NCBI GenBank assembly: GCA_015056735.1
Contig: SVFT01000001.1
Location: 1-64,000 of the forward strand
Origin: Lachnospiraceae bacterium
GTDB taxonomy: Bacteria > Bacillota > Clostridia > Lachnospirales > Lachnospiraceae
Length of the DNA stretch: 64,000 bases
Direction: 5' to 3'
In this document: one piece after another, positions 1 through 64,000 of the stretch
Position numbering within the stretch: the first letter of the stretch is position 1
Layout: each line of letters begins with the position of its first letter
Program-made: the position numbers and the translations under genes
Notes under the pieces: generated by a model
Told to the model about the DNA's origin: nothing
Databases searched by the model: none
Seen by the model: only the letters and a program-made list of their open reading frames with translations

Positions 1-20
1 ACGAGGATGATTGGTAGTAA

Positions 21-134
21 CCTCTGCTCCACTGGAGTAGAAGTTGAATAGGATGATTTGAAGATGACTTTTGGTCCAATGGACCAGAAGTCATTTTGTT
101 GTGGGAGAACTTTTGGTCCAGTGGACCAGAAGTG
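21..134. repeat. Three related imperfect palindromes
   Basis: Three inverted repeats of similar design lie at about 21-43 (CTCTGCTCCACTGGAGTAGAAG), 65-93 (ACTTTTGGTCCAATGGACCAGAAGT) and 108-134 (ACTTTTGGTCCAGTGGACCAGAAGT). The last two differ by one central base. No gene covers them. They could be operator sites or transcript hairpins upstream of the small ORFs that follow; nothing in the sequence decides between these. Apart from them, 1-430 holds nothing else I can name. Confidence 0.6.
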
Positions 135-449
135 GACATATGGATACGCAGTACGAAATAGATTCCAGCGGGCGACATAGGAGCACGGATTTTTGCATAA
201 AGGAATTGTGTAACTTTATGTGTATCCTGTTATATTTTTTAAATTGAATCTATCGGATTATCCGAACATTGTTGGCAATTCGCAGATTTTTTGCAGAATG
301 CCCTATTCATGGGCTTGCCAGAGGTTGGAGGGCCTGTCCGGAATATCCGTTAAGGGGAATTTTGAGATAATTTAAAAATGAGGTGGTCAGACATGTTGGC
401 GCCACTTGGTGGACGTGGTCGCTGACTTTCTGCGGGATTCTAACATTGA

Positions 450-485
450 TATAATATAAAGGGGTTGCACGGAAAAGGAGGATAA
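450..485 (+). promoter_or_regulatory. Probable promoter and strong RBS of the 22-aa ORF
   Basis: A perfect TATAAT lies at 450-455, with no clear -35 hexamer at the right distance. It is followed by AAAAGGAGG just before the ATG at 492. The ribosome site is among the best in this part of the window and supports real translation of the very short ORF. Confidence 0.45.
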
Positions 486-491
486 TAAAAT

Positions 492-560
492 ATGGATTCA
501 TCGATGTTTAATGGTGCGATTGCAAGTTCGGCAAAGAGTCTATCTGAAACAAACAATTAA
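492..560 (+). CDS. Small peptide, 22 aa, unknown
   Basis: The ORF reads MDSSMFNGAIASSAKSLSETNN and ends in TAA at 558-560. It is too short for the ORF track. The case for translation is the AAAAGGAGG ribosome site about 10 nt upstream and a TATAAT box. The peptide has no membrane segment, no double glycine and no cysteine. Its stop lies two bases before the GTG of the next ORF, so ribosomes finishing here could restart on that ORF, which lacks its own ribosome site. It may be a coupling leader or a peptide in its own right. I do not recognise it. Confidence 0.4.
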   Translation: MDSSMFNGAIASSAKSLSETNN

Positions 561-562
561 AA

Positions 563-802
563 GTGTCTCAAGCTCAGTTGGACATACTGAATAATATTTT
601 TGCATCTGAAGAAGATGCGGTTGCTGTTGAAAAAGAAATAATGAGAATTATACAAACTGAAATAGATGACAAGCACCCTTTGTGGGATTATGTAAAAGAT
701 AAGGGTGGTGATTTGATGGTAGCAGGAACTACTGCTGGTGTGCCGATATTATATAAGGCTTTCAAAACTTTTTTGGCAACAAAAGGGATTTTTATGCCTT
801 GA
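563..802 (+). CDS. Hypothetical protein, 79 aa
   Basis: The start is GTG two bases after the stop of the 22-aa ORF. There is no ribosome site of its own, so translational coupling is likely. The acidic N-terminal half (residues 1-45) looks helical. The C-terminal third has a mildly hydrophobic stretch (LMVAGTTAGVPILY) that could pack in a helix but is weak for a membrane span. Base composition is AT-rich compared with the core genes downstream. I do not recognise a family. Confidence 0.5.
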   Translation: MSQAQLDILNNIFASEEDAVAVEKEIMRIIQTEIDDKHPLWDYVKDKGGDLMVAGTTAGVPILYKAFKTFLATKGIFMP

Positions 803-1022
803 TCATTATGCTTTGGGCAGAGGTTTATTTATAATTGCAGATTTGATAAAATGAATACAGTGATTTTTGCGATTATACAAAAATCATTCTCCAACCTTGA
901 GATTTGATTAAATGCAGAGATAATTCATTTGATCGTGAATTCAGCTAAGAAGGTGACGTTATGTCCGCTATCTAGTGCGTAATCAAAGAAGTGAGATATC
1001 AGGGGGAAAGGAGAACAGAGCT

Positions 1023-1280
1023 ATGCCAAAATGTAAAGGAGTATCGTCTAAGACACATACTCAAAAACAACGTGACGATTATGCTAATCAGCATAATCCG
1101 AATAACAAGGCTTATAAAGCTAGAGTCGAGAACGAGCAAAAGTATAGCAAGGATTTGAGAAGAAAAGCTGATAGTGCTCGTATTAGAGAAGCTAAGCGTG
1201 AAGCTAAGTTATTCCATGAGCTTGGCTTGGATGCTAGTTTGGATTGGATGTGTTATAGTAATCCAACTGATTTTGATTAG
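1023..1280 (+). CDS. Hypothetical basic protein, 85 aa
   Basis: I place the start at the internal ATG (MPKCKGVSSK) because AAAGGAG precedes it by about nine bases; the longer ORF from 975 lacks such a site. The protein is rich in Lys, Arg, Asn and Gln (for example QHNPNNKAYKARVEN), has no membrane segment and ends in an acidic tail (NPTDFD). Short proteins with an HNPNNKAY-like stretch are familiar from Firmicutes as uncharacterised ORFs, but no function follows from that. It is followed by two strong terminators. Confidence 0.6.
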   Translation: MPKCKGVSSKTHTQKQRDDYANQHNPNNKAYKARVENEQKYSKDLRRKADSARIREAKREAKLFHELGLDASLDWMCYSNPTDFD

Positions 1281-1301
1281 GCATTCAAAAAACAACATTA
1301 G

Positions 1302-1338
1302 AAACACTTGCGGTAAATTTGACCGCAAGTGTTTTTTT
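1302..1338 (+). terminator. Rho-independent terminator
   Basis: The stem ACACTTGCGGT/ACCGCAAGTGT has an eight-base loop and is followed by a run of seven T. It closes the transcript of the 85-aa ORF. Confidence 0.85.
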
Positions 1339-1340
1339 AT

Positions 1341-1366
1341 GGACAGGAGTAATCCTGTCTTTTTTA
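1341..1366 (+). terminator. Second, tandem terminator
   Basis: GACAGGA-gtaa-TCCTGTC is followed by TTTTTT. It lies directly behind the first terminator, so read-through into the repeats downstream should be very low. Confidence 0.75.
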
Positions 1367-1372
1367 TTGCAA

Positions 1373-1620
1373 ATTTTTAGTAATCAGTCCGGACTCGTCC
1401 CAAATAGATAGCGAAGGAAAGAGGTTGAGGCATTTTTAGTAATCAGTGACGAAAGGTACCAAATAGTAGTTGAGAAGAGAAATTAAGAATTTTTTCCTTT
1501 GATTTAGTAATGGGCGATTTTCCAACCCAAATGTAAGTTGAGAGAAAAAAATGAGCTCGGTTTAGTAATGGGCGAAAAATCACCCCAAATGTAATACGAG
1601 AAGAAAAACACGGAGGATTA
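1373..1620 (+). repeat. Four tandem copies of a ~58-68 bp leader-like repeat
   Basis: Four units start near 1376, 1434, 1502 and 1560. Each has TTTAGTAATNNG at the front, CCAAATRG or CCCAAATGTA about 15-20 bases on, and a purine-rich GAGARGA tail. In units 3 and 4 GGG..CCC arms flank a variable loop (GGGCGATTTTCCAACCC, GGGCGAAAAATCACCCC). They occupy all of the space between the tandem terminators and the 120-aa ORF. They may be repeated RNA hairpins or protein sites acting on that ORF. Confidence 0.6.
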
Positions 1621-1624
1621 ATTT

Positions 1625-1987
1625 ATGAATGTTGAAGAAACAATAAAGCACCTTGGAAATCATTGGGAACTATATAAGTTGGCAGCATATGAAGAATGTA
1701 GTTTTGATTATGCCAAGCGATATCTCATGGATGATTGTGGCAAACCGGAATCAACTGCCAGGGCGAAGATGAGTTCATTTCGGTATTCGAGGGATAGTTT
1801 GCTAAGCATAAGTGATGATGGTAAGCGCTACTCCATAGATCATAACAAGATAGATGAATTCGAAATGATGCTGGATGAAGTGATTCATTTCACAGAATTC
1901 GATTATCGGTATCAGAAACTGCTGGAGTGGTCAGAACTTTGTGAGTCTCAGGCACAGGATATGGAGCGATTATCAAAGGCTCAGTAA
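1625..1987 (+). CDS. Hypothetical protein, 120 aa
   Basis: The ATG is preceded by CGGAGGATTAATTT, a good ribosome site. The protein is soluble, acidic and mostly helical by composition (many Glu, Leu, Lys), with Tyr/Phe-rich patches (EFDYRYQKLLEWSEL). No catalytic motif or signal peptide is visible. The four-fold repeat immediately upstream probably belongs to its regulation. I do not recognise a family. Its AT-rich composition matches the neighbouring small ORFs and suggests they were acquired together. Confidence 0.6.
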   Translation: MNVEETIKHLGNHWELYKLAAYEECSFDYAKRYLMDDCGKPESTARAKMSSFRYSRDSLLSISDDGKRYSIDHNKIDEFEMMLDEVIHFTEFDYRYQKLLEWSELCESQAQDMERLSKAQ

Positions 1988-2006
1988 TAGCGAGTTGTAC
2001 AGAATT

Positions 2007-2043
2007 CAAATTTACAACTTTTGATGGCAAATTTACAACTTTT
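2007..2043. repeat. Direct repeat CAAATTTACAACTTTT, two copies
   Basis: The 16-mer occurs at 2007-2022 and 2028-2043, followed by the short repeat ATGCCAAG. It marks the boundary between the accessory small-ORF segment and the conserved ribU-mutY segment, and could be a relic of a mobile-element end. No transposase is nearby. Confidence 0.4.
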
Positions 2044-2176
2044 TATGCCAAGATATGCCAAGAAACGGAAGAAATTATTCTGCTATAAATGTGCCGCAAA
2101 CACAGTAAAATCAAGGAAAACAGAGGATTTACAATACTATGATAAAGATACTTTTCATCTGCCACGGCAGTAAAGT

Positions 2177-2788
2177 CTAGTGGTAGACGATATTCTTTAC
2201 CGCTCGGCTCAGACTCTTGTACAAGAGTCTTGTCACGATACTGCAGAGTCCGTACTTGATGATGTTGAATGGGATGATCGTCAGGAAGACGAGTGTCAAC
2301 GTATCCGTTACATACGGATTGACCGCCGTACACATCGCGATGAGATCTTTCATCTCGGCACCCATCATTTTGGCATAGAACGGAAAGATAAAATACACGT
2401 TGCTGACCACCGCAGCGATCGTCACGAGGATCGTATCTACGATCAGGGCGATACCTGCGGTCTTTTTGTTTTTATTGTATTTGTAGAAAAATGTTGCCGG
2501 CATGACATAGACAAGGCTCAGAATCAGCGATGAGATGTCGCCCGTTCCGAATGTCTGGCTGCCCTGCACGACAAGCTTTACAAGTGTTTTGACCACGATT
2601 GTCAGAAAAGCACAAAGCGGTCCGAACAAAAATCCGCCCATGATTTCTGTGACCGGAGCGAAATCCATCTCCATAAAGGGAGGCATGAATGGGATCGGAA
2701 AACGAAGAATCATCAGGACCGCACTGAGCGCACCCAGAAGCGCGGTGAAGGTGATCAGCTTCACTTTCGTTAAGGCTGGTTGTTTCAT
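2177..2788 (-). CDS. ribU: ECF transporter substrate-binding (S) component, RibU-like
   Basis: This 203-aa protein is almost entirely membrane-embedded, with about six hydrophobic segments. The N-terminal FPIPFMPPFMEMDFAPV stretch is typical of RibU, the riboflavin-specific S component. RibU works with a shared EcfA/A'/T module that is not in this window. It is the last gene of a minus-strand run behind mutY (36 bp gap). There is no room for an FMN riboswitch directly upstream, so it is probably co-transcribed from the promoter near 4.6 kb. Substrate assignment is by family resemblance only. Confidence 0.8.
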   Translation of the reverse strand: MKQPALTKVKLITFTALLGALSAVLMILRFPIPFMPPFMEMDFAPVTEIMGGFLFGPLCAFLTIVVKTLVKLVVQGSQTFGTGDISSLILSLVYVMPATFFYKYNKNKKTAGIALIVDTILVTIAAVVSNVYFIFPFYAKMMGAEMKDLIAMCTAVNPYVTDTLTLVFLTIIPFNIIKYGLCSIVTRLLYKSLSRAVKNIVYH

Positions 2789-2824
2789 AGACTATCAATC
2801 TCCTCAAGAAGTATTCTATACGGA

Positions 2825-3916
2825 CTATATCAAAGGTTCGTTTTCTTTGCAATATTTGATATACGCGGAAAAGGCTGACGGGATCGGGTACTTTGTGAGC
2901 GCATCCGAGAGCTTCGCAAAGATCAGGTCCGATGTTTCGGGCGGATCGGATAGTTCATCGCCTGAAACGAGATAAGCCTGCATGTGCCATTCTATATGCG
3001 TAAAAATGTGTTTCGAAGGCTCGATCGGTTTGATCCGGAGAGCGCTGTAGCCAAGGCTCTTTAAGTACGAAAGCACTTCTTTTTTGGAACAGTGTCCGGT
3101 AAGCCACGGAAATTCATAGAGGCCTGCAAGAAGCCCCTTATCCGGGCGCTTACGGAACGCGATCCTGTTATGATCACGGAAAATGAGCACCGTTTTCTCT
3201 TCGATGCGGCGCGGCTTTTTCGCGCTCTTAACCGGGTAGGCCGTCTCCTTGCCCGCAAGGTGCGCGCGGCAGATGGATGAGAGCGGACAGTCGGCGCATT
3301 TGGGCGCCGCATTCGGAAGACATACGGTCGCGCCAAGATCCATAAAGGCCTGGTTGAGGCATCCGCTACCGGAGGCCGGCATTACGGGCGTAAGAAGTGA
3401 TTCGATCGCCTTCTTTGTCTGCGCAAGCGCGATGTCATCCTCTTTTGCAAGGAGCCGCATCACGATCCGCATCACATTTCCGTCCACGGCGGGCGCAGGC
3501 TTGTCATAGGCGATCGAAGCAATGGCACCGGCCGTGTAGGAACCGATGCCACTAAGTTTACATAATTCCAAAACCGTATCCGGGATCTCACCGCCTTTTT
3601 CCATGATCTGCTGTGCGGCTTTCTTAAGGTTCCGTGCTCTTGAATAGTAGCCGAGGCCTTCCCAGAGCTTCAGAAGCACATCATCCGGCACGTTTGCGAG
3701 TGCCTCCACGTTCGGAAGCTTATTGAGAAAACGTGTATAATATGGTCTTACGGCTTCCACGCGCGTCTGCTGCAGCATGATCTCCGAGATCCATACATGG
3801 TAGGGAGTTGGGTCCTGCCGCCAGGGCAGATCCCGCTTTGTGCGGTCGTACCGGGAAAGAAGCAGAGGGACTGCTTCTGCAAGGATCGCTGTATCAGCGG
3901 AGTCTGTTACATTCAT
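2825..3916 (-). CDS. mutY: A/G-specific adenine DNA glycosylase MutY
   Basis: MutY removes adenine mispaired with 8-oxoguanine. The catalytic-domain motif SEIMLQQTRVEAV holds the base-flipping Glu. The helix-hairpin-helix LSGIGSYTAGAI leads to the catalytic Asp in PAVDGNVMR. An iron-sulfur loop reads C-x7-C-x2-C-x5-C (CLPNAAPKCADCPLSSIC), one residue longer in the first gap than in the E. coli protein. The C-terminal ~130 residues form the NUDIX-like 8-oxoG recognition domain. I prefer the internal ATG (MNVTDS), which overlaps the upstream gene by about 23 bp; the ORF extends to 3964. It is co-directional with its neighbours and probably in one transcript. Confidence 0.93.
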   Translation of the reverse strand: MNVTDSADTAILAEAVPLLLSRYDRTKRDLPWRQDPTPYHVWISEIMLQQTRVEAVRPYYTRFLNKLPNVEALANVPDDVLLKLWEGLGYYSRARNLKKAAQQIMEKGGEIPDTVLELCKLSGIGSYTAGAIASIAYDKPAPAVDGNVMRIVMRLLAKEDDIALAQTKKAIESLLTPVMPASGSGCLNQAFMDLGATVCLPNAAPKCADCPLSSICRAHLAGKETAYPVKSAKKPRRIEEKTVLIFRDHNRIAFRKRPDKGLLAGLYEFPWLTGHCSKKEVLSYLKSLGYSALRIKPIEPSKHIFTHIEWHMQAYLVSGDELSDPPETSDLIFAKLSDALTKYPIPSAFSAYIKYCKENEPLI

Positions 3917-4559
3917 ACTTTTCCATTGTCGCAAGATAGTTCTTGAGTTCGTAGTAACGGTCATCGATGTTGCCGTTTTTGATCTCGGTATCGAGGGAAG
4001 CGGCCATCGTATCGACCATCGAGTCTGTCAGCATGCAGTGCATCGCGGCAAGGACATTTATACGATCGCGGTAAGTCTCTGCGTCGAAGAATTCTTCCAT
4101 CAGCTCATCTGCGGATTTTACGCTAATCGGACATGATGAAGTTAAGACTGCAGCTGTGGGGTTGTCCGTCTGTACGGGTTCAGATGATGAGCCATTACCT
4201 TCCGTAATTCCGGTAGAATCGGAGGGCTGACAAGCCGGTGCTTCACTGCCTGTAATATGATCTGCAGCATTGTTAGATGCAGTTCTTCTGTCTGTATCCG
4301 ATGAGATAAGGGAAGAAACCGCAAGATCGACCCCGGGTACCAATTCAAACCGCATTTTCTGTGTCACATCCGGGTATTTGTCATGGTCCACTTCACTCGT
4401 AAACATATCGAGCGGTCTTGCGTATACGCCGTAATCATCATAGAGTGCCTGATAGATTACGAGCGTTTCACCCGTCTCCGAGTGCCTGGCAAGTGTCAGT
4501 ACGCGGTAGTGGTTTCCTTTAAAGTGGCGATAGATCTCATTGGGCTGTGGTGTGTGCAT
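3894..4559 (-). CDS. DUF1653 domain protein, 221 aa
   Basis: Residues 1-70 carry the DUF1653 core (YRHFKGNHYRVL ... YQALYDDYGVYARPLDMF), a small beta-rich domain of unknown function found widely in Firmicutes and Proteobacteria. The middle (about 75-145) is Ser/Thr-rich and low complexity. The C-terminal 75 residues form a separate helical region. The start is set by AAAGGAG six bases before the ATG, giving MHTPQPN; the longer ORF start at 4616 has none. Its 3' end overlaps mutY. A TTGTCT-N17-TATAAT promoter lies just upstream. Confidence 0.8.
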   Translation of the reverse strand: MHTPQPNEIYRHFKGNHYRVLTLARHSETGETLVIYQALYDDYGVYARPLDMFTSEVDHDKYPDVTQKMRFELVPGVDLAVSSLISSDTDRRTASNNAADHITGSEAPACQPSDSTGITEGNGSSSEPVQTDNPTAAVLTSSCPISVKSADELMEEFFDAETYRDRINVLAAMHCMLTDSMVDTMAASLDTEIKNGNIDDRYYELKNYLATMEKYECNRLR

Positions 4560-4583
4560 GATATTCTCCTTTTCACGCTTCCT

Positions 4584-4612
4584 ATTATACTCATATGCGA
4601 TCCGGCAGACAA
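4584..4612 (-). promoter_or_regulatory. Promoter for the DUF1653-mutY-ribU run
   Basis: Read on the minus strand, TTGTCT is followed after 17 bases by TATAAT, about 24 bases upstream of the DUF1653 start codon. Confidence 0.6.
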
Positions 4613-4696
4613 GCATACATGCGCTCCGGTTCTCTTATCGAAGACTTTTACTCTCTTCATAGCCGTCATAGTGCTTTATTTGCGCCTCTTTCTTTT

Positions 4697-4846
4697 TTCG
4701 GTACTTCCCGTAGCAGATTTATTTTTTCCTCCTCTTATTTTTCGATACTTTCAGCAGCAGATTATTGTGTCTTCTTCTTTTTTCGATACTTTCCGCAGCA
4801 GATCATTTTGTGTCACCCCCTACTTTTCAGTACTTTCTGCGGCGGA
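4697..4846. repeat. Four tandem ~41-44 bp repeats
   Basis: The core TTCGATACTTTCCGCAGCAGAT (with variants) recurs with the shared ACTTTC or ACTTCC element at about 4703, 4747, 4788 and 4832, separated by T/C-rich spacers. On the minus strand it reads CTGCTGCGGAAAGTATCGAAAAA. It lies in a 520-bp gene-free gap between the divergent DUF1653 gene and glyA. The last copy is degenerate. The ORFs called across it are low-complexity artefacts. Confidence 0.65.
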
Positions 4847-4920
4847 AGGATTTCACGACCGCATTGGGAGAGGATATAGAATCCGCCCGCCGTACTGAAA
4901 TATCTTCCCCCAAAAACATG

Positions 4921-4992
4921 AAACACTTTCATGTCAGAAATGACAAATGTGAGCGGAAAGTGTTTGCCACTTTAAAGCGTGCATGCTATACT
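4921..4992 (+). promoter_or_regulatory. glyA promoter with nested palindrome
   Basis: A near-consensus promoter TTGCCA (4964-4969), 17-bp spacer, TATACT (4987-4992) precedes glyA. The -35 is overlapped by the right arm of AAACACTTTC...GAAAGTGTTT (4921-4930 and 4956-4965). Inside this lies a second dyad TGTCA-gaaa-TGACA. An operator that blocks the -35 would fit this arrangement. No glycine riboswitch is visible in the remaining leader. Confidence 0.65.
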
Positions 4993-5080
4993 CACCTCAA
5001 TAGGGTCTGCCGAGAAGGGGCGGCCCCGGGGTCTGCCGACAGCGGGCGGACTTGAGGAAGTTGTATGAGGAGGACACAAA

Positions 5081-6319
5081 ATGTATTCATTGGATGAAGT
5101 GAAGAACGTTGATCCCGAGATCGCGCAGGCGATCGTGGATGAGCAGAACAGACAGAACAGCCACATTGAGCTGATCGCGTCTGAAAACTGGGTGAGCAAG
5201 GCTGTTATGGCGGCCATGGGAAGCCCCTTAACGAACAAGTACGCGGAAGGCTATCCGGGCAAGCGTTACTATGGCGGCTGCGAATGCGTAGACGTTGTGG
5301 AGAATCTCGCGATCGAGCGTGCGAAGAAGCTTTTTGGCTGTGATTATGCAAATGTGCAGCCGCATTCTGGCGCGCAGGCCAATCTTGCGGTTCAGTTTGC
5401 GATCTGTAACCCCGGCGATACGATCATGGGTATGAACCTGGATCACGGCGGACACCTGACACACGGCAGCCCGGTCAATATCTCCGGCAAGTATTTTCAC
5501 ATTGTACCTTACGGTGTAAACGATGAAGGCTTTATCGATTATGACGAGCTTCGCAGGATCGCACTGGAAGCAAAGCCTAAGATGATTATTGCAGGTGCAT
5601 CCGCTTATGCGAGAACGATCGATTTCAAGCGCTTTCGTGAGATTGCAGATGAGGTCGGCGCTGTGCTGATGGTCGATATGGCGCATATCGCAGGCCTTGT
5701 GGCGGCAGGACTTCATCCGAGCCCCATTCCGTATGCGGACGTTGTAACGACAACCACACATAAGACGCTGCGCGGACCGAGAGGCGGTCTGATCCTTTGT
5801 AATGAAGAAGCAGCGAAGAAATATAACTTCAACAAAGCGATCTTCCCGGGCATCCAGGGCGGTCCCCTGATGCATGTGATCGCAGCAAAAGCGGTATGCT
5901 TCAAGGAAGCGCTGGAAGATGATTTCAAGACTTACCAGCAGGGGATCATCGACAATGCGCAGGCACTTTGCAAAGGCCTTATTGATCGCGGCATCAAGAT
6001 CGTATCCGGCGGTACGGACAATCACCTGATGCTGATGGACCTTACAAACTTCGGCCTTACCGGCAAAGCCGTTGAGAAGCTTCTTGATGAGGCACACATC
6101 ACAGCGAACAAGAATACGATCCCGAACGATCCACAGTCTCCGTTTGTGACAAGCGGGATTCGTCTCGGCACACCTGCGGTTACATCTCGTGGTATGAACA
6201 CGGCTGATATGGATCGTATCGCGGAAGCGATCGCACTTGTTGTCAAGGGTGGCGAGGAGAAAGTATCCGAAGCACGCAAGATTGTTGATGAGTTGACAGC
6301 GAAATATCCGCTGATCTAA
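5081..6319 (+). CDS. glyA: Serine hydroxymethyltransferase
   Basis: GlyA is the PLP enzyme that interconverts serine and glycine while loading one-carbon units onto tetrahydrofolate. The 412-aa length is normal. Family motifs are clear: [12 protein letters not shown] near the N-terminus, [18 protein letters not shown], and the PLP-lysine segment [16 protein letters not shown]. The C-terminal domain is complete ([14 protein letters not shown]). AGGAGG lies eight bases before the ATG. It is a single-gene unit with a strong promoter and its own terminator. It feeds methylene-THF to metF, encoded 12 kb downstream. Confidence 0.97.
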
Positions 6320-6335
6320 ACTGATCATAGAAGAG

Positions 6336-6367
6336 GGGGCATTCCGAATTCGTTCGGGATGCCCCTT
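6336..6367 (+). terminator. glyA terminator
   Basis: GGGGCATTCCGAA and TTCGGGATGCCCC form a long stem just after glyA, followed by a short TT. The T-tract is weak but position and stem strength fit a terminator. Confidence 0.6.
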
Positions 6368-6481
6368 GGCTTATGCGTTCCGCTTGCGGACACACATCTA
6401 TTTGTTTGTGATGTAATGCAATGCTGAAAGCTGTAATCTTATCTTTATGCTAAGCTGTAGGTTTCCGGTCTTTGCATGCTC

Positions 6482-7957
6482 TTATGCGTATGCCGTTGCA
6501 TAGCGCATAAGGGTTTCTTCATCGGCATCCCTGCCGTCCACGATAGCGGTAACACGGCCTTCGCACATGACCATGATCCTGTCACACATACCGAGAAGCT
6601 CCGGCAGCTCGGAGGATACCATGATGATCGCCATTCCTTCCGAGACAAGCTGCTCGAGGATCTGATAGATCTCCTGCTTGGCGCCGACATCGATTCCTCG
6701 TGTTGGCTCATCGACCAGAAGGATATCGCATTTCGTGTTCAGACACTTGGAAAGGACTACCTTTTGCTGGTTGCCGCCGCTCATCTTTTCACAGCAGATC
6801 TTCGGGATCGAAGGTCTGATATGGAACAGATTCATATAACGCTCTGCGGTTTTGACCTCCTGCGCCGTACTGATCGGTTTAAGCGGCGAGTACTTGTTCA
6901 GAAACGATATCCCGACGTTATAGATGATGTTCTGCTTAAGCAAAAGCCCCTGTGTCTTTCTCTCTTCCGGAACAATCCCGAGGCCGGCGGATATGCCGTC
7001 GCGAACGGACTTGAAGTGCACTTCTTTGCCATGGATTTCAAGCTTGCCCTCTTCAATGCGGTCAGCGCCGATGATGGCTCTTAAGATCTCTGTCCTTCCG
7101 GCGCCGGCCAGACCGGCGATCCCGAGGATCTCCCCTTTTCTTAAGGAAAAACTGACATTCTTGAGTTCCCTGCCACGTGAAAATCCGTCTACATTCAGGA
7201 TCACTTCGCCGGGCTCATTTGTCTTTTGCGGGAAAATATTGCTCATGTCACGTCCGACCATCAGCCGGATGATCTTGTCTTCGTCATAGTCGTCAACCTT
7301 GCCGCTTTCGACCATCTTTCCGTCTTTTAAGATGGAAAGATGGGTACACAGTTCGAAGATCTCCTTGAGCCTGTGCGAGATATAGATGAAGGTGATCCCT
7401 TCTTTTGAAAGCTTCTTGATGACGTCGAACAGGCCTTCCAGCTCCGATTCACCAAGAACTGCGGTAGGCTCGTCCAGAACGATGATTCTGGCGTTACGTG
7501 ACATGGCCTTTGCAATCTCAACCATCTGCCTCTTGGCAACACTTAAGTCGTTGATCACCGCTCGCGGGCTCAGATCCAGCTTGAGCGTGTTCAGGATCTC
7601 CTGTGCCTTTGCTTCCATGGTTGCATAGTCGATGATCCCGTTTCTGGTAGGGTAGTTTCCGAGGAAAATATTCTCGGCTACGGTCCGGTGGTTCAGAAGC
7701 ATTAATTCCTGATAGATAACGGCTACTCCCTTCTCAATCATTTTGGATGGTGTGATATCCGTTATTTCTTCACCGTCGATAATAACCTTTCCGCATTTTA
7801 AGCTGTATGCACCCGAGAGGATCTTCATCAGCGTGGATTTGCCCGCGCCGTTTTCTCCTACCAGTGCATGAATAGCTCCTTTCTCGACATGTAAAGAGAT
7901 ATCGTTTAATGCGATCACGCCCGGAAATGCCTTCGTGATATTCTCCATGCTTAGCAT
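6482..7957 (-). CDS. Sugar ABC transporter ATPase (RbsA/MglA type)
   Basis: This 491-aa protein has two ABC domains in tandem, as in ribose/galactose importers (CUT2 family). Domain 1 has Walker A GENGAGKST and Walker B IIVLDEPT. Domain 2 has the degenerate Walker A GLAGAGRTE, signature MSGGNQQK and Walker B ILLVDEPTRGID, which is the usual asymmetry of the family. AGGAGG precedes the ATG. It is the last gene of a minus-strand operon, 18 bp after the binding-protein gene. Substrate cannot be told from sequence; ribose, galactose and other pentoses are all possible. Confidence 0.9.
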   Translation of the reverse strand: MLSMENITKAFPGVIALNDISLHVEKGAIHALVGENGAGKSTLMKILSGAYSLKCGKVIIDGEEITDITPSKMIEKGVAVIYQELMLLNHRTVAENIFLGNYPTRNGIIDYATMEAKAQEILNTLKLDLSPRAVINDLSVAKRQMVEIAKAMSRNARIIVLDEPTAVLGESELEGLFDVIKKLSKEGITFIYISHRLKEIFELCTHLSILKDGKMVESGKVDDYDEDKIIRLMVGRDMSNIFPQKTNEPGEVILNVDGFSRGRELKNVSFSLRKGEILGIAGLAGAGRTEILRAIIGADRIEEGKLEIHGKEVHFKSVRDGISAGLGIVPEERKTQGLLLKQNIIYNVGISFLNKYSPLKPISTAQEVKTAERYMNLFHIRPSIPKICCEKMSGGNQQKVVLSKCLNTKCDILLVDEPTRGIDVGAKQEIYQILEQLVSEGMAIIMVSSELPELLGMCDRIMVMCEGRVTAIVDGRDADEETLMRYATAYA

Positions 7958-7975
7958 AAGTGTTCCTCCTAAGAA

Positions 7976-9019
7976 TTAAAGACCCGTACCAAGGAAGTCT
8001 TTTACGTTATCTTTAGACACAACCGTTGTGTCCAGGATCCAGTGCTTGTCAACAGATTCTCCGTTTAAGATCTTGTAAGCCGCCTGCATGCCTTCCGGTG
8101 CGCAGGTAGGGTAGATTACGGTGAAAGCCATAGCGCCGCTGTCAACATACTCAAATGCTTCTTCGTTGCCGTCCATACCGGTTACGAGAATGCCTTCGTC
8201 ACTTCTTCCTGCAGCTGCGATCGCTTCTACAACACCGGCAGCCATTTCGTCGTTATGGCAGTAAACTGCCGAAATGTCGCCCTCATTGGGGAATTTCTGG
8301 AGCATATCTTCCATATAGCTCATGGCATCCGCTCTGGTATAATTGCAGTACTGGGTGTCGATGACGGAAAGGTTCGGATACTTCTTTAATTCATCCTCGA
8401 AGCCCTGGTGTCTGTCGATCGTAGCGGAAGCACCTGCCGTACCCTGTACCTCGATGATCTTGCCGTCGCCTTTGATCATCTCTGCAAGAAGATCTGCGGA
8501 CTGAACGCCCATAGGGATATTCTCTGCGCCGATCCAGCATGTAACGTCACAGTTCACGTTTCTGTCAAGTGTGACAACGGGAATGCCCGCATCCATTGCT
8601 TTCTGACATACATCCGTGAGTGCTTCGGAAGTGTTGGGGGAGATGAGCAGGATATCGATGTTGTTGGCAATCAGGTCCTCTACGTCGGATACCTGCTTGG
8701 AATCGGTGTCTTCACCGTCTGTCAGGATGACATCGAATTCCGGATAGTTTTCCTTGGCATAAGCCATGTTTACTTCCGTCATTTTGATACGATGGGGTGC
8801 GTTCATGGAGCACTGTGCAAAGCCCACTTTCCATTTTTTGCCTTCGGTGTTCTCAGCTGCAGCACTTTCCTGACCGGCTGCTTCTGCGCCGGCTTCCTTT
8901 TCTGCGCTCTCTGTTTTAGCCGGTGCGTCTGCTGCAGGTTCTGCTGCGGACCCGCATCCTGTAAGGCATGCGCCAACCAGGGTCAGTGACAACAATGTGC
9001 TTAAAAATTTCTTTTTCAT
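7976..9019 (-). CDS. Sugar-binding lipoprotein of the ABC importer
   Basis: This is the extracellular solute-binding protein of the CUT2 importer (periplasmic binding protein/LacI-type fold). The start at MKKKFLSTLLS follows AAAGGAGAG; the longer ORF start is not used. A lipoprotein signal peptide ends in LTGC, after which comes an Ala/Glu-rich linker (about residues 24-55). The binding fold begins at KWKVGFAQCSMN, with typical blocks such as VVTLDRNVNC and VTGMDGNEEA. Middle gene of the permease-binding protein-ATPase operon. Confidence 0.9.
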   Translation of the reverse strand: MKKKFLSTLLSLTLVGACLTGCGSAAEPAADAPAKTESAEKEAGAEAAGQESAAAENTEGKKWKVGFAQCSMNAPHRIKMTEVNMAYAKENYPEFDVILTDGEDTDSKQVSDVEDLIANNIDILLISPNTSEALTDVCQKAMDAGIPVVTLDRNVNCDVTCWIGAENIPMGVQSADLLAEMIKGDGKIIEVQGTAGASATIDRHQGFEDELKKYPNLSVIDTQYCNYTRADAMSYMEDMLQKFPNEGDISAVYCHNDEMAAGVVEAIAAAGRSDEGILVTGMDGNEEAFEYVDSGAMAFTVIYPTCAPEGMQAAYKILNGESVDKHWILDTTVVSKDNVKDFLGTGL

Positions 9020-9095
9020 GATCTCTCCTTTTTTGCTTTTAATTGTTTCTATCATTAGCACCGCGGTATGCTAAACGTAAGAAAGGTGTATGGAT

Positions 9096-10046
9096 CTATG
9101 CATTTTCCTTCTTGGAGATCTTCTCTAAAAGGATTGCTGCGATGATGATGAGACCCTTAACGATCTTTTGGATAAAAGGTGAAATGCCGACAAGGTTTAG
9201 AAGGTTTGCCAGTACGGACAGAAGCGTTGCACCGATAACGGTACCGATAATGCTTCCCGTTCCGCCTGCGGCGCTCGTTCCGCCGATGATAACCATGGCG
9301 ATGGCATCCAGTTCACATCCGTCACCGGAAGTGGGCTCGCCCACACCAAGACGGGACATCAGTACAAGAGATGAAAGTGCTGCCATAAATCCGCTAATCG
9401 TATAGACCAGAATCTCGACTTTGTCGACATGGATACCGCTCAGTCTTGCGGCTTCGCGGCTGTCGCCGATGGCGTAAACGTTGCGCCCGAAGACGGTATA
9501 TCGTAGGATAAAGAAGGAAACCGCAACGACGATCGCAAATACATAGATCGGGAACGGTATTCCCAGAAGACTTCCTCTTCCAAGGAATTCAAAATCGACG
9601 GGTGTCTTGCGCCAGCTCTGCGGCGCACCGCCCGTTATGTACATGGCCAGACCCGATACGGCCGTGACGCTGCCGAGTGTCATAATGAAAGGCGGAATCT
9701 TTCCTTTTGTAATGCCGATCCCGTTTAAGAATCCGACAACAGCACCGCATGCAAGACCGATCAGGCATGAGATCACGGGATGAAGGCCGTGGATAAAGCC
9801 GAGTGCGGTCACGGCTGCGACAAGATTCACGCTTGCACCGACGGAAAGGTCGATGCCGCCCGTCAGAATGACAAATGACATGCCGACGGCGATGATGCCG
9901 TTTATGGAAACGTTCCTGACGATATTGATCAGGTTCTTGCTGGTCCTGAAATTCGGTGATATGAATGATGCAACGACACATAGCAGAAGAAGTGCCCATA
10001 CGATACCGAGTTTCTTAACATTTTGCTTTAACAGATCTGGTTTCAT
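9096..10046 (-). CDS. Sugar ABC transporter permease (RbsC type)
   Basis: A 316-aa inner-membrane permease with 8-10 hydrophobic segments and the CUT2 signature GMSFVILTGGIDLSVGA. The conserved cytoplasmic loop (AARLSGIHVDKVEI) that contacts the ATPase is present. GGAGGG sits five bases before the chosen ATG (MKPDLLKQN); the ORF runs further upstream to 10085 without a ribosome site. It is the first gene of the operon. Its promoter shares an 11-bp motif with the divergent ROK regulator. Confidence 0.9.
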   Translation of the reverse strand: MKPDLLKQNVKKLGIVWALLLLCVVASFISPNFRTSKNLINIVRNVSINGIIAVGMSFVILTGGIDLSVGASVNLVAAVTALGFIHGLHPVISCLIGLACGAVVGFLNGIGITKGKIPPFIMTLGSVTAVSGLAMYITGGAPQSWRKTPVDFEFLGRGSLLGIPFPIYVFAIVVAVSFFILRYTVFGRNVYAIGDSREAARLSGIHVDKVEILVYTISGFMAALSSLVLMSRLGVGEPTSGDGCELDAIAMVIIGGTSAAGGTGSIIGTVIGATLLSVLANLLNLVGISPFIQKIVKGLIIIAAILLEKISKKENA

Positions 10047-10103
10047 TTTTCCCTCCGAATCGATTTGAAAAGAATTACTTTCCAAACTTGATATTTAATT
10101 ATC

Positions 10104-10140
10104 TGTGTTAATTATATACATTGAATCAAAAACCGGTCAA
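10104..10140 (-). promoter_or_regulatory. Promoter of the sugar ABC operon with candidate ROK operator
   Basis: On the minus strand TTGACC, an 18-base spacer and TATAAT form a good promoter (10111-10140). The -10 box is overlapped by TGTGTTAATTA (10104-10114). The same 11 bases occur at 10282-10292 in front of the ROK gene. A repressor bound here would block polymerase. Confidence 0.6.
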
Positions 10141-10281
10141 TGAAGAAGTTGTAAAAGTGCACAATTTTGTCACATATAGACAAGAACAAGTGTTGTAAAA
10201 TGTGCAATAGTGATGAAAAAAGATCGAGAAAAGGAATATGCGGCTTGTATAAAAAGTTTTGAATAGGTAAAATAAATTAGA

Positions 10282-10312
10282 TGTGTTAATTAAAACAAAG
10301 ATGGTGTATAAT
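10282..10312 (+). promoter_or_regulatory. Promoter of the ROK gene with second copy of the motif
   Basis: TATAAT at 10307-10312 is preceded at -35 distance by the TGTGTTAATTA motif (10282-10292). No good consensus -35 is present. Position suits autoregulation by the encoded repressor. Confidence 0.5.
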
Positions 10313-10345
10313 GAAAATGATAAATATGAAGCGGGGGAAGAGGCG

Positions 10346-11554
10346 TTGAAGGAAAGAGCGATTTACCGGGGCGCAAAGAATAATGATCTTACGCAGATCA
10401 ACAGTGAACTGCTCTTACAGATTTTAAGAAAAAAGGGAACATGCTCCAGAGTAGAGCTTGCAAAGGAAACAGGATTGACGCAGGCCGGTATTACCAAGCT
10501 TGTATCTTCCATGATTGAGCAGCAGATCGTCAGAGAGTCCGGAATTTTTGGGCAGAACGAGCGTGGGCGTAAAAGTATCGGGCTGCAGATCAACGAGGAG
10601 CTCGGTAAGGTTGTCTGTGTGAATATTTCCATGACATTTATGAAAGTGGCGATCTACGATGTCAACGGAAATGTTTATAATAATGTAACGATCCCGCTTC
10701 TGCAGTTTCATTCGCTGGATGATGCGATGCTGCATCTGACGGATCTGATCAAGGAATATATCGTTGCTTTTCCCGATATCAGGTCGATCGGGGTCGCGCT
10801 GCCGGATGCCTGCCTGAAAAGAAGCGGCGGGATTGCTTTTTTGGACTCTGGGTATGACTGGGTCTCTTTCAGACCGCTTGAGGCGCTCGAAGAGCGTTTT
10901 CACATGCCGATCTATCCGATACATGACGCAGACGCGGCAGTTTACTCTTATAAATGGAGAAGCGATATGAAGCCGCATAAGACGCTTGTATATATGCTTC
11001 TTGGAGAGGAAGTCAGTGCGGGACTCGTGGTCGATGATAAGCTTTTTGAGGGTTCTTTCGGCAATGCTGCGCAGATCGGTCATGTCAGCATCGATATCAA
11101 CGGCCGTAAGTGCTCCTGCGGCAACAGAGGATGCCTTGAGCGGTACTGCTCGACCGGAGCACTAGTGGAAGACGCAAAGCGCGCTTTTGCGGAGCACCCC
11201 GAGAGCGGGCTTTCGCAGTACAAGAATCTGACGTATTTTGACATCTTTAATGAATATGAAAAAATGGATCCGCTTGCGGTCTCACTTGTAACGCAGGCCT
11301 GCCGCTATGTCGGATATGGCGTGGTCAATCTGATTCATGCCTACAGTCCTGACGTGGTGGTGCTTGGTAATGTGCTGACGCGTGCGGGCGATACGCTGGA
11401 GAGAAGTGTCAGACAGGTGATCGAAGAGCGTGTATCACCGGCGCTTGTTGAAAGAGTGGAAATCAGAACGGAGAAGCCGGGAAGTGATTCCATTCTGCAC
11501 GGCTGTGCCATGTACGCGATCGATCATCTGATTGATACGGTACTTGCGCAGTAA
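10346..11554 (+). CDS. ROK-family transcriptional repressor
   Basis: The N-terminus has a winged helix-turn-helix (about residues 15-60, with CSRVELAKETGLTQAGITKL). A ROK sugar-binding domain follows, with the zinc motif CSCGNRGCLE. The presence of the HTH marks it as a regulator (NagC/XylR-like), not a glucokinase. I favour the TTG start with GGGGGAAG upstream; the ORF can be extended to a GTG at 10283, but that lies before the TATAAT box. It is divergent from the sugar ABC operon and very likely controls it in response to the transported sugar or a derivative. Confidence 0.88.
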   Translation: MKERAIYRGAKNNDLTQINSELLLQILRKKGTCSRVELAKETGLTQAGITKLVSSMIEQQIVRESGIFGQNERGRKSIGLQINEELGKVVCVNISMTFMKVAIYDVNGNVYNNVTIPLLQFHSLDDAMLHLTDLIKEYIVAFPDIRSIGVALPDACLKRSGGIAFLDSGYDWVSFRPLEALEERFHMPIYPIHDADAAVYSYKWRSDMKPHKTLVYMLLGEEVSAGLVVDDKLFEGSFGNAAQIGHVSIDINGRKCSCGNRGCLERYCSTGALVEDAKRAFAEHPESGLSQYKNLTYFDIFNEYEKMDPLAVSLVTQACRYVGYGVVNLIHAYSPDVVVLGNVLTRAGDTLERSVRQVIEERVSPALVERVEIRTEKPGSDSILHGCAMYAIDHLIDTVLAQ

Positions 11555-11580
11555 TCGATTTCCGGAAATAAATGAAATGA

Positions 11581-11622
11581 GGGCCGTCCGGCGCATTACA
11601 GTGCGCTCCGGACGGCCTTTTC
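11581..11622. terminator. Bidirectional terminator between convergent genes
   Basis: GGCCGTCCGG (11582-11591) pairs with CCGGACGGCC (11608-11617), with TTTT on the plus side. The last codons of the minus-strand fusion gene (stop at 11596-11598) lie inside the hairpin, so one structure serves both convergent genes. Confidence 0.8.
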
Positions 11623-12732
11623 CACTTCACTTAACGGTTCGGTCGGTTCAAAGCGCGCCAACACCGTTCCTTCCCGGCTGATCAGGAATTTGGTGAAGTT
11701 CCATTTGATATCGGTGGTTTCTTCGAAGTCGGGATTTTCCGTTGCCAGCTTTTTTCGCAGATATTCTGCGTCCCGTCCTTCTCCGAACCCGTGAAAGCCC
11801 TGCTTTGCCTTTAAATACGTATAGAGCTCGATTGCATCCGGACCGTTTACGCAGATTTTGGCAAACTGTTCAAACGAGATATCATAGCGTGCCGTGCAGA
11901 AGTTGTGAATCTCGGAGGCGGATCCCGGTGCCTGCCTGTCGAATTGGTTGCAGGGAAAATCAAGCACTGCAAACCCGTCTTTGCCATAGGTGCGATAGAT
12001 GCGTTCAAGCGCCTCATACTGCGGCGTGAATCCGCAGCCGGTTGCGGTGTTGACAATCAGAAGAACCTGTCCTCTGTAGTCGGCGAGTGCTTTTTGCCCC
12101 CCGTCTCTTGTCCGGACGGATATGCGGTAGAGGCTGCTGTCCGTGACTGCGTCCTCAAGCCGCTTTATGATTCTGTCCAGGTTTTCGATATCACGATGGA
12201 TATTCCCTGTTTCCAGGGAATGGTTACCGCCCTCGATCCGATGCAGTTCCAGTTTTTTGTCCGATCCGAGCTTTTGGATGGCGGTATGATCCGCGAGAGG
12301 GTCATTGTCCCCATAGAACAGGATGCCGCTGCCTTCTTCGATAAAGTCGCGGATCATTTCGAGCGGAGAAAAGCACACCTGCTTTACGTGAAGTCCCTTT
12401 TTGCGCGCATAAGCAGAAGCCACGACAGTACCGATGCTTTTGGAGAGAAACAGGATATCCTGTCCTGACAGATCGCCTTCGTCGGCGAGTGCTCTTTCCG
12501 TTATTTGCAGGCACTTATCCAGTACATGCAGCAAAAAAGCGTGATCTTTCAGCTTTTCTTTACTCCAATCGATCCCGGAGAAGTCCACATGAAGAAGCCG
12601 GTAGCCGTGGGCTGCTGCCGCTTTGCCCGCATAATACAGAAGCGGTCTGTCTTTCGTATATCCGATTCCGGGAAATACGATTGCGAGTTTGTTTTTGGTG
12701 ATGTTGGATCCGGTGCTCCTGTCTCCTGCCAT
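11596..12732 (-). CDS. Alpha/beta-hydrolase - glutathione peroxidase fusion
   Basis: A 378-aa two-domain protein. Residues about 10-205 look like an alpha/beta hydrolase: IVFPGIGYT strand and oxyanion region, nucleophile elbow LSKSIGTV, acidic turn FYGDNDPL and histidine GGNHSLE. Residues about 215-378 are a full glutathione peroxidase-like thiol peroxidase with the active-site Cys in TGCGFTPQYE, the FPCNQF motif and DIKWNFTKFLI. The active residue is Cys, not Sec, as usual in Firmicutes. AAAGGAG lies six bases before the ATG of MAGDRST. I know the two families separately; the fusion is what I read here. It might couple hydrolysis of a lipid or ester peroxide to its reduction. Confidence 0.85.
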   Translation of the reverse strand: MAGDRSTGSNITKNKLAIVFPGIGYTKDRPLLYYAGKAAAAHGYRLLHVDFSGIDWSKEKLKDHAFLLHVLDKCLQITERALADEGDLSGQDILFLSKSIGTVVASAYARKKGLHVKQVCFSPLEMIRDFIEEGSGILFYGDNDPLADHTAIQKLGSDKKLELHRIEGGNHSLETGNIHRDIENLDRIIKRLEDAVTDSSLYRISVRTRDGGQKALADYRGQVLLIVNTATGCGFTPQYEALERIYRTYGKDGFAVLDFPCNQFDRQAPGSASEIHNFCTARYDISFEQFAKICVNGPDAIELYTYLKAKQGFHGFGEGRDAEYLRKKLATENPDFEETTDIKWNFTKFLISREGTVLARFEPTEPLSEVEKAVRSAL

Positions 12733-12927
12733 GCATTGCTCCTTTTCGATGTGGATCTGCCGCAAACTTTTGTTTTATTCATTATATCAAATTTTATCCG
12801 GGAGAGAATCCGTTTTTGCGGAAACGGGCAATTATCAAAAAGGATCAGTGGAAGCTTGAACGGCGGTTTTGTTGGATATTGCCAAAACCGCTGCGCGAAT
12901 CCCGCATATTCTGTTTAAAATCATCCC

Positions 12928-12957
12928 TTGTTTATTCTATGATCCTTGTGATACAAT
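12928..12957 (+). promoter_or_regulatory. Promoter of the ACT-hom operon
   Basis: TTGTTT (12928-12933), an 18-base spacer and TACAAT (12952-12957) lie about 40 bases before the chosen start of the ACT-domain gene. Confidence 0.5.
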
Positions 12958-12995
12958 ATCCCTCGGTAAAAGACAGATGTGCGCGTGGAGAAGAC

Positions 12996-13454
12996 ATGAA
13001 AGAGGATGCGATGAGCGGACAGAGTGAATACTACGTGTTAAAAAAAAGAGCGGTGCCTGAGGTCCTTCTGAAAGTTGTGGAAGCAAAGCGCCTGGTGGAA
13101 TCCGGCAGAGAAGCAACGATCCTCGATGCGGTCGATCGCGTCGGGATCAGCAGGAGCTCTTTTTACAAATATAAAGAAGATATCTTCCCGTTTCATGAGA
13201 ATCTGCAGGGAACGACGATCACACTGACACTCCAGATGGACGACGAGCCGGGGCTTTTGTCCTGCGTTTTAAAGGTGGTGGCCGATTTCAAAGCCAACAT
13301 CCTGACGATCCATCAGAGTATCCCCATTAACGGTGTGGCGTCTTTAAGTATCAGCGTGCAGGTGCTGAAAGATACGCTCGACGTATCTGACATGATCCGG
13401 GAGATGGAGGCCTGCGAAGGCATCCATAATGTAAAAATACTTGCAAAGGAGTAA
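12996..13454 (+). CDS. ACT-domain protein, PheB/UPF0735 family
   Basis: A 152-aa protein with a short N-terminal helix-turn-helix-like part (VDRVGISRSSFYKYKEDIF) and a C-terminal ACT domain (about residues 72-148). ACT domains bind amino acids and tune enzymes or regulators of amino-acid synthesis. The family lies beside hom in many Firmicutes and is often labelled PheB without firm proof of that role. The start is the ATG behind TGGAG; the ORF track begins 180 nt earlier without support. It ends six bases before hom and carries hom's ribosome site, so the two are co-translated. Confidence 0.85.
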   Translation: MKEDAMSGQSEYYVLKKRAVPEVLLKVVEAKRLVESGREATILDAVDRVGISRSSFYKYKEDIFPFHENLQGTTITLTLQMDDEPGLLSCVLKVVADFKANILTIHQSIPINGVASLSISVQVLKDTLDVSDMIREMEACEGIHNVKILAKE

Positions 13455-13460
13455 GACGGA

Positions 13461-14666
13461 ATGAAAGTAGCAATCTTAGGATACGGAAACATCGGAAGCG
13501 GTGTTGCAACGGTCCTTTTCGAGAATCGTGAACTGATCAGAAAAAGAACGGGTGTGGACGTAGAGCTCAAATACGTGCTCGATCTCAGAGAGTTTGAGGG
13601 AGACCCCATTCGCGAGAAGCTGGTGCATGATATCGATACGATCGTAAACGATCCGGAAGTCGATATCGTATGCGAGACGATGGGCGGTGTTGAGCCGGCA
13701 TATTCTTTTTCCAAAGCGGCGATCTTAAAAGGAAAGAGCGTCTGCACTTCCAATAAGGAGCTGGTAGCGGCAAAGGGCCCCGAGCTTCTGCGGCTTTCCA
13801 AAGAAAACAGCTGTAATTATTTCTTTGAAGCGAGCGTGGGCGGCGGTATCCCGATCATCCGCACGATCTGTGAGAGCCTGCGAGGTGAAGAGATCACAAG
13901 CATCAAGGGGATCCTGAACGGAACCACGAACTATATCCTGACCAAGATGGAGCAGGAAGGCGCCGATTTTGACACCGTGCTCCGTAAGGCACAGGAACTC
14001 GGCTACGCGGAGAAGAATCCGGCGGCAGATGTGGAAGGTCACGATGCATGCCGCAAGATCGCGATCCTGTCCTCGCTGATGACGGGCAAGACCGTACATT
14101 TCGAAGATATCAGAACGGAAGGCATCACAAAGGTGACGGGCCTTGATTTTGCATATGCCAAGGCACTTGGCAGAAGCATCAAGCTTCTTGCAATGAGCAA
14201 GCGCACAGAAGAAGGCGTGTTTGCGATGGTGGCACCGTTTATGATCCCCGCAGCGCATCCGCTTCATGGCGTGAATGATGTGTTTAACGCGGTATATGTA
14301 CACGGCACGATGCTGGATGATTCGATGTATTACGGCAGAGGCGCGGGCAAGCTGCCGACAGCGAGCGCTGTTGTGGGTGATGTGGTACAGGCGGTTCTTG
14401 CAAAAGGCCGACATATCGACATTGACTGGAGCGAAGAGAGCCTTACCCTCCTGTCCGATGCAAAGATCAGACATCGCTTCTTTGTACGCTTTAACTGCAA
14501 GGAAGATGCTGGCCTTGTAAAAAAATGCGGCGCCGACAGGACGATCATGATCCCGGAAGATCAGGACGGATTCGCAGTAGTGACAAAGGAACTATCAGAG
14601 CAGGAATTTGCGGCTCTTTCCAAAGAACTGACTGCTATGGTCAGTGCGATCAGACTGGAAGATTAA
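13461..14666 (+). CDS. hom: Homoserine dehydrogenase
   Basis: Hom reduces aspartate semialdehyde to homoserine, the branch point to threonine and methionine. The N-terminal Rossmann motif is GYGNIGSGVA; the catalytic core contains SNKELVA and GILNGTTNYIL. The last ~75 residues (from about 325) match the position of a C-terminal ACT regulatory domain, slightly short for the family. It sits behind the ACT-domain gene and before the homoserine-kinase candidate, which gives a consistent threonine pathway order. Confidence 0.95.
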   Translation: MKVAILGYGNIGSGVATVLFENRELIRKRTGVDVELKYVLDLREFEGDPIREKLVHDIDTIVNDPEVDIVCETMGGVEPAYSFSKAAILKGKSVCTSNKELVAAKGPELLRLSKENSCNYFFEASVGGGIPIIRTICESLRGEEITSIKGILNGTTNYILTKMEQEGADFDTVLRKAQELGYAEKNPAADVEGHDACRKIAILSSLMTGKTVHFEDIRTEGITKVTGLDFAYAKALGRSIKLLAMSKRTEEGVFAMVAPFMIPAAHPLHGVNDVFNAVYVHGTMLDDSMYYGRGAGKLPTASAVVGDVVQAVLAKGRHIDIDWSEESLTLLSDAKIRHRFFVRFNCKEDAGLVKKCGADRTIMIPEDQDGFAVVTKELSEQEFAALSKELTAMVSAIRLED

Positions 14667-14683
14667 GATGACTGTGAGGATGA

Positions 14684-14753
14684 AAGTTTGAAAGAAAAAC
14701 TTTCAAACTTGATTGGCAGCTCAAATAGACAAGCAAGCTTGTCCGCTTGAGCT
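14684..14753 (+). promoter_or_regulatory. Two strong intercistronic hairpins
   Basis: AAGTTTGAAAG-aaaaa-CTTTCAAACTT is followed by AGCTCAA...TTGAGCT, which encloses GACAAGC-aa-GCTTGTC. Neither is followed by a T-run, so these are more likely mRNA processing or stability elements than terminators. They lie in the 99-bp gap between hom and the phosphoglycerate-mutase-like gene. Confidence 0.55.
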
Positions 14754-14765
14754 TGGAGGACAAAG

Positions 14766-15974
14766 ATGAAATATGTGGTTGTTTTGGGAGACGGCATGGC
14801 CGATCGCCCAATTGAAGAACTTGGCGGCAAGACGCCGCTGGAATATGCAAAGACACCCAATATCGACGCGCTCAGCGCCAAGTCGGAGATCGGTACGGTG
14901 CATACGATCCCGGATGGGATGAGCCCTGGCTCCGATACGGCAAACCTGTCGGTCATGGGATACGATCCCAAGATCTTTTATTCGGGAAGATCACCGCTTG
15001 AGGCGCTTTCGATCGGCGTGCCGATGAAAGAGACGGATGTGGCGCTTCGCTGCAACATCGTTACGATCTCCGAAGAGGAGGGGATCCCGTTTGAGGAGCG
15101 CACGATCATCGACCATTCTTCCGACGAGATCAGCACGCAGGATTGCGCTGTTCTGCTCGAAGCGGTGAAGAAAGAGATGCAGAACGATACATACATGTTC
15201 TATGTCGGGACAAGTTATCGTCACTGCCTGATCTGGGATCACGGTTCTGTTGTGCCCCTTACGCCGCCGCATGACGTGCTCGGCAAAGTGATCGGCGAGT
15301 ATCTTCCGGAGGATGAGGTGCTGCGTCTGATGATGCAGAGAAGCTTTGAGATCTTAGAGCACCATCCGCTCAACGAGGAGCGCAGGAAAAAAGGTCTCCA
15401 TCCGGCCAACTGCTGCTGGTTCTGGGGTGCGGGTACCAAGCCGCTCCTTGCCAACTTCGAAGAGCTTCATCACAAAAAAGGCGTGATGATCTCCGCGGTC
15501 GATCTCTTAAAGGGCATCGCGGTCGGCGCCGGAATGGACAATATCATCGTTGAGGGCGCGACAGGCGGACTTGATACCAACTACAGAGGCAAAGCTGACG
15601 CAGCTGTCAAAGCACTTACGAAGGACGGCTACGATTTTGCATACATTCATATTGAAGCACCCGATGAAATGGGCCACCAGGGGAGCGTTACCAAAAAAGT
15701 GACAGCGATCGAACGGATCGACAAGGATGTCGTTGGACCCCTGATCGAGGGATTGAAGGCTGCTGACACAGATGTCAGATTGCTGATCCTGCCCGATCAT
15801 CCGACTCCGATTGAGGTGCGGACGCATACAAGTGATGATGTGCCGTATCTACTGTACGACAGTACGAAAACGGTTGACTGCCCGTATCGCTATTTCGAAG
15901 CGGATGCGCTTCGGGCCGGTAACTTTGTGGCAAAAGGACATGAGCTGATGGCCAAGCTCTTCGAAGAAGGATAA
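14766..15974 (+). CDS. Phosphoglycerate mutase-like protein; probable homoserine kinase
   Basis: A 402-aa member of the archaeal-type cofactor-independent phosphoglycerate mutase family (alkaline phosphatase superfamily). The metal/phospho-Ser region reads GDGMADRP and SPGSDTANLSVMGYDP; a C-terminal metal site is in LPDHPTPIEVRTHTSDD. In Clostridia and some other groups this family lies within threonine operons and has been proposed as a non-orthologous homoserine kinase. Here it stands between hom and aspartokinase and no ThrB-type kinase is in the window, so that role is the best inference. A glycolytic role is not excluded by sequence. Confidence 0.85.
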   Translation: MKYVVVLGDGMADRPIEELGGKTPLEYAKTPNIDALSAKSEIGTVHTIPDGMSPGSDTANLSVMGYDPKIFYSGRSPLEALSIGVPMKETDVALRCNIVTISEEEGIPFEERTIIDHSSDEISTQDCAVLLEAVKKEMQNDTYMFYVGTSYRHCLIWDHGSVVPLTPPHDVLGKVIGEYLPEDEVLRLMMQRSFEILEHHPLNEERRKKGLHPANCCWFWGAGTKPLLANFEELHHKKGVMISAVDLLKGIAVGAGMDNIIVEGATGGLDTNYRGKADAAVKALTKDGYDFAYIHIEAPDEMGHQGSVTKKVTAIERIDKDVVGPLIEGLKAADTDVRLLILPDHPTPIEVRTHTSDDVPYLLYDSTKTVDCPYRYFEADALRAGNFVAKGHELMAKLFEEG

Positions 15975-16018
15975 GAAGACAGGGCATCTTAAAGAATATG
16001 AGGAGTAAGAACACGATT

Positions 16019-17338
16019 ATGAGAAAAGCAGTAAAATTCGGCGGCAGTTCCCTTGCCAGCGCAGAACAGTTTGTCAAAGTCGGCAACATCATCAAGAGTG
16101 ACGACAGCAGACGGTATGTGATCCCTTCCGCACCCGGCAAGCGAAGCAGTGATGATGAGAAGGTAACGGATATGCTTTACGATTGCTACGAGAAGGCATC
16201 AAACGGCAAGAAATTTGATGCAAGACTCAAGCAGATCAAGCTTCGTTACAAAGAGATCATTCAGGGTCTCGGCCTTTCTTTGAGCCTCGATCAGGACTTC
16301 GAGGAGATCGGAAAGAATCTTGCAAACGGCGCAGGCCGTGATTATGCGGCATCCCGCGGTGAGTATTTAAACGGTAAGATCATGGCGGAATACCTTGGAT
16401 TCACTTTTGTCGATGCGGCAGATGTGATCGTCTTTAACGAAGACGGGACACTTGACGATGCCGAGACGAACAAGAAGATGTCCACATGCCTGAATGCGCT
16501 TGAAAACGCAGTCGTTCCCGGGTTTTACGGCGCAGATGTGAACGGGAATGTGGTGACTTTTTCCAGAGGCGGTTCCGATATCACGGGTTCCCTCGTGGCA
16601 AAAGCGATCCATGCGGAGGTTTATGAGAACTGGACGGATGTTTCCGGCTTTCTCGTAGCGGATCCCCGTATCGTCAATAAGCCGGAAGGCATTGAGACGA
16701 TCACCTACAGAGAACTGCGGGAACTTGCGTATATGGGCGCGACCGTACTCCATGAGGATGCGATCTTCCCTGTCCGCAAAGAGGGTATCCCGATCAATAT
16801 CCGCAACACCAACAAGCCGGATGACAAGGGAACCTGGATCGTAGAGAGTACCTGTCAGAAATCGAAATACACGATCACCGGCATCGCCGGCAAACGCGGC
16901 TTCTGCTCGATCAACATCGAAAAAGATATGATGAACAGTGAGATCGGTTTCGGCCGCAAGGTCCTGCAGGCTTTTGAAGAGCAGGATATCTCGTTTGAGC
17001 ATATGCCTTCCGGCATCGACACCCTGACGGTGTTCGTGCATCAGGATGAGTTCATGGACAAGGAGCAGAAGGTCGTCAGTGCGATCCACCGTCTGGCAAA
17101 GCCCGACTCCATCGAGATCGAATCGGATCTTGCGCTTCTTGCGGTCGTGGGACGAGGCATGCGTGCGACAAGAGGTACGGCAGGCCGCATTTTCTCCGCA
17201 CTGGCACATGCAAATGTCAACGTCAAGATGATCGACCAGGGCAGCAGCGAGCTGAACATCATCATCGGCGTATCGGACTGCGACTTTGACAGGGCGATCC
17301 GTGCGGTCTATGATATCTTTGTGACTGCGGCTTTATAA
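16019..17338 (+). CDS. lysC: Aspartate kinase
   Basis: Aspartokinase phosphorylates aspartate at the head of the lysine/threonine/methionine pathway. The kinase signature VKFGGSSLA opens the protein; the core has SRGGSDITGSL and GATVLHEDA. Two C-terminal ACT domains follow (about residues 290-360 and 370-435, the second including VNVKMIDQGSSE), the site of feedback control. I choose the second ATG because GAGGAG precedes it, though at a long 13-base spacing; 15998 is an alternative start. It ends 38 bp before metF. Confidence 0.93.
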   Translation: MRKAVKFGGSSLASAEQFVKVGNIIKSDDSRRYVIPSAPGKRSSDDEKVTDMLYDCYEKASNGKKFDARLKQIKLRYKEIIQGLGLSLSLDQDFEEIGKNLANGAGRDYAASRGEYLNGKIMAEYLGFTFVDAADVIVFNEDGTLDDAETNKKMSTCLNALENAVVPGFYGADVNGNVVTFSRGGSDITGSLVAKAIHAEVYENWTDVSGFLVADPRIVNKPEGIETITYRELRELAYMGATVLHEDAIFPVRKEGIPINIRNTNKPDDKGTWIVESTCQKSKYTITGIAGKRGFCSINIEKDMMNSEIGFGRKVLQAFEEQDISFEHMPSGIDTLTVFVHQDEFMDKEQKVVSAIHRLAKPDSIEIESDLALLAVVGRGMRATRGTAGRIFSALAHANVNVKMIDQGSSELNIIIGVSDCDFDRAIRAVYDIFVTAAL

Positions 17339-17376
17339 GGCATAGCGCAGATTTTGACTGAAGGAGTACTGCACCA

Positions 17377-18255
17377 TTGAAACTTGACTACTTAGCTAAG
17401 CTGGACAGGCAGATCCTGTCCTTTGAGATCTTCCCGCCCAAGCACGGGACGGCGCTTCAGAATATCGACGGGACGTTGGAAGTGCTGGCGGATCTGAAGC
17501 CTGACTTTATCAGCGTTACGTTCGGAGCGGGCGGCACGGCCGTGAACTCCAAAACGATCGAACTGGCGAGCAGGATCAAGAATATATATGCGATCGAACC
17601 GGTCGTGCATCTGACATGCCTGAACTATACAAAGGATGAGATCCGCGGCATTCTAAACGAACTGACGGAGAACGGGATCGAGAATATCCTGGCACTTCGC
17701 GGAGATGTCAATCCGGACATCACGCCCAGGAAGGAATTCTTCTATGCGAGCGATCTGATCCGGTTTGTGAGAGAAGAGACGGGGGACCGTTTTCACATCT
17801 TCGGTGCCTGCTATCCGGAGACACACACCGAGGCGGAGAGCCGTGCAAAGGACATCCGTCATCTGAAGGAAAAAGTCGAAGCGGGCGCAACACATCTGCT
17901 GTCCCAGCTGTTCTTTGATAACGCGAAGTATTACCGTTTTCTCGAGGATCTAGACGTGGCGGACATCCATGTACCGGTCGAGGCCGGCATCATGCCGATC
18001 ACAAACAAGGCGCAGATCGAGCGGATGCTGACGACCTGCGGCGCGACACTTCCCGAGAAGCACAGAAGGATCCTTACGCGCTACGAAGAGAACAAGGAAG
18101 CGCTTTTTGACGCAGGGCTTGCGTATGCGGTGAATCAGATCGTCGATCTTCTGACAAGCGGCGTGGACGGAATCCACCTTTATACAATGAACAATCCGCG
18201 GCTTGCGCGCAGGATCTGTGATGCGATTCGAAACATCATGGCAGTGCGTGGATGA
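17377..18255 (+). CDS. metF: 5,10-methylenetetrahydrofolate reductase
   Basis: MetF makes 5-methyl-THF, the methyl donor for methionine synthesis. The 292-aa length fits a bacterial TIM-barrel MTHFR. FEIFPPKHG near the N-terminus and LRGDVNPDI are family motifs. The start is TTG behind GAAGGAG. It is last in the plus-strand ACT-hom-kinase-lysC-metF series. The methyl-THF:homocysteine transferase is not in the window. Confidence 0.93.
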   Translation: MKLDYLAKLDRQILSFEIFPPKHGTALQNIDGTLEVLADLKPDFISVTFGAGGTAVNSKTIELASRIKNIYAIEPVVHLTCLNYTKDEIRGILNELTENGIENILALRGDVNPDITPRKEFFYASDLIRFVREETGDRFHIFGACYPETHTEAESRAKDIRHLKEKVEAGATHLLSQLFFDNAKYYRFLEDLDVADIHVPVEAGIMPITNKAQIERMLTTCGATLPEKHRRILTRYEENKEALFDAGLAYAVNQIVDLLTSGVDGIHLYTMNNPRLARRICDAIRNIMAVRG

Positions 18256-18266
18256 AATATGCTCAT

Positions 18267-18432
18267 TTGACTTTGACGCGTTAAAGAGTCATAATCAGTT
18301 TAATTGATTGTATTACAGATTCACGCACTCCGCTGCGTGAATCGTATGAACGAAAGTCAAGAGTGAGGAACGGCTTTGCGCAGCAAATCGGAATGCCGGT
18401 CCGAATCCGGACGATGAGCAGCGTAAGCTGCG
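18267..18432 (+). promoter_or_regulatory. ilvE promoter and structured 5' leader
   Basis: TTGACT (18267-18272), 17 bp and CATAAT (18290-18295) form a strong promoter. The leader then has three short hairpins: GATTCACGCA/TGCGTGAATC near 18319-18345, GTCCG-aatC-CGGAC near 18400-18413, and GCAGC-gtaa-GCTGC near 18418-18432. No T-box sequence or terminator is visible, so the regulation, if any, is not of a kind I can name. Confidence 0.55.
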
Positions 18433-18449
18433 AAGAGGGAGGAATCATT

Positions 18450-19475
18450 ATGGAAAAGAAAAATCTTGACTGGGGCAGTCTCGGCTTCGGTTACGTAAAG
18501 ACAGACAAGCGTTTTGTTTCCAACTGGAAAGACGGCGCATGGGACGACGGCGTTCTGACGGATGATGCCAATGTCGTCATCAGCGAGTGTGCCGGTGTCC
18601 TGCAGTACTGCCAGTCCTGCTTTGAGGGCTTGAAGGCATATACAACGGAAGACGGCAGGATCGTCTGCTTCCGTCCGGACTTAAACGGCGAGCGTATGGA
18701 GAATACCTGCAAGCGCCTTGAGATGCCGGTATTCCCGAAGGAGCGCTTCGTACAGGCCGTGATTGATGTTGTCCGTGCGAATGCGGCATATGTACCGCCG
18801 TTCGGAAGCGGTGCGACACTTTACATCAGACCGTATATGTTCGGTTCCGATGCCGTGATCGGCGTGAAACCGGCCAATGAATATCAGTTCCGTATCTTCG
18901 TAACACCTGTAGGTCCTTACTTCAAGGGCGGCGTGAAGCCGATCACCATCCGCGTGACGGATTTTGACCGCGCAGCACCGCACGGCACGGGCCACATCAA
19001 AGCGGGTCTTAACTATGCGATGAGTCTCCATGCGATCATGGACGCGCACAGACAGGGATATGACGAGAACATGTATCTCGATGCAGCGACCAGAACCTAT
19101 GTTGAGGAGACGGGCGGCGCAAACTTTATCTTTATCACAAAAGACAATAAACTGGTTACACCCAAGTCCGACAGTATTCTGCCTTCCATCACGAGAAGAT
19201 CTCTGATGACGGTCGCAAAGGATTATCTCGGAATGGAAGCGATCGAACGTCCCGTACGTTTTGACGAGGTCGCTGATTTTGCAGAGGTCGGCCTTTGCGG
19301 TACGGCAGCGGTTATCTCACCGGTCGGCAAGATCGTGGATCACGGCAAAGAGATCTGCGTGCCGAGCGGCATGAATGATATGGGTCCTGTTCTGAAGAAG
19401 CTCTACGATACCCTGACCGGTATCCAGATGGGCCGCATTGAAGCGCCCAAGGGCTGGATCCAGCAGATTATGTAG
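18450..19475 (+). CDS. ilvE: Branched-chain amino acid aminotransferase
   Basis: A 341-aa class IV PLP aminotransferase that transfers the amino group to the keto acids of Leu, Ile and Val. Family blocks: HYCQSCFEGLKAY-like QSCFEGLKAY, RPYMFGSDAVIGV, and the lysine segment GHIKAGLNYA that binds PLP. The start at MEKKNLDWG follows GGGAGG; the track ORF begins 87 nt earlier. It is a single-gene unit with its own promoter, leader and terminator. Confidence 0.95.
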   Translation: MEKKNLDWGSLGFGYVKTDKRFVSNWKDGAWDDGVLTDDANVVISECAGVLQYCQSCFEGLKAYTTEDGRIVCFRPDLNGERMENTCKRLEMPVFPKERFVQAVIDVVRANAAYVPPFGSGATLYIRPYMFGSDAVIGVKPANEYQFRIFVTPVGPYFKGGVKPITIRVTDFDRAAPHGTGHIKAGLNYAMSLHAIMDAHRQGYDENMYLDAATRTYVEETGGANFIFITKDNKLVTPKSDSILPSITRRSLMTVAKDYLGMEAIERPVRFDEVADFAEVGLCGTAAVISPVGKIVDHGKEICVPSGMNDMGPVLKKLYDTLTGIQMGRIEAPKGWIQQIM

Positions 19476-19538
19476 TTTTCTGGGATCGTCTCCCCCCATA
19501 AAGCGATCCCTTAAAACGGCATGTTCCCCAAACATGCG

Positions 19539-19575
19539 AATCCCCCGCTTTCGGGTTACCGAGCGGGGGATTTTT
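19539..19575 (+). terminator. ilvE terminator
   Basis: AATCCCCCGCT pairs with AGCGGGGGATT and is followed by a T-run. A smaller hairpin GCATGTT-cccca-AACATGC precedes it at 19519-19537. Confidence 0.85.
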
Positions 19576-19625
19576 ATGGTATACTATCTGAGGAAAGATT
19601 TTCATTAAAGAGAGAGGTATTGAAT

Positions 19626-21029
19626 ATGGCAGATAAAAAATATGATGTGATCATTATCGGCGCAGGCCCCGGCGGCATTTTCTGCGCTTATGAATTAAAA
19701 AAGCGGCGTCCTTCGCTGAATGTCCTGATGATCGAGAAGGGACGTTCCATCGAGAAGAGACAATGCCCCAAGCGTACGACCAAGCAGTGTGTGAACTGCA
19801 AGCCCTGCTCGATCACGACGGGTTTTGCCGGCGCAGGCGCATTTTCGGACGGCAAGCTTTCCCTGTCTCCCGATGTGGGCGGCAATCTGCCGCAGATCCT
19901 CGGCTATGATGAGACGCTCAAGCTGATCGGTGAGTCCGACAATATCTATCTTGAGTTCGGCGCGGATACAAATGTATACGGTGTCGATAAGGCGGATGCG
20001 ATCCGCGAGATCAGAAGGAAAGCGATCAATGCGAACCTGAAGCTCGTCGAGTGCCCGATCCGTCACCTCGGTACGGAAGAAGGCTACAAGATCTATGCAA
20101 AGCTCCAGAAACATTTGGAGGATGCGGGCGTTCAGATCGAGTTCAATACGATGGTTACGGAGATCTTCGTAGAGGATGGACGCGCTGTCGGCGTGAAGAC
20201 GGATAAGGGCGATTCCTACTACGGAACGGAGATCGTCAGTGCGGTCGGTCGTGAAGGCGCAGACTGGTTTAAGGACAAATGTGCCGAGATCGGCATCGAG
20301 ACAACCCCGGGTACCGTTGATGTCGGTGTCCGTGTCGAGGTCAGAGATGAGATCATGCAGACACTCAACGAAAACCTGTATGAAGCAAAGCTGATCTATC
20401 ACACACCTACTTTTGACGACAAGGTGCGTACTTTCTGTACGAACCCATCCGGCGAAGTGGCGGCGGAATACTATGATGGCGGCCTCGCTGTCGTAAACGG
20501 CCACGCATATAAGGCAAAAGAATACAAGACCAACAACACGAACTTCGCGATCCTTGTTTCCAAGAACTTCACGAAGCCGTTCAAGACACCGATCGAATAC
20601 GGTAAGAAGATCGCGGAGCTTTCCAACATGCTCTGCGGCGGCAAGATCCTCGTGCAGACATTCGGCGATTTCAGAAGAGGCAGAAGGACGACGGAAGAGC
20701 GTCTGTGCCGTAACAACCTGATGCCGACACTGAAGGATGCGGTACCGGGCGATCTGTCCCTTGTATTCCCGCATCGTATCATGGTTGACATCGAAGAGAT
20801 GATCCTTGCACTTGATAAGGTAACACCCGGTCTTGCATCCGAGGAGACACTGCTTTACGGCGTAGAGGTCAAGTTCTACTCCAACAAGGTCGTTGTCAAC
20901 AAGGATTTCGAGACGTCCATCAAAGGCCTTCGCGCGATCGGCGACGGAGCAGGCGTTACAAGAGGTCTGCAGCAGGCTTCCGCAAACGGTATCAGCGTAG
21001 CAAGGAGCATCATCAAGACGCTTGGATAA
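19626..21029 (+). CDS. FAD-dependent oxidoreductase
   Basis: A 467-aa flavoprotein. The N-terminal dinucleotide-binding motif IIIGAGPGG and the C-terminal GDGAGVTRGLQQA are clear. Between them lies a cysteine-rich segment (RQCPKRTTKQCVNCKPC, about residues 41-58) typical of an uncharacterised FAD-dependent dehydrogenase family common in Clostridia. The reaction is unknown. The start at MADKKYD is supported by a purine-rich GAGAGAGG upstream. It ends three bases before the foldase gene, so the two are probably co-transcribed. Confidence 0.85.
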   Translation: MADKKYDVIIIGAGPGGIFCAYELKKRRPSLNVLMIEKGRSIEKRQCPKRTTKQCVNCKPCSITTGFAGAGAFSDGKLSLSPDVGGNLPQILGYDETLKLIGESDNIYLEFGADTNVYGVDKADAIREIRRKAINANLKLVECPIRHLGTEEGYKIYAKLQKHLEDAGVQIEFNTMVTEIFVEDGRAVGVKTDKGDSYYGTEIVSAVGREGADWFKDKCAEIGIETTPGTVDVGVRVEVRDEIMQTLNENLYEAKLIYHTPTFDDKVRTFCTNPSGEVAAEYYDGGLAVVNGHAYKAKEYKTNNTNFAILVSKNFTKPFKTPIEYGKKIAELSNMLCGGKILVQTFGDFRRGRRTTEERLCRNNLMPTLKDAVPGDLSLVFPHRIMVDIEEMILALDKVTPGLASEETLLYGVEVKFYSNKVVVNKDFETSIKGLRAIGDGAGVTRGLQQASANGISVARSIIKTLG

Positions 21030-21032
21030 TAT

Positions 21033-22106
21033 ATGAAAAAAATGACCATGACAGGCGCAAGGCTCCTGTTTGCCTGCCTCGTTTGCACTTTTGCATTCGC
21101 TCTCGGCGGCTGCAAGACGGACAGTGAGACGAATCTCGTTCTGACGACGGGGCTGGACGAGGACGAAGTCTTTCGCATCGAAGAGGCCTCCTGCTCTCAG
21201 GCGGAGATGCAGATCTACCTTGCGAACATGCAGAATCAATATGAGAAGATCTTTGGCGACGGTATCTGGAATACGGATCTGGCCGGCAAGAAGCTGGAAA
21301 GCAACATCAAAGACACCGCGCTTGCCAAGATCGCCCAGATCAAAGTCATGACGCTCCTTTCCGATCAGTACGGCGTGGAACTGACTGACCACGAGACGGA
21401 GCTGGCCCGTCAGGCGGCGGACGAATATTTCGGAACGCTTGACAAGACTGAGATCGAAACGCTGGGCGCCGATAAAGATATTCTCCGTAAGATCTACAGA
21501 GAATACGCACTCGCTGACAAGGTATATCATTACATCATCCGCGACATCACACCGGAGATCAGCGACGACGAGGCAAGGACCATTACGGTGGAGCATATCC
21601 TCTTTAAGACGTATTCGCTTGATCAAAACGGGGAGAGAGTTCCCTATTCTGAGGCGGAGAAGGCCGAGGTCCGCGAGCGTGCCGAGAAGGTGCTTCAGAA
21701 GATCCGCGCCGGTGAAGATTTTGAAGCGATGGTCTCTGCCTACAACGAGGACAACAAGAGCATCTACTCATTCGGCCTCGGTGATATGGAGCAGGGATAC
21801 GAAAAAGCGGCATTTGATCTCGGAACGGATGAGGTCAGTGATATCGTGGAGACAGAGTACGGCTACCACATCATCAAATGTCTCAACACGTTTAACCGGG
21901 AGGAGACGGACGCAAACAAGCGCAAGATCGTGGAGAAAAGACGCCGAGAGGTGTTCAGCCGCGAATATGATGATTTCGCGGATTCCCTGATGAAGAATCT
22001 GAATCAGCCGCTCGTCGATAAGATCACGATCTTCCGGGATCCCGCGATCAAGACGGATCAGCTCATGACGATCTATGAGGAGCATTTTTCCGGAGTATTC
22101 GAATAG
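21033..22106 (+). CDS. PrsA-like peptidyl-prolyl isomerase lipoprotein
   Basis: A 357-aa extracytoplasmic foldase. The signal peptide ends in the lipobox ALGGC. Residues about 50-165 resemble a SurA/trigger-like chaperone part. A parvulin (PpiC) domain spans about 180-290 with VEHILFKT, ARAGEDFEAMV-like RAGEDFEAMVSAYNED and VETEYGYHIIKCL. Such proteins help fold secreted proteins at the outer face of the membrane. Confidence 0.88.
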   Translation: MKKMTMTGARLLFACLVCTFAFALGGCKTDSETNLVLTTGLDEDEVFRIEEASCSQAEMQIYLANMQNQYEKIFGDGIWNTDLAGKKLESNIKDTALAKIAQIKVMTLLSDQYGVELTDHETELARQAADEYFGTLDKTEIETLGADKDILRKIYREYALADKVYHYIIRDITPEISDDEARTITVEHILFKTYSLDQNGERVPYSEAEKAEVRERAEKVLQKIRAGEDFEAMVSAYNEDNKSIYSFGLGDMEQGYEKAAFDLGTDEVSDIVETEYGYHIIKCLNTFNREETDANKRKIVEKRRREVFSREYDDFADSLMKNLNQPLVDKITIFRDPAIKTDQLMTIYEEHFSGVFE

Positions 22107-22123
22107 CACAGTGCTATCTGGTA

Positions 22124-23455
22124 ATGACAATGGATCTTTTTGAATACGCAAGAAACAACAACATGAAAAAAGAGTCGCCGCTGGCGGCAAGAATGCGTCC
22201 CACGACCTTGGAAGAGGTGGTGGGACAACAACATATTATCGGGCCGGACAAGCTTTTGTATCGTGCGATCAAGGCGGACAAGCTAAGCAGCGTGATCTTC
22301 TACGGACCGCCCGGCACGGGCAAAACGACGCTTGCCAAGGTGATCGCCCATACGACGAGTGCGGAGTTCAAGCAGATCAATGCGACGATCGCAGGCAAGA
22401 AAGACATGGAAGAAGTGGTTGAGGCGGCAAAACAGCTGCGCGGCGCCTATAACCGCAAGACGATCCTTTTTATCGATGAGATCCATCGGTTTAACAAGGG
22501 GCAGCAGGACTATCTGCTTCCGTTTGTTGAGGACGGTACGGTCATTCTGATCGGCGCAACAACGGAGAACCCTTACTTCGAAGTCAACGGCGCGCTTCTG
22601 TCCCGCTCCGTGATCTTTGAGCTTAAGCCACTTTCCGTCGATGATATCAAGGCGCTCCTTACGCGCGCCGTGACGGACAGAGAGAAGGGCATGGGCTCTT
22701 ACGAAGTCGTTCTTGAGGACGATGCGCTTGATTTCCTCGCCGATGTGGCGGGAGGAGATGCAAGAAGCGCGCTCAATGCCATTGAACTCGGCGTTCTTAC
22801 GACCGGCCGCAGCGAGGACGGCAAGATCCACATTGACTTAAAGACCGCTTCGGAATGCATTCAGAAGCGTGTCGTAAAATATGACAAAACAGGCGACAAC
22901 CACTATGATACGGTGTCTGCCTTTATCAAAAGCATGCGTGGCTCCGATCCGGATGCGGCGGTCTACTACCTGGCCAAGATGCTCTATGCGGGAGAGAGCG
23001 TGACTTTTATCGCGCGCCGCATGATGATCTGCGCGTCGGAGGATGTAGGTAACGCGGATCCGCAGGCACTTGTGGTAGCGACCAACGCGGCGATGGCGGT
23101 CGAACGCGTCGGCATGCCGGAGGCGCAGATCATTCTGGCACAGGCCGTAGCGTATATCGCAACGGCACCGAAGAGCAACGCAGCAAGTGAGGCGATCTTT
23201 TCAGCAATGGATACAGTCAAGCAGACGGGCAACCTGCCGATCCCGACACATCTGCAGGATGCACATTATAAAGGGAGCGCGAAGCTCGGCCACGGCGTCG
23301 GCTATCTCTACGCGCACGATTATCCCAATCACTATGTAAAGCAGCAGTATCTGCCTTATGAATTAAACGGCAAAGAATTCTACAATCCTTCCGGTAACGG
23401 CTATGAAGTGAAGATCAAAGAGCACATGGCCAGAATCAAAAAGGAAGCAAAATAG
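22124..23455 (+). CDS. rarA: Replication-associated recombination protein A (MgsA/RarA)
   Basis: A 443-aa AAA+ ATPase of the clamp-loader group that acts at stalled replication forks. MRPTTLEEVVGQQHI starts the core; Walker A is GPPGTGKTT and Walker B LFIDEIHRF; sensor 1 is GATTENPYF. The C-terminal tetramerisation region (NHYVKQQYLP) is complete. The ribosome site is weak and a second ATG at 22130 is an alternative start. It lies 17 bp after the foldase gene. Confidence 0.93.
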   Translation: MTMDLFEYARNNNMKKESPLAARMRPTTLEEVVGQQHIIGPDKLLYRAIKADKLSSVIFYGPPGTGKTTLAKVIAHTTSAEFKQINATIAGKKDMEEVVEAAKQLRGAYNRKTILFIDEIHRFNKGQQDYLLPFVEDGTVILIGATTENPYFEVNGALLSRSVIFELKPLSVDDIKALLTRAVTDREKGMGSYEVVLEDDALDFLADVAGGDARSALNAIELGVLTTGRSEDGKIHIDLKTASECIQKRVVKYDKTGDNHYDTVSAFIKSMRGSDPDAAVYYLAKMLYAGESVTFIARRMMICASEDVGNADPQALVVATNAAMAVERVGMPEAQIILAQAVAYIATAPKSNAASEAIFSAMDTVKQTGNLPIPTHLQDAHYKGSAKLGHGVGYLYAHDYPNHYVKQQYLPYELNGKEFYNPSGNGYEVKIKEHMARIKKEAK

Positions 23456-23468
23456 GGGAGGCTACCGT

Positions 23469-23984
23469 ATGAAGAATGATCCGCTCACCTTATACAAGCT
23501 GATTGTGCTCTATATGCTGAACCGTGTGAATTTCCCGCTTACCAAAGCGCAGGTGGGGGATTTTATCCTAGGGCGCGACTATACGAGTTTTATCACGCTC
23601 CAGCAGGCGATCTCCGATCTGACGGACGCAAAGCTTGTCAGCGCGAAATCCATGCGCAACAGGACGCACCTGATCATCACGGATGACGGGCGCCAGACGC
23701 TTTCGTTCTTCGAGAACAGGATCAGTGATGCGATCAAGAAGGACGTCGACGCTTACTTAAAAGAGAATGAGATCGAACTTCGGGAAGAGGTATCGATCCA
23801 GGCGACCTATGACAGGCAGGCCGGCGGCGAATACGTTGCGGAGCTGATCGCCAAGGAGAAGGGCCAGGAGCTCCTTCGCATCCGGATCTCCGTACCGCTT
23901 GAAGAGATGGCGGCATCCGTCTGTGACAACTGGCAAAAGAAGAATCAGGCCGTCTACAAATATCTGACGGATGAACTGTTTTAA
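23469..23984 (+). CDS. DUF4364 family protein
   Basis: A 171-aa protein of a family largely confined to Clostridia. The N-terminal ~80 residues look like a winged helix (ILYMLNRV-like LYMLNRVNFPLTKAQVGDFIL ... ITDDGRQTLSFF), followed by a coiled alpha/beta part. A DNA-binding or regulatory role is plausible but not shown. It is 13 bp downstream of rarA with GGGGAGG as ribosome site. Confidence 0.82.
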   Translation: MKNDPLTLYKLIVLYMLNRVNFPLTKAQVGDFILGRDYTSFITLQQAISDLTDAKLVSAKSMRNRTHLIITDDGRQTLSFFENRISDAIKKDVDAYLKENEIELREEVSIQATYDRQAGGEYVAELIAKEKGQELLRIRISVPLEEMAASVCDNWQKKNQAVYKYLTDELF

Positions 23985-24096
23985 ATTCTGCTCCGGTTTA
24001 AGATGAAAAAATATATCATATCTTGCTTTTTTCACCGATTCATGTTATCTTACACTAGTTGAGCGCCCGATGGGCGGTGAATCAGGGGGAAAAGAT

Positions 24097-25500
24097 ATGA
24101 AAAAAAGAGAGCGTAACAAGTTTGCCGGAACGATCGGCTTTGTGCTGGCGGCGGCAGGCAGTGCAGTAGGTCTTGGGAACATCTGGAGATTCCCGTATCT
24201 GGCAGCAAAAGACGGCGGCGGATTATTTCTCGTCGTGTATATTATTTTAGCTCTGACATTTGGTTTTACATTGCTTACATCGGAACTTGCGATCGGACGT
24301 AAGACAAAATTAAGCCCGCTCAAAGCGTACGGCGAGATGAAGTCCGGTTGGAATTTCCTTGGTATATTGTCCAGCGCGATCCCTTTTATCATCTTTATGT
24401 ACTATTGTGTGATCGGCGGCTGGGTCGTTAAATACGCTCTGATGTACATCTTAGGTAACGGTGAGCAAACGGCTGCGGAAGGGTACTTCGGCGGATTCAT
24501 CACATCCACATGGCAGCCGATCCTGTTTACCGTGATCTTCATGGTGTGCTGTATCGTGATCGTATATCGTGGCGTGAACAAGGGTATTGAGGCATCTTCC
24601 AAGATCATCATGCCCGCACTTCTGATCCTCGTGATCGGGATCGCCGTTTTCTGTCTGACGATCAAGGGCAGTGCTCCGGACGGTTCGGTCCGCACCGGCC
24701 TCGAAGGCTTCGGCGTTTTGGTGATCCCTGACTTTACAGGGCTCACGATCGGACGTTTTGTTACGGTTGTCGTTGACGCGATGGGTCAATTGTTCTACAG
24801 TATCAGCGTGGCGATGGGTATCATGGTCGCATACGGCTCTTACGTTAGGGACGATGCGAACCTCGTGAAATCGATCAATCAGATCGAGCTTTGTGATACG
24901 GTCGTAGCATTCCTTGCGGGTGTTATGATCATCCCAGCGGTTTATGTATTTATGGGCAGAGAAGGTCTTGCGGCTTCCGGCCCGAGCCTGATGTTCGTTA
25001 CATTACCGAAGGTTTTTGAAGAGATGGGCTTTGCCGGCCACGTTGTCGGTGCGCTTTTCTTTGCGATGGTGTTCTTTGCAGCGCTGACCAGTGCCGTTTC
25101 CCTGATGGAAGCGTTTACGGCAGGCGTGCTCGATCATTGCCACAAGATGAGCCGTAAGAAAGCAACCGTTCTCTGCGGTCTCGTAACCATTGCAGGCGCC
25201 ATTGTGGTGTGCCTCGGTTACAACATTTTCTACTTCGAAGTTTCATTTGCTACGGTCAAGAACGGACAGATCCTCGACTTCCTTGACTACATCAGCAACA
25301 GCTTTGCAATGCCGATCCTTGCGATCTGCACCTGCATTCTGATCGGATGGGTCGTTGGCCCCAAGGCGATCGTGGACGAAGTGGAAAAGAGCGGCGCGAA
25401 ATTCGGTCGCCGCGGTCTTTACATTGTCATGGTGAAGTATGTATCGCCAATCTTATTGACGTTCTTACTTCTGAACTCTATGGGGCTTATCACTTTATAG
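24097..25500 (+). CDS. Sodium-dependent amino-acid transporter (NSS/SNF family)
   Basis: A 467-aa membrane protein with about 11-12 hydrophobic segments. The NSS signature at helix 1 is clear: AAAGSAVGLGNIWRFPY, the unwound sodium/substrate site. The family imports amino acids or related amines with sodium; the substrate is not evident. The start follows AGGGGGA (MKKRERNK). A strong terminator follows. Confidence 0.92.
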   Translation: MKKRERNKFAGTIGFVLAAAGSAVGLGNIWRFPYLAAKDGGGLFLVVYIILALTFGFTLLTSELAIGRKTKLSPLKAYGEMKSGWNFLGILSSAIPFIIFMYYCVIGGWVVKYALMYILGNGEQTAAEGYFGGFITSTWQPILFTVIFMVCCIVIVYRGVNKGIEASSKIIMPALLILVIGIAVFCLTIKGSAPDGSVRTGLEGFGVLVIPDFTGLTIGRFVTVVVDAMGQLFYSISVAMGIMVAYGSYVRDDANLVKSINQIELCDTVVAFLAGVMIIPAVYVFMGREGLAASGPSLMFVTLPKVFEEMGFAGHVVGALFFAMVFFAALTSAVSLMEAFTAGVLDHCHKMSRKKATVLCGLVTIAGAIVVCLGYNIFYFEVSFATVKNGQILDFLDYISNSFAMPILAICTCILIGWVVGPKAIVDEVEKSGAKFGRRGLYIVMVKYVSPILLTFLLLNSMGLITL

Positions 25501-25541
25501 GCCCCTGATACGCTAAACGCGATAAGTGTTTTCCCCAACAC

Positions 25542-25574
25542 ATCTCTATGCCGCAAGGCATAGAGATTTTTTTT
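25542..25574 (+). terminator. Terminator of the transporter gene
   Basis: ATCTCTATGCC-gcaa-GGCATAGAGAT followed by eight T. Confidence 0.92.
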
Positions 25575-25670
25575 GCGATAAAGCTGCCAAGATAAAAGCA
25601 AAGAATTCACTTCCTACATGAACAGAATGTGCTATAATGTTCTTTAGTTTTAGTCATGGAGGGAAAAGGT

Positions 25671-26552
25671 ATGACGATCCTTTCGTATCAGATCTTTAAA
25701 ACAGTGGTGGAAATGGGGAGTTTTCACAAGGCAGCCGATATCCTCGGACTGACGCCCTCGGCAATCAGCCATGCAATCTCTTCATTTGAGAATGAACTCG
25801 GCTTCTCCCTTTTGGTGAGAAGCAAGGCCGGTATCTCGCTTACCAACTATGGCGAGCATCTGCTTCCGTATGTAAATGTCGTGCTGAACAGCGACGAGAG
25901 TCTGCAACAGGCGATCTCGGAACTGAACGGTCTTAAAAAAGGAAAAGTGAAGATCGGCGTTTTCTCCAGTGTCTGCACGACCTGGCTTCCGAATATCATG
26001 CGCTCCTTTAACAGCAAGTTTCCGGAGATCGATATCGAGGTCTTCCAGGGGACATACGATGACGTATCGTACTGGCTCAAGAACGGTGTGGTCGATCTGG
26101 GCTTTCTGTCCGTATCGAGTTCGAAAGATATCCCGATCGAACCGCTTTTTACGGACCCGCTCGTGTGCGTGGTATCGAAGGAGATCGCAGCGACGCTCGA
26201 TCACGATTACATGACGATCGAGGATATGAAGCAGCATCAGTTCGTCACACAGCGTGAGTGTACCGATGCGGACATTCAGAATTTCTTAAAGACCAATAAG
26301 CTGGATGTGAAGTCCAGTTATCACGTGGTGGACGACCTTTCCACCATCGCACTTGTCGAGAAAGGCTTCGGGATCTGTCTGATGCCGCAGCTGACCATGA
26401 CGGATATCCCGTACGATGTCGTATCGTATCCGACGAGGCCGGCTGCCAGCCGTATCATCGGCGTTGCGGCAGTCAATCCGGAGTTCATGGCACCGGCGGT
26501 GCGCAGCATGTACAAGCACATCATCGAATCGTATAAAACGATCGAATCATAG
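25671..26552 (+). CDS. LysR-family transcriptional regulator
   Basis: A 293-aa LysR-type protein: N-terminal winged HTH (SFHKAADILGLTPSAISHAI) and a C-terminal two-lobe effector domain from about residue 88 (KVKIGVFSSVCTTWLP). I start at MTILSYQIF because GGAGGG precedes it. No divergent gene lies beside it, so its target and effector are unknown. LemA follows 45 bp downstream with its own ribosome site. Confidence 0.9.
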   Translation: MTILSYQIFKTVVEMGSFHKAADILGLTPSAISHAISSFENELGFSLLVRSKAGISLTNYGEHLLPYVNVVLNSDESLQQAISELNGLKKGKVKIGVFSSVCTTWLPNIMRSFNSKFPEIDIEVFQGTYDDVSYWLKNGVVDLGFLSVSSSKDIPIEPLFTDPLVCVVSKEIAATLDHDYMTIEDMKQHQFVTQRECTDADIQNFLKTNKLDVKSSYHVVDDLSTIALVEKGFGICLMPQLTMTDIPYDVVSYPTRPAASRIIGVAAVNPEFMAPAVRSMYKHIIESYKTIES

Positions 26553-26597
26553 AAGGCCCGGTGATCCGGAGCCGGCACATATTTAACGGAGGATCTT

Positions 26598-27152
26598 ATG
26601 AAAAAAGGTGTAATAGCGGTAATCGTAGCGGTAGTAGTGATCATTTTGCTTTGCGTGGGACAGTACAATTCGCTGGTGAGCGCACAGACGGAAGTCGAAG
26701 AGCAGGCGGCGAATATCGATACGCAGCTGCAGAGGCGTGCGGATCTGATCCCGAATCTCGTAAAGACGGTAAAGAGCTTTGCAGAGCATGAGACAGCTGT
26801 TTTTTCCGAGGTGACCAAGGCGCGTGAGAACCTGATGGCGGCCGGCACCATGGCAGAGAAGGCGGAAGCAAACGAAGAGATGAATACCGCGCTCGGCAAG
26901 CTCATTGCGATCGCGGAAAGCTATCCGGAACTGAAGTCGGATGCGGTATACACGCAGCTGATGGATGAGCTGGCAGGCACGGAGAACCGTATCGCGTATG
27001 CAAGAGAAGAGTACAATGCGGCGACAGCGTCCTACAACAAGTCGATCCGCGTATTCCCGGGCTCTGTTTTTGCAGGTATGTTCGGCTTTGAGAAGGCACA
27101 GCTGTTTGAAGCTGAAAAGGGCGCTCAGTCTGTTCCGGAGGTTGATCTGTAA
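26598..27152 (+). CDS. LemA family protein
   Basis: A 184-aa protein with an N-terminal membrane anchor (residues 4-22) and a long helical domain containing the LemA block RRADLIPNLVKTVK and YNKSIRVFPGSVFAGMFGF. LemA proteins are membrane-anchored, of uncertain role, and are often paired with TPM-domain proteins, as here. Its TAA shares one base with the ATG of the next gene, so the pair is translationally coupled. Confidence 0.9.
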   Translation: MKKGVIAVIVAVVVIILLCVGQYNSLVSAQTEVEEQAANIDTQLQRRADLIPNLVKTVKSFAEHETAVFSEVTKARENLMAAGTMAEKAEANEEMNTALGKLIAIAESYPELKSDAVYTQLMDELAGTENRIAYAREEYNAATASYNKSIRVFPGSVFAGMFGFEKAQLFEAEKGAQSVPEVDL

Positions 27153-28042
27153 TGCGCATCTTGAAGAAACTCGGGATCGGTCTGGCTGTATGTGCCGTAG
27201 CGGTCCTTATTGCATCCGTTTTTGCTTATTATGAGCAGGCGGAATTCGAAGAAACGATCCTGCCGGAACATACGGAGCTGTTCTTTGTAGAAGACTACAG
27301 CGGTGTGCTGAACGATCTGACCGAAACGGTCATTTATGATAATGCGGAAGCGCTGGAGGCTGCAACAAAAGCGCAGGTGTGCGTGGTGACCGTTCCGAAT
27401 ACGCAGGCGGATTCCCTTGAGGATTTCAGCCGCAAACTGGCAAATGCCTGGGGGATCGGGGATGCAAAGCTTGATAACGGCATCCTTCTGCTGTTTGTGA
27501 CGGATCCGGACGATCCGCATGTACGACTGGAAGTCGGGAAAGGTTTGGAAGGTGCGATCCCGGACGGCAAGGCCGGGAGGCTTCTGGATGACTATGCCGT
27601 TCCTGCAAGAGATGCCGGTGAATGGAATCGTGCAGCCGGCGATACATTTGTGAATGTGGTCGCAGAGATCTATGACGAGTATGGTCTGGAATATCCGGAG
27701 ATCCTCAGGACTTATGACTGGGAATCGGAAGAAGAGGCGGAGAATTACAGCGCGGGGATCCTGGATATCACGGATCCCGTATTCCCGGAGATGAAGGTAA
27801 CGAAGAACACGGCACCCTTTATTGAACGCGTGGCAGAAGCCTTTATCGAAGGACTGGCGATCATCGTTGTGCTCGTCATGTTCTTTGGTTTTGCCGGGCT
27901 GATCCTGTGGATACTCTCCCTGTTTGGAGCCTATGGCGGCAGAGGCGGCTATAGCGGCAGAGGCGGCTTTGGCGGAGGGGGCGGCTTCGGCGGTCATTCC
28001 GGCGGAGGCGGGTCCTTTGGCGGCGGCGGCGCCTCCAGATAG
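27152..28042 (+). CDS. TPM-domain membrane protein (YgcG-like)
   Basis: A 296-aa protein. An N-terminal membrane segment (about 8-25) is followed by an extracytoplasmic TPM domain (about 45-175; ELFFVEDYSGVLNDLTE, GIGDAKLDNGILLL). A second membrane segment lies near 235-258, and the tail is almost only Gly, Ser, Phe and Arg (GGFGGGGGFGGHSGGGG). The TPM fold has been linked to phosphatase activity and membrane-protein repair in other organisms. It is coupled to lemA by a TAATG overlap. Confidence 0.88.
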   Translation: MRILKKLGIGLAVCAVAVLIASVFAYYEQAEFEETILPEHTELFFVEDYSGVLNDLTETVIYDNAEALEAATKAQVCVVTVPNTQADSLEDFSRKLANAWGIGDAKLDNGILLLFVTDPDDPHVRLEVGKGLEGAIPDGKAGRLLDDYAVPARDAGEWNRAAGDTFVNVVAEIYDEYGLEYPEILRTYDWESEEEAENYSAGILDITDPVFPEMKVTKNTAPFIERVAEAFIEGLAIIVVLVMFFGFAGLILWILSLFGAYGGRGGYSGRGGFGGGGGFGGHSGGGGSFGGGGASR

Positions 28043-28810
28043 CTACTGTGCAAAGAAAGAATCAATTCTGTCCAGCAGTTCCTTTTTACCGATCGACTTG
28101 AGCAAATAGTCGATCGGTTTTAAATTGACGACTTCCATAACGACGGATCTGTCCCGGTGTCCTGTCAGGACCATGATCGGGATGGAACAGAGCTCCGGAT
28201 CCTGTCTGAGCATCTCAATGACCTGCGAGCCGTTTGTGATCGGCATCTCATAGTCGAGCAGGATCAGATCTGCGCTGTTGCTTGTCAGGAAACGGATCGC
28301 CTGTACGGCGCCGGAAGCCATCTGGACGTGGTAGTCGTCTTTCAGCCATTCGCGCACGGTCCGAAGGTATGCGATATCATCGTCGATGACGAGAATGCGC
28401 TTGGAATACTTTTTTTCAAACGTATGCGGAAACTTGATATACTGCGTGATATTGGAAAGGACCGTATCCATGTCAAGCGGACGCTGATAGAGCCCGAGGA
28501 TCAGCTCTTCGGGAAGACGATGCTCCAATTGCGCAAGAATATCCGGCTGACCGATCGCCATGATCTTATGGTTGTGGTGCAGAGCCGCGTTCTGGACGAT
28601 ATCGACGCATGCCTTCATATTGGAAGACAGTGTGTCGGGGAACAGGATATAGAGGCTGTAGCCGGAGACCGTCTCGCGGATCCGCGCAGGGTTAGCCTGC
28701 TCCGTAATGGCGGTCAGATCCATATCCGATATCTTTTCTGTCAATGCTTTGGCCAGGAAACTGGGTGATTCGCATATGAGCAGGATCCTGCCCGCGGTAC
28801 TCATCATCAT
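28043..28810 (-). CDS. Response regulator with one intact and one degenerate receiver domain
   Basis: A 255-aa protein with no DNA-binding output domain. The C-terminal ~120 residues are a complete receiver: acidic pocket VIDDDIAYL, phospho-Asp in LILLDYEMP, and Lys in DYLLKSIGK. The N-terminal ~115 residues have a receiver-like layout (RILLICESPSFLAKAL) but lack the acidic pair and the Asp. It overlaps the hybrid-kinase gene by four bases (ATGA), so both are made from one transcript. It may act by protein contact, as CheY-like regulators do. Confidence 0.88.
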   Translation of the reverse strand: MMMSTAGRILLICESPSFLAKALTEKISDMDLTAITEQANPARIRETVSGYSLYILFPDTLSSNMKACVDIVQNAALHHNHKIMAIGQPDILAQLEHRLPEELILGLYQRPLDMDTVLSNITQYIKFPHTFEKKYSKRILVIDDDIAYLRTVREWLKDDYHVQMASGAVQAIRFLTSNSADLILLDYEMPITNGSQVIEMLRQDPELCSIPIMVLTGHRDRSVVMEVVNLKPIDYLLKSIGKKELLDRIDSFFAQ

Positions 28811-31248
28811 TGACGTTTCTCCTTCCGTGTATCAGCTGCCGCTATGATGGCATCATAGTCGAGGTTAAAGAGCGCGTCCTCAATCTCAGCAAGTCTTCGC
28901 TCGTTTTCTTCCGAGATCGCACATCGTTTCAGATCGTCCAGCATATTTTCCAGCATATCGTGGTCCATTGCCATCGCAGCCTCTTCGAGGGACTGCCATG
29001 CATCGGACGGAACAGGCATGCGTTCGGCATCATCTGCCTGTGTCCCCGGATTATACGAGTCAAAATCGATCGAAGCGAGCTTGTCATCCAGGGCGGACAG
29101 AAGTGATAAAAGCTTGGGCGTCAGAGCGGTGACAAATCCGGAATCGCCGCATTTTGCCGCGTTTTCAAGGGCGGCGGCAAGTCCGCTTAATTCCATGGCG
29201 CCGATGGTCGCGGCTGATGATTTCAGCGCGTGCACTTTTACGGCGTAGTCGCCGAGTTCGTTCTTCTGAAGGAGCGAAGCGATGATCTTGCGCGTCTCGT
29301 CCGTGCTTTTATGAAAGACTTTGATGACGGACAGGTAACTCTTGACGGATCCGCACGCCTTAAGACCGATCGCGGTATCCAGTTCTTTGATCGCCTTCAG
29401 GTAATCGGGTGCATTCAGATCTGTTTCCACGGCATGTTCGGTCTTTTTTACTTTGCCCTCCGGAAGATAGCGAAGGAGTATTTTTTCAAGCTTTTCTCCG
29501 TTGACCGGCTTGGGACAGAAGTCCGTAAACCCTGCATCAAGATACATCTCTCTTGCGCCCACGATCGCATTCGCGGTAAGCGCGATGCAGGGAACGAGCG
29601 CGTGCGCCGGCATCCTGCGGATCTGCTTTAATACCTCGATCCCGTCCATATCCGACATCATGTGATCGATGAAGATCATATCGTATGTATTGTCCCCGGC
29701 TGCGGCGAGGCCTTCCTTGCCGGACTCCGCCGTATCGATCGTAAGCTGCGTCGGCGAAAGGAGCTCTCTGATTACCTGCAGATTGACAGGTGCGTCATCG
29801 ATCACGAGGATTCTTGCATCCGGTGCGACGAAGAGCTCGCGATAATCGGCATATGTCTCGCCGACAATGTCCGTCACATCAAATACACCGATCGGCGTTG
29901 GATCGACGACCTGTTGCCTGATCGAAAATGAGAAAACGCTTCCCCGGCCGTATGTACTTTTGACCTGAAGCTTACTGCCCATCAGATCGAGCAGACGGTT
30001 TGTGATGCTAAGTCCGAGGCCTGAACCGACTACGCCTTGGTTGGCGTCCGACTCAAATCTGGTAAACGGCGAGGAGAGCTTTGCGATATCTTCGGAGCGG
30101 ATACCGATGCCGGAGTCTTCCACCGTGAAGCGCAGGTTGATCGATCCGTCATCTTCCGGCGTATAGGTCACATAGAGGCCTACAGAGCCGGCGCGCGTGT
30201 ATTTGACCGCATTGGTCAAAAGGTTCATGACACACTGTCTGATACGCACAACATCGCCCATCAGTCTGTCCGGGATCGCCGCATCCGCTTCCCAGAAGAA
30301 GGAGAGGGAAGCATTTTTGGTCCGAAGCTCCGTCATGTTGACAAGATCACTGATGAGGAGGCGAAGACCGTATTCCGCAGGGACGATCTCAAACTTGCCG
30401 GTCTCGACCTTGGCAAGATCCAGAATATCGTTTAAGAGGGCCAGGAGCGCATTGCCGGCATCCAGGATATGACCGGCGCGCCGCTTGGTCTCTTTTTCTT
30501 TGCTCTCACGCAGGATCAGCTCATCCATGCCAAGGACGGTATTGATCGGTGTTCTGATCTCATGCGACATATTTGCAAGGAACACGTCTTTGGTCCGATT
30601 CGCGCTCTCCGCAAGCTCCTTGTGCATAAGCGCCTCTTCCGAGATCTGCCTGATCGTCTCTTCGCGTTTAAAACGTTCAAATCGTTCCATAAACCAGAAT
30701 TTGGACGCCCACATCATGGCGAATGTGAAGAGTATGACGTTCAGATAGGTGGAAACGCCTCGCATACCGGCTGAATATAGCCCCAGAAGGCTCAGGAGCA
30801 TCGCGACGAACAGATTGAACAGGGAAAAGACCGGAAGCAGGAAGACTGCCACCGACGGTAAGAGAAAAGCAAGGCACCAGCCGATAAAGACGAGCGGTGC
30901 GCCACTTTTGATTTTGATATAGAGCTCCAGAGTCGCCCAATGCGGGACCAGAAGCGCAAAGACATAATGGACACATTCCAGACGGAATGCAGTCTTCGGG
31001 GTGGATGTTTTCAAAAGATATGTCAAAAGGAGCGTGACGCCGCCCATGAGAGAACCGGTTCCGAAGATCACCAGGCCACCGGCCGTGCTCACATCGAGGA
31101 ACTGACCGCGGATCGCTGCCGAAAGAAGGGATTCCAGGCTCACGCAAAGCAAAATAAGGGCACCGACACGGATCACATGATTCTGCGTCAAAATGATATC
31201 CTGCCGAAACCCTTTGTATTTACCGATCGCTCTGTCGTACAATTTCAT
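28807..31248 (-). CDS. Hybrid histidine kinase (membrane, HisKA-HATPase-REC-HPt)
   Basis: A 813-aa multidomain sensor. The N-terminal ~190 residues hold about six membrane spans without a large outer loop, so the signal may be sensed in or near the membrane. The dimerisation helix has the phospho-His near residue 229 (ANMSHEIRTPINTVLGM). An ATP-binding domain follows (NLLTNAVKYT, GSGLGLSIT). Then come a receiver (VIDDAPVNL, MIFIDHMMSDMDG, CPKPVNG) and a C-terminal HPt domain (VHALKSSAATIG). The start at MKLYDRA follows GGGGAG. Its partner regulator overlaps its 3' end. It lies next to a divergent chemoreceptor gene. Confidence 0.93.
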   Translation of the reverse strand: MKLYDRAIGKYKGFRQDIILTQNHVIRVGALILLCVSLESLLSAAIRGQFLDVSTAGGLVIFGTGSLMGGVTLLLTYLLKTSTPKTAFRLECVHYVFALLVPHWATLELYIKIKSGAPLVFIGWCLAFLLPSVAVFLLPVFSLFNLFVAMLLSLLGLYSAGMRGVSTYLNVILFTFAMMWASKFWFMERFERFKREETIRQISEEALMHKELAESANRTKDVFLANMSHEIRTPINTVLGMDELILRESKEKETKRRAGHILDAGNALLALLNDILDLAKVETGKFEIVPAEYGLRLLISDLVNMTELRTKNASLSFFWEADAAIPDRLMGDVVRIRQCVMNLLTNAVKYTRAGSVGLYVTYTPEDDGSINLRFTVEDSGIGIRSEDIAKLSSPFTRFESDANQGVVGSGLGLSITNRLLDLMGSKLQVKSTYGRGSVFSFSIRQQVVDPTPIGVFDVTDIVGETYADYRELFVAPDARILVIDDAPVNLQVIRELLSPTQLTIDTAESGKEGLAAAGDNTYDMIFIDHMMSDMDGIEVLKQIRRMPAHALVPCIALTANAIVGAREMYLDAGFTDFCPKPVNGEKLEKILLRYLPEGKVKKTEHAVETDLNAPDYLKAIKELDTAIGLKACGSVKSYLSVIKVFHKSTDETRKIIASLLQKNELGDYAVKVHALKSSAATIGAMELSGLAAALENAAKCGDSGFVTALTPKLLSLLSALDDKLASIDFDSYNPGTQADDAERMPVPSDAWQSLEEAAMAMDHDMLENMLDDLKRCAISEENERRLAEIEDALFNLDYDAIIAAADTRKEKRQ

Positions 31249-31514
31249 GACTCTCCCCTCGTGAATCCATGAAATAAGAAAAGATAGCGTATTCCTATGA
31301 TACCATAGAGGGCCTGCCGTAAACAAGGAAGTACCGCGTGATGAAAAAGAATTTATAAAAATTTTGTACGGTTCGGTATAAACTTTTGGAATAGTTCATA
31401 CGATATGAAGTATTATAAAGAACGGATTTAATAAAAAATTTAGCATATTTTTTCAATTATTTGTTTTATAATGAACATAAGAAAGAATTTTGGGTCATGA
31501 AAGGAGAACAAAGT

Positions 31515-33212
31515 ATGGGAAAGGCGAAGAGAAATCTTAAGGAGAAAGGAATCCACTTATCAATGGTACTTCTGCTGATCGGCATCATCCCGTTGATCGC
31601 TGTTTCAGCGATATCCGTGATCGCTAATTCATTCAAAAGCAAGAGCAGTATTGAAGCGATCATTTACTCCAAACTGAACGCAAGCGCGATCACGATGGGG
31701 AAATATTTTGAATATGATATCGAACATGATGTGTTTGAACCGCTCGATGCGGCTTCACTGGAATATATCGACTGTCTGAAAAATGAAGACATCGAACTGA
31801 CGGTCTTTGAAGCAGACACGCGTGTAACGACATCCATTGCGGATCCGAACAATCCGACCGGCCGTAATGTGGGGACCAAGGCAAAAGACGGTATCTGGGA
31901 TATCGTAAGCAAGGGCGGGATCGTCCAGGATAAGAACGTTCAGATCGCGGGCGAAGACTACTATGTATGCTATGTTCCGCTCTATTCGGGCGATCAGGTC
32001 TGGGGCATGGCTTTTGCCGGTACGCATATGAGCCATGTATCCGACATCATCACTTCGATGACGGTTTCGATGGTCCTGATCGCGCTGCTGTGCGTGATCG
32101 CGATCGGTATTGTGATCTTCCTGATCTCCAACAGGATCAAACATTCGATCAGGCAGGAAGTTAAGCAGATCGTTACGATCGCAGACGGTGATCTGACATC
32201 TGATGAAAGAATGCATTCCAGCATCTTCGAGTTCAATCAGATCGCAGCGGCGATCGTACGCCTCAAAGAGGGTCTGACTGAGATCATCGGCAATGTACAG
32301 AGTATTTCTACCAACTTAAACGATACTTCCGTAGGCGTAGCGGAATCCGCTGAGTCCGGTGCGGAAGGCTCCAGACATATCAAAGAAGCCATCGACGAGC
32401 TCGCACATGCCGCGCAGAGCATGGCAGAGAGCGTACAGGATGTCAACGAGCAGGTCGGCGAGATGGATAACAACATCGTCGGTATCTCCGATAACGTTGA
32501 GCGCTTAAGCGACAGCTCGCGCAATATCAAGAAGGCAAACGAGGAAGTTGAACAGTTCATGGACAATCTGTATCAGAGTTCCCTGGATTCCGTACAGGCA
32601 GTCAACAGCATCAACGAGTCTGTAGGCGAGACCAACAAGTCCATCGAAAAGATCAACGATGCGATCAAACTGATCATCGATATTGCAAGCCAGACGAATC
32701 TCTTAAGCTTAAATGCCAGCATTGAAGCCGCAAGAGCCGGCGTAGCAGGCAAGGGCTTTGCAGTCGTAGCGGAAGAGATCGGCAAGCTCGCAGAGCAGTC
32801 TTCGGAAGATGCAAATACGATCAAGGCGATCGCGGACGAGATCATGGAACGTTCCGAAAAAGCGGTTCAGGCTTCCGAGAACGTAAAGGACATCATAGAT
32901 AAAGAGCAGGATCTTGTGAACAAGACGCAGGAGAAGATCAAGGTCCTGAACGAAGAGATCGAAAGCTCGATCGAGCAGATCGATTCCATCAGCAGACAGA
33001 CACAGGAACTCGAGACGGTCAAGACCAACATCATCGCAAACATCAGCGACCTCTCGGCAGTATCCGAAGAGAACGCTGCAAGCAACCAGGAAGTCAACGC
33101 ATCGATCATGGGCGTTACGGACAACATTGCAAGCATCAGTGATGAGACGACCGGTGTCAAGGACCAGGCGGTTGAGCTGAACAAGCAGATGCAGCGTTTC
33201 AAGATCAAATAA
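31515..33212 (+). CDS. Methyl-accepting chemotaxis protein with Cache-type sensor
   Basis: A 565-aa chemoreceptor. Membrane span 1 (about residues 17-38) is followed by an outer single-Cache-like domain (about 45-165; VFEPLDAASLEYIDCL ... DYYVCYVPLYSGDQVWG). Span 2 (about 180-203), a HAMP-like linker and a long signalling coiled coil follow. The conserved hairpin tip reads [22 protein letters not shown]. Start at MGKAKRN after AAAGGAG. The ligand is unknown. Its presence implies chemotaxis proteins elsewhere in the genome. Confidence 0.93.
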   Translation: MGKAKRNLKEKGIHLSMVLLLIGIIPLIAVSAISVIANSFKSKSSIEAIIYSKLNASAITMGKYFEYDIEHDVFEPLDAASLEYIDCLKNEDIELTVFEADTRVTTSIADPNNPTGRNVGTKAKDGIWDIVSKGGIVQDKNVQIAGEDYYVCYVPLYSGDQVWGMAFAGTHMSHVSDIITSMTVSMVLIALLCVIAIGIVIFLISNRIKHSIRQEVKQIVTIADGDLTSDERMHSSIFEFNQIAAAIVRLKEGLTEIIGNVQSISTNLNDTSVGVAESAESGAEGSRHIKEAIDELAHAAQSMAESVQDVNEQVGEMDNNIVGISDNVERLSDSSRNIKKANEEVEQFMDNLYQSSLDSVQAVNSINESVGETNKSIEKINDAIKLIIDIASQTNLLSLNASIEAARAGVAGKGFAVVAEEIGKLAEQSSEDANTIKAIADEIMERSEKAVQASENVKDIIDKEQDLVNKTQEKIKVLNEEIESSIEQIDSISRQTQELETVKTNIIANISDLSAVSEENAASNQEVNASIMGVTDNIASISDETTGVKDQAVELNKQMQRFKIK

Positions 33213-33250
33213 CAAATTGCAAGATGTGAGTTTTTCGTTTCTACCCCAAG

Positions 33251-33284
33251 AAAGAGGCCTCCCGGAGATCCGGGGGGCCTCTTT
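33251..33284 (+). terminator. Chemoreceptor terminator
   Basis: AAAGAGGCCTCCCGGA-gat-CCGGGGGGCCTCTTT, a nearly perfect 15-bp stem ending in TTT. Confidence 0.85.
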
Positions 33285-33297
33285 GCATAGGTTGGGA

Positions 33298-33327
33298 TTG
33301 TTTCGCAATTTGCAGATGTGTTATACT
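33298..33327 (+). promoter_or_regulatory. metY-metA promoter
   Basis: TTGTTT (33298-33303), 18 bp and TATACT (33322-33327) lie about 75 bases before metY. I looked for a SAM (S-box) riboswitch or a T-box in the leader and saw neither. Confidence 0.5.
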
Positions 33328-33402
33328 GTAAAGGATTTGGTGCTTTAAAGGGGCGACTTAAATGAAAAATAGACTACTTTTTTCAGAGGAGGAATCTGAC
33401 AG

Positions 33403-34686
33403 ATGAGTGATTACAGAATGGGAACCAAGTGCGTACAGGGTGGCTATACACCGGCAAACGGTGAGCCGAGACAGATCCCGATCGTACAGTCTACGACTTT
33501 TAAATATGCGACAAGTGAAGATATGGGCAAGCTTTTTGACCTTGAAGCAAGCGGCTATTTCTATACACGTCTGCAGAATCCGACCAATGACTATGTGGCG
33601 GCCAAGATCGCTGAGCTCGAGGGCGGCACGGCAGCGATGCTGACATCTTCCGGCCAGGCGGCGAATTTCTTTGCGCTTTTTAATATCTGCGGCAACGGCG
33701 ATCATATCGTTTCTTCTTCAAGCATCTACGGCGGTACGTTCAACCTGATCTCCGTGACGATGGCGCGCATGGGGATCGATGTGACATTCGTTGCACCGGA
33801 CTGCACGGAAGAAGAGTTGAACGCGGCATTCCGCCCGAATACAAAGGCTGTATTCGGTGAGACGATCGCCAATCCGGCGCTGACCGTACTTGATATCGAG
33901 CTGTATGCAAAATGCGCGCATGCGCATGGCGTGCCGCTTATTGTGGACAATACATTCGCAACACCCGTAAACTGCAGACCGTTTGAGTGGGGTGCGGATA
34001 TCGTCACACATTCAACGACAAAATACATGGATGGTCACGGCGTTGCGGTCGGCGGTGCGATCGTAGATTCCGGCAAGTTTGACTGGATGGCGCATGCCGA
34101 TAAGTTCCCCGGTCTTTGCACACCGGACGAGAGCTACCATGGTCTGACATATGCCGAGAAGTTCGGCAAGGAAGGCGCTTTTATCACAAAGTGTACCGCG
34201 CAGCTGATGAGAGACCTCGGTTCGATCCAGTCACCGCAGCATGCTTTTTACTTAAATCTCGGACTGGAGAGCCTGCATGTCCGCATGCCGCGCCATTGTG
34301 AGAACGGCCAGGCGGTTGCGGAGTTCCTTGAAAAGCACCCGAAGGTAGTAAAGGTCAACTACTGCGGTCTTCCGGGTGACCGTTTCCATGAACAGGCCAA
34401 AAAGTATCTGCCGAACGGCTCCTGCGGCGTTGTCAGCTTTGAACTTGCCGGCGGAAGAGAAGCGGCGCAGGTATTCATGAGACATCTGAAACTGGCGGCG
34501 ATCGAGACGCATGTGGCGGATGCGAGAACATGCTGCCTCAATCCCGCAACATCCACGCACCGTCAGATGACAGACGAGCAGCTTGCGGCAGCAGGCATCC
34601 CGGCAGGGCTTGTTCGTATGTCCTGCGGTCTTGAGAGCAAGGAGGACCTGGTCGCGGATATCGCGCAGGCATTGGATCAGATTTAA
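33403..34686 (+). CDS. metY: O-acetylhomoserine sulfhydrylase
   Basis: A 427-aa Cys/Met-metabolism PLP enzyme. It most resembles O-acetylhomoserine aminocarboxypropyltransferases, which make homocysteine directly from O-acetylhomoserine and sulfide. Motifs: FYTRLQNPTND, SSGQAANFFAL, and the PLP-lysine in HSTTKYMDGHG. AGAGGAGG precedes the ATG. It is followed 18 bp later by metA, whose product supplies its acyl-homoserine substrate. Confidence 0.93.
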   Translation: MSDYRMGTKCVQGGYTPANGEPRQIPIVQSTTFKYATSEDMGKLFDLEASGYFYTRLQNPTNDYVAAKIAELEGGTAAMLTSSGQAANFFALFNICGNGDHIVSSSSIYGGTFNLISVTMARMGIDVTFVAPDCTEEELNAAFRPNTKAVFGETIANPALTVLDIELYAKCAHAHGVPLIVDNTFATPVNCRPFEWGADIVTHSTTKYMDGHGVAVGGAIVDSGKFDWMAHADKFPGLCTPDESYHGLTYAEKFGKEGAFITKCTAQLMRDLGSIQSPQHAFYLNLGLESLHVRMPRHCENGQAVAEFLEKHPKVVKVNYCGLPGDRFHEQAKKYLPNGSCGVVSFELAGGREAAQVFMRHLKLAAIETHVADARTCCLNPATSTHRQMTDEQLAAAGIPAGLVRMSCGLESKEDLVADIAQALDQI

Positions 34687-34704
34687 GGAGAGTTATTTTA
34701 AGTT

Positions 34705-35646
34705 ATGCCCATTAAGATTCCGAACAGCTTACCCGCGGCGGAGACGCTCCGCAGCGAAAATATATTTGTCATGACCGAGGACAGAGCGATCAAGCAGGAT
34801 ATTCGTCCGCTTGAGATCCTCATGGTCAACCTGATGCCCAAGAAGATCCCGACGGAGACACAGTTTTCCCGTATCCTCGGCAATACGCCGCTTCAGATCA
34901 ACTTGGAGCTTGTGGCACCTGCGTCGCACGAATCCAAGAATACGCCGGTAGAGCATCTCCAGCGATTCTACAAGAGCTTTAGTGAAGTACGCGACCGCAA
35001 ATTCGACGGCTGCATCATTACAGGGGCGCCGCTTGATTTTGTTGAGTATGAGGATGTGGATTATTGGGATGAGGTTGTGGAGATCCTCGACTGGACCAAA
35101 TCGCATGTCCACAGTTCGATCTTCCTGTGCTGGGGCGCACTTGCAGCCTACTATCACTTCTACGGCATCCGCAAGTATGAACTTCCGGAGAAGCTGTTTG
35201 GCGTCTTCCCGCATACGGTGGATTACAAGCAGTCGATCCTCTTCCGTGGTTTTGATGATGTGTTTTATGTGCCGCATTCCCGTCATGTGAACGTGCGCCG
35301 GGAAGACGTGGAGAAGGTGCCGGAGCTCAAGATCCTGGCAAGCTCCGAGAAGACAGGCGTGCATGTTGCGATGACGCAGGGCGGCCGCCGGATCTTTGTG
35401 CTCGGTCATATGGAGTATGATCCCGATACGCTGAAGCAGGAATATGACCGCGACGTTGCGGCAGGGCTTCCGATCCATGTACCGGACAATTATTATCCGG
35501 ATGATGATCCGACCAAGCCACCGCTGGTACGCTGGCGTGCGCATGCGAATCTTTTCTACAGCAACTGGCTGAACTACTTCGTATACCAGTCTACGCCCTA
35601 TGATGTCATGGAGATCGACGGCAGGGAAAAGAGCGCGGAAGAATAA
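34705..35646 (+). CDS. metA: Homoserine O-acyltransferase MetA
   Basis: A 313-aa MetA-type enzyme that acylates homoserine. The sequence keeps E. coli MetA numbering through the active site: Cys142 lies in FLCWGALAAYY, and GHMEYDPDTL carries the His-x-Glu pair. Position 111, known to sort succinyl- (Gly) from acetyl-CoA (Glu) users, is Asp here (TGAPLDFVEY). An acidic residue favours acetyl-CoA, in line with the MetY partner, but Asp is not the textbook residue. It is the second gene of the metY-metA operon. Confidence 0.95.
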   Translation: MPIKIPNSLPAAETLRSENIFVMTEDRAIKQDIRPLEILMVNLMPKKIPTETQFSRILGNTPLQINLELVAPASHESKNTPVEHLQRFYKSFSEVRDRKFDGCIITGAPLDFVEYEDVDYWDEVVEILDWTKSHVHSSIFLCWGALAAYYHFYGIRKYELPEKLFGVFPHTVDYKQSILFRGFDDVFYVPHSRHVNVRREDVEKVPELKILASSEKTGVHVAMTQGGRRIFVLGHMEYDPDTLKQEYDRDVAAGLPIHVPDNYYPDDDPTKPPLVRWRAHANLFYSNWLNYFVYQSTPYDVMEIDGREKSAEE

Positions 35647-35661
35647 AACGACAGTTTTTGA

Positions 35662-35689
35662 GAGCATCTACAGGATGCTCTTTTTTTTT
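35662..35689 (+). terminator. metY-metA terminator
   Basis: GAGCATC-tacag-GATGCTC followed by a run of nine T. Confidence 0.92.
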
Positions 35690-35722
35690 ATAAAAATTTT
35701 ATATAGCATAGCAAAAAAGATA

Positions 35723-35800
35723 TTAACTCCTATCGTGTCATATGATATAATTATTCTGAAAATTCTGAACTTAATTGCACAAAACACCGTACGATAGGAG
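35723..35800 (+). promoter_or_regulatory. Chemoreceptor promoter flanked by a 10-bp inverted repeat
   Basis: TTAACT (35723-35728), 17 bp and TATAAT (35746-35751) form a promoter. CTCCTATCGT (35727-35736) overlaps its -35/spacer, and the exact complement ACGATAGGAG (35791-35800) contains the ribosome site of the next gene. The left arm lies upstream of the expected transcription start, so pairing would be at the DNA level. Confidence 0.55.
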
Positions 35801-35807
35801 AATTCGG

Positions 35808-37484
35808 ATGAAAAAGACGAAAAACACTACCATAGCTGCAACTCTGAAATCCATGTTTTCATTTGCGAACGGTATGCTGGCGCTGAACTCGGTTCTGCTG
35901 ATCGCATTCCTTGCTGTCATCGCCTTCAATGTAGCGAACTTCTATAAAGTGGACTACGTAACAGAGACCAAGCAGATGGAGATCCGTAAGGATGTTCAGA
36001 CGATCAACAAACGTCTTCTCGTTGCACTTGCGGCGAATGATCCCGCTGTGACGCAGGAACAGGCGGACGATTTTGCAAAGCGTTTTGACAAGATCCAGGG
36101 ATACATCAATACGGTCGGCGATAACTTAAACGACGCTGCCCTGAAGTCGGAATTGACCGCTGACTGGCAGGCATTTTCTGATGCATCCTATAAGTTCCTT
36201 GATATCGTAAACAACGGACAGCCCGGAGAAGCGATCCAATACTACGATACGGCCTACAATGATATCTCCGAGAAGCTTGCCGATGCGCTCGACCTTGCAG
36301 GCAACAAAGCGGATGCGGCGATCGATGGGAAGTACACTCTGATCATGGCGCTGACGATCATAGCGATCGTTTTGGCGATCATTGTTTTGATCCTATGCAA
36401 CATGATCACAAGGAAGCGCTCCAATAAGCTTGTCAAGGAGATCTCCGACAGCCTCGCGATCCTTGTCGGTGCATCCGAAGAGATCGCAAAGGGCAATGTA
36501 CACGTTGCGATCGATTATGATAAGGAAGATGAGATCGGTAAAGTGGCGACGGAACTTCGCGAAGCACTTGCAACGATGGCAGGATACATCGATGAGATCA
36601 GCGAAGTGATGTCCACTATGGCGGCCGGCAATTTTGATATTCGTTTCAATGAAGACTTCAGGGGCGATTTCGTGGATATACAGGTTGCGGTCGATCGGTT
36701 TGCAGAGCAGATCTCAGCCAGCATGAACGAGATCATGATGGTGTCCGGTCAGGTATCCGGCGGTGCGGATCAGATCGCGGGTGCGGGACGTACCCTTGCG
36801 GAGAGCTGCACGGACCAGGCCAATATCGTAGAAGACCTTTCCGGTACGGTCAACAAGATCACCAAACAGATCGAAGACAATGCGCGTGAAGCCGGCAATA
36901 TCAGTCGCGAAGTGGATAACGTATCCGACGGCATCGTAGAAGGCAACGCAAAGATGCAGGATGTTGTGAACGCGATGAAAGAGATCGAAGCAACATCTCA
37001 GGAGATCGGTAAGATCATCGATACCATCAACAGCATCGCAGACCAGACCAACCTGCTTGCACTCAATGCTTCCATCGAGGCAGCCCGTGCAGGCGAAGCA
37101 GGCCGCGGCTTTGCAGTCGTAGCAAACGAAGTAAGTTCGCTTGCCGGCCAGTCTGTTGAGGCGGCACAGAATACGACCAAACTGATCGAAGCGGCGGTAA
37201 CGGCTGTGAACGATGGCATGCGCATCGCGAACGGTACGGCGGATGAGCTTTCCGCAATGGTTGATAAGGTAAAAGACATCAACGATAAGGTCAACAAGAT
37301 CGCGAAGGCTTCCGAAGCACAGGCGATCGCGGTGAAGGAACTGAACTCCAACATCGGCAACATCTCTTCCGGCGTCGAGACCAATGCGGCGACATCCGAA
37401 GAGAGTTCGGCACTGAGCATGGGCCTCAACGAACAGGCGGATTCCATGAAGGAACTCGTAAACCAGTTCAAGCTTCGTTCCTGA
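35808..37484 (+). CDS. Methyl-accepting chemotaxis protein with helical-bundle sensor
   Basis: A 558-aa chemoreceptor. Span 1 (about 25-48) and span 2 (about 182-204) enclose a ~135-residue helical outer domain like the four-helix-bundle sensors. A HAMP domain (about 210-265) and signalling coiled coil follow, with tip [23 protein letters not shown]. It differs from the first receptor in its sensor, so it likely reads another signal. Start at MKKTKNT after AGGAG. Confidence 0.93.
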
Positions 37485-37486
37485 AA

Positions 37487-37514
37487 TGAGCCAGGGGGAC
37501 GGGGTGCCTGGTCC
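37487..37514 (+). repeat. GAGCCAGG palindromic repeat, copy 1
   Basis: TGAGCCAGGGGGACGGGGTGCCTGGTCC follows the chemoreceptor stop codon. The ends CCAGG/CCTGG pair. Further copies are at 40589, 50886 and 53307, each beside a gene end. Confidence 0.75.
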
Positions 37515-37530
37515 AAAAATCGCAATATCA

Positions 37531-37564
37531 ATCCTCGGATTTCCGAAAGAGATCCGAGGATTTT
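37531..37564 (+). terminator. ATCCTCGGAT-type terminator repeat, copy 1
   Basis: ATCCTCGGAT pairs perfectly with ATCCGAGGAT and is followed by TTT. Related sequences recur at 40632, 51220 and 57628, and as incomplete forms near 54265 and 54541. Confidence 0.75.
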
Positions 37565-37626
37565 CATCGATGTATTCTTTTACGCCCCTCTGACGGATAG
37601 TATGTTAGAGACGGAAGGAGTTTGCT

Positions 37627-39870
37627 ATGTTGGAAATCTTGCGTAATAACATTCGGAGAGATCTGTATCGGAACCGGATTACATATCTTCTTATGGGATT
37701 GCTGATCGCTGTCGGCATGTATATTGCTTCTTCATTGGCGGCCATCACCTATTCCTATAATCTCGTCTGCGAGAAGAATTATATCGATTCCAATTATCAG
37801 GACGGACAGTTTTCCCTTAAGAAACCTCTGACGGATTCGGAGGAGTCTTTCCTGGAAAAGCAGGGCTATGGGCTGGAACGGATTTTTTCATTCGATCTTA
37901 AGCAGGAAGACGGCAGTATCCTTCGCATCTTTAAGAACCGCCAAAAGATCGATCTGCTGGTCCTTGATAAAGGGCATCATCCCAAGCAGCTGCAGGAGCT
38001 TGTACTGGACAAGTGCTATGCATCTTCAAACGGGATCGCAGTCGGAGACAGCATACAGCTTGGTTCGCAGTCGTATCAAGTCTGCGGGATCGGTTCTGTC
38101 ACGGATTATGATATGCCGTCCAGAGGACTGTCTGATTACAGCTCTGACAGTGAATCGTTCGGTCTCGTATTCCTGACAGATCAGGGATATGAAGCATTGC
38201 TCTCGCAGATCGGAGACGGCACAAGGCAGGAATATGTATACTCCTATAAGCTGCCGGAAGGCGGTACGGATGATGACCTCCGTGAGAAAATCCAGGCCTC
38301 CTTCGGTGCAAACGCGAATGTCCTTACGTTTGTTCCGCGGGCCAATAATGAGAGAATGTGTTCTGCCGTGGCGGATGGATTTGCATATGAGATAGCCGGT
38401 TTTATCATCGGGATCGGGTTACTGGTCCTCGTGTCCGTCGTATTCTATCTTGGAATAAAATCTGCGATCGAGAAGGAAAGCGCTTCTATCGGGTCACTTT
38501 ATGCCATGGGTGTGAAGAAGACATATGTGATCATCATGTATCTGGCGCCGCCGACGCTGATCGCATTTGTCGCAGGATCGCTGGGATGGCTGGCCGGAAT
38601 ATGGTTCAGCGCGGCAGAGCTCATTTCCAATTCCGATTATTACTGCATACCCTATGTCCCGATCCGGACATCGCCGCTCATTTTTGTTTATTGCGTACTG
38701 GTACCTCCGATCGTTTGTTTTCTGATCAATTTTTTCAGATTAAACAGGGTCTTTTCGATGGCACCGGTGGCGCTACTCAAGGGAACGATCAACAATGATG
38801 TCCGGCAGTACAGAAGTCGGGGAAAAGGGCGCAGCATCCTGTGCGATCTGATCTTTTCACGTTTCTTAAAGGATATAGGACTATTTGCCGTTCTCCTGAT
38901 CGGATCCCTTGTGTCCGGAATGATCTATATGCTGGGAATCGGGATCGGCCAGTTTGTAAACAATATTGAAGAAAAGCTTCCGCAGGAGATCAACTATGAG
39001 TATGTGTATGACCTCATGGAAGATTCGGATGCGCCGGTAAAGACGGGTGAAGCGGTATACAAAAAGGTCTTTAAGATCGGCGACGAGGAATATATGTCCG
39101 ATATTCAATTCATCGGGCTTGAACCGACCGGTCAGTTCTTCCACGTGGATACGAAAGATCTGAACGGAAAAGTGCTGATCAGCAGCGCGGTCGCTTCACA
39201 CTATGACCTGGAGGAAAATGACGAGTTCACCGTATATGATGACCTGACGGGAAAAGCATATACGTTCTCCGTCGCCGGTATAGCAGATTATGATGTTATG
39301 TTAACTGCCTATATGGACATCGACGATCTGCGCGAACTGCTGGGCAAGGGAAAAGTTTATAACAGCATATACGCGAACGAGGTCTGCGATTACGCACCGT
39401 CGGAGCTGCGCGGCTCATATAAGAGGATAGACTATCTGAAACCGGTTGAGAGCTTTAATCTCGAGTCGGGGAGAATGCGGATATTCTTAATAACGGTATC
39501 ATTACTCTTTTATATGGCGATGGTCATTTTCATCGTGCGGTTCTCCGTAAACGGAGGGATGCATCATATCGCGATCCACTCTGTACTGGGATACAGCAAC
39601 AGGGAACTTCAACTGATCTTTCTCTCCAGTACGGCGGTATTCACTGTTTTGTGCGGGATCGTCGGATTGCTTACGGGGTTCGGATTCTCCGGTATCGTCG
39701 TCCGGTACCTGATGAATACAACCCCCATCGGGATTCATTTAAAATATCCCGTTGTGTCGTTCATAAGAGATGTCGCTGTTGTGATCTTCGTATATCTGAT
39801 AGCGGCGTTCGGTCCTTCCCGGCAGATCAAAACAATAAACGAGCTTGATCTTGTACGGGCAAACGAATAG
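37627..39870 (+). CDS. FtsX-type ABC transporter permease, 747 aa
   Basis: A large permease of the MacB/FtsX superfamily. One N-terminal span (about 18-40) is followed by an outer domain (about 45-255), three spans (about 260-380), a second outer domain (about 435-610) and a last three-span block (about 615-740). This duplicated layout is typical of full-length exporters of peptides or antibiotics. The ATPase gene follows 19 bp later. A 290-bp degraded copy of codons around 160-260 is found at 50.6 kb beside the double-glycine peptides. Substrate unknown. Confidence 0.88.
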   Translation: MLEILRNNIRRDLYRNRITYLLMGLLIAVGMYIASSLAAITYSYNLVCEKNYIDSNYQDGQFSLKKPLTDSEESFLEKQGYGLERIFSFDLKQEDGSILRIFKNRQKIDLLVLDKGHHPKQLQELVLDKCYASSNGIAVGDSIQLGSQSYQVCGIGSVTDYDMPSRGLSDYSSDSESFGLVFLTDQGYEALLSQIGDGTRQEYVYSYKLPEGGTDDDLREKIQASFGANANVLTFVPRANNERMCSAVADGFAYEIAGFIIGIGLLVLVSVVFYLGIKSAIEKESASIGSLYAMGVKKTYVIIMYLAPPTLIAFVAGSLGWLAGIWFSAAELISNSDYYCIPYVPIRTSPLIFVYCVLVPPIVCFLINFFRLNRVFSMAPVALLKGTINNDVRQYRSRGKGRSILCDLIFSRFLKDIGLFAVLLIGSLVSGMIYMLGIGIGQFVNNIEEKLPQEINYEYVYDLMEDSDAPVKTGEAVYKKVFKIGDEEYMSDIQFIGLEPTGQFFHVDTKDLNGKVLISSAVASHYDLEENDEFTVYDDLTGKAYTFSVAGIADYDVMLTAYMDIDDLRELLGKGKVYNSIYANEVCDYAPSELRGSYKRIDYLKPVESFNLESGRMRIFLITVSLLFYMAMVIFIVRFSVNGGMHHIAIHSVLGYSNRELQLIFLSSTAVFTVLCGIVGLLTGFGFSGIVVRYLMNTTPIGIHLKYPVVSFIRDVAVVIFVYLIAAFGPSRQIKTINELDLVRANE

Positions 39871-39889
39871 AGAAAGGCGGCTGGGTTTC

Positions 39890-40588
39890 ATGATAACTGT
39901 TAGCAATATAAAGAAAACATATGGCAGCGGAAGCGGTAAGGTTGAAGCGTTAAAAGGTGTTTCCTGCACCATTGAGGCAGGAGAAAAGTGCGTGATCATC
40001 GGCTCATCCGGTAGCGGAAAATCAACCTTGCTGAACTGCATCGGCGGTTTGGAAACACCGGATGAGGGCGAGATACTGGTTGACGGAACAGAGATCACGC
40101 ACCTTAAAAAAGAGGACTTGCGGTGTTTTCGAAGAGATAAATTGGGTTTTGTATTCCAATTCTATAATCTGCTCCCCAATCTGTGCGTCAGGGATAATAT
40201 CAGAGTCGGAGCGGGGCTGAGCAAATCGCCGATGGACTATGAGATGCTGTTGCATACCTTGGGGCTTGAGCGACTTGAGAAAATGTATCCGCCCGAACTG
40301 TCCGGCGGCCAACAGCAGAGGGTTTCCATCGCAAGGGCACTGATCAAGAATTCACCGGTGCTTCTGTGCGACGAGCCGACGGGTGCTTTGGATTCCGTAA
40401 CTTCCAAAGAGATCCTGAAACTGCTTGAGGAGATCAATAAGCAGTATGGGACAACGATCGTCATGGTCACACATAACAATGCGATCCCCAAAATGATGGA
40501 TACGACGATCGTGATGAAGGACGGTCTGATCGTAAGAACGGAAAAGAATTCGAATCCTGTGCCGGCTGAAGAACTGGACGATCTGTAA
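39890..40588 (+). CDS. ABC transporter ATPase (MacB/LolD type)
   Basis: A 232-aa ATPase partner of the FtsX permease. Walker A GSSGSGKST, Q-loop FVFQFYNLLPNL, signature LSGGQQQRVSIARAL, Walker B LLCDEPTGALDS. I use the ATG of MITVSNIKK; the ORF can be extended 45 nt upstream into the permease tail. Two-gene exporters of this kind often act in antibiotic-peptide resistance or peptide export; no sensor kinase adjoins it. The stop is followed at once by a GAGCCAGG repeat. Confidence 0.9.
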   Translation: MITVSNIKKTYGSGSGKVEALKGVSCTIEAGEKCVIIGSSGSGKSTLLNCIGGLETPDEGEILVDGTEITHLKKEDLRCFRRDKLGFVFQFYNLLPNLCVRDNIRVGAGLSKSPMDYEMLLHTLGLERLEKMYPPELSGGQQQRVSIARALIKNSPVLLCDEPTGALDSVTSKEILKLLEEINKQYGTTIVMVTHNNAIPKMMDTTIVMKDGLIVRTEKNSNPVPAEELDDL

Positions 40589-40616
40589 TGAGCCAGGGGG
40601 ACGGGGTGCCTGGTCC
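40589..40616 (+). repeat. GAGCCAGG palindromic repeat, copy 2
   Basis: Identical to copy 1 over 28 bases and placed directly after the TAA of the ABC ATPase gene, again followed by a CTCGG-type hairpin. Confidence 0.75.
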
Positions 40617-40631
40617 AAAATAGCAATGTCA

Positions 40632-40668
40632 ATCCTCGGATTTCAGCGATGAGGTCCGGGGATTTTTT
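40632..40668 (+). terminator. ATCCTCGGAT-type terminator repeat, copy 2
   Basis: ATCCTCGGATTTC...GAGGTCCGGGGATTTTTT closes the ABC operon. The stem has a few mismatches and a strong T-run. Nearly the same sequence appears at 57628-57667. Confidence 0.75.
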
Positions 40669-40694
40669 CTGCAAAATGAAGTTTCTACCTGCAC

Positions 40695-40723
40695 TTGCAA
40701 TATACACACGAAACGGGTATAAT
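40695..40723 (+). promoter_or_regulatory. higBA promoter, leaderless type
   Basis: TTGCAA (40695-40700), 17 bp and TATAAT (40718-40723). The ATG of higB begins at 40730, six bases after the -10 box, so the transcript probably starts at or next to the start codon. The block CTTGCAATATACACACGAA is echoed at 44451 and 51262. Confidence 0.65.
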
Positions 40724-40729
40724 TGAATT

Positions 40730-41014
40730 ATGATAAAGAGCTTTGCTGATAAGGAAACAGAAAAGATATATAAACAGATTTTTTCCAAAAAGTTACCGCA
40801 TGATATTCAGCGGATAGCGCTTCGTAAGTTGATCATGATCGATAATGCTACACGGTTGGAAGATTTGCGTGTCCCACCGGGGAACCATCTGGAACCTCTT
40901 AGCGGGGGTCGCGAGGGGCAGTACAGTATTCGAATCAACGATCAATATAGGATCTGCTTTAAAGAAGAGAAGAATGAATTCTATGATGTAGAGATTGTAG
41001 ATTACCATCGCTAG
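40730..41014 (+). CDS. higB: HigB-like toxin
   Basis: A 94-aa RelE/HigB-type ribosome-dependent mRNase toxin. Family features: KIYKQIFSKKLPHDIQ at the start, PPGNHLEPLSGGREGQYSIRINDQYRICF in the core, and a C-terminal DVEIVDYHR. The order toxin-first, antitoxin-second is typical for HigBA. There is no ribosome site because the promoter is almost on the ATG; leaderless translation is likely. The antitoxin gene follows 13 bp later with its own ribosome site. Confidence 0.92.
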   Translation: MIKSFADKETEKIYKQIFSKKLPHDIQRIALRKLIMIDNATRLEDLRVPPGNHLEPLSGGREGQYSIRINDQYRICFKEEKNEFYDVEIVDYHR

Positions 41015-41027
41015 GAAGGAGGACCAC

Positions 41028-41330
41028 ATGACCAATCATATCGAAACGCCGACTATGGGCGAGATTCTGTCGGAAGAATTTATGGAACCGCTGGGAGTAT
41101 CGGCATACAGACTTGCACGTGAGATTCATGTTCCGGTATCGCGCATTCAGGATATTTTGCATAACAGAAGGAAGGTTACGGTCGACACGTCTATCCGTTT
41201 GGCGAAATACTTTGGGGTCTCCGACAGATTTTTCCTGAATATGCAGAACGATATCGACATCAGAGAAGTAAAGATAGCTCTGAATTCTGATATTGAATCG
41301 ATCAATCCATATCAGGCGGCAGTGATGTAA
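41028..41330 (+). CDS. higA: HigA-like antitoxin
   Basis: A 100-aa antitoxin with a lambda-repressor-like HTH (MGEILSEEFMEPLGVSAYRLAREIHVPVSRIQDIL). It should neutralise HigB and repress the operon. AAGGAGG precedes the ATG. The C-terminal ~25 residues are less conserved in such proteins. A dispersed TCCGGC hairpin follows. Confidence 0.92.
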   Translation: MTNHIETPTMGEILSEEFMEPLGVSAYRLAREIHVPVSRIQDILHNRRKVTVDTSIRLAKYFGVSDRFFLNMQNDIDIREVKIALNSDIESINPYQAAVM

Positions 41331-41372
41331 TGTCTCGGGAAGGACGTTGCGTGATCCAGACTATATTTCTCG

Positions 41373-41402
41373 TCCGGCTGTCATATGATGGCCGGATTTT
41401 CT
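41373..41402 (+). terminator. TCCGGC hairpin repeat, copy 1
   Basis: TCCGGCTGTCATATGATGGCCGGATTTT: the arms CCGGC/GCCGG close a loop holding the palindrome CATATG. Five copies occur in the window, all on the plus strand; this one follows higA. Confidence 0.8.
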
Positions 41403-41459
41403 GTAATGTAATAGGCGCATCAGGGAGTTCCGGACGGTATAGAATATGAGAAAATCTGT

Positions 41460-41487
41460 GGGCAGGCGTAAGGCTTGCCCCTTTTTT
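41460..41487 (+). terminator. Terminator-like hairpin
   Basis: GGGCAGGC-gtaag-GCTTGCCC followed by CTTTTTTG. Apart from this and the repeat above, the gap 41331-41706 holds a TATAAT near 41570 and one possible 27-codon GTG ORF (41607-41690) that I do not trust. Confidence 0.6.
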
Positions 41488-41706
41488 GTTTGTGACTAAT
41501 TTCCCTGTCGCATTCTGAAAAAATATTTCGTATAAACTTTCGAAGGAAAAGTATAGCATGATATAATGGCGATGATACGGAAACGTGATTCGTACAGAGG
41601 ACCACAGTGCTTAACAGCGTAGAAGCAGATCCTGCCATTCCGTGGTACGGGCCTGTGTATTTGAATGAGCTTTATGGGGTAGCGAAATAAGGGGGAAACA
41701 AGCAAT

Positions 41707-42783
41707 ATGATGGGAAGTATTAGAATAAAACTGATCGGTTCACTTCTGTTTGGACTGATGATGTTCCTGACGAATTTCTGTGGGAGAGGATCTGCTGTCA
41801 GTGTGCATGCTCGGAATGTGAGTAATGAAAGTGAGCTGGCGTCTGCGATTTCTGATGAGGAGTCTGAAATCACCTTGACAAGCTATATAAGGTGGGGGAG
41901 GATCACAAATATTGGACATACTTGCACGATCAATTTGGCTGGTTATGGAATATCAGGACCAGACCCTCTGGATGTTACCAATAATGGTAGGTTAACAATA
42001 AATGGAACGGGGAGTATTCATGAATTGGATATTAGAGGCGGCGGTAGCGCTACTTTAAGCACCGGAATCAGCATTCAAGATCTCGACCTCTCTGACGGTA
42101 CGTTCACGATGGACGGCGGAACCATAGCCGGCACTCTTTTCACAAGTCCAAATACAACTTGCACGTTGAACTCGGTCACTGTTCGAAACATCATCATGGT
42201 AGGCGGCACAATCACCATTACAGGCGGCACGATTTCCGGCAACATTAACTTGAGTGGCGGAACGCTTATTAAGAACGGCGGCCAAATAACTGGCGATATT
42301 GAACTTCGTGGCGGTACTTTCATTGATAACACCAGCTCCGGTTCATCTTCGTCAGGCTCGTCTGATAGTTCTGACAAGAAAAGCTCTCACAAAAAGCACA
42401 CCACGGCCTCTGCAGATTACGACTACTCTGAACAGAACGGTCAGTTTGTCTACGGTGGACTGGTTGACGGCGTGTTTGCCCCGACGACCATGATCCCTGC
42501 ATCGGCGTATCCGAAGTTTAACAGCTTTCTGGTTAAGAAAATGAGTGCCGCTGAAGCAGGATCTACGCTCTCTGTAAACGCAGACCCGTGGACCAGCATC
42601 AATAAGGCGGTCGCAGATACTTTTACGGAAAAAGGGGACATAGGGCTGGCGATCAAGTACACGCAGGGAGGAGTTCCGCTCCAAGTCACGATCCCGGCCG
42701 GCGAGAACCTGTCAGAGCAGCTTGATGAGAACGGCTCATTGGTTTTCCTAAGCTTGCACAGCTCTACGGGGCAGCTCCTGTAA
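41707..42783 (+). CDS. Secreted beta-helix-like repeat protein, 358 aa
   Basis: A signal peptide (about 1-35, hydrophobic LIGSLLFGLMMFL, ending near SVHA) leads into a Gly/Thr/Ile/Asn-rich region (about 60-210). It contains short repeats such as GGTITITGGTISGNINLSGGTL that suggest a right-handed beta-helix. A Ser/Lys/His-rich linker (about 212-240) and a C-terminal ~115-residue globular part follow. No anchor motif is seen. AAGGGGGA lies before the ATG. The GGTI-type repeats recall adhesins and cell-surface fibre proteins; function unknown. Confidence 0.75.
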   Translation: MMGSIRIKLIGSLLFGLMMFLTNFCGRGSAVSVHARNVSNESELASAISDEESEITLTSYIRWGRITNIGHTCTINLAGYGISGPDPLDVTNNGRLTINGTGSIHELDIRGGGSATLSTGISIQDLDLSDGTFTMDGGTIAGTLFTSPNTTCTLNSVTVRNIIMVGGTITITGGTISGNINLSGGTLIKNGGQITGDIELRGGTFIDNTSSGSSSSGSSDSSDKKSSHKKHTTASADYDYSEQNGQFVYGGLVDGVFAPTTMIPASAYPKFNSFLVKKMSAAEAGSTLSVNADPWTSINKAVADTFTEKGDIGLAIKYTQGGVPLQVTIPAGENLSEQLDENGSLVFLSLHSSTGQLL

Positions 42784-42834
42784 CAGAGCAGACAGAATGA
42801 GCCTTGAGAGCGGAGATGGGAGGAGAATGAGTAT

Positions 42835-43968
42835 ATGAATATGAATAAGAGCATTTTTGCAAGTTTTTTCATGTTTCTAATTGTGAGTTGTATTGCAGGA
42901 TGCGCTGCTTCCGAGACGCAGAATAGTAAGACTGTCGGAATGACAGAAACGGTTACTGCAAACGAAGGTGCTTCGGCTGAAGAATCGGATAAGAACGAAA
43001 AGGGGACTGTGGTTATTCTGGCGACCGGTGGCACGATTGCCGGTGCGGGAGAAGCGGGAAAAGAGACCGGTTACAAGCCGGGGACTTTAACCGTGGACTC
43101 GTTGATAAATGCAATTCCCGGACTTACTGATATTTCAAATATTAAGGCTGAACAGATTTGCAATGTTAATTCTGATGACATCACATCTGAAATCTGGATA
43201 GAATTGGCCAATAGAATAAATGAAATGGCTCAGGATGAGAATATTTCCGGATTTGTTATTACTCATGGAACAGACACAATGGAAGAAACTGCGTTTTTTC
43301 TGAACCTGGCAGTCAAAACAGATAAGCCGGTTGTCTTGACAGGATCAATGAGACCTGCGACTGCAATATCGGCAGACGGATCTATGAATCTCTATCAGGC
43401 TGTTTGTGTCGCTGCTTCAAAAGAAAGCAGAGGAAAGGGAGTGATGGTTGTTTTCTCTGACAAGATCTTCTCGGCACGGTCAGTGAAAAAGGTGAGCACA
43501 TATAATGTGATGGCAATTTCCGCGGGTGAAACAGGCAGTATCGGAGTAGTTCGGAATAATGAAGTATCCTTTTATGAGGAAACTACCAGAAAACACACTG
43601 TTGACACGGAATTTGATGTGAAAGGTGTAACCAAACTTCCTAATGTTCAGATCGTTTATTTTGCAGTTGACGCGGATCCTGAAATGGTAAAATATGCAGC
43701 AGAGCACGCTGATGGACTGGTAATAGCAGGGGCCGGTGCCGGAGAGTTCAGTGAAGGATTTATTGATGCTATCAATGGATTTGATATTCCCGTGGTGATC
43801 AGTTCAAGAATAGATGATGGAATTATTACACAGGATGCGGTTTTATGCGATAAGACTGTAGCAGCAAACGATCTTTCACCACAAAAGGCCGCGATACTTC
43901 TTCGCCTGGCAATTATGAATAAAACTACAACAAAGGATGAACTGGTCAGACTTTTTGATACATACTGA
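42835..43968 (+). CDS. ansB: L-asparaginase II, lipoprotein
   Basis: A 377-aa asparaginase. The signal peptide ends in the lipobox SCIAGC, so it is anchored outside the membrane. After a Glu/Ser/Thr-rich linker (to about residue 57) the catalytic domain begins: nucleophile Thr in LATGGTIAG, the second Thr with the Asp in THGTDTMEET, then TGSMRPATAISADGSMNL. It converts external asparagine to aspartate and ammonia. GGGAGGAG precedes the start. The gene is AT-rich compared with the core region and sits in the accessory block. Confidence 0.93.
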   Translation: MNMNKSIFASFFMFLIVSCIAGCAASETQNSKTVGMTETVTANEGASAEESDKNEKGTVVILATGGTIAGAGEAGKETGYKPGTLTVDSLINAIPGLTDISNIKAEQICNVNSDDITSEIWIELANRINEMAQDENISGFVITHGTDTMEETAFFLNLAVKTDKPVVLTGSMRPATAISADGSMNLYQAVCVAASKESRGKGVMVVFSDKIFSARSVKKVSTYNVMAISAGETGSIGVVRNNEVSFYEETTRKHTVDTEFDVKGVTKLPNVQIVYFAVDADPEMVKYAAEHADGLVIAGAGAGEFSEGFIDAINGFDIPVVISSRIDDGIITQDAVLCDKTVAANDLSPQKAAILLRLAIMNKTTTKDELVRLFDTY

Positions 43969-44028
43969 TTTGCTAACGCCTGATGATACTGACGAATCGT
44001 TTTCTGTATAAAACGGGATGTATTTGCG

Positions 44029-44061
44029 TCCGGCTGTCATACGATGGCCGGATTTTTTTTT
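44029..44061 (+). terminator. TCCGGC hairpin repeat, copy 2
   Basis: TCCGGCTGTCATACGATGGCCGGA with a run of nine T, 60 bp after ansB. One base change (CATACG) breaks the inner palindrome while the stem is kept. Confidence 0.85.
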
Positions 44062-44090
44062 GTCCTATTTTCTGATCAGAGCAACTGGAG

Positions 44091-44417
44091 ATGGACTATC
44101 CGGATCCTAAGGATGCCGTTTTCTATGAAGTAGTTATGGAAAAAAGAAAAAGCGACGATGCATATCTTGTTACCGGCAATATCAAGCATTTTCCGGAAAA
44201 GCATTTTGTAGTAACACCACGCGAGATGCTCGATATTTTTTTCTTTTTAGTCTATGCCTGCTGGTTTGCAACAAAGGGAAAATGTGTGCAGAAGGATGAT
44301 GCCACTGAAGTGATCGAAAAGATACGTAATGCTGACCTTGCGACCTGGCGCATATGTCGCCGGAAGAGTTTCGAAAGGTATTGCAACAGTAGTATCTTCC
44401 GCTATCAGTTTTCCTGA
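44091..44417 (+). pseudogene. Remnant of a PIN-domain toxin and a possible antitoxin tail
   Basis: Residues 1-48 of the ORF (DPKDAVFYEVVMEKRKSDDAYLVTGNIKHFP...VTPREMLDI) match the C-terminal third of a common family of PIN-type ribonuclease toxins. The N-terminal two thirds with the first catalytic acids are missing; the hairpin repeat stands in their place. The remainder turns into unrelated sequence. Near the end, another frame reads HMSPEEFRKVLQQ and stops, which looks like the end of a small antitoxin. I read this as a decayed toxin-antitoxin pair. Confidence 0.65.
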
Positions 44418-44452
44418 TAACAGACGATCAGATCAAATGATCATAAAAGTAC

Positions 44453-44546
44453 TTGCAATTTACACACCAATGCTAGTATAATCTGATCATATCAATCGCC
44501 GATATGGTATAAGCGGCGGGATGAACAGGATCGCGACAGGCGATCG
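44453..44546 (+). promoter_or_regulatory. Promoter and structured start of the Met-leader transcript
   Basis: TTGCAA (44453-44458), 18 bp and TATAAT (44477-44482). The early transcript can form CGCCG/CGGCG (44497-44518) and the perfect hairpin GATCGC-gacag-GCGATC (44530-44546), which ends where the GGGAGG ribosome site of the leader peptide begins. Confidence 0.65.
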
Positions 44547-44558
44547 GGAGGTTTTATC

Positions 44559-44657
44559 ATGAGCAGCAACAGAATCGAAAGAAAGGAAATGGCAGTTATG
44601 ATGATGTCCATGATGTGCATGTGCATGCATATCCATGGATCATTTGTCGTGCCTTAA
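44559..44657 (+). CDS. Methionine-rich leader peptide, 32 aa
   Basis: The ORF (too short for the track) reads MSSNRIERKEMAVMMMSMMC, then MCMHIHGSFVVP. Nine of 32 codons are ATG, eight of them between codons 11 and 23. GGGAGG lies seven bases before the start. It is followed by a terminator and then msrA-metQNI-msrC. Codons 30-32 and the stop contain TCGTGCCT (44647-44654), which is exactly complementary to AGGCACGA (44693-44700) in the left arm and loop of that terminator. The layout is that of a leader peptide of an amino-acid attenuator. The Met-Cys-His run could instead bind metal or be an oxidation target; codon use and position favour attenuation. Confidence 0.75.
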   Translation: MSSNRIERKEMAVMMMSMMCMCMHIHGSFVVP

Positions 44658-44686
44658 ACCTTTCCTGAGCATATACAGGATATTTG

Positions 44687-44718
44687 AATGACAGGCACGA
44701 AAGTGTCTGTCATTTTTT
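44687..44718 (+). terminator. Attenuator terminator upstream of msrA
   Basis: AATGACAGGCAC-gaaa-GTGTCTGTCATT followed by TTTTTT, a strong intrinsic terminator located between the leader peptide stop and msrA. Its left arm overlaps the segment that can pair with the end of the leader ORF. Confidence 0.85.
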
Positions 44719-44732
44719 GTTGCACAAAATAG

Positions 44733-44756
44733 GCAAGCAAGGCGGTGCTTGCTTTT
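44733..44756 (+). terminator. Second hairpin before msrA
   Basis: GCAAGCA-aggcgg-TGCTTGC followed by TTTT. It is weaker than the first; it may be a back-up terminator or an RNA structure near the msrA ribosome site. Confidence 0.5.
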
Positions 44757-44772
44757 GCTAAATGGAGGAAAG

Positions 44773-45267
44773 ATGAAAAAGACGATCTACTTTGCAGGAG
44801 GATGCTTCTGGGGGACACAGAAGTTCTTCGACCAGTTTGAAGGTGTATTAGAGACGGCAGTCGGATATGCAAATGGGGAAAAAGCAAATCCCACATACGA
44901 AGAGGTATGTAACGACAGCGGTCATGCAGAGACGGTGAAGGTAGTATATGACGAGACGCAGATCAGCCTTAAGGAACTTCTGGAGTATTACTTCCTGATC
45001 ATTGATCCGACGTCGGTTAATAAGCAGGGAGAGGATGAGGGTATCCAGTATCGAACCGGCATCTATTTTGAAGATGAAGCTGATCTTCCCGTGATCAGAG
45101 AATATGCGGATGGAGTGCAGAAGAAGCTTCTGGCACCGCTGGCGGTAGAGATTGGGAAGCTTGAAAGCTTCTATCTTGCCGAGGAGTACCATCAGAAGTA
45201 TCTCGTTAAGAATCCTACAGGTTACTGTCACATCAATCCGAGACTTTTCAGCCTTCGGAAAAAATAG
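44773..45267 (+). CDS. msrA: Peptide methionine-(S)-sulfoxide reductase
   Basis: A 164-aa MsrA that reduces the S form of methionine sulfoxide, free or in proteins. The active site GGCFWGTQKFF with the catalytic Cys lies at the N-terminus; GHAETVKVVYD, QYRTGIYF and YHQKYLVKNPTGYC are family blocks. GGAGGAAAG precedes the ATG of MKKTIYF. It is the first enzyme gene behind the Met-rich leader and precedes the methionine importer by 129 bp without a clear terminator. Confidence 0.95.
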   Translation: MKKTIYFAGGCFWGTQKFFDQFEGVLETAVGYANGEKANPTYEEVCNDSGHAETVKVVYDETQISLKELLEYYFLIIDPTSVNKQGEDEGIQYRTGIYFEDEADLPVIREYADGVQKKLLAPLAVEIGKLESFYLAEEYHQKYLVKNPTGYCHINPRLFSLRKK

Positions 45268-45396
45268 AACATGATTTGAATACCGCACCGGACGGGACGA
45301 AATTTTAATGTGCACAAGCCCCCTCGGACAGCGGATTTCAAATAAATCAAAAGCAAAAAATTAGAAGAACAATATTTTATTTCAGGAGGAACAATT

Positions 45397-46329
45397 ATGA
45401 AAAAGCAAATCTCATTATTTTTAACAGCAATACTGACAGCCGGCGTGCTTGCAGGCTGCGGTGCAGCAAAAGCGGCAGAATCAGGAACGGCGCAGGATAC
45501 GGCAAAGCAGGAAACAGAGCAGGCATCCGCACAGGAAGAGAAAACGGAAGCCCCTGCAGATACCGATAAGAAGATCGTGATCGGTGCGAATCCCGTACCG
45601 CATGCGGACATTCTTGACAATGCGCTGAAGGCAGCACTTGCTGAAGACGGCTGGGAACTGGAAACAGTTGTGTTTGAAGACTATGTGCTTCCGAACACTT
45701 CTTTGGAAGAGGGCGAACTTGATGCGAACTACTTCCAGACACTCGGTTACATGAATCAGCAGAACACGGACGCAGGCCTACATCTGGCGGCAGTAGCAGG
45801 TGTTCATATCGAGCCGATGGGTATCTATTCCGAGAAATACAAGTCTCTCGAAGAACTTCCCGACGGCGCACAGATCGGTATTCCGAACGATCCGGAGAAT
45901 ACGGAACGTGGTCTGAATCTTCTGGTGCAGAAGGGACTTTTGAAATCCCTTGGCGGATATGGAACAGACGATGGTGTGACAGCAGAATCCCTTGTTGATG
46001 ATAAGGAAGCAAATCCGCACGGTTACCAGATCACAACGCTTGAGGCAGCAAGCCTGCCGCTTGCACTCTCCGATCTGGATGCAGCGACCATCAATGGCAA
46101 CTACGCACTGGGCGCTGAACTCCCGTCCAAGTTCCCGGCTCTCGATATTGAGGAATTCGATGACGAAACTTCCGTTCGCCGTACCAATTTCATCGTTGTA
46201 AGACAGGGCGATGAAGAGACAGAGAAAACGAAAGCAATCGTAAAAGCGATCCAGTCCGAAACTGTTAAAAAATACATTGAAGAGGCGTATAAAGGATCCG
46301 TTATTCCGTCCTTTATCGATCCGCAGTAA
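45397..46329 (+). CDS. metQ: Methionine-binding lipoprotein MetQ
   Basis: A 310-aa NlpA-family lipoprotein that captures methionine (often also its sulfoxides) for import. Lipobox LAGC, then an Ala/Glu/Gln-rich linker to about residue 48. The binding domain has IVIGANPVPHADILD, LDANYFQTLGYMNQQN and IGIPNDPENTERGL, all typical. CAGGAGG precedes the ATG. First of three importer genes. Confidence 0.93.
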   Translation: MKKQISLFLTAILTAGVLAGCGAAKAAESGTAQDTAKQETEQASAQEEKTEAPADTDKKIVIGANPVPHADILDNALKAALAEDGWELETVVFEDYVLPNTSLEEGELDANYFQTLGYMNQQNTDAGLHLAAVAGVHIEPMGIYSEKYKSLEELPDGAQIGIPNDPENTERGLNLLVQKGLLKSLGGYGTDDGVTAESLVDDKEANPHGYQITTLEAASLPLALSDLDAATINGNYALGAELPSKFPALDIEEFDDETSVRRTNFIVVRQGDEETEKTKAIVKAIQSETVKKYIEEAYKGSVIPSFIDPQ

Positions 46330-46334
46330 AGCAT

Positions 46335-47306
46335 ATGATCAGAATACACAATGTACGGAAATCCTTTCAGGACCTTGATGTCCTGAAAGGAATTTCCTTT
46401 GCAATTGAAGATAGCGAGATCTTCGGGATCATCGGACAGAGCGGAGCGGGTAAGTCAACGCTCTTAAGGTGCATAAACGGACTGGAGGCATATGATTCCG
46501 GTGAGATCGAAGTCGATGGAACGGTTGTATCCGTTAAAGATAAAAGCAAATTAAAATATCTGCAAAAGCAGATGGGCATGATCTTTCAGGGATTCAATCT
46601 GCTTGAGAGACTCGATGTTTATGATAATGTCGCGCTTCCGCTGAAATTCTGGGGGATTTCACCGAAAACGCCAGAAAACAGAAAGAAGATCCAGGAACTG
46701 CTTGGACTCGTGGGGCTTGAGGACAAAGTACATGCAAAGCCCAGGGAACTTTCCGGCGGACAGAAGCAGCGCGTGGCGATTGCAAGGGCACTTGTGCTGG
46801 ATCCGCGTTTTCTCTTGTGTGACGAGGCGACAAGCGCACTCGATCCGGAGATTACAAAGGAGATTCTGGGACTTTTGCAGAAGATCAACAGGGAACTGGG
46901 CATCACGATCGTGATCGTGACGCATCAGATGGAGGTCGTAAAGCAGGTTTGCGATCGAGTTGCTTTCTTAAGTGACGGCGTCGTTCTCGCAGAAGGTAAG
47001 CCGGAGGATCTTTTCGTAAAACCGGATCGCCCCGAGATCAGGTCCTTCCTGCGTGAGGAGAGTAATCTGCTTCCCAAAGAGGGCGTGAATATTCAGCTCT
47101 TTTTCTCAGGGGAAGGTTCGGATGAGCCTGTCGTGACACATATGGCCAGGACGCTTCAGCGGGATTTTTCCATCTGCTGGGCGAAACTGGAAGACTTTCG
47201 TGAGAATGTGTATGGCAGCCTTGTAATCAATGTGAGAAAAGAAGACCGGGAGAGCGTTTGCGCATTCCTGGATGAGAAAAAAGTAGCGTGGGAGGTGATC
47301 AGCTGA
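46335..47306 (+). CDS. metN: Methionine ABC importer ATPase MetN
   Basis: A 323-aa ATPase. Walker A GQSGAGKST, signature LSGGQKQRVAIARAL, Walker B LLCDEATSALD. The C-terminal ~75 residues (from about 245) have the length of the NIL substrate-sensing domain that lets methionine inhibit transport. It starts five bases after metQ. The stop overlaps the metI ATG (TGATG), giving translational coupling; the metI ribosome site GGAGGTGATC lies inside its last codons. Confidence 0.94.
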   Translation: MIRIHNVRKSFQDLDVLKGISFAIEDSEIFGIIGQSGAGKSTLLRCINGLEAYDSGEIEVDGTVVSVKDKSKLKYLQKQMGMIFQGFNLLERLDVYDNVALPLKFWGISPKTPENRKKIQELLGLVGLEDKVHAKPRELSGGQKQRVAIARALVLDPRFLLCDEATSALDPEITKEILGLLQKINRELGITIVIVTHQMEVVKQVCDRVAFLSDGVVLAEGKPEDLFVKPDRPEIRSFLREESNLLPKEGVNIQLFFSGEGSDEPVVTHMARTLQRDFSICWAKLEDFRENVYGSLVINVRKEDRESVCAFLDEKKVAWEVIS

Positions 47307-47965
47307 TGGGAATCATTTCAACGACCGGCATGACAAAAATTATCTTTGACTCACTCGGTCAGACGCTTTATATGGTATTCTGGTCAACTGTTTTTTCTGT
47401 TATACTCGGTTTTATACCGGCAGTGATCATGACATTGACTGCACCGGACGGGCTTCACCCGATCCGCTGGGTTTATGAAGTACTCAGTTTTATTGTGAAT
47501 GTATTTCGGAGTTTTCCGTTTATCATTCTGCTGGTGATCCTGATCCCGTTTACGAGACTGATGGTCGGTAAAGCGATCGGAACGACTGCTTCCATCGTGC
47601 CGCTTACCATCTCGGCGATTCCGTTTATCGCAAGGGTGTTTGAGAGCAGCCTTCGTGAGACCGACCATGGCGTTATCGAGGCGGCCAGATCATTCGGTGC
47701 ATCGAACCTGCAAATCCTGCTTCGCGTTTACGTGAAGGAGTCGATTCCGCGCATGCTGAATGGGATCGTACTGCTTGTGATCTCGCTGATCGGCTATTCT
47801 GCAATGGCGGGGACCGTTGGCGGCGGCGGGATCGGTGATATTGCGATCCGATACGGGTATCAGCAGTATAAGACGGATTATCTCGTGGTATGTTCCGTTA
47901 TCCTGATCATTTTTGTCCAGATCATCCAGATGATCGGCAATCGTATGTACAAGCAGTTATCTTAA
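47306..47965 (+). CDS. metI: Methionine ABC importer permease MetI
   Basis: A 219-aa permease with five to six hydrophobic segments and the EAA-type loop VIEAARSFGASNLQILLRVYVKE that docks to MetN. A near-perfect GGAGGTGATC seven bases upstream fixes the start at this ATG, 18 nt inside the track ORF. The fRMsr gene follows after 17 bp. Confidence 0.94.
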   Translation: MGIISTTGMTKIIFDSLGQTLYMVFWSTVFSVILGFIPAVIMTLTAPDGLHPIRWVYEVLSFIVNVFRSFPFIILLVILIPFTRLMVGKAIGTTASIVPLTISAIPFIARVFESSLRETDHGVIEAARSFGASNLQILLRVYVKESIPRMLNGIVLLVISLIGYSAMAGTVGGGGIGDIAIRYGYQQYKTDYLVVCSVILIIFVQIIQMIGNRMYKQLS

Positions 47966-47982
47966 GAAAAGAGGGTGATTGA

Positions 47983-48450
47983 ATGGCAGACTATGAATTG
48001 ATAAAAGAACAGGCCGCTGCGTTTGCGGAAGCGGAGAATGATTATGTACCGCTTCTTGCGAATGTATCGGCGCTCCTGTATGAGGCGATTGACCGCCTGA
48101 ATTGGGCAGGTTTCTATCTGATGGACAGAGGAAGTCTGCTCCTTGGACCGTTTCAAGGGAAAAGTGCCTGCATCCGGATTCAGCCGGGAAAAGGTGTATG
48201 CGGCACTGCGGTCGCAGAAGACCGCACGCAGCGCGTACCGGATGTACATGCATTTCCGGGACATATCGCCTGCGACAGCGCATCGCGTTCCGAGATCGTT
48301 GTGCCGATCCACAGCGGCGGCAGGATCGTAGGTGTTCTGGATATCGACAGCCCGGAAGAGGACCGGTTTTCTCCGGAGGATGAAGAGGGATTGAAAGCTC
48401 TGGTTGGTGTAATCGAGCAGGTGGCAGACTTTTCCCGTTTGAGAGCATAG
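47983..48450 (+). CDS. msrC: Free methionine-(R)-sulfoxide reductase (GAF domain, fRMsr)
   Basis: A 155-aa single GAF-domain protein of the YebR/MsrC family, which reduces free L-Met-(R)-sulfoxide. Diagnostic sequence: NWAGFYLMD near the N-terminus and two conserved cysteines in KGVCGTA and HIACDSASRSEIVVP. With MsrA (S form) and MetQNI (uptake) it completes a set able to import and repair both sulfoxide epimers. AGAGGGTGATTG lies upstream. Confidence 0.92.
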   Translation: MADYELIKEQAAAFAEAENDYVPLLANVSALLYEAIDRLNWAGFYLMDRGSLLLGPFQGKSACIRIQPGKGVCGTAVAEDRTQRVPDVHAFPGHIACDSASRSEIVVPIHSGGRIVGVLDIDSPEEDRFSPEDEEGLKALVGVIEQVADFSRLRA

Positions 48451-48484
48451 CGAAAACGGGCATTTTTACGCGGGCGTTTCCACC

Positions 48485-48513
48485 TTGATGTGCGACCAAA
48501 TATGTGGTATAAT
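48485..48513 (+). promoter_or_regulatory. Promoter of the Phd/ParE-type TA operon
   Basis: TTGATG (48485-48490), 17 bp and TATAAT (48508-48513), followed by GAAAGGAG before the antitoxin ATG. Confidence 0.65.
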
Positions 48514-48536
48514 TTAGACACGAAAGGAGATCCGCT

Positions 48537-48794
48537 ATGCAAATTGTTCCGATGAGAGATTTGAAAAATACAGTTGAGATCGAACGCAAGTGTGCAGCAT
48601 CCGGAGAGCCGGTATTTGTTACTAAAAACGGATATGGCCGGCTGGTTGTGATGGATATTGAATACTATGAGCGTACGATGAAAAAGATGGATGAAGCCAG
48701 CCTTGTGAACAAGGGTATTGCTGAATACGAAGAAGGTAAGATCACAGATGGCAAGACATCGCTTAAGAGATTGAGACAGAAGCATGGCATCTAA
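48537..48794 (+). CDS. Phd/YefM-type antitoxin
   Basis: An 85-aa antitoxin. The N-terminal DNA-binding fold shows PMRDLKNTVEIE and FVTKNGYGRLVVMDIEYYE; the C-terminal helical tail should wrap the toxin. AAAGGAG precedes the ATG. It overlaps the toxin gene by 11 bp, a usual sign of a TA pair. Confidence 0.88.
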   Translation: MQIVPMRDLKNTVEIERKCAASGEPVFVTKNGYGRLVVMDIEYYERTMKKMDEASLVNKGIAEYEEGKITDGKTSLKRLRQKHGI

Positions 48795-49104
48795 AGGATG
48801 TTCTTACTATTTGACAGAAACGGCCGAGGCGGATGTTGATGAGGCATTTGCGTATATTTCCATTGATCTTTCCAACCCGGAAGCTGCAAGTGATTTTGCA
48901 GATGAACTTGAGGGGAAACTTGAAGAATTGTGTAAGGCACCCAGAACGGGGCGTCCGGTTGAAAACGATTATCTAAAGCGCAGTGATGTAAGACGGATTC
49001 TGGTTGGAAATTACGTCGCATACTATCTGGTTGATGAGGAAAAGAAGGCGATCATCGTGTTGCGTGTTGTCTATGGCAAGCATCAGGGAGTTCCGGGCGG
49101 ATGA
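48784..49104 (+). CDS. RelE/ParE-type toxin
   Basis: A 106-aa toxin with the family outline: YYLTETAEADVDEAFAYI helix, LEELCKAPRTGRPVEN turn, RRILVGNYVAYYLVD strands and a final VVYGKHQ. Whether it acts as an mRNase (RelE) or on gyrase (ParE) cannot be told from the sequence; the closest impression is ParE/RelE of Phd-partnered systems. Confidence 0.88.
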   Translation: MASKGCSYYLTETAEADVDEAFAYISIDLSNPEAASDFADELEGKLEELCKAPRTGRPVENDYLKRSDVRRILVGNYVAYYLVDEEKKAIIVLRVVYGKHQGVPGG

Positions 49105-49119
49105 GGCTTTTTCTAATCC

Positions 49120-49557
49120 TTATATCACGTAGTCGCCGCCATACAATGCGCGCTGACGATCGACGATATCCTGAAGTGAGATGCCGGCGAGATACCCGTT
49201 GATCACGTCGGCCAGCCCTTTCCAGATCGGAAGCGTCGCGCATTCAGAGCTGCGTTCGCATGCGGCGCTGTTTTGACCGACACAGTCTACGGGCGCAAGT
49301 GACCCTTCTGTGAGAAGCAGGATATCCAAAACCGTGATCTTGGAAGGATCGCGTGCCAGCATATAGCCGCCCTGTGCACCTCGTTCGGTACGCAGGATGT
49401 CGGACCGGTTCAGGATCGGAATGATCTGCTCCAGATATTTTTTGGATATGCCCTGTCTTTTTGCAATCTCATTCAAAGAAATGTATCCGTTATTCGGGTG
49501 TTCTGCCAGGTCGATGAGCATATGCAGTGCATAGCGGCCTTTCGTGGATATTTTCAT
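49120..49557 (-). CDS. Rrf2-family transcriptional regulator
   Basis: A 145-aa Rrf2 protein. Winged HTH in the N-terminal half (MKISTKGRYALHMLIDLA, ISKKYLEQIIPILNRS). Three cysteines (DCVGQNSAACERSSEC) sit where IscR-type members bind an Fe-S cluster, so redox or sulfur sensing is likely. It follows the methyltransferase gene on the same strand by 29 bp. Confidence 0.9.
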   Translation of the reverse strand: MKISTKGRYALHMLIDLAEHPNNGYISLNEIAKRQGISKKYLEQIIPILNRSDILRTERGAQGGYMLARDPSKITVLDILLLTEGSLAPVDCVGQNSAACERSSECATLPIWKGLADVINGYLAGISLQDIVDRQRALYGGDYVI

Positions 49558-49586
49558 CCGTCTCTCCTTTGAAATATTAATCAGGA

Positions 49587-50522
49587 TTAAATATAAAGAT
49601 AATAGCTTTCCGTGTCCCTGTTTCCGATCTTGGCAAGGACAAAATGAATATTTTCAAATGCGCGCTTTCCGTCGGAACGTTCTCCGAAGAAGCGCTGCTG
49701 GATCTTCGCCGGTGTCTCGTGCATATCGGCAATAAAACCCTGCCGCTCGAGCGCATCGTTGACTTCCTTGACCGAGTATCCGTGCAGCATCGGCTCTCCG
49801 AGGAAGGCGGTGATATCGGATAAGGTGCGAACGCGTTCCGGAGCGCTGTCACCAAGAGTCGTATCATCGGGAAAATCAAAAGCCAGTTTGCTGCCGAACG
49901 CGGCGATGTCTGCGATCTTATGAAGTGTCTCCTCAAAGACGGGTAGCGTCAGATAATATGTTACGCCCGGAATCGCAAAATAGGAAGGTGTTTTGGAATC
50001 AAAACCTGCTTTTTTCAACTCCTCCCGCATGTCATCCTTCCCGAAGTCGACGGCAACGTAATGCACGTTCTTCGGGATGATCCACTCCAGATGCTTGATC
50101 TTCTCCAGCTTATAGCGCTGTGTGTCGGGATGGTCGATCTCAAAGATTTCGATATCGGGATTCGTGTTGCGAAAAGCAAACGTATCCATGCCGGCGCCGC
50201 AAATCACATATTGGCACTTGCCAAACTGCCACGCAAAACGCACAAGCTCGCGTTCCGTGAATGCGCCGCGGGAGAGTGGGATCGGCGCGATGTACCGGTC
50301 CAGAATGTCGCGGATCTTCCTCCCGCTGAAGGAGTAGGCCGGATCATAAAGCTCTTTATGATAATCATGCTCGATCAGCTGCCCGACTTCTTCGTACTCT
50401 TCACGACCCATCAGATCGTAAGCCAGATAATCATCAAAGATCAGGTCCTTTTCGTAATTGGAATGGTAGGCGCGCACGAACGAGCAAAGCTTCGCGGTGA
50501 CGCTTTCCATATCATCTATCAT
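49587..50522 (-). CDS. SAM-dependent methyltransferase, leucine carboxyl-methyltransferase-like
   Basis: A 311-aa class I methyltransferase of the LCM/TIGR00027-like group. It shows YVICGAGMDTFAFR (SAM-binding glycine loop) and IFEIDHPDTQRYK with the acidic residue at the end of strand 2. Such proteins methylate carboxyl or small-molecule acceptors; the substrate is unknown. GAGGTGG lies upstream with two adjacent ATGs; I use the second for spacing. Upstream, ATACCTATCAGTAT is a dyad that could bind the Rrf2 regulator encoded next. Confidence 0.85.
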   Translation of the reverse strand: MIDDMESVTAKLCSFVRAYHSNYEKDLIFDDYLAYDLMGREEYEEVGQLIEHDYHKELYDPAYSFSGRKIRDILDRYIAPIPLSRGAFTERELVRFAWQFGKCQYVICGAGMDTFAFRNTNPDIEIFEIDHPDTQRYKLEKIKHLEWIIPKNVHYVAVDFGKDDMREELKKAGFDSKTPSYFAIPGVTYYLTLPVFEETLHKIADIAAFGSKLAFDFPDDTTLGDSAPERVRTLSDITAFLGEPMLHGYSVKEVNDALERQGFIADMHETPAKIQQRFFGERSDGKRAFENIHFVLAKIGNRDTESYYLYI

Positions 50523-50539
50523 CATACCACCTCACAGTC

Positions 50540-50580
50540 AATAACTTATAATACCTATCAGTATTGTAGGATATATTCTA
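50540..50580 (-). promoter_or_regulatory. Candidate Rrf2 operator / promoter of the methyltransferase operon
   Basis: The stretch ACTTATAATACCTATCAGTATTGTAGGATATA contains the dyad ATAC-ctatca-GTAT and TA-rich -10-like sequences on both strands. It lies 20-60 bases upstream of the methyltransferase start. The assignment is by position only. Confidence 0.35.
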
Positions 50581-50596
50581 TTCGGTTTTTAGTATT

Positions 50597-50886
50597 GTGT
50601 CAAGAGGGCTGTCTGATTACAGCTCTGACAGCGATACCTTTGGTCTTGCGTTCCTGACAGATGACAGTTATGAGGCGTTACTTGTGCAGACAGGAAACGG
50701 CACAAGGCAGGAATATGTATACTCCTATAAACTGCCGGAAGGTCATACAGATGCTGACCTTCGTGAACTGATAAAGACTTCCTCTGGCGCAAACGAGAAT
50801 GTCCTTACATTCGTCCCGCGAGACAATAATGAGAGAATATGCGCCGCAGTGGCTGATGGATTCGGGTATGAAATTGCCGGTTTTGT
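50597..50886 (+). pseudogene. Fragment of an FtsX-type ABC permease
   Basis: The translation (GLSDYSSDSDTFGLAFLTDD ... VLTFVPRDNNERICAAVADGFGYEIAGF) aligns without gaps to about residues 162-259 of the permease at 37627-39870, with scattered substitutions. It has neither the start nor the membrane part. The homology stops exactly where a GAGCCAGG repeat begins. It is a relic of a second copy of the exporter, located just upstream of the double-glycine peptide array. Confidence 0.88.
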
Positions 50887-50914
50887 GAGCCAGGGGGGAC
50901 GGGGGTGATGGTCC
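50886..50914 (+). repeat. GAGCCAGG repeat, copy 3 (diverged)
   Basis: TGAGCCAGGGGGGACGGGGGTGATGGTCC: extra G residues and GTGATGG in place of GTGCCTGG weaken the terminal pairing. It sits at the breakpoint of the permease fragment. Confidence 0.65.
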
Positions 50915-50960
50915 AAAATGAATAGAGAATCACAGAGGTCTTTTCATCCAAGAAAGAATG

Positions 50961-50998
50961 TTGTATTACGGAGCGCTGCTTCGTATATAGTTTTAGAA
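50961..50998 (+). promoter_or_regulatory. Array promoter a (TTGTAT-N17-TATATAG)
   Basis: TTGTAT (50961-50966), 17 bp, TATATA (50984-50989), then GTTTTAGAAC (GTT-N4-AAC). It belongs to a family of such elements in the array and drives peptide gene 1. Confidence 0.65.
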
Positions 50999-51027
50999 CC
51001 GAAAATAGGAGCGTGGAGGTATTTAAT

Positions 51028-51201
51028 ATGGAACTTACAGGAAAACTCAAAGAGCAAGTAGAACAGGCAAAAGATAAAGTAGAGGCCAAGAAGATTATCG
51101 AAGAAGCAGGTATGCAGCTTACGGACGATGAACTGGACCAGGTAGCAGGTGGTAAAAAAGTAAGAAAAGGTGATGTCCCTATAACTGATAAGTCTAGGTA
51201 A
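51028..51201 (+). CDS. Double-glycine peptide 1, Nif11-like leader
   Basis: A 57-aa precursor. Residues 1-42 form a charged helical leader (MELTGKLKEQVEQAKDKVEA ... LTDDELDQVAGG) of Nif11-like type ending in Val-Ala-Gly-Gly. After the predicted cut the core is KKVRKGDVPITDKSR, strongly basic, without Cys. GGAGG precedes the ATG (the longer GTG start of the track is not needed). First member of the array; no processing enzyme is nearby. Confidence 0.85.
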   Translation: MELTGKLKEQVEQAKDKVEAKKIIEEAGMQLTDDELDQVAGGKKVRKGDVPITDKSR

Positions 51202-51219
51202 GTCTCTCAAGTAATCATG

Positions 51220-51255
51220 TCCTCAGGTTTCTACGGGAGCCTGGGGATTTTTTGC
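51220..51255 (+). terminator. CTCGG-type terminator, variant
   Basis: TCCTCAGGTTTC...GGGAGCCTGGGGATTTTTT ends the transcript of peptide 1. CCTCAGG pairs with CCTGGGG by wobble, followed by six T. Confidence 0.65.
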
Positions 51256-51263
51256 ATCTGCAC

Positions 51264-51301
51264 TTGGACTATACGCACGAAGCGGATATAATTAAAGCAT
51301 G
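51264..51301 (+). promoter_or_regulatory. Promoter related to the higBA promoter
   Basis: TTGGAC (51264-51269), 17 bp and TATAAT (51287-51292), in the context CTGCACTTGGACTATACGCACGAAGCGG, close to the higBA promoter context. An ATG lies seven bases after the -10, opening a 23-codon ORF I cannot validate. Confidence 0.5.
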
Positions 51302-51340
51302 GGCGACCGAATTTTTGGCCGACGAATTTCTGTAGCAATG

Positions 51341-51380
51341 TTGCATCCCCTGCTTCTGTCTCGTATATAGTTATGTAACA
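51341..51380 (+). promoter_or_regulatory. Array promoter b
   Basis: TTGCAT (51341-51346), 17 bp, TATATA (51364-51369), then GTTATGTAAC, matching the GTT-N4-AAC pattern of the other copies. It precedes the ORF that contains the GAAA repeat. Confidence 0.6.
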
Positions 51381-51404
51381 GATAACCAAACAGAGGTTAA
51401 CGCG

Positions 51405-51464
<60 letters not shown>

Positions 51465-51500
51465 GTAGAGTCTGCCTGCCTTCTTATAATGGGAAAATTG

Positions 51501-51558
51501 CGGCACTTGCCGATTCTTTTGAGCTTATGGCTTGAAGGCGTCGGTAGGTGCCGTTTTT
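51501..51558 (+). terminator. Terminator before peptide 2
   Basis: CGGCACTTGCCGA (51501-51513) pairs over 13 positions, two of them G-U, with TCGGTAGGTGCCG (51541-51553), then TTTTTG. The long loop of 27 bases is unusual. Peptide 2 begins 30 bases later, so its expression may depend on read-through. Confidence 0.6.
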
Positions 51559-51587
51559 GTGTTTAAAAATCCAAAGGAGGGAACAAG

Positions 51588-51761
51588 ATGGAACTTACAG
51601 GAAAACTCAAAGAGCAGGTTGAGCAGGCTAAAGATAAAGCAGATGCTAAGAAAATCATAGAAGAAGCCGGAATGCGTTTGAACGATGAAGAACTTGATTT
51701 TGTTGTGGGCGGTTTTAGCGATAGCGGCTCGGCGATAATATTGCGGGATGGTCGTTATTGA
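51588..51761 (+). CDS. Double-glycine peptide 2, Nif11-like leader
   Basis: A 57-aa precursor (not listed in the track). Leader MELTGKLKEQVEQAKDKADA ... LNDEELDFVVGG, core FSDSGSAIILRDGRY. AAAGGAGGG precedes the ATG. It is nearly identical to peptide 10; the differences cluster at the leader end and in the core. The Gln before Val-Ala-Gly-Gly is replaced by Phe-Val-Val-Gly-Gly, which may alter recognition by a processing protease. Confidence 0.82.
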   Translation: MELTGKLKEQVEQAKDKADAKKIIEEAGMRLNDEELDFVVGGFSDSGSAIILRDGRY

Positions 51762-51805
51762 ATCATGTAATAGTGGAACCGAAAATAAGCATAGGAGGTT
51801 TTCGA

Positions 51806-51973
51806 ATGGAACTGACAGGAGATCTGAAGAAACGGGTAGAGCAGGCTGAGACAAAGGAAGAAGCAAAGGTTCTTATCGCGCAGGCTGGGATGGAACTGAC
51901 CGACGAAGAACTGGACCAGGTTGCGGGTGGTTTGTCGGCTTGTTCGTCTCGATCTTCCCCGTTTATTAATTGA
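51806..51973 (+). CDS. Double-glycine peptide 3, Nif11-like leader
   Basis: A 55-aa precursor. Leader ends LTDEELDQVAGG, core LSACSSRSSPFIN. This is one of only two cores with a cysteine; the Ser-rich stretch is the most lanthipeptide-like of the array, but no dehydratase or cyclase is in the window. AGGAGG precedes the ATG. It shares the upstream tag TAGTGGAACCGAAAAT with peptide 11. Confidence 0.85.
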   Translation: MELTGDLKKRVEQAETKEEAKVLIAQAGMELTDEELDQVAGGLSACSSRSSPFIN

Positions 51974-52074
51974 TCATTGTCCGCTCCGGCATATGCTGGG
52001 GCGGGATTTTTGTTAGTATATGATTGACAGGTAACAGCGTTGTCGTTACAATTGAGTTACGAGGAGATTGTGCT

Positions 52075-52380
52075 ATGGAAAAAACATCTACGTTGAACTT
52101 AAGAGTAAACCCCACTCTAAAGCAGAATGCAGAATCTGTGCTGGGACGTTTGGGAATACCGATGTCGACAGCTGTTGATATGTTTTTAAACCAGATTGTT
52201 TTGGTGGGCGGAATACCTTTCTCCGTAACGTTGCCTAAGGCGCCCGAAAGCATAGATGCTTCTGCAATGAGTGAGGAGCAGATCCATGCTAAGATACAGA
52301 AAGGTTATGAATCCTACAAAGCCGGAAGAACGCAGAATGCTGCAACTGCTTTTGAAAGGTTCAGGGAGAGCCATAGATAA
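52075..52380 (+). CDS. RelB/DinJ-family antitoxin, apparently without toxin
   Basis: A 101-aa protein. The N-terminal ribbon-helix-helix STLNLRVNPTLKQNAESVLGRLGIPMSTAVDMFLNQIV is typical of RelB/DinJ. The C-terminal part should bind a YafQ/RelE toxin. No toxin ORF follows; a TCCGGC hairpin comes 32 bp after the stop. GAGGAG precedes the ATG of MEKTSTL. It may be an orphan that acts in trans, or a relic of a TA pair. Confidence 0.85.
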   Translation: MEKTSTLNLRVNPTLKQNAESVLGRLGIPMSTAVDMFLNQIVLVGGIPFSVTLPKAPESIDASAMSEEQIHAKIQKGYESYKAGRTQNAATAFERFRESHR

Positions 52381-52412
52381 TGGAAAAGTACATTGTTGAA
52401 TAATGGACATTG

Positions 52413-52442
52413 TCCGGCTGTCATATGATGGCCGGTTTTTTG
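52413..52442 (+). terminator. TCCGGC hairpin repeat, copy 3
   Basis: TCCGGCTGTCATATGATGGCCGG followed by TTTTTTG, after the orphan antitoxin gene. Confidence 0.82.
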
Positions 52443-52471
52443 TTCGGAAAGTATCCTTTTGAGCTTCTGTA

Positions 52472-52495
52472 TCGTATATAATGATAGTTACAGAA
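52472..52495 (+). promoter_or_regulatory. Array promoter c
   Basis: TCGTATATAATGATAGTTACAGAAAC: the TCGTATATA block of the array promoters, here merged with a perfect TATAAT (52477-52482) and a GTT-N5-AAC element. It lies upstream of peptide 4. Confidence 0.5.
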
Positions 52496-52522
52496 ACATG
52501 TAAGTGATCCACAGGGGGTGCA

Positions 52523-52669
52523 ATGTTTATGGAAAATAAAGAGATCAAGAGATCCGAAGAACTGCAGGAAGAAGAATTACAGAACGAGCTATCTGACGAA
52601 GAAATGGAGAAGGTAGCCGGCGGGGGCAATTGGATGACCGAATTCTTAGAATGGCTGAAGAATGGTTAA
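52523..52669 (+). CDS. Double-glycine peptide 4, divergent leader
   Basis: A 48-aa precursor not in the track. The leader (MENKEIKRSEELQEEELQNE ... SDEEMEKVAGG) lacks the MELTG start and is acidic. The core GNWMTEFLEWLKNG has spaced aromatic and aliphatic residues and could form a short amphipathic helix. AGGGGG precedes the first ATG (52523); a second ATG at 52529 is possible. It is followed by a secreted-protein gene 50 bp later. Confidence 0.8.
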   Translation: MFMENKEIKRSEELQEEELQNELSDEEMEKVAGGGNWMTEFLEWLKNG

Positions 52670-52718
52670 TGAGATGTTTGGTATGATAGAATAGATATCA
52701 ATTTGAGAGGGGGAGTGT

Positions 52719-53309
52719 ATGAAAAAACGATTGGGAATAGTTTTGGCATTGGCTCTTGCCATGTTGCCTTGTGCGACAGCGTATGCAAAACCGGTGGCAG
52801 CAGGAGGGGACGAGCATTTATATACGCTGATCCAGCCGATCGGCAATAATGCACTGGCGACTTTACCTATACAGGTTAACAATGACAGATATCCGGGGTA
52901 TGTGACCCTTTATATGTCCGGCATCTCAAGGGGATGGGAGACGGGATATGATTCCTCAGTTGTGATCGTATCCGATAACGGCGAGATTTTGGGAGGCCCC
53001 GGTGTAGAGTGTATTGATGGCAAGCCGATTCGGTACATTCGGTATCATGACGGATCGGGCCTGATGGCCAATATCAAAGAAGGATTTGCTGCCACGATCT
53101 ATTTTACCGATTGGGACGGATCGGGCGATCTAAACCCGGCCGGAATTCTTTTGCCGGATGGAAGAATGATCCTTCTTGCCACGAATGATCAGTTAGCGTT
53201 TCTGGAGGGAAACTATACGGAATATACCGAATATGCGGATACTGTGCAGTATGGCGGTACAGAACATACCGGTACATTTAACTTCTGCGTAGATCAGAAG
53301 AATAAGTGA
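52719..53309 (+). CDS. Secreted protein of unknown function, 196 aa
   Basis: A clear signal peptide (MKKRLGIVLALALAMLPCATAYA, cut likely after AYA) and a mature part of about 173 residues rich in Tyr, Gly and Asp. Short turns such as SDNGEILGGPG and FTDWDGSGDLNPAG suggest a beta-sandwich or trypsin-like beta fold, though I see no catalytic triad. GAGAGGGGGAG lies before the ATG. It sits inside the peptide array and its stop overlaps a GAGCCAGG repeat. Confidence 0.75.
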   Translation: MKKRLGIVLALALAMLPCATAYAKPVAAGGDEHLYTLIQPIGNNALATLPIQVNNDRYPGYVTLYMSGISRGWETGYDSSVVIVSDNGEILGGPGVECIDGKPIRYIRYHDGSGLMANIKEGFAATIYFTDWDGSGDLNPAGILLPDGRMILLATNDQLAFLEGNYTEYTEYADTVQYGGTEHTGTFNFCVDQKNK

Positions 53310-53334
53310 GCCAGGGGGACGGGGTGCCTGGTCC
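53307..53334 (+). repeat. GAGCCAGG palindromic repeat, copy 4
   Basis: Identical to copies 1 and 2; its first TGA is the stop codon of the secreted-protein gene. As after copy 3, it is followed by AATAGAGAATCACAGAGGTCTT and here by a GAGGGGGCCTTTTTTT terminator-like end. Confidence 0.75.
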
Positions 53335-53434
53335 AAAACGAATAGAGAATCACAGAGGTCTTCTCATTACTGAGGGGGCCTTTTTTTCGTTGGCGGAGAA
53401 CTGCGGATACGGTATAATATTTTCTGTAATAATG

Positions 53435-53474
53435 TTGTATTGCAGGGCGTTGTTTCGTATATAGTTTTGGAACC
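53435..53474 (+). promoter_or_regulatory. Array promoter d
   Basis: TTGTAT (53435-53440), 17 bp, TATATA (53458-53463), then GTTTTGGAAC. A further TATAAT lies at about 53413. About 100 bp including this promoter and the start of peptide 5 are repeated at 55.77-55.92 kb. Confidence 0.65.
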
Positions 53475-53500
53475 AAAAATGAGTATATGGGGGAATGCAA

Positions 53501-53644
53501 ATGGATCAGAAGGATAAGAGGAATAATCAGGAAATCGGCGTTAAGCCTGATGAGATGCTAACGGACGAAGAGCTAAACCAGGTGGCCGGCGGATGCGGAG
53601 AGCAACAAGCTGCTGACGATAGTTATGCACTTGCGGCAGGTTAG
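53501..53644 (+). CDS. Double-glycine peptide 5, MDQKDKRN-type leader
   Basis: A 47-aa precursor not in the track. The short leader MDQKDKRNNQEIGVKPDEML ... TDEELNQVAGG is a second leader class, shared with peptides 11 and 14. Core: CGEQQAADDSYALAAG, with one cysteine at position 1 right after the predicted cut. GGGGGA lies eight bases before the ATG. Confidence 0.82.
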   Translation: MDQKDKRNNQEIGVKPDEMLTDEELNQVAGGCGEQQAADDSYALAAG

Positions 53645-53695
53645 TCGTTTTCTGTAAATAATTGAACTGTAAATGAGCGTTTGGGAGATGTACAC

Positions 53696-53851
53696 ATGAA
53701 CTTATTCAGAAAAGATAAAGACGAGACCAAGAAGGAAGTAAGCCCGGTAGACACAAAGGCCTCTGAAACACTGACAGACGATGATTTGGATCAGGTGGCG
53801 GGCGGAGGTCTGATTAAACCATCTAATACTCGTGAAATGCTCATCAGATAA
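53696..53851 (+). CDS. Double-glycine peptide 6, MNLFRKDKDE-type leader
   Basis: A 51-aa precursor not in the track. Third leader class: MNLFRKDKDETKKEVSPVDT ... LTDDDLDQVAGG. Core GLIKPSNTREMLIR. TTGGGAG precedes the ATG. The sequence from its GG codons through the start of peptide 7 is duplicated at 56.02-56.15 kb, where the leader is missing. Confidence 0.82.
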   Translation: MNLFRKDKDETKKEVSPVDTKASETLTDDDLDQVAGGGLIKPSNTREMLIR

Positions 53852-53881
53852 CAACATAATCTATCGAGGGAGGAATTCTGT

Positions 53882-54061
53882 ATGAAGCTAACAGGAAAAC
53901 TCAAAGAGCAAGTTGAACAGGCCGGCGATAAGGCAGAGGCTAAAGAAATGATTGCCGAAGCTGGCATGGAATTAGCAGATAAAGAACTGGATCAGGCTGC
54001 AGGTGGTATGGATCTAGGCTCATCATGGATTGAGAAAGGAACAAGCGTATATCTTCTCTGA
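53882..54061 (+). CDS. Double-glycine peptide 7, Nif11-like leader
   Basis: A 59-aa precursor not in the track. Leader MKLTGKLKEQVEQAGDKAEA ... LADKELDQAAGG, with Ala in place of the usual Val before Ala-Gly-Gly. Core MDLGSSWIEKGTSVYLL, rather hydrophobic. CGAGGGAGG precedes the ATG. Confidence 0.82.
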   Translation: MKLTGKLKEQVEQAGDKAEAKEMIAEAGMELADKELDQAAGGMDLGSSWIEKGTSVYLL

Positions 54062-54103
54062 TACACCATATATTTGTGTTATAGAATCACAGGAGGAAGC
54101 AGA

Positions 54104-54259
54104 ATGGAGCTTACAGGAGATCTGAAGAAGCAGGTTGAACAGGCCAACGATAAGGCAGAGGCCAAGAAAGCTATTGAAGAAGCTGGCATGCTTCTGACAG
54201 ATGAAGAGATGGATCAGGTGAGCGGCGGAATGTCGCCAATCAACACCAAAGTTTACTAG
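54104..54259 (+). CDS. Double-glycine peptide 8, Nif11-like leader
   Basis: A 51-aa precursor. Leader ends LTDEEMDQVSGG; the core MSPINTKVY is only nine residues. AGGAGG lies before the ATG; I drop the ten extra N-terminal residues of the track ORF. Short enough to be a signal peptide after cutting. Confidence 0.82.
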   Translation: MELTGDLKKQVEQANDKAEAKKAIEEAGMLLTDEEMDQVSGGMSPINTKVY

Positions 54260-54310
54260 TGCCAATCCTCGGATTTCTGTATGAGTCCGGGAAGCACAGG
54301 GGGTATTCAC

Positions 54311-54496
54311 ATGAAACTTACAGAAGATTTGAAGAAACAAGTTGAACAGGCCAAGACCAAGGAAGAAGCTCTGAAAATCATTGAGCAGGCAGGCATAGAA
54401 TTAACAGACGAAGAGTTGGATCAGGTAGCAGGCGGTGGCTTGTTTAGCAGTCTTTTTGTCGATTGGCCCGTTGATTTCAGTAGTGCGAGCGGCTGA
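54311..54496 (+). CDS. Double-glycine peptide 9, Nif11-like leader
   Basis: A 61-aa precursor. Leader MKLTEDLKKQVEQAKTKEEA ... LTDEELDQVAGG, core GLFSSLFVDWPVDFSSASG, the longest and most hydrophobic core. CAGGGGG lies nine bases upstream. The 5' region contains an incomplete CTCGG-type hairpin without T-run. Confidence 0.82.
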   Translation: MKLTEDLKKQVEQAKTKEEALKIIEQAGIELTDEELDQVAGGGLFSSLFVDWPVDFSSASG

Positions 54497-54587
54497 CGAT
54501 GATCTGGATCTGGTAGCCAATATGATACTTTTTACAGAATCATCCTCGGATTTCTGTATAAGTTCGGGAAGTATAGGAGGAAGCAAG

Positions 54588-54761
54588 ATGGAACTTACAG
54601 GCAAACTGAAAGAGCAGGTTGAGCAGGCTAAAGATAAAGCAGATGCTAAGAAAATCATAGAAGAAGCCGGAATGCGTTTGAACGATGAAGAACTTGCTCT
54701 TGTTGTGGGCGGTATTAGCGATAGCGGCTCGGCGACAATATCGCGGGTTGGTCGTTATTGA
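54588..54761 (+). CDS. Double-glycine peptide 10, Nif11-like leader
   Basis: A 57-aa precursor, near-twin of peptide 2. Leader ends LNDEELALVVGG, core ISDSGSATISRVGRY. Relative to peptide 2 the leader has two silent changes early on, while all six changes near the cut site and in the core alter the protein. AGGAGG precedes the ATG. Confidence 0.82.
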   Translation: MELTGKLKEQVEQAKDKADAKKIIEEAGMRLNDEELALVVGGISDSGSATISRVGRY

Positions 54762-54806
54762 ACCATGTAATAGTGGAACCGAAAATGAGCACATGGGGGA
54801 ATACAA

Positions 54807-54956
54807 ATGGATCAGAAAGATAACAGAAACGAGCATGAGATCAAGGAATTTGCCGGTGTAAAGCCGGATGAGATGCTCACAGATGAGGAGCTTGGGATGA
54901 TAAGTGCAGGCGGAAATGTGGACCTATTGGCTGAGCGCAAAAAGGATGATCGCTAA
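54807..54956 (+). CDS. Double-glycine peptide 11, MDQKDKRN-type leader
   Basis: A 49-aa precursor not in the track. Leader MDQKDNRNEHEIKEFAGVKP ... LTDEELGMISAGG differs at the cut site (Ile-Ser-Ala-Gly-Gly). Core NVDLLAERKKDDR, highly charged. GGGGGA before the ATG. The tag TAGTGGAACCGAAAATGAG upstream is shared with peptide 3. Confidence 0.8.
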   Translation: MDQKDNRNEHEIKEFAGVKPDEMLTDEELGMISAGGNVDLLAERKKDDR

Positions 54957-54979
54957 ACAGATCTCTGTAAAATCGACTG

Positions 54980-55018
54980 TAGCATTCCGGGCGTTTGTTG
55001 CGTATATAGTTCTATAAC
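54980..55018 (+). promoter_or_regulatory. Array promoter e
   Basis: TAGCAT at -35 distance, 17 bp, TATATA (55003-55008), then GTTCTATAAC. It precedes peptide 12. Confidence 0.55.
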
Positions 55019-55042
55019 AGAAAACTGATGGAGGGGTAGGAA

Positions 55043-55195
55043 ATGGAACTTACAGGAGAACTGAAAAAACAGGTAGAGCAGGCCAAAGATAAAACTGAGG
55101 CAAAGGAAATGATCGCTAAAGCTGGAATGCAATTGACCGACGAAGAACTGGACCAGGTTGCGGGTGGAAAAAAGATCCATTTTCGAAATGCTTAG
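55043..55195 (+). CDS. Double-glycine peptide 12, Nif11-like leader
   Basis: A 50-aa precursor not in the track. Leader MELTGELKKQVEQAKDKTEA ... LTDEELDQVAGG, core KKIHFRNA, only eight residues and basic. GGAGGGG lies before the ATG. Confidence 0.82.
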   Translation: MELTGELKKQVEQAKDKTEAKEMIAKAGMQLTDEELDQVAGGKKIHFRNA

Positions 55196-55214
55196 ATAAC
55201 AGGAGAATACACAC

Positions 55215-55277
55215 ATGAATCTTTTCAAAAAACGAAGTATTTATGTTACAGAAGCGATACAGGAGGTGCTTATATGA
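55215..55277 (+). CDS. Mini-ORF, start of a lost peptide gene
   Basis: MNLFKKRSIYVTEAIQEVLI, 20 aa. The first residues match the MNLFRKDKDE leader class of peptide 6 and the upstream GGAGAATACACACATG is also similar, but no GG region follows. It overlaps the ATG of peptide 13 (ATGA), so it may serve only as a coupling ORF after a deletion. Confidence 0.4.
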   Translation: MNLFKKRSIYVTEAIQEVLI

Positions 55278-55456
55278 AATTTACAGATGAACTTAAGAAG
55301 AAAATCGACACTGCGGCATCAGAGAAGGAAGTAAAGGATATCCTTGAAAATGTCAAGGGGGGGGCGGAGGCCGCAGGCTTAATCCTTGACGACGAGGAGC
55401 TGGATCAGGCGTCAGGTGGGGCTTCATCGATGAAAGCGTACCAAAGAGGGCGCTAA
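55274..55456 (+). CDS. Double-glycine peptide 13, lengthened leader
   Basis: A 60-aa precursor. The leader MKFTDELKKKIDTAASEKEV ... LDDEELDQASGG is diverged and has an additional internal GG (NVKGGAEAAG, about residues 28-32). Core ASSMKAYQRGR after the second GG. CAGGAGG precedes the ATG. It is translationally linked to the mini-ORF. Confidence 0.8.
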   Translation: MKFTDELKKKIDTAASEKEVKDILENVKGGAEAAGLILDDEELDQASGGASSMKAYQRGR

Positions 55457-55836
55457 AGAGAGGGTTTGAAAAAATATCTGTAAATTAGATAACACCACAG
55501 TTATAAAGGTCTTCTATGATAAAATCAATTATCATAAGGAGACCAATGTATAGCCTGCCATCATCGGTGCCGGGATGAGATCAGATAATGTGGTGTATGA
55601 AGAGGCAGCCAGGAGAATATCAAAACTGTACGGATCATCAAAAAATAATAGTCGATTGGTTGCGTATATACATACAACGAGAACTATACTGCATTGCTCA
55701 ACATGAAACAGGGTTCTAAATGAATAATGGATTTAAGAGGCTTTCTCATCGCAGAGTGGGCCTCTTTTTCATTGGCGGAGAACTGCGGATACGGTATAAT
55801 ATTTTCTGTAAGAATGTTGTGTTGCAGGGCAGCGTT
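55457..55836. other. Gap between peptides 13 and 14
   Basis: This 380-bp stretch has a strong hairpin at about 55507-55545 (GGTCT..TATGATAA..TTATCATA..AGACC). A GCGTATATA element lies near 55672 without a recognisable peptide behind it. A 43-codon ORF (55575-55706, MRSDNVVYEEAARRISKLYG...) has no convincing ribosome site. A GAGGCTTTCTCAT...GGGCCTCTTTTTC terminator-like end lies near 55735-55772, and a TATAAT near 55797. I cannot support a gene here. Confidence 0.5.
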
Positions 55837-55856
55837 TCGTATATAGTTTTGGAACC
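55817..55856 (+). promoter_or_regulatory. Array promoter g
   Basis: TTGTGT (55817-55822), 17 bp, TATATA (55840-55845), then GTTTTGGAAC. Nearly identical to promoter d including flanks, which points to a recent duplication. Confidence 0.65.
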
Positions 55857-55882
55857 AAAAATGAGCACATGGGGGAATACAA

Positions 55883-56023
55883 ATGGATCAGAAAGATAAG
55901 CGGAATGAACAGGAAATCAAAGAAGCTGTCGGTGTAAAGCCGGATGAGAAGCTTACGGATAATGAGCTGGATGAGGCTTCAGGCGGCATAGAGCACGAGT
56001 ATCAACATGAGTATAACTGGTAG
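55883..56023 (+). CDS. Double-glycine peptide 14, MDQKDKRN-type leader
   Basis: A 46-aa precursor not in the track. Leader MDQKDKRNEQEIKEAVGVKP ... LTDNELDEASGG, core IEHEYQHEYNW with two His and two Tyr. The TGG-TAG ending arises where the sequence joins a relic of peptide 6 (GGTAGCGGGCGGAGGT); this junction gave the ORF its stop codon. GGGGGA precedes the ATG. Confidence 0.8.
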   Translation: MDQKDKRNEQEIKEAVGVKPDEKLTDNELDEASGGIEHEYQHEYNW

Positions 56024-56106
56024 CGGGCGGAGGTCCGATTAAACCATCTAATACTCGTGAAATGCCCATCAGATAACAACATAATCTATCGAGGGAGGAA
56101 TTCTGT
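56024..56106 (+). pseudogene. Leaderless relic of peptide 6 core and spacer
   Basis: GTAGCGGGCGGAGGTCCGATTAAACC and what follows repeats 53.80-53.88 kb with a few changes and would encode VAGG-GPIKPSNTREMPIR in frame with nothing upstream. Homology begins at the double-glycine codons. Confidence 0.75.
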
Positions 56107-56270
56107 ATGAAGCTAACAGGAAAACTCAAAGAGCAAGTTGAACAGGCCGAGAACATGGCGGAAGCAAAAAGGTAATCGAAGATGCGGGCATGCTTCTGAA
56201 CGACGAAGAACTGGATAAAGTAACAGGGGGCGGCGCAACTTCCAGACGATCCAGGTCTAAGGGCAGATGA
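56107..56270 (+). pseudogene. Double-glycine peptide 15, frameshifted
   Basis: Starts MKLTGKLKEQVEQAENMAEA and then meets TAA because the tract GCAAAAAGG has one A too few. Restoring one A gives KKVIEDAGMLLNDEELDKV-TGG and the core GATSRRSRSKGR with stop at 56268-56270. The first part is duplicated from peptide 7. AGGGAGG precedes the ATG. Confidence 0.8.
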
Positions 56271-56286
56271 CAGATTTGATCTAGCT

Positions 56287-56318
56287 TCCGGCTGTCATAT
56301 GATGGCCGGATTTTTTAT
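56287..56318 (+). terminator. TCCGGC hairpin repeat, copy 4
   Basis: TCCGGCTGTCATATGATGGCCGGA followed by TTTTTTATT; it closes the peptide array. Confidence 0.85.
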
Positions 56319-56402
56319 TACAGAAACTCTATTTCCGATCACTCAAATGTGATATTATTTTTCTATAAGTGTCTATGGGGATAATTGAACACAGGGGGAT
56401 TT

Positions 56403-57598
56403 ATGAGGAATTCTGTAAAAAGACGCCTGACATCCTTTTGAGCGTCGTACTGCTTGCTGATATGCCCGGCGGAACATATGCTAAGGAGAGCGCGGCGAAG
56501 TCGATGAAACTCTCGCAGATCGAGGGAACCGTCAGCGTGACAAACGGCGTCGGGAAGAAACTGCCGGCTTTTGCCGAGATGAAGCTTTCCAACGGCTATC
56601 ATATCGATACGGCGCGTGCAAGCTATGCCTGGATCAATCTGGACGATGCCAAGACCGCCAAGATGAACGAGTGCTCCAACGTGGATATCTCTGAGCAGAA
56701 TGATGATCTGGAGCTGCGCCTTAACAGTGGCGACATCCTGGTCAGTGTTACAGAGAAAATCCCGCGAAACGCCACAATGAAGATCCGAACCGGCACAACG
56801 GTTACCGGCATCACGGGTACGCTGGTTGGCTTTTCTGTAATAGATGAGAATCACTCCCGCGCGCTCATGCTGGAAGGAAGCGCTGAGAGCCGCATCACAG
56901 ACCCGATCTTTGGTCAGACCAAGACGGCTACGCTAAGAAGCGGCCAGGTGGCGGATTTCTATACTTACGGTACGTCCCATGAAGGTGATAAGTGCGACAT
57001 CGTGATCCGTGCGCTGACACATGAGGATATCAGTGGTTATATCGCTATGGAGATTGCTCGCGATCCGTCCATGGCACTTAGGATAAAAGCAGCGAACTTA
57101 GGCCTTGATGTAGATGCAATCGTACAGAATGCCCCCGGCCTGCAGCTCCTTAGCAGACAGGCTATCGATGCGGCCATTCAGGAAGCAAGGACGGAGGAGA
57201 CGGTCACAAAAGCCGTGCATCCCCTGTTTGAAGACCCGAAGCCTGTAGAGAGCTCTCATCACAGCCATCACCACAGGCACCACCATGATGATGACGATTC
57301 GAGTAGTTCTGCATCAAATACTTCCGGTGGAAACAACAATTCCGGGACAGGTGGTAATCAGGGCGGCGGTAGTACAACTTGTCCGGTCACTGGAGGTGCG
57401 CATAACTGGACGGATCATGATAACTATGTGGGAGCTGCACCACCCTTCCAGGGCGCGGTATACACTGTTCAAGTCACCTGTCAAAGCTGCCATGCAACGG
57501 AGACGCATGAAGTTGAGATAACAGCAACTAACAACAAATTTGCCGGATTTGGTTGGACTTGCCATACGTGCAACGATAATAATTTACCTTGGCCGTAA
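56403..57598 (+). CDS. FecR-domain secreted protein with frameshifted signal peptide
   Basis: CACAGGGGGATTT followed by ATG (56403) starts MRNSVKRRLTSF and then hits TGA. With one more T in the TTTT tract at 56436-56439 it would read through as MRNSVKRRLTSFLSVVLLAD and on into the long ORF, giving a normal signal peptide. The mature part has a FecR-like beta domain (about 50-185; GTVSVTNGVGKKLP, MKIRTGTTVTGITGTLVGF), a His/Asp/Ser-rich linker (HHSHHHRHHHDDDD) and a C-terminal Cys-rich module (CQSCHATETHEVE, CHTCNDNNLPWP). The track ORF from 56369 has no signal peptide and is unlikely to be the true start. Phase variation, decay or a sequencing error are all possible. Confidence 0.7.
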
Positions 57599-57627
57599 CC
57601 AAACCAGCACACATATTTTCACAGAAT

Positions 57628-57668
57628 CATCCTCGGATTTCAGCGATGAGGTCCGGGGATTTTTTTCT
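57628..57668 (+). terminator. ATCCTCGGAT-type terminator repeat, copy 3
   Basis: ATCATCCTCGGATTTCAGCGATGAGGTCCGGGGATTTTTTT, almost the same sequence as at 40632-40668; it ends the FecR-protein gene. From here to 57930 I see only short unsupported ORFs. Confidence 0.75.
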
Positions 57669-57930
57669 GCGTTGGCGTTTACAGGTCGGATTTTTGGACA
57701 AAAAAAAAGGCTCTGGGCCCTCCGTTTATTCACAGTGGGTCGGAACTTTCTTATACCTATATGATAACAGAACGACCAGGAAAGTCAATCTGTTAAGGTT
57801 GGACTACCTGCCATATTTTATCAAACAATACAGTATGGTTCATCTTGACAAAACGTGGATTTTACTGCATAATAAAGACAAATCAGGAAACTGATTGGGG
57901 CTGACCGAAAGGTCCGGGTCCACCGACAGG

Positions 57931-57957
57931 CGCTGGGAACCGGCGCCATTTTTTTGT
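57931..57957 (+). terminator. Terminator-like hairpin
   Basis: GGCGC-tgggaaccg-GCGCC followed by ATTTTTTTG. It lies about 40 bp before the DUF3800 gene, although no gene clearly ends into it. Confidence 0.55.
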
Positions 57958-57994
57958 TTAAATAATATATACAGGAGCAATACAAGTTTTATCA

Positions 57995-58678
57995 ATGAAT
58001 GGACCTAAGATACTAAGCTGCTTTGTTGATGAGACCGGAGATTTTGGGGCATATGATTCACGGTGCCCATACTATATGGTATCTGTGGTTCTACATAATC
58101 AAAGTGATCCGATTGAAAAGCAAATATCCGGCATGGAACAATACCTTTCAGATCTAGGGTACCCACATCATGCATTGCATGCCGGGCCCTTAGTGAGGCG
58201 AGAGGCTGATTACAATGACATGTTGGTGGAAAAACGAAGGAAGCTTTTTAATCTTCTCTTCAATTTTGCCAGGAAAGTTCCTATACATTATTTTTGTGTT
58301 AAGGTCAAAAAGTCGGAATGTAAGGATTCAGATGAGTTGGATGCCAGACTAACAAAGGCGATCAAGAGCGAAATTCAAAAGAATGATTCGTTCTGGTCTT
58401 CTTTTGACAAGATAATCTTGTATTATGATAACGGACAAAAGGCATTAAAACGAGTGCTGAATATCACGTTCAACAGTCTCTTCTCTGACGTAGAGGTTCG
58501 AAAGGTAACTCCTTCGGACTATAGGTTATTTCAAGTTGCAGATCTTTTTTGCACGTTGGAATTGATCAACTCAAAGATTGAATTAGGTATGTTTTCTAAT
58601 TCAGAGCATGAATTCTTCCACGGCCAGCATGGATTTAAAAAAGACTATTGGCGAAAAGTGGAAAAAATGAAATTATAG
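57995..58678 (+). CDS. DUF3800 domain protein, 227 aa
   Basis: The N-terminal LSCFVDETGDFG and C-terminal FQVADLFCTLELI are the two acidic motifs of DUF3800, an RNase H-like family often found in mobile or defence contexts but without a settled role. Length is typical. AGGAG lies about 17 bases from the ATG, a poor distance, so the start is uncertain. AT content is high. It stands alone between two terminator-like hairpins, which suggests a separately acquired cargo gene. Confidence 0.82.
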   Translation: MNGPKILSCFVDETGDFGAYDSRCPYYMVSVVLHNQSDPIEKQISGMEQYLSDLGYPHHALHAGPLVRREADYNDMLVEKRRKLFNLLFNFARKVPIHYFCVKVKKSECKDSDELDARLTKAIKSEIQKNDSFWSSFDKIILYYDNGQKALKRVLNITFNSLFSDVEVRKVTPSDYRLFQVADLFCTLELINSKIELGMFSNSEHEFFHGQHGFKKDYWRKVEKMKL

Positions 58679-58702
58679 CTGGTGAAATTGTTAGCAGAGA
58701 TT

Positions 58703-58740
58703 TCCGGCTGTCATTTGATGGCCGGATTTTCTTTTTTTCC
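58703..58740 (+). terminator. TCCGGC hairpin repeat, copy 5
   Basis: TCCGGCTGTCATTTGATGGCCGGATTTTCTTTTTTT after the DUF3800 gene. The inner CATATG has become CATTTG while the stem is unchanged. Confidence 0.82.
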
Positions 58741-58793
58741 TGTTAGCCATCGCTAACTAAAAAACTACGTTTGTACTACGATTGACGGCCGCG

Positions 58794-58844
58794 CTTTGCC
58801 ACACTTTGCCAGGCTTTGCCATTTGTGCCTGATTTCTGTATAAT
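58794..58844 (+). promoter_or_regulatory. Promoter with three phased CTTTGCCA repeats
   Basis: CTTTGCCA occurs at 58794, 58804 and 58814, exactly 10 bp apart. The third copy supplies the -35 TTGCCA (58816-58821), followed by 17 bp and TATAAT (58839-58844). One-helical-turn spacing suggests binding of a regulator on one face of the DNA. It drives the phosphatase-carboxypeptidase pair. Confidence 0.6.
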
Positions 58845-58920
58845 AAGAGGGTGTCCGGCGTAAGTGGCAAAAAGGCGCATAATCGGGCATATTCCGGCAT
58901 TTTGGGAAGGGAAAAATTTG

Positions 58921-59406
58921 ATGATAAGAGTGCTTTTTGTATGTTTAGGCAACATTTGCAGGTCGCCGATGTGTGAGGTGATCCTGAAGGATATGGTCGA
59001 AAAGAGGGGGCTGAAGGATCAGTTCGAGATCCGTTCGGCCGGAACGAGTGATGAGGAAGTGTGGAACGGCATCGGCAATCCCGTGTATCCGCCGGCGGCG
59101 GAAGAGCTTCGAAGCCATGGGCTTGGAAAGACGCCGTACACAGACTTTAGAGAAAAGCGTGCGATCCAGATCACGGCAAAAGATTACGACCGTTATGATT
59201 ACATTTTGTGCGCTGATAAGGCCAATATCCGGGGCGTTACGCGTATCACGGGGCCTGACACGGAAGAAAAGATCAGTCTGCTGCTCGATCATACGGATCG
59301 ACCAGGACGGTCAATTGCAGATCCCTGGTATACAAGGGAGTTCGGTACCGCGTACAGAGACTGTCTGGAGGGTTGCGAGGCATTTCTGAGAGAACTCGGA
59401 TATTAG
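58921..59406 (+). CDS. Low-molecular-weight protein tyrosine phosphatase
   Basis: A 161-aa phosphatase. The P-loop LFVCLGNICRSPM with Cys and Arg lies at the N-terminus and the general-acid Asp in IADPWY near residue 135. I start at MIRVLFV, where GGGAAGGG lies upstream, and not at the longer track ORF. In Gram-positives such enzymes act on phosphotyrosine or phosphoarginine proteins; the target is unknown. It ends 15 bp before the carboxypeptidase gene. Confidence 0.93.
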   Translation: MIRVLFVCLGNICRSPMCEVILKDMVEKRGLKDQFEIRSAGTSDEEVWNGIGNPVYPPAAEELRSHGLGKTPYTDFREKRAIQITAKDYDRYDYILCADKANIRGVTRITGPDTEEKISLLLDHTDRPGRSIADPWYTREFGTAYRDCLEGCEAFLRELGY

Positions 59407-59421
59407 AAGCGTGTCCTCGAT

Positions 59422-60672
59422 ATGACGGTAAGCGATAATGATGATCGGAGCAAATCTTTCGATATGACGGATGAAGAGTTGGAACGCCGTCGCCGCATCG
59501 AACGGCGGCGCAGGCGTGAGGAACAGAAAAAAAGAAGAAGGCGTCAGGTCATGATCTACCGCTGTATCTTCGCAGCGGTTTGCGTGGCAGTGGCGATCGG
59601 CCTGTTTTTTACGGTGCGTGCGGGTGTACGCGCGGTGGGGAGCCTTTTTACAAAAGATGACAGTAGTGTCATGGCGGATGAAAATGCCGGGAATACAAGC
59701 GATTCCGTTTCGGACGATGATCCGAATACAGACAGTAATGTCACGGAGCAGGACGCCGTGAACGGTTCTGATGATCCGGCGGATGAGACAGCTGAGACTG
59801 CGGAGACGGAAGATGAGGCGGCGGACACTTTTATCCCTTCGTATGCAAAAAACGACTCTACCAAGGCGATGACCTCCGCTGAAGTCACGGCAGAATACGG
59901 GATCGTTGTGAATGCGGATGAGCAGACGGTGGTCGCGCATAAGGGTGGCTACGATCGTATCAATCCTGCGTCGATGACAAAGCTTTTGACCCTTCTTGTG
60001 GCAGCAGAGCTTGTGCCTGAAGAAAAGCGCAGCGAGATCGTGTCTGTCCCGACGGAGGCAACCGATTATGCGTTTACGCACGACTGCAGCAATGTCGGTT
60101 TTGCCAAGGAAGAGCGCGTGACGGTGAACGATCTTTTCTACGGGACGATCCTGCCGTCCGGCGGCGATGCAGCCATCGCACTTGCGATCTATACATGTGG
60201 CAGTCATGAAGCATTTGTCGGGAAGATGAACGATAAGCTGCAGGAACTTGGGATCGCTGATACGGCACATTTTACCAATTGTGTCGGGATCTACGATGCA
60301 AACCACTACTGTACGGTTTATGACATGGCTGTCATTATGGGCGCCTGCATACAGGATCCGTACTGCCGCGAGATCTTAAAAGCTCGCACCTACACAACGA
60401 CGAAGACGACGGAGCACCCGGAAGGCCTGCTGATCTCAAACTGGTTCATGCGCCGTATTGAGGATAAAGACTGCGGTGGTGAGGTGCTTGGCGCCAAGAC
60501 CGGCTACGTGGATGAGTCCGGAAGCTGCGCGGCGAGCTACTACATGGGCGCTGACGGAAAGGAATACATTTGTGTTACGGCCAAATCTCACAGCAGTTGG
60601 CGTTGCATTTATGACCATGTGGCGGTATATAATATATATATCGCAGGAAATACGGCGTATGTGAAGCATTAA
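59422..60672 (+). CDS. D-alanyl-D-alanine carboxypeptidase (peptidase S11)
   Basis: A 416-aa membrane-anchored carboxypeptidase that trims peptidoglycan stem peptides. A very basic cytoplasmic N-terminus (ERRRRIERRRRREEQKKRRRR) precedes one membrane span (about 44-65), a Ser/Asp/Glu-rich spacer (to about 145) and the catalytic domain. Motifs: SxxK in NPASMTKLL, SGG at the second motif (LPSGGDAAIAL, where many family members have SxN), and KTG in LGAKTGYVDES. The reverse topology with an N-terminal anchor is common in Clostridia. Confidence 0.92.
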   Translation: MTVSDNDDRSKSFDMTDEELERRRRIERRRRREEQKKRRRRQVMIYRCIFAAVCVAVAIGLFFTVRAGVRAVGSLFTKDDSSVMADENAGNTSDSVSDDDPNTDSNVTEQDAVNGSDDPADETAETAETEDEAADTFIPSYAKNDSTKAMTSAEVTAEYGIVVNADEQTVVAHKGGYDRINPASMTKLLTLLVAAELVPEEKRSEIVSVPTEATDYAFTHDCSNVGFAKEERVTVNDLFYGTILPSGGDAAIALAIYTCGSHEAFVGKMNDKLQELGIADTAHFTNCVGIYDANHYCTVYDMAVIMGACIQDPYCREILKARTYTTTKTTEHPEGLLISNWFMRRIEDKDCGGEVLGAKTGYVDESGSCAASYYMGADGKEYICVTAKSHSSWRCIYDHVAVYNIYIAGNTAYVKH

Positions 60673-60745
60673 GCTGTATGAAATGCGAACCGGTTTTAAT
60701 GGAAGTTAAAAGTAAACTTAATAATTGAATGAATAGGAGTGGGAC

Positions 60746-61933
60746 ATGGATTACAATCAGATGAGTCTTGAACTTTGCGCACGGGAAAAGGGTAAGCTTT
60801 CCGTTGTGTCCAAAGCGCCTGTAACCTGTAGAGAAGAACTGTCGACGGCTTATACGCCGGGTGTTGCGGAGCCTTGCCGCAAGATCCATGCCGACGTGCA
60901 CGATGCGTATACCTATACGATCAAGAGCCATACGGTAGCAGTTGTTTCGGACGGCACAGCGGTCCTGGGCCTCGGTGATATCGGGCCGGAAGCGGCGATG
61001 CCCGTTATGGAAGGCAAGGCGGTCCTGTTCAAGGAGTTCGGCGGTGTGGACGCATTTCCGATCTGCCTGGATACCAAGGATCCCGAAGAGATTATCAAAA
61101 CGGTCAAGTATCTGGCGCCGACATTTGGCGGCATCAACTTAGAGGACATCTCGGCACCGCGCTGCTTTGAGATCGAGACAAGACTTAAGGAAGAGCTTGA
61201 CATTCCGGTATTCCATGACGATCAGCACGGTACGGCGATCGTTGTAGCCGCAGGTATGCTCAATGCGCTTAAGGTTGTCGGCAAGAAATGGGAAGAAACA
61301 AAGATCGTGATCAGCGGTGCAGGAAGCGCAGGTATCTCGATCTGTAAACTGCTGCTGCAGCTGGGACCGAAGGACGTGATCCTCTGCGATAAGATGGGGG
61401 CGCTCTGCGAAGGCGAGGACTGGATGAACCCTGCACAGGCAGCCATGGCCAAGGTCACGAACCACGAGCACTTAAAGGGCACACTTGCTGACGCAATGAA
61501 GGGAGCTGACGCATTTGTCGGCGTATCCGCACCGGGCATCGTATCACCTGAGATGGTAGCGTCCATGAATCATGATGCGATCGTGTTCGCGATGGCGAAT
61601 CCGACGCCGGAGATCCTTCCGCCGGAGGCGAAAAAGGGCGGCGCACGCATCATCGCAACAGGCAGAAGCGACTACCCGAACCAGATCAATAATGTGCTGG
61701 TATTCCCGGGGCTTTTCCGCGGGGCACTGATGGTGGAATCCACCAAGATCGTTGACGAGATGAAACTCGGCGCGGCAAGGGCACTTGCAGATCTTTGCGG
61801 GGATCAGATCAGCGAAGAGTATATCATTCCGGATCCTTTTGACAAGCGCGTGGCACTTGCGGTCGCAGAAGAGGTGGCAAAGGTCGCGGAGGAACTTGGA
61901 CTTGCAAGAAATCCGGGTAACAGGACATTTTAA
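60746..61933 (+). CDS. NAD(P)-dependent malic enzyme
   Basis: A 395-aa oxidative malate decarboxylase giving pyruvate. Motifs: TAYTPGVAEPC, VFHDDQHGTAIV (metal/substrate site), and the dinucleotide loop ISGAGSAGISI. Length fits the short bacterial form without a phosphotransacetylase domain. TAGGAG precedes the ATG. NAD or NADP preference cannot be decided here. It probably supplies pyruvate and reducing power. Confidence 0.94.
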   Translation: MDYNQMSLELCAREKGKLSVVSKAPVTCREELSTAYTPGVAEPCRKIHADVHDAYTYTIKSHTVAVVSDGTAVLGLGDIGPEAAMPVMEGKAVLFKEFGGVDAFPICLDTKDPEEIIKTVKYLAPTFGGINLEDISAPRCFEIETRLKEELDIPVFHDDQHGTAIVVAAGMLNALKVVGKKWEETKIVISGAGSAGISICKLLLQLGPKDVILCDKMGALCEGEDWMNPAQAAMAKVTNHEHLKGTLADAMKGADAFVGVSAPGIVSPEMVASMNHDAIVFAMANPTPEILPPEAKKGGARIIATGRSDYPNQINNVLVFPGLFRGALMVESTKIVDEMKLGAARALADLCGDQISEEYIIPDPFDKRVALAVAEEVAKVAEELGLARNPGNRTF

Positions 61934-61976
61934 GGGGTAACAGTTTTTCACAAGGTATTACATAGGAGGGGGAGTT

Positions 61977-62309
61977 ATGCATATCGATTTTGATCACATT
62001 GAGGAAGTACGCAATCCGGAGTTTAAAGGCGGCACAGGCGCGGCACTGCTTCGTTCTTACGTGGACGATTCCATCCGCATCATGCGCGGCATTTTGGAGC
62101 CCGGCTCCAGCATCGGGCTGCACACGCACGAGGGGACGAGCGAGACGGTTTACATTTTAGAGGGAAGCGGCAAAGTGCTTTACGACGGTACGGAGATCCC
62201 GCTTCATACGGGTTCCTGCCATTATTGCCCGGAGGGACACAGTCACAGTCTGATCAACAACACGGATCAGCCGCTTAAGTTCCTCGGAATCGTGCCGAAC
62301 CTCGGCTAG
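61977..62309 (+). CDS. Cupin-domain protein, 110 aa
   Basis: A single cupin barrel with both metal motifs: LHTHEGTSETVYILEGSG (motif 1, two His and one Glu) and GSCHYCPEGHSHSLIN (motif 2, with His). It may be a metal-dependent isomerase, dioxygenase or a binding protein; no partner domain tells which. AGGAGGGGG precedes the ATG. The next small gene follows after 38 bp. Confidence 0.9.
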   Translation: MHIDFDHIEEVRNPEFKGGTGAALLRSYVDDSIRIMRGILEPGSSIGLHTHEGTSETVYILEGSGKVLYDGTEIPLHTGSCHYCPEGHSHSLINNTDQPLKFLGIVPNLG

Positions 62310-62347
62310 CACATTTTTTGCAGATGTGCAGAAATCAGGAGGACAGA

Positions 62348-62575
62348 ATGGATTTTTCCATGATCATGAAAGTGCGGAATGCCTGGGAGACATTCCGCGC
62401 AAACCATCCCAAGTTTCCGATGTTTCTTGACGCGGTGAAGCGTCACGGCATCAAGGAAGGAACGATCATCGCAGTGACGATCACGACGCCGGAAGGCGAG
62501 AATATCAGCACCAATCTGAAAGTGACGTCATCCGATCTGGAGCTGTTCGAGACGCTGAAACAGATCAGACCGTGA
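62348..62575 (+). CDS. Conserved hypothetical protein, 75 aa
   Basis: A small soluble protein (MDFSMIMKVRNAWETFRANH ... LELFETLKQIRP) with a helix followed by a beta-rich half containing TIIAVTITTPEGENI. CAGGAGG precedes this ATG; the track ORF begins ten codons earlier without a ribosome site. Similar short proteins are found next to cupin genes in Lachnospiraceae as far as I recall, without known function. Confidence 0.8.
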   Translation: MDFSMIMKVRNAWETFRANHPKFPMFLDAVKRHGIKEGTIIAVTITTPEGENISTNLKVTSSDLELFETLKQIRP

Positions 62576-62714
62576 TCATGATGGGAAATGTAAACTTTTT
62601 TTAAACCATCTTTGAAAACTTCATGAAAAAATTTGCTGAAACGCCTTGACAACGAACTTGATTGGATGGTATATTAGCAAAGCGGGTTGCAGAAATGCAA
62701 CGCACAAAAAGCGT

Positions 62715-62787
62715 GGGATCTTAGCTCAGCTGGGAGAGCATCTGCCTTACAAGCAGAGGGTCATAGGTTCGAGCCCTATAGGTCCCA
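62715..62787 (+). tRNA. tRNA-Val (anticodon TAC)
   Basis: Acceptor stem GGGATCT/AGGTCCC (one G-U), D-arm AGCTCAGCTGGGAGAGC, anticodon stem-loop CTGCCTTACAAGCAG with TAC, and T-arm TAGGTTCGAGCCCTA. The discriminator is A and CCA is not encoded. Promoter-like sequence lies just upstream (CTTGACAACG...GGTATATTAGC). Confidence 0.95.
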
Positions 62788-62814
62788 CTTATTTTGTGAA
62801 ACTTCATAAATTAT

Positions 62815-62888
62815 GGCGAGATAGCTCAGTTGGCTAGAGCATGCGGTTCATACCCGCAGTGTCGAGGGTTCAAATCCCCCTCTCGCTA
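62815..62888 (+). tRNA. tRNA-Met, elongator (anticodon CAT)
   Basis: Acceptor GGCGAGA/TCTCGCT, D-arm AGCTCAGTTGGCTAGAGC, anticodon arm TGCGGTTCATACCCGCA with CAT, T-arm GAGGGTTCAAATCCCCC. The anticodon stem lacks the three G-C pairs of initiators and position 1-72 is not a C-A mismatch, so it is an elongator (a tRNA-Ile2 with modified C is less likely). CCA is not encoded. It is transcribed with tRNA-Val. Confidence 0.92.
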
Positions 62889-62895
62889 CTCAGAT

Positions 62896-62937
62896 AAGGG
62901 TTCGGGGACGATCGTTAAGACGTTCTCGGATTTTTAT
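62896..62937 (+). terminator. tRNA operon terminator
   Basis: TTCGGGGACG pairs with CGTTCTCGGA using G-U pairs and is followed by TTTTTATTTT. Confidence 0.75.
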
Positions 62938-63011
62938 TTTATCCAAAATGATGGTTTGACGCGCATTTTTTAGGTACAATGTCTTTAGATAGATTGCTTG
63001 GAGAGAAGATT

Positions 63012-63863
63012 ATGAAGAATGGGCTTGTAATGGAAGGCGGCGGCATGCGCGGCGTGTTTACGGCCGGCGTGATCGACGTTTTTATGGAAAACGGGATCGA
63101 TTTTGACGGAGCGATCGGTGTGTCGGCAGGAGCCTGCTTTGGATTTAACATCAAATCGCGCCAGATCGGGCGTGCACTGCGCTATAATCTGAACTATTGC
63201 AGGGATAAGCGCTATTGCAGTTGGTATTCGTTTCTGACGAGCGGCAATATCTTCAATGTGGATTTCTGCTATCGGGAGATCCCGTTTGAACTGGATCCGG
63301 TGGATTTTGATACATACAGAAATAACCCGATGGCGTTCTATGCGGTCTGCACGGACCTGGAAACGGGCGGTCCCTACTACGCGCGGATCGATCACTGTGA
63401 TGCGAGGGATTTTGATCTGATCCGCGCTTCCGCATCACTTCCGATGGTGTCGCATATCGTGGAGGTGGACGGACACCTTTTGCAGGATGGCGGCACGGCG
63501 GATTCGATCCCGCTCAGGTTCTTTGAAAGCGAAGGCTACGAGCGCAATATCGTGATCACCACGAGACCCCGTGACTATATCAAGAAGAAGAGCAGCGTTT
63601 CTACGTTTATGGCGTGGCTCTATCGGAAATATCCGAATTACGCGAGGGCGATCAAAGAGCGCCATGTCATGTACAACGAGGAGACCGCATATGTGTACCG
63701 GCGCGAAAAAGAAGGCGCTGCGCTTGTGATCGCACCGGACGCGCCTGTTCCGGCCGACCGGATCGAGCATGATCCCGAAAAGCTCAAAGCGACTTACGAG
63801 ATCGGCCGCCGGGCTGCGCTGTCTCGTCTGGATGAGATCAGAGCGTTCCTTGGAGGAGATTGA
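63012..63863 (+). CDS. Patatin-like phospholipase family protein
   Basis: A 283-aa patatin-fold hydrolase with a Ser-Asp dyad: oxyanion loop EGGGMRGVFTAG, nucleophile GVSAGA near residue 42, and Asp in LLQDGGTADS near 160. The RssA-like bacterial members have unknown lipid substrates. Start at MKNGLVM after GGAGAG; the track ORF starts 33 nt earlier. Its TGA overlaps the ATG of the polymerase gene. Confidence 0.9.
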   Translation: MKNGLVMEGGGMRGVFTAGVIDVFMENGIDFDGAIGVSAGACFGFNIKSRQIGRALRYNLNYCRDKRYCSWYSFLTSGNIFNVDFCYREIPFELDPVDFDTYRNNPMAFYAVCTDLETGGPYYARIDHCDARDFDLIRASASLPMVSHIVEVDGHLLQDGGTADSIPLRFFESEGYERNIVITTRPRDYIKKKSSVSTFMAWLYRKYPNYARAIKERHVMYNEETAYVYRREKEGAALVIAPDAPVPADRIEHDPEKLKATYEIGRRAALSRLDEIRAFLGGD

Positions 63864-64000
63864 TGCGTACCTATATTTGCATTGATTTAAAGTCGTTCTA
63901 TGCCTCCGTTGAGTGTGCGGAGCGAGGGCTTGATGCCATGACGACGAATCTCGTTGTTGCGGATACCTCCCGTACCGAAAAGACGATCTGTCTTGCAATA
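63863..64000 (+). CDS. Y-family DNA polymerase, 5' part only
   Basis: The window ends after 46 codons. MRTYICIDLKSFYASVECAE is the palm motif of Y-family (Pol IV/UmuC-type) polymerases, with the catalytic Asp and the steric-gate Tyr region. LVVADTSRTEKTICLAI resembles the UmuC-like branch seen on Gram-positive chromosomes and mobile elements more than classical DinB. GGAGGAG lies inside the end of the patatin gene. Confidence 0.88.
   Translation, partial: MRTYICIDLKSFYASVECAERGLDAMTTNLVVADTSRTEKTICLAI

Follow-up and report, generated by a model that had tools for sequence, protein, structure and literature searches.

What is a piece of an ABC permease gene doing directly upstream of an array of peptide genes, and does it betray an exporter that once served them? 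The question arises in the genome of a Lachnospiraceae bacterium, where the window (the whole 64,000-nucleotide stretch that was analysed) holds an intact FtsX-type operon, a fragment related to its permease and an array of short genes with double-glycine leaders (Table 1). A first-pass annotation had described the fragment as a degraded piece of the permease beside the array, ending at a palindromic repeat, and its coordinates and description were right. It had also proposed that the exporter or part of it once stood beside the peptides or that the repeats had duplicated it, and that the intact exporter may be linked to the array; these proposals fared less well. The most probable reading, to which we give a probability of roughly 0.78, is that the fragment is a truncated pseudogene: a diverged second copy of the permease would have been cut at the boundary of a REP-like element and would have lost all but 286 bases.

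Table 1. Features of the window that bear on the origin of the permease fragment (coordinates are window positions).
Position	Strand	Feature	Evidence or remark
37487..37515	+	REP-like element preceding the intact operon, then a terminator similar to one at 40630
37627..39870	+	Intact FtsX-type ABC permease, 747 aa	PF02687, E=3.6e-17; orthologues 85% in C. aminophilum
39845..40588	+	ABC ATPase, same operon as the intact permease	PF00005, E=2.6e-37
40589..40617	+	REP-like element immediately behind the ATPase stop codon
49587..50525	-	Divergent SAM-dependent methyltransferase	PF04072/TIGR00027
50599..50884	+	Probable pseudogene fragment, FtsX/MacB-type permease	Codons 164-259 of the intact homologue; 80% nucleotide identity to 38118-38403
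50886..50914	+	Decayed REP-like element abutting the fragment	blastn to the copies at 53307, 37487 and 40589; weaker fold
50915..51027	+	Terminator remnant, then promoter region of the first peptide gene	Alignment; left part 91% identical to 53307-53367; several tens of bases deleted
51028..56252	+	Peptide array: about 15 short genes whose double-glycine leaders are similar and whose C-terminal parts differ
53307..53335	+	REP-like element located at the stop codon of a gene for a 196-aa secreted protein	Closest relative of the module at 50886

Identity and boundaries of the fragment

The fragment aligns with the intact permease gene without gaps and with 228 identities in 286 positions (blastn of 50401-51100 against the window, E=1e-55), a score that rules out chance similarity. 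It retains 96 of the 747 codons, and its translation is 80% identical to the genome's own intact permease and 74% identical to that of [Clostridium] aminophilum. A genome-wide tblastn search for the permease ranks the intact gene first and the fragment second (75%, E=1e-44). Derivation from an unrelated permease, a doubt that the annotation itself had raised, is ruled out, as the fragment groups with the genome's own and the C. aminophilum genes. It has no family match in Pfam, and no relative of it was found among plasmid records.

On the right, homology ends at 50884 and a single G precedes the repeat, TGAGCCAGGGGGGACGGGGGTGATGGTCC, which begins at 50886. On the left it ends at 50598/50599, within the promoter region of the divergent methyltransferase gene. 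This left junction invites the idea that the fragment was kept for a new role, for example as part of that promoter. The best match in a promoter scan for the methyltransferase gene, TTGACA-17-TAGAAT on the minus strand (50603 to 50575), straddles the junction, the first bases of the fragment complete its -35 box, and the intact gene lacks the C to A change from which TTGAC results. At most five fragment bases would be used, however, and chance alone would be expected to produce about one match of this kind in the region, so that the predicted promoter is only a curiosity and a retained role is unlikely.

The fragment itself is predicted to make no protein. It has no start codon with a ribosome-binding site and no transmembrane core. 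Its frame contains neither an indel nor a stop, which is uninformative, since under 27 neutral substitutions the frame would stay open in 46% of cases. A functional small open reading frame was also considered, and is rejected on the missing start signal together with the apparent loss of constraint described below.

The intact operon and its relatives

The only Pfam matches of the intact permease are the FtsX domain and a sub-threshold MacB core; it has no C39 peptidase domain. Like other FtsX/MacB-type ABC permease operons, the operon combines an FtsX domain protein with an adjoining ABC ATPase, but its sequence is far from solved members of the group, with no significant match among solved structures (best PDB match E=0.47). 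Few genomes carry the permease: a contig scan recovered it in C. aminophilum (two records, 85%) and Pseudobutyrivibrio sp. MD2005 (60%), and at E<=1e-100 it occurs in 2 of 397 sampled genomes of the family, this one and an aminophilum-type genome (G339, 85%).

Two direct copies of a REP-like element plus terminator bracket the intact operon (window 37487-40617); the C. aminophilum orthologue of the operon has no REPs and other neighbours. The aminophilum-type genome G339 contains a second permease copy, 61% identical and with an internal stop (C11:76748-78988, L084), and second permease copies seem to decay there too.

REP-like elements and the right junction

The repeat that abuts the fragment belongs to a large family. 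The pattern GAGCCAGGGGGACGGGGTG, allowing up to three mismatches, finds about 56 copies in the 2.73-Mb genome and none with reversed-pattern controls. The annotation's view of the fragment as a degraded member of the permease family that ends at a repeat from a palindromic family is supported. The copies are near identical, reading TGAGCCAGG-GGGACGGGGTG-CCTGGYYCA, and many form inverted pairs about 50 bp apart. A single Y1 transposase gene is found in the genome (PF01797, over the cut-off); it lies on contig C21 with REP-like copies on both sides, and it matches the model for REP-associated tyrosine transposases (RAYT; NF047646) with E=1.9e-21 and 76.5 bits, just below the cut-off of 80.

To judge from these matches, the repeat is a REP-like element accompanied by a REP-associated tyrosine transposase gene, with mobilisation by the RAYT putative. 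The set resembles described REP/REPIN plus RAYT systems (REPtrons) in its palindrome of about 29 bp, its copy number and inverted pairs, its intergenic sites, often at stop codons, and its single-copy RAYT-like gene flanked by copies. It differs from them in the score of its transposase and in the edge of its repeats: in most REPs described so far the foot is GTAG or CGTC (PMC3733652), which was found in none of the copies examined here, whose conserved 5' edge is TGAGCC, and for this reason the elements are called REP-like. With up to two mismatches the repeat was not found in ten relatives, C. aminophilum included; this search set comprised eight genomes outside the species (seven of the same genus and one aminophilum-type) and the genomes holding the loci L053 and L054.

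From the first bases of the repeat onwards, the module that follows the junction shares 91% identity with 53307-53367, and before that point the two are unrelated: left of the REP edge lies the permease fragment in one case and the end of the 196-aa secreted-protein gene in the other. Because the similarity of the two modules starts at the REP, its edge is the breakpoint on both sides of this comparison, a coincidence of breakpoint and REP edge that is a single case. The copy at 50886 has an extra G and has lost its 3' arm; its folding energy is -7.3 kcal/mol, compared with -11 kcal/mol for the 53307 copy. The terminator that follows it is of the array type, unlike the type that follows the operon's REPs. 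Since the operon REP carries a different terminator, the repeat beside the fragment is not simply the operon's downstream copy retained.

Age and probable loss of constraint

In the fragment region, dS is 0.87 between the fragment and the intact gene, 0.55 between the fragment and the C. aminophilum orthologue and 0.88 between the two intact genes. Trees of the three leave a trichotomy, with split support of 38% and 44%. Because the three are about equidistant, the fragment is, on these distances, a separate old lineage and not a recent copy of the intact gene. Recent duplication of the intact gene was ruled out, as dS is too large.

The same figures weigh on the proposal that the REPs duplicated part of the intact operon into the array locus, where the copy then decayed. 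Such an event would agree with the direct REP copies at 37487 and 40589 that flank the operon and with the end of the fragment at a REP. The divergence of the fragment from the intact gene, however, is as large as that of the intact gene from its orthologue in another genus-level group, the REP copies are near identical and were found in none of the relatives searched, and the terminator after the fragment's REP is of the array type rather than the operon type. We regard repeat-mediated duplication, as the first-pass annotation had proposed it, as very unlikely. Since the repeat was not found in the ten relatives searched, it probably did not bring about a duplication of this age, and the event that it marks is probably the truncation that came later.

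Changes unique to the fragment fall on codon positions 1, 2 and 3 in a ratio of 7/8/12 (15 of 27 at positions 1-2), as against 2/2/19 on the branch of the intact gene and 7/2/11 on that of C. aminophilum. Compared with the two intact branches pooled, the difference gives p=0.046, with only 27 substitutions in the fragment. Fragment and intact gene differ by 19 amino-acid changes, where the median under neutrality is 37, and most of their divergence thus looks constrained. The pattern points, with modest statistical support, to a loss of constraint on the fragment after an earlier constrained period.

Origin of the fragment

The favoured reading, a truncated pseudogene of a diverged second copy, would run as follows. 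A second divergent FtsX-type permease, either an old paralogue or one acquired separately, would once have lain between the methyltransferase gene and the peptide array, and all but 286 of its bases would then have been lost. On the right, the break falls at the 5' edge of a REP-like element that bears the terminator and promoter region of the first peptide gene, and the loss is therefore most likely due to REP copies recombining with one another or to the REP transposase. Decay of the REP (the extra G and the lost arm) and of the terminator would have come afterwards. The relic fits repeat-bounded truncated pseudogenes in being a partial gene with no start signal, apparently elevated non-synonymous change and one end that coincides with a repeat from a mobile family; the lost gene here would be a diverged second copy, not a recent duplicate, and otherwise it differs in nothing essential. 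A full second copy at this site was found in no strain or close relative, the same-genus genomes that were searched being without the locus. As for the neighbours of the site in relatives, a methyltransferase homologue occurs in one genome, at only 47% identity, and the GAF-domain neighbour in one same-genus genome only.

A broader role for the repeats may also be imagined. The REP-like elements and their transposase could serve as mobile junctions for small peptide cassettes, each made up of a REP, a terminator, a promoter and a leader gene, with the array growing and diversifying by REP-bounded recombination and the fragment as the scar of a cassette joined to foreign DNA. The match of the 50886 module to the 53307 module from the first REP base is a hint in this direction, as is a single leader gene at C22:298425 between two direct REPs. 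Against it, no REP accompanies the related module near 55736, and several of the array's leader genes are likewise without one close by; we think such a role improbable. With truncation of a second permease copy as the preferred account, the locus is a modest instance of genome change associated with REPs in a Lachnospiraceae-related bacterium, in which a gene copy is truncated at a REP edge and the transposase is still present.

Export of the peptide array

There remains the suggestion that the array once had the ABC transporter beside it as its dedicated exporter, that the transporter was replaced by the copy 12 kb upstream, and that exporter and peptides are still functionally linked. The position of the permease piece, directly upstream of the array and in the same orientation, is what speaks for it. 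The distribution of the two components speaks otherwise. Among the 397 sampled family genomes, seven have array-type leaders and two the permease (E<=1e-100), and only this genome has both. An alignment-based search found no array-type leaders in three permease-bearing genomes, two of them aminophilum-type and one Pseudobutyrivibrio (G339 and the genomes of L053 and L054), and no permease homologue (E<=1e-8) was found around the leaders in eight regions from five other Lachnospiraceae genomes. In these samples the FtsX operon thus does not co-occur with array-type leaders as a dedicated exporter would.

FtsX permeases, moreover, are without a C39 peptidase, whereas the genome has one C39 exporter of the NHLM type. 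The sole C39 peptidase domain in the genome belongs to an ABC transporter on another contig (C15:43128-45260) that scores above the NHLM exporter cut-off, and beside it lie an NHLM partner subunit and a sigma factor gene, with a degenerate array-type leader nearby. Another genome (G126) has a 74%-identical NHLM pair with array-type leader genes on both sides. NHLM exporters over the cut-off occur in six of the seven leader-bearing genomes and in 1 of 14 others, the latter not being a random sample. As in NHLM/NHLP bacteriocin export systems, both ABC subunits are present, of which one scores above its curated cut-off, with a sigma factor gene and a double-glycine leader gene nearby; in contrast to those systems, the leaders of the array score below the Nif11 and NHLP leader cut-offs.

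On these grounds the NHLM pair on another contig appears a better candidate exporter of the array than the FtsX operon, and that an FtsX-type transporter was or is its dedicated exporter is very improbable. Of the earlier suggestion that the exporter or part of it once stood beside the peptides, one half survives: to the extent that the sequence can tell, a permease gene, or only a piece of one, did once stand at the site. The functional link between exporter and array finds no support, given the permease-bearing relatives without leaders, the sampled leader regions without permease and the dedicated NHLM exporter. The result is mainly a correction: the fragment is an ordinary gene relic, a truncated pseudogene at a REP boundary, and no evidence for an FtsX-type transporter exporting the peptide array.

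Further observations on leader genes

A CGTATAT motif lies upstream of several peptide genes of the array (window 50982, 51362, 52473, 53456, 55001 and 55838), in many cases with a (G)CATT/GTATT element about 20 bp before it. It also occurs upstream of leader genes elsewhere in the genome (L083 399, minus strand; L079 4285, minus strand), including the NHLM cluster with an ECF-like sigma factor gene, and possibly marks a shared regulon of leader genes.

A single leader-type gene elsewhere in the genome (G000:C22:298260-298606) lies between two direct REP-like elements; its neighbours are what we take by eye to be a thiE-like and a comM-like gene. Upstream of the NHLM exporter gene, a short open reading frame (L079 9316-9615, minus strand) resembles, again by eye, a truncated HlyD-type accessory protein.
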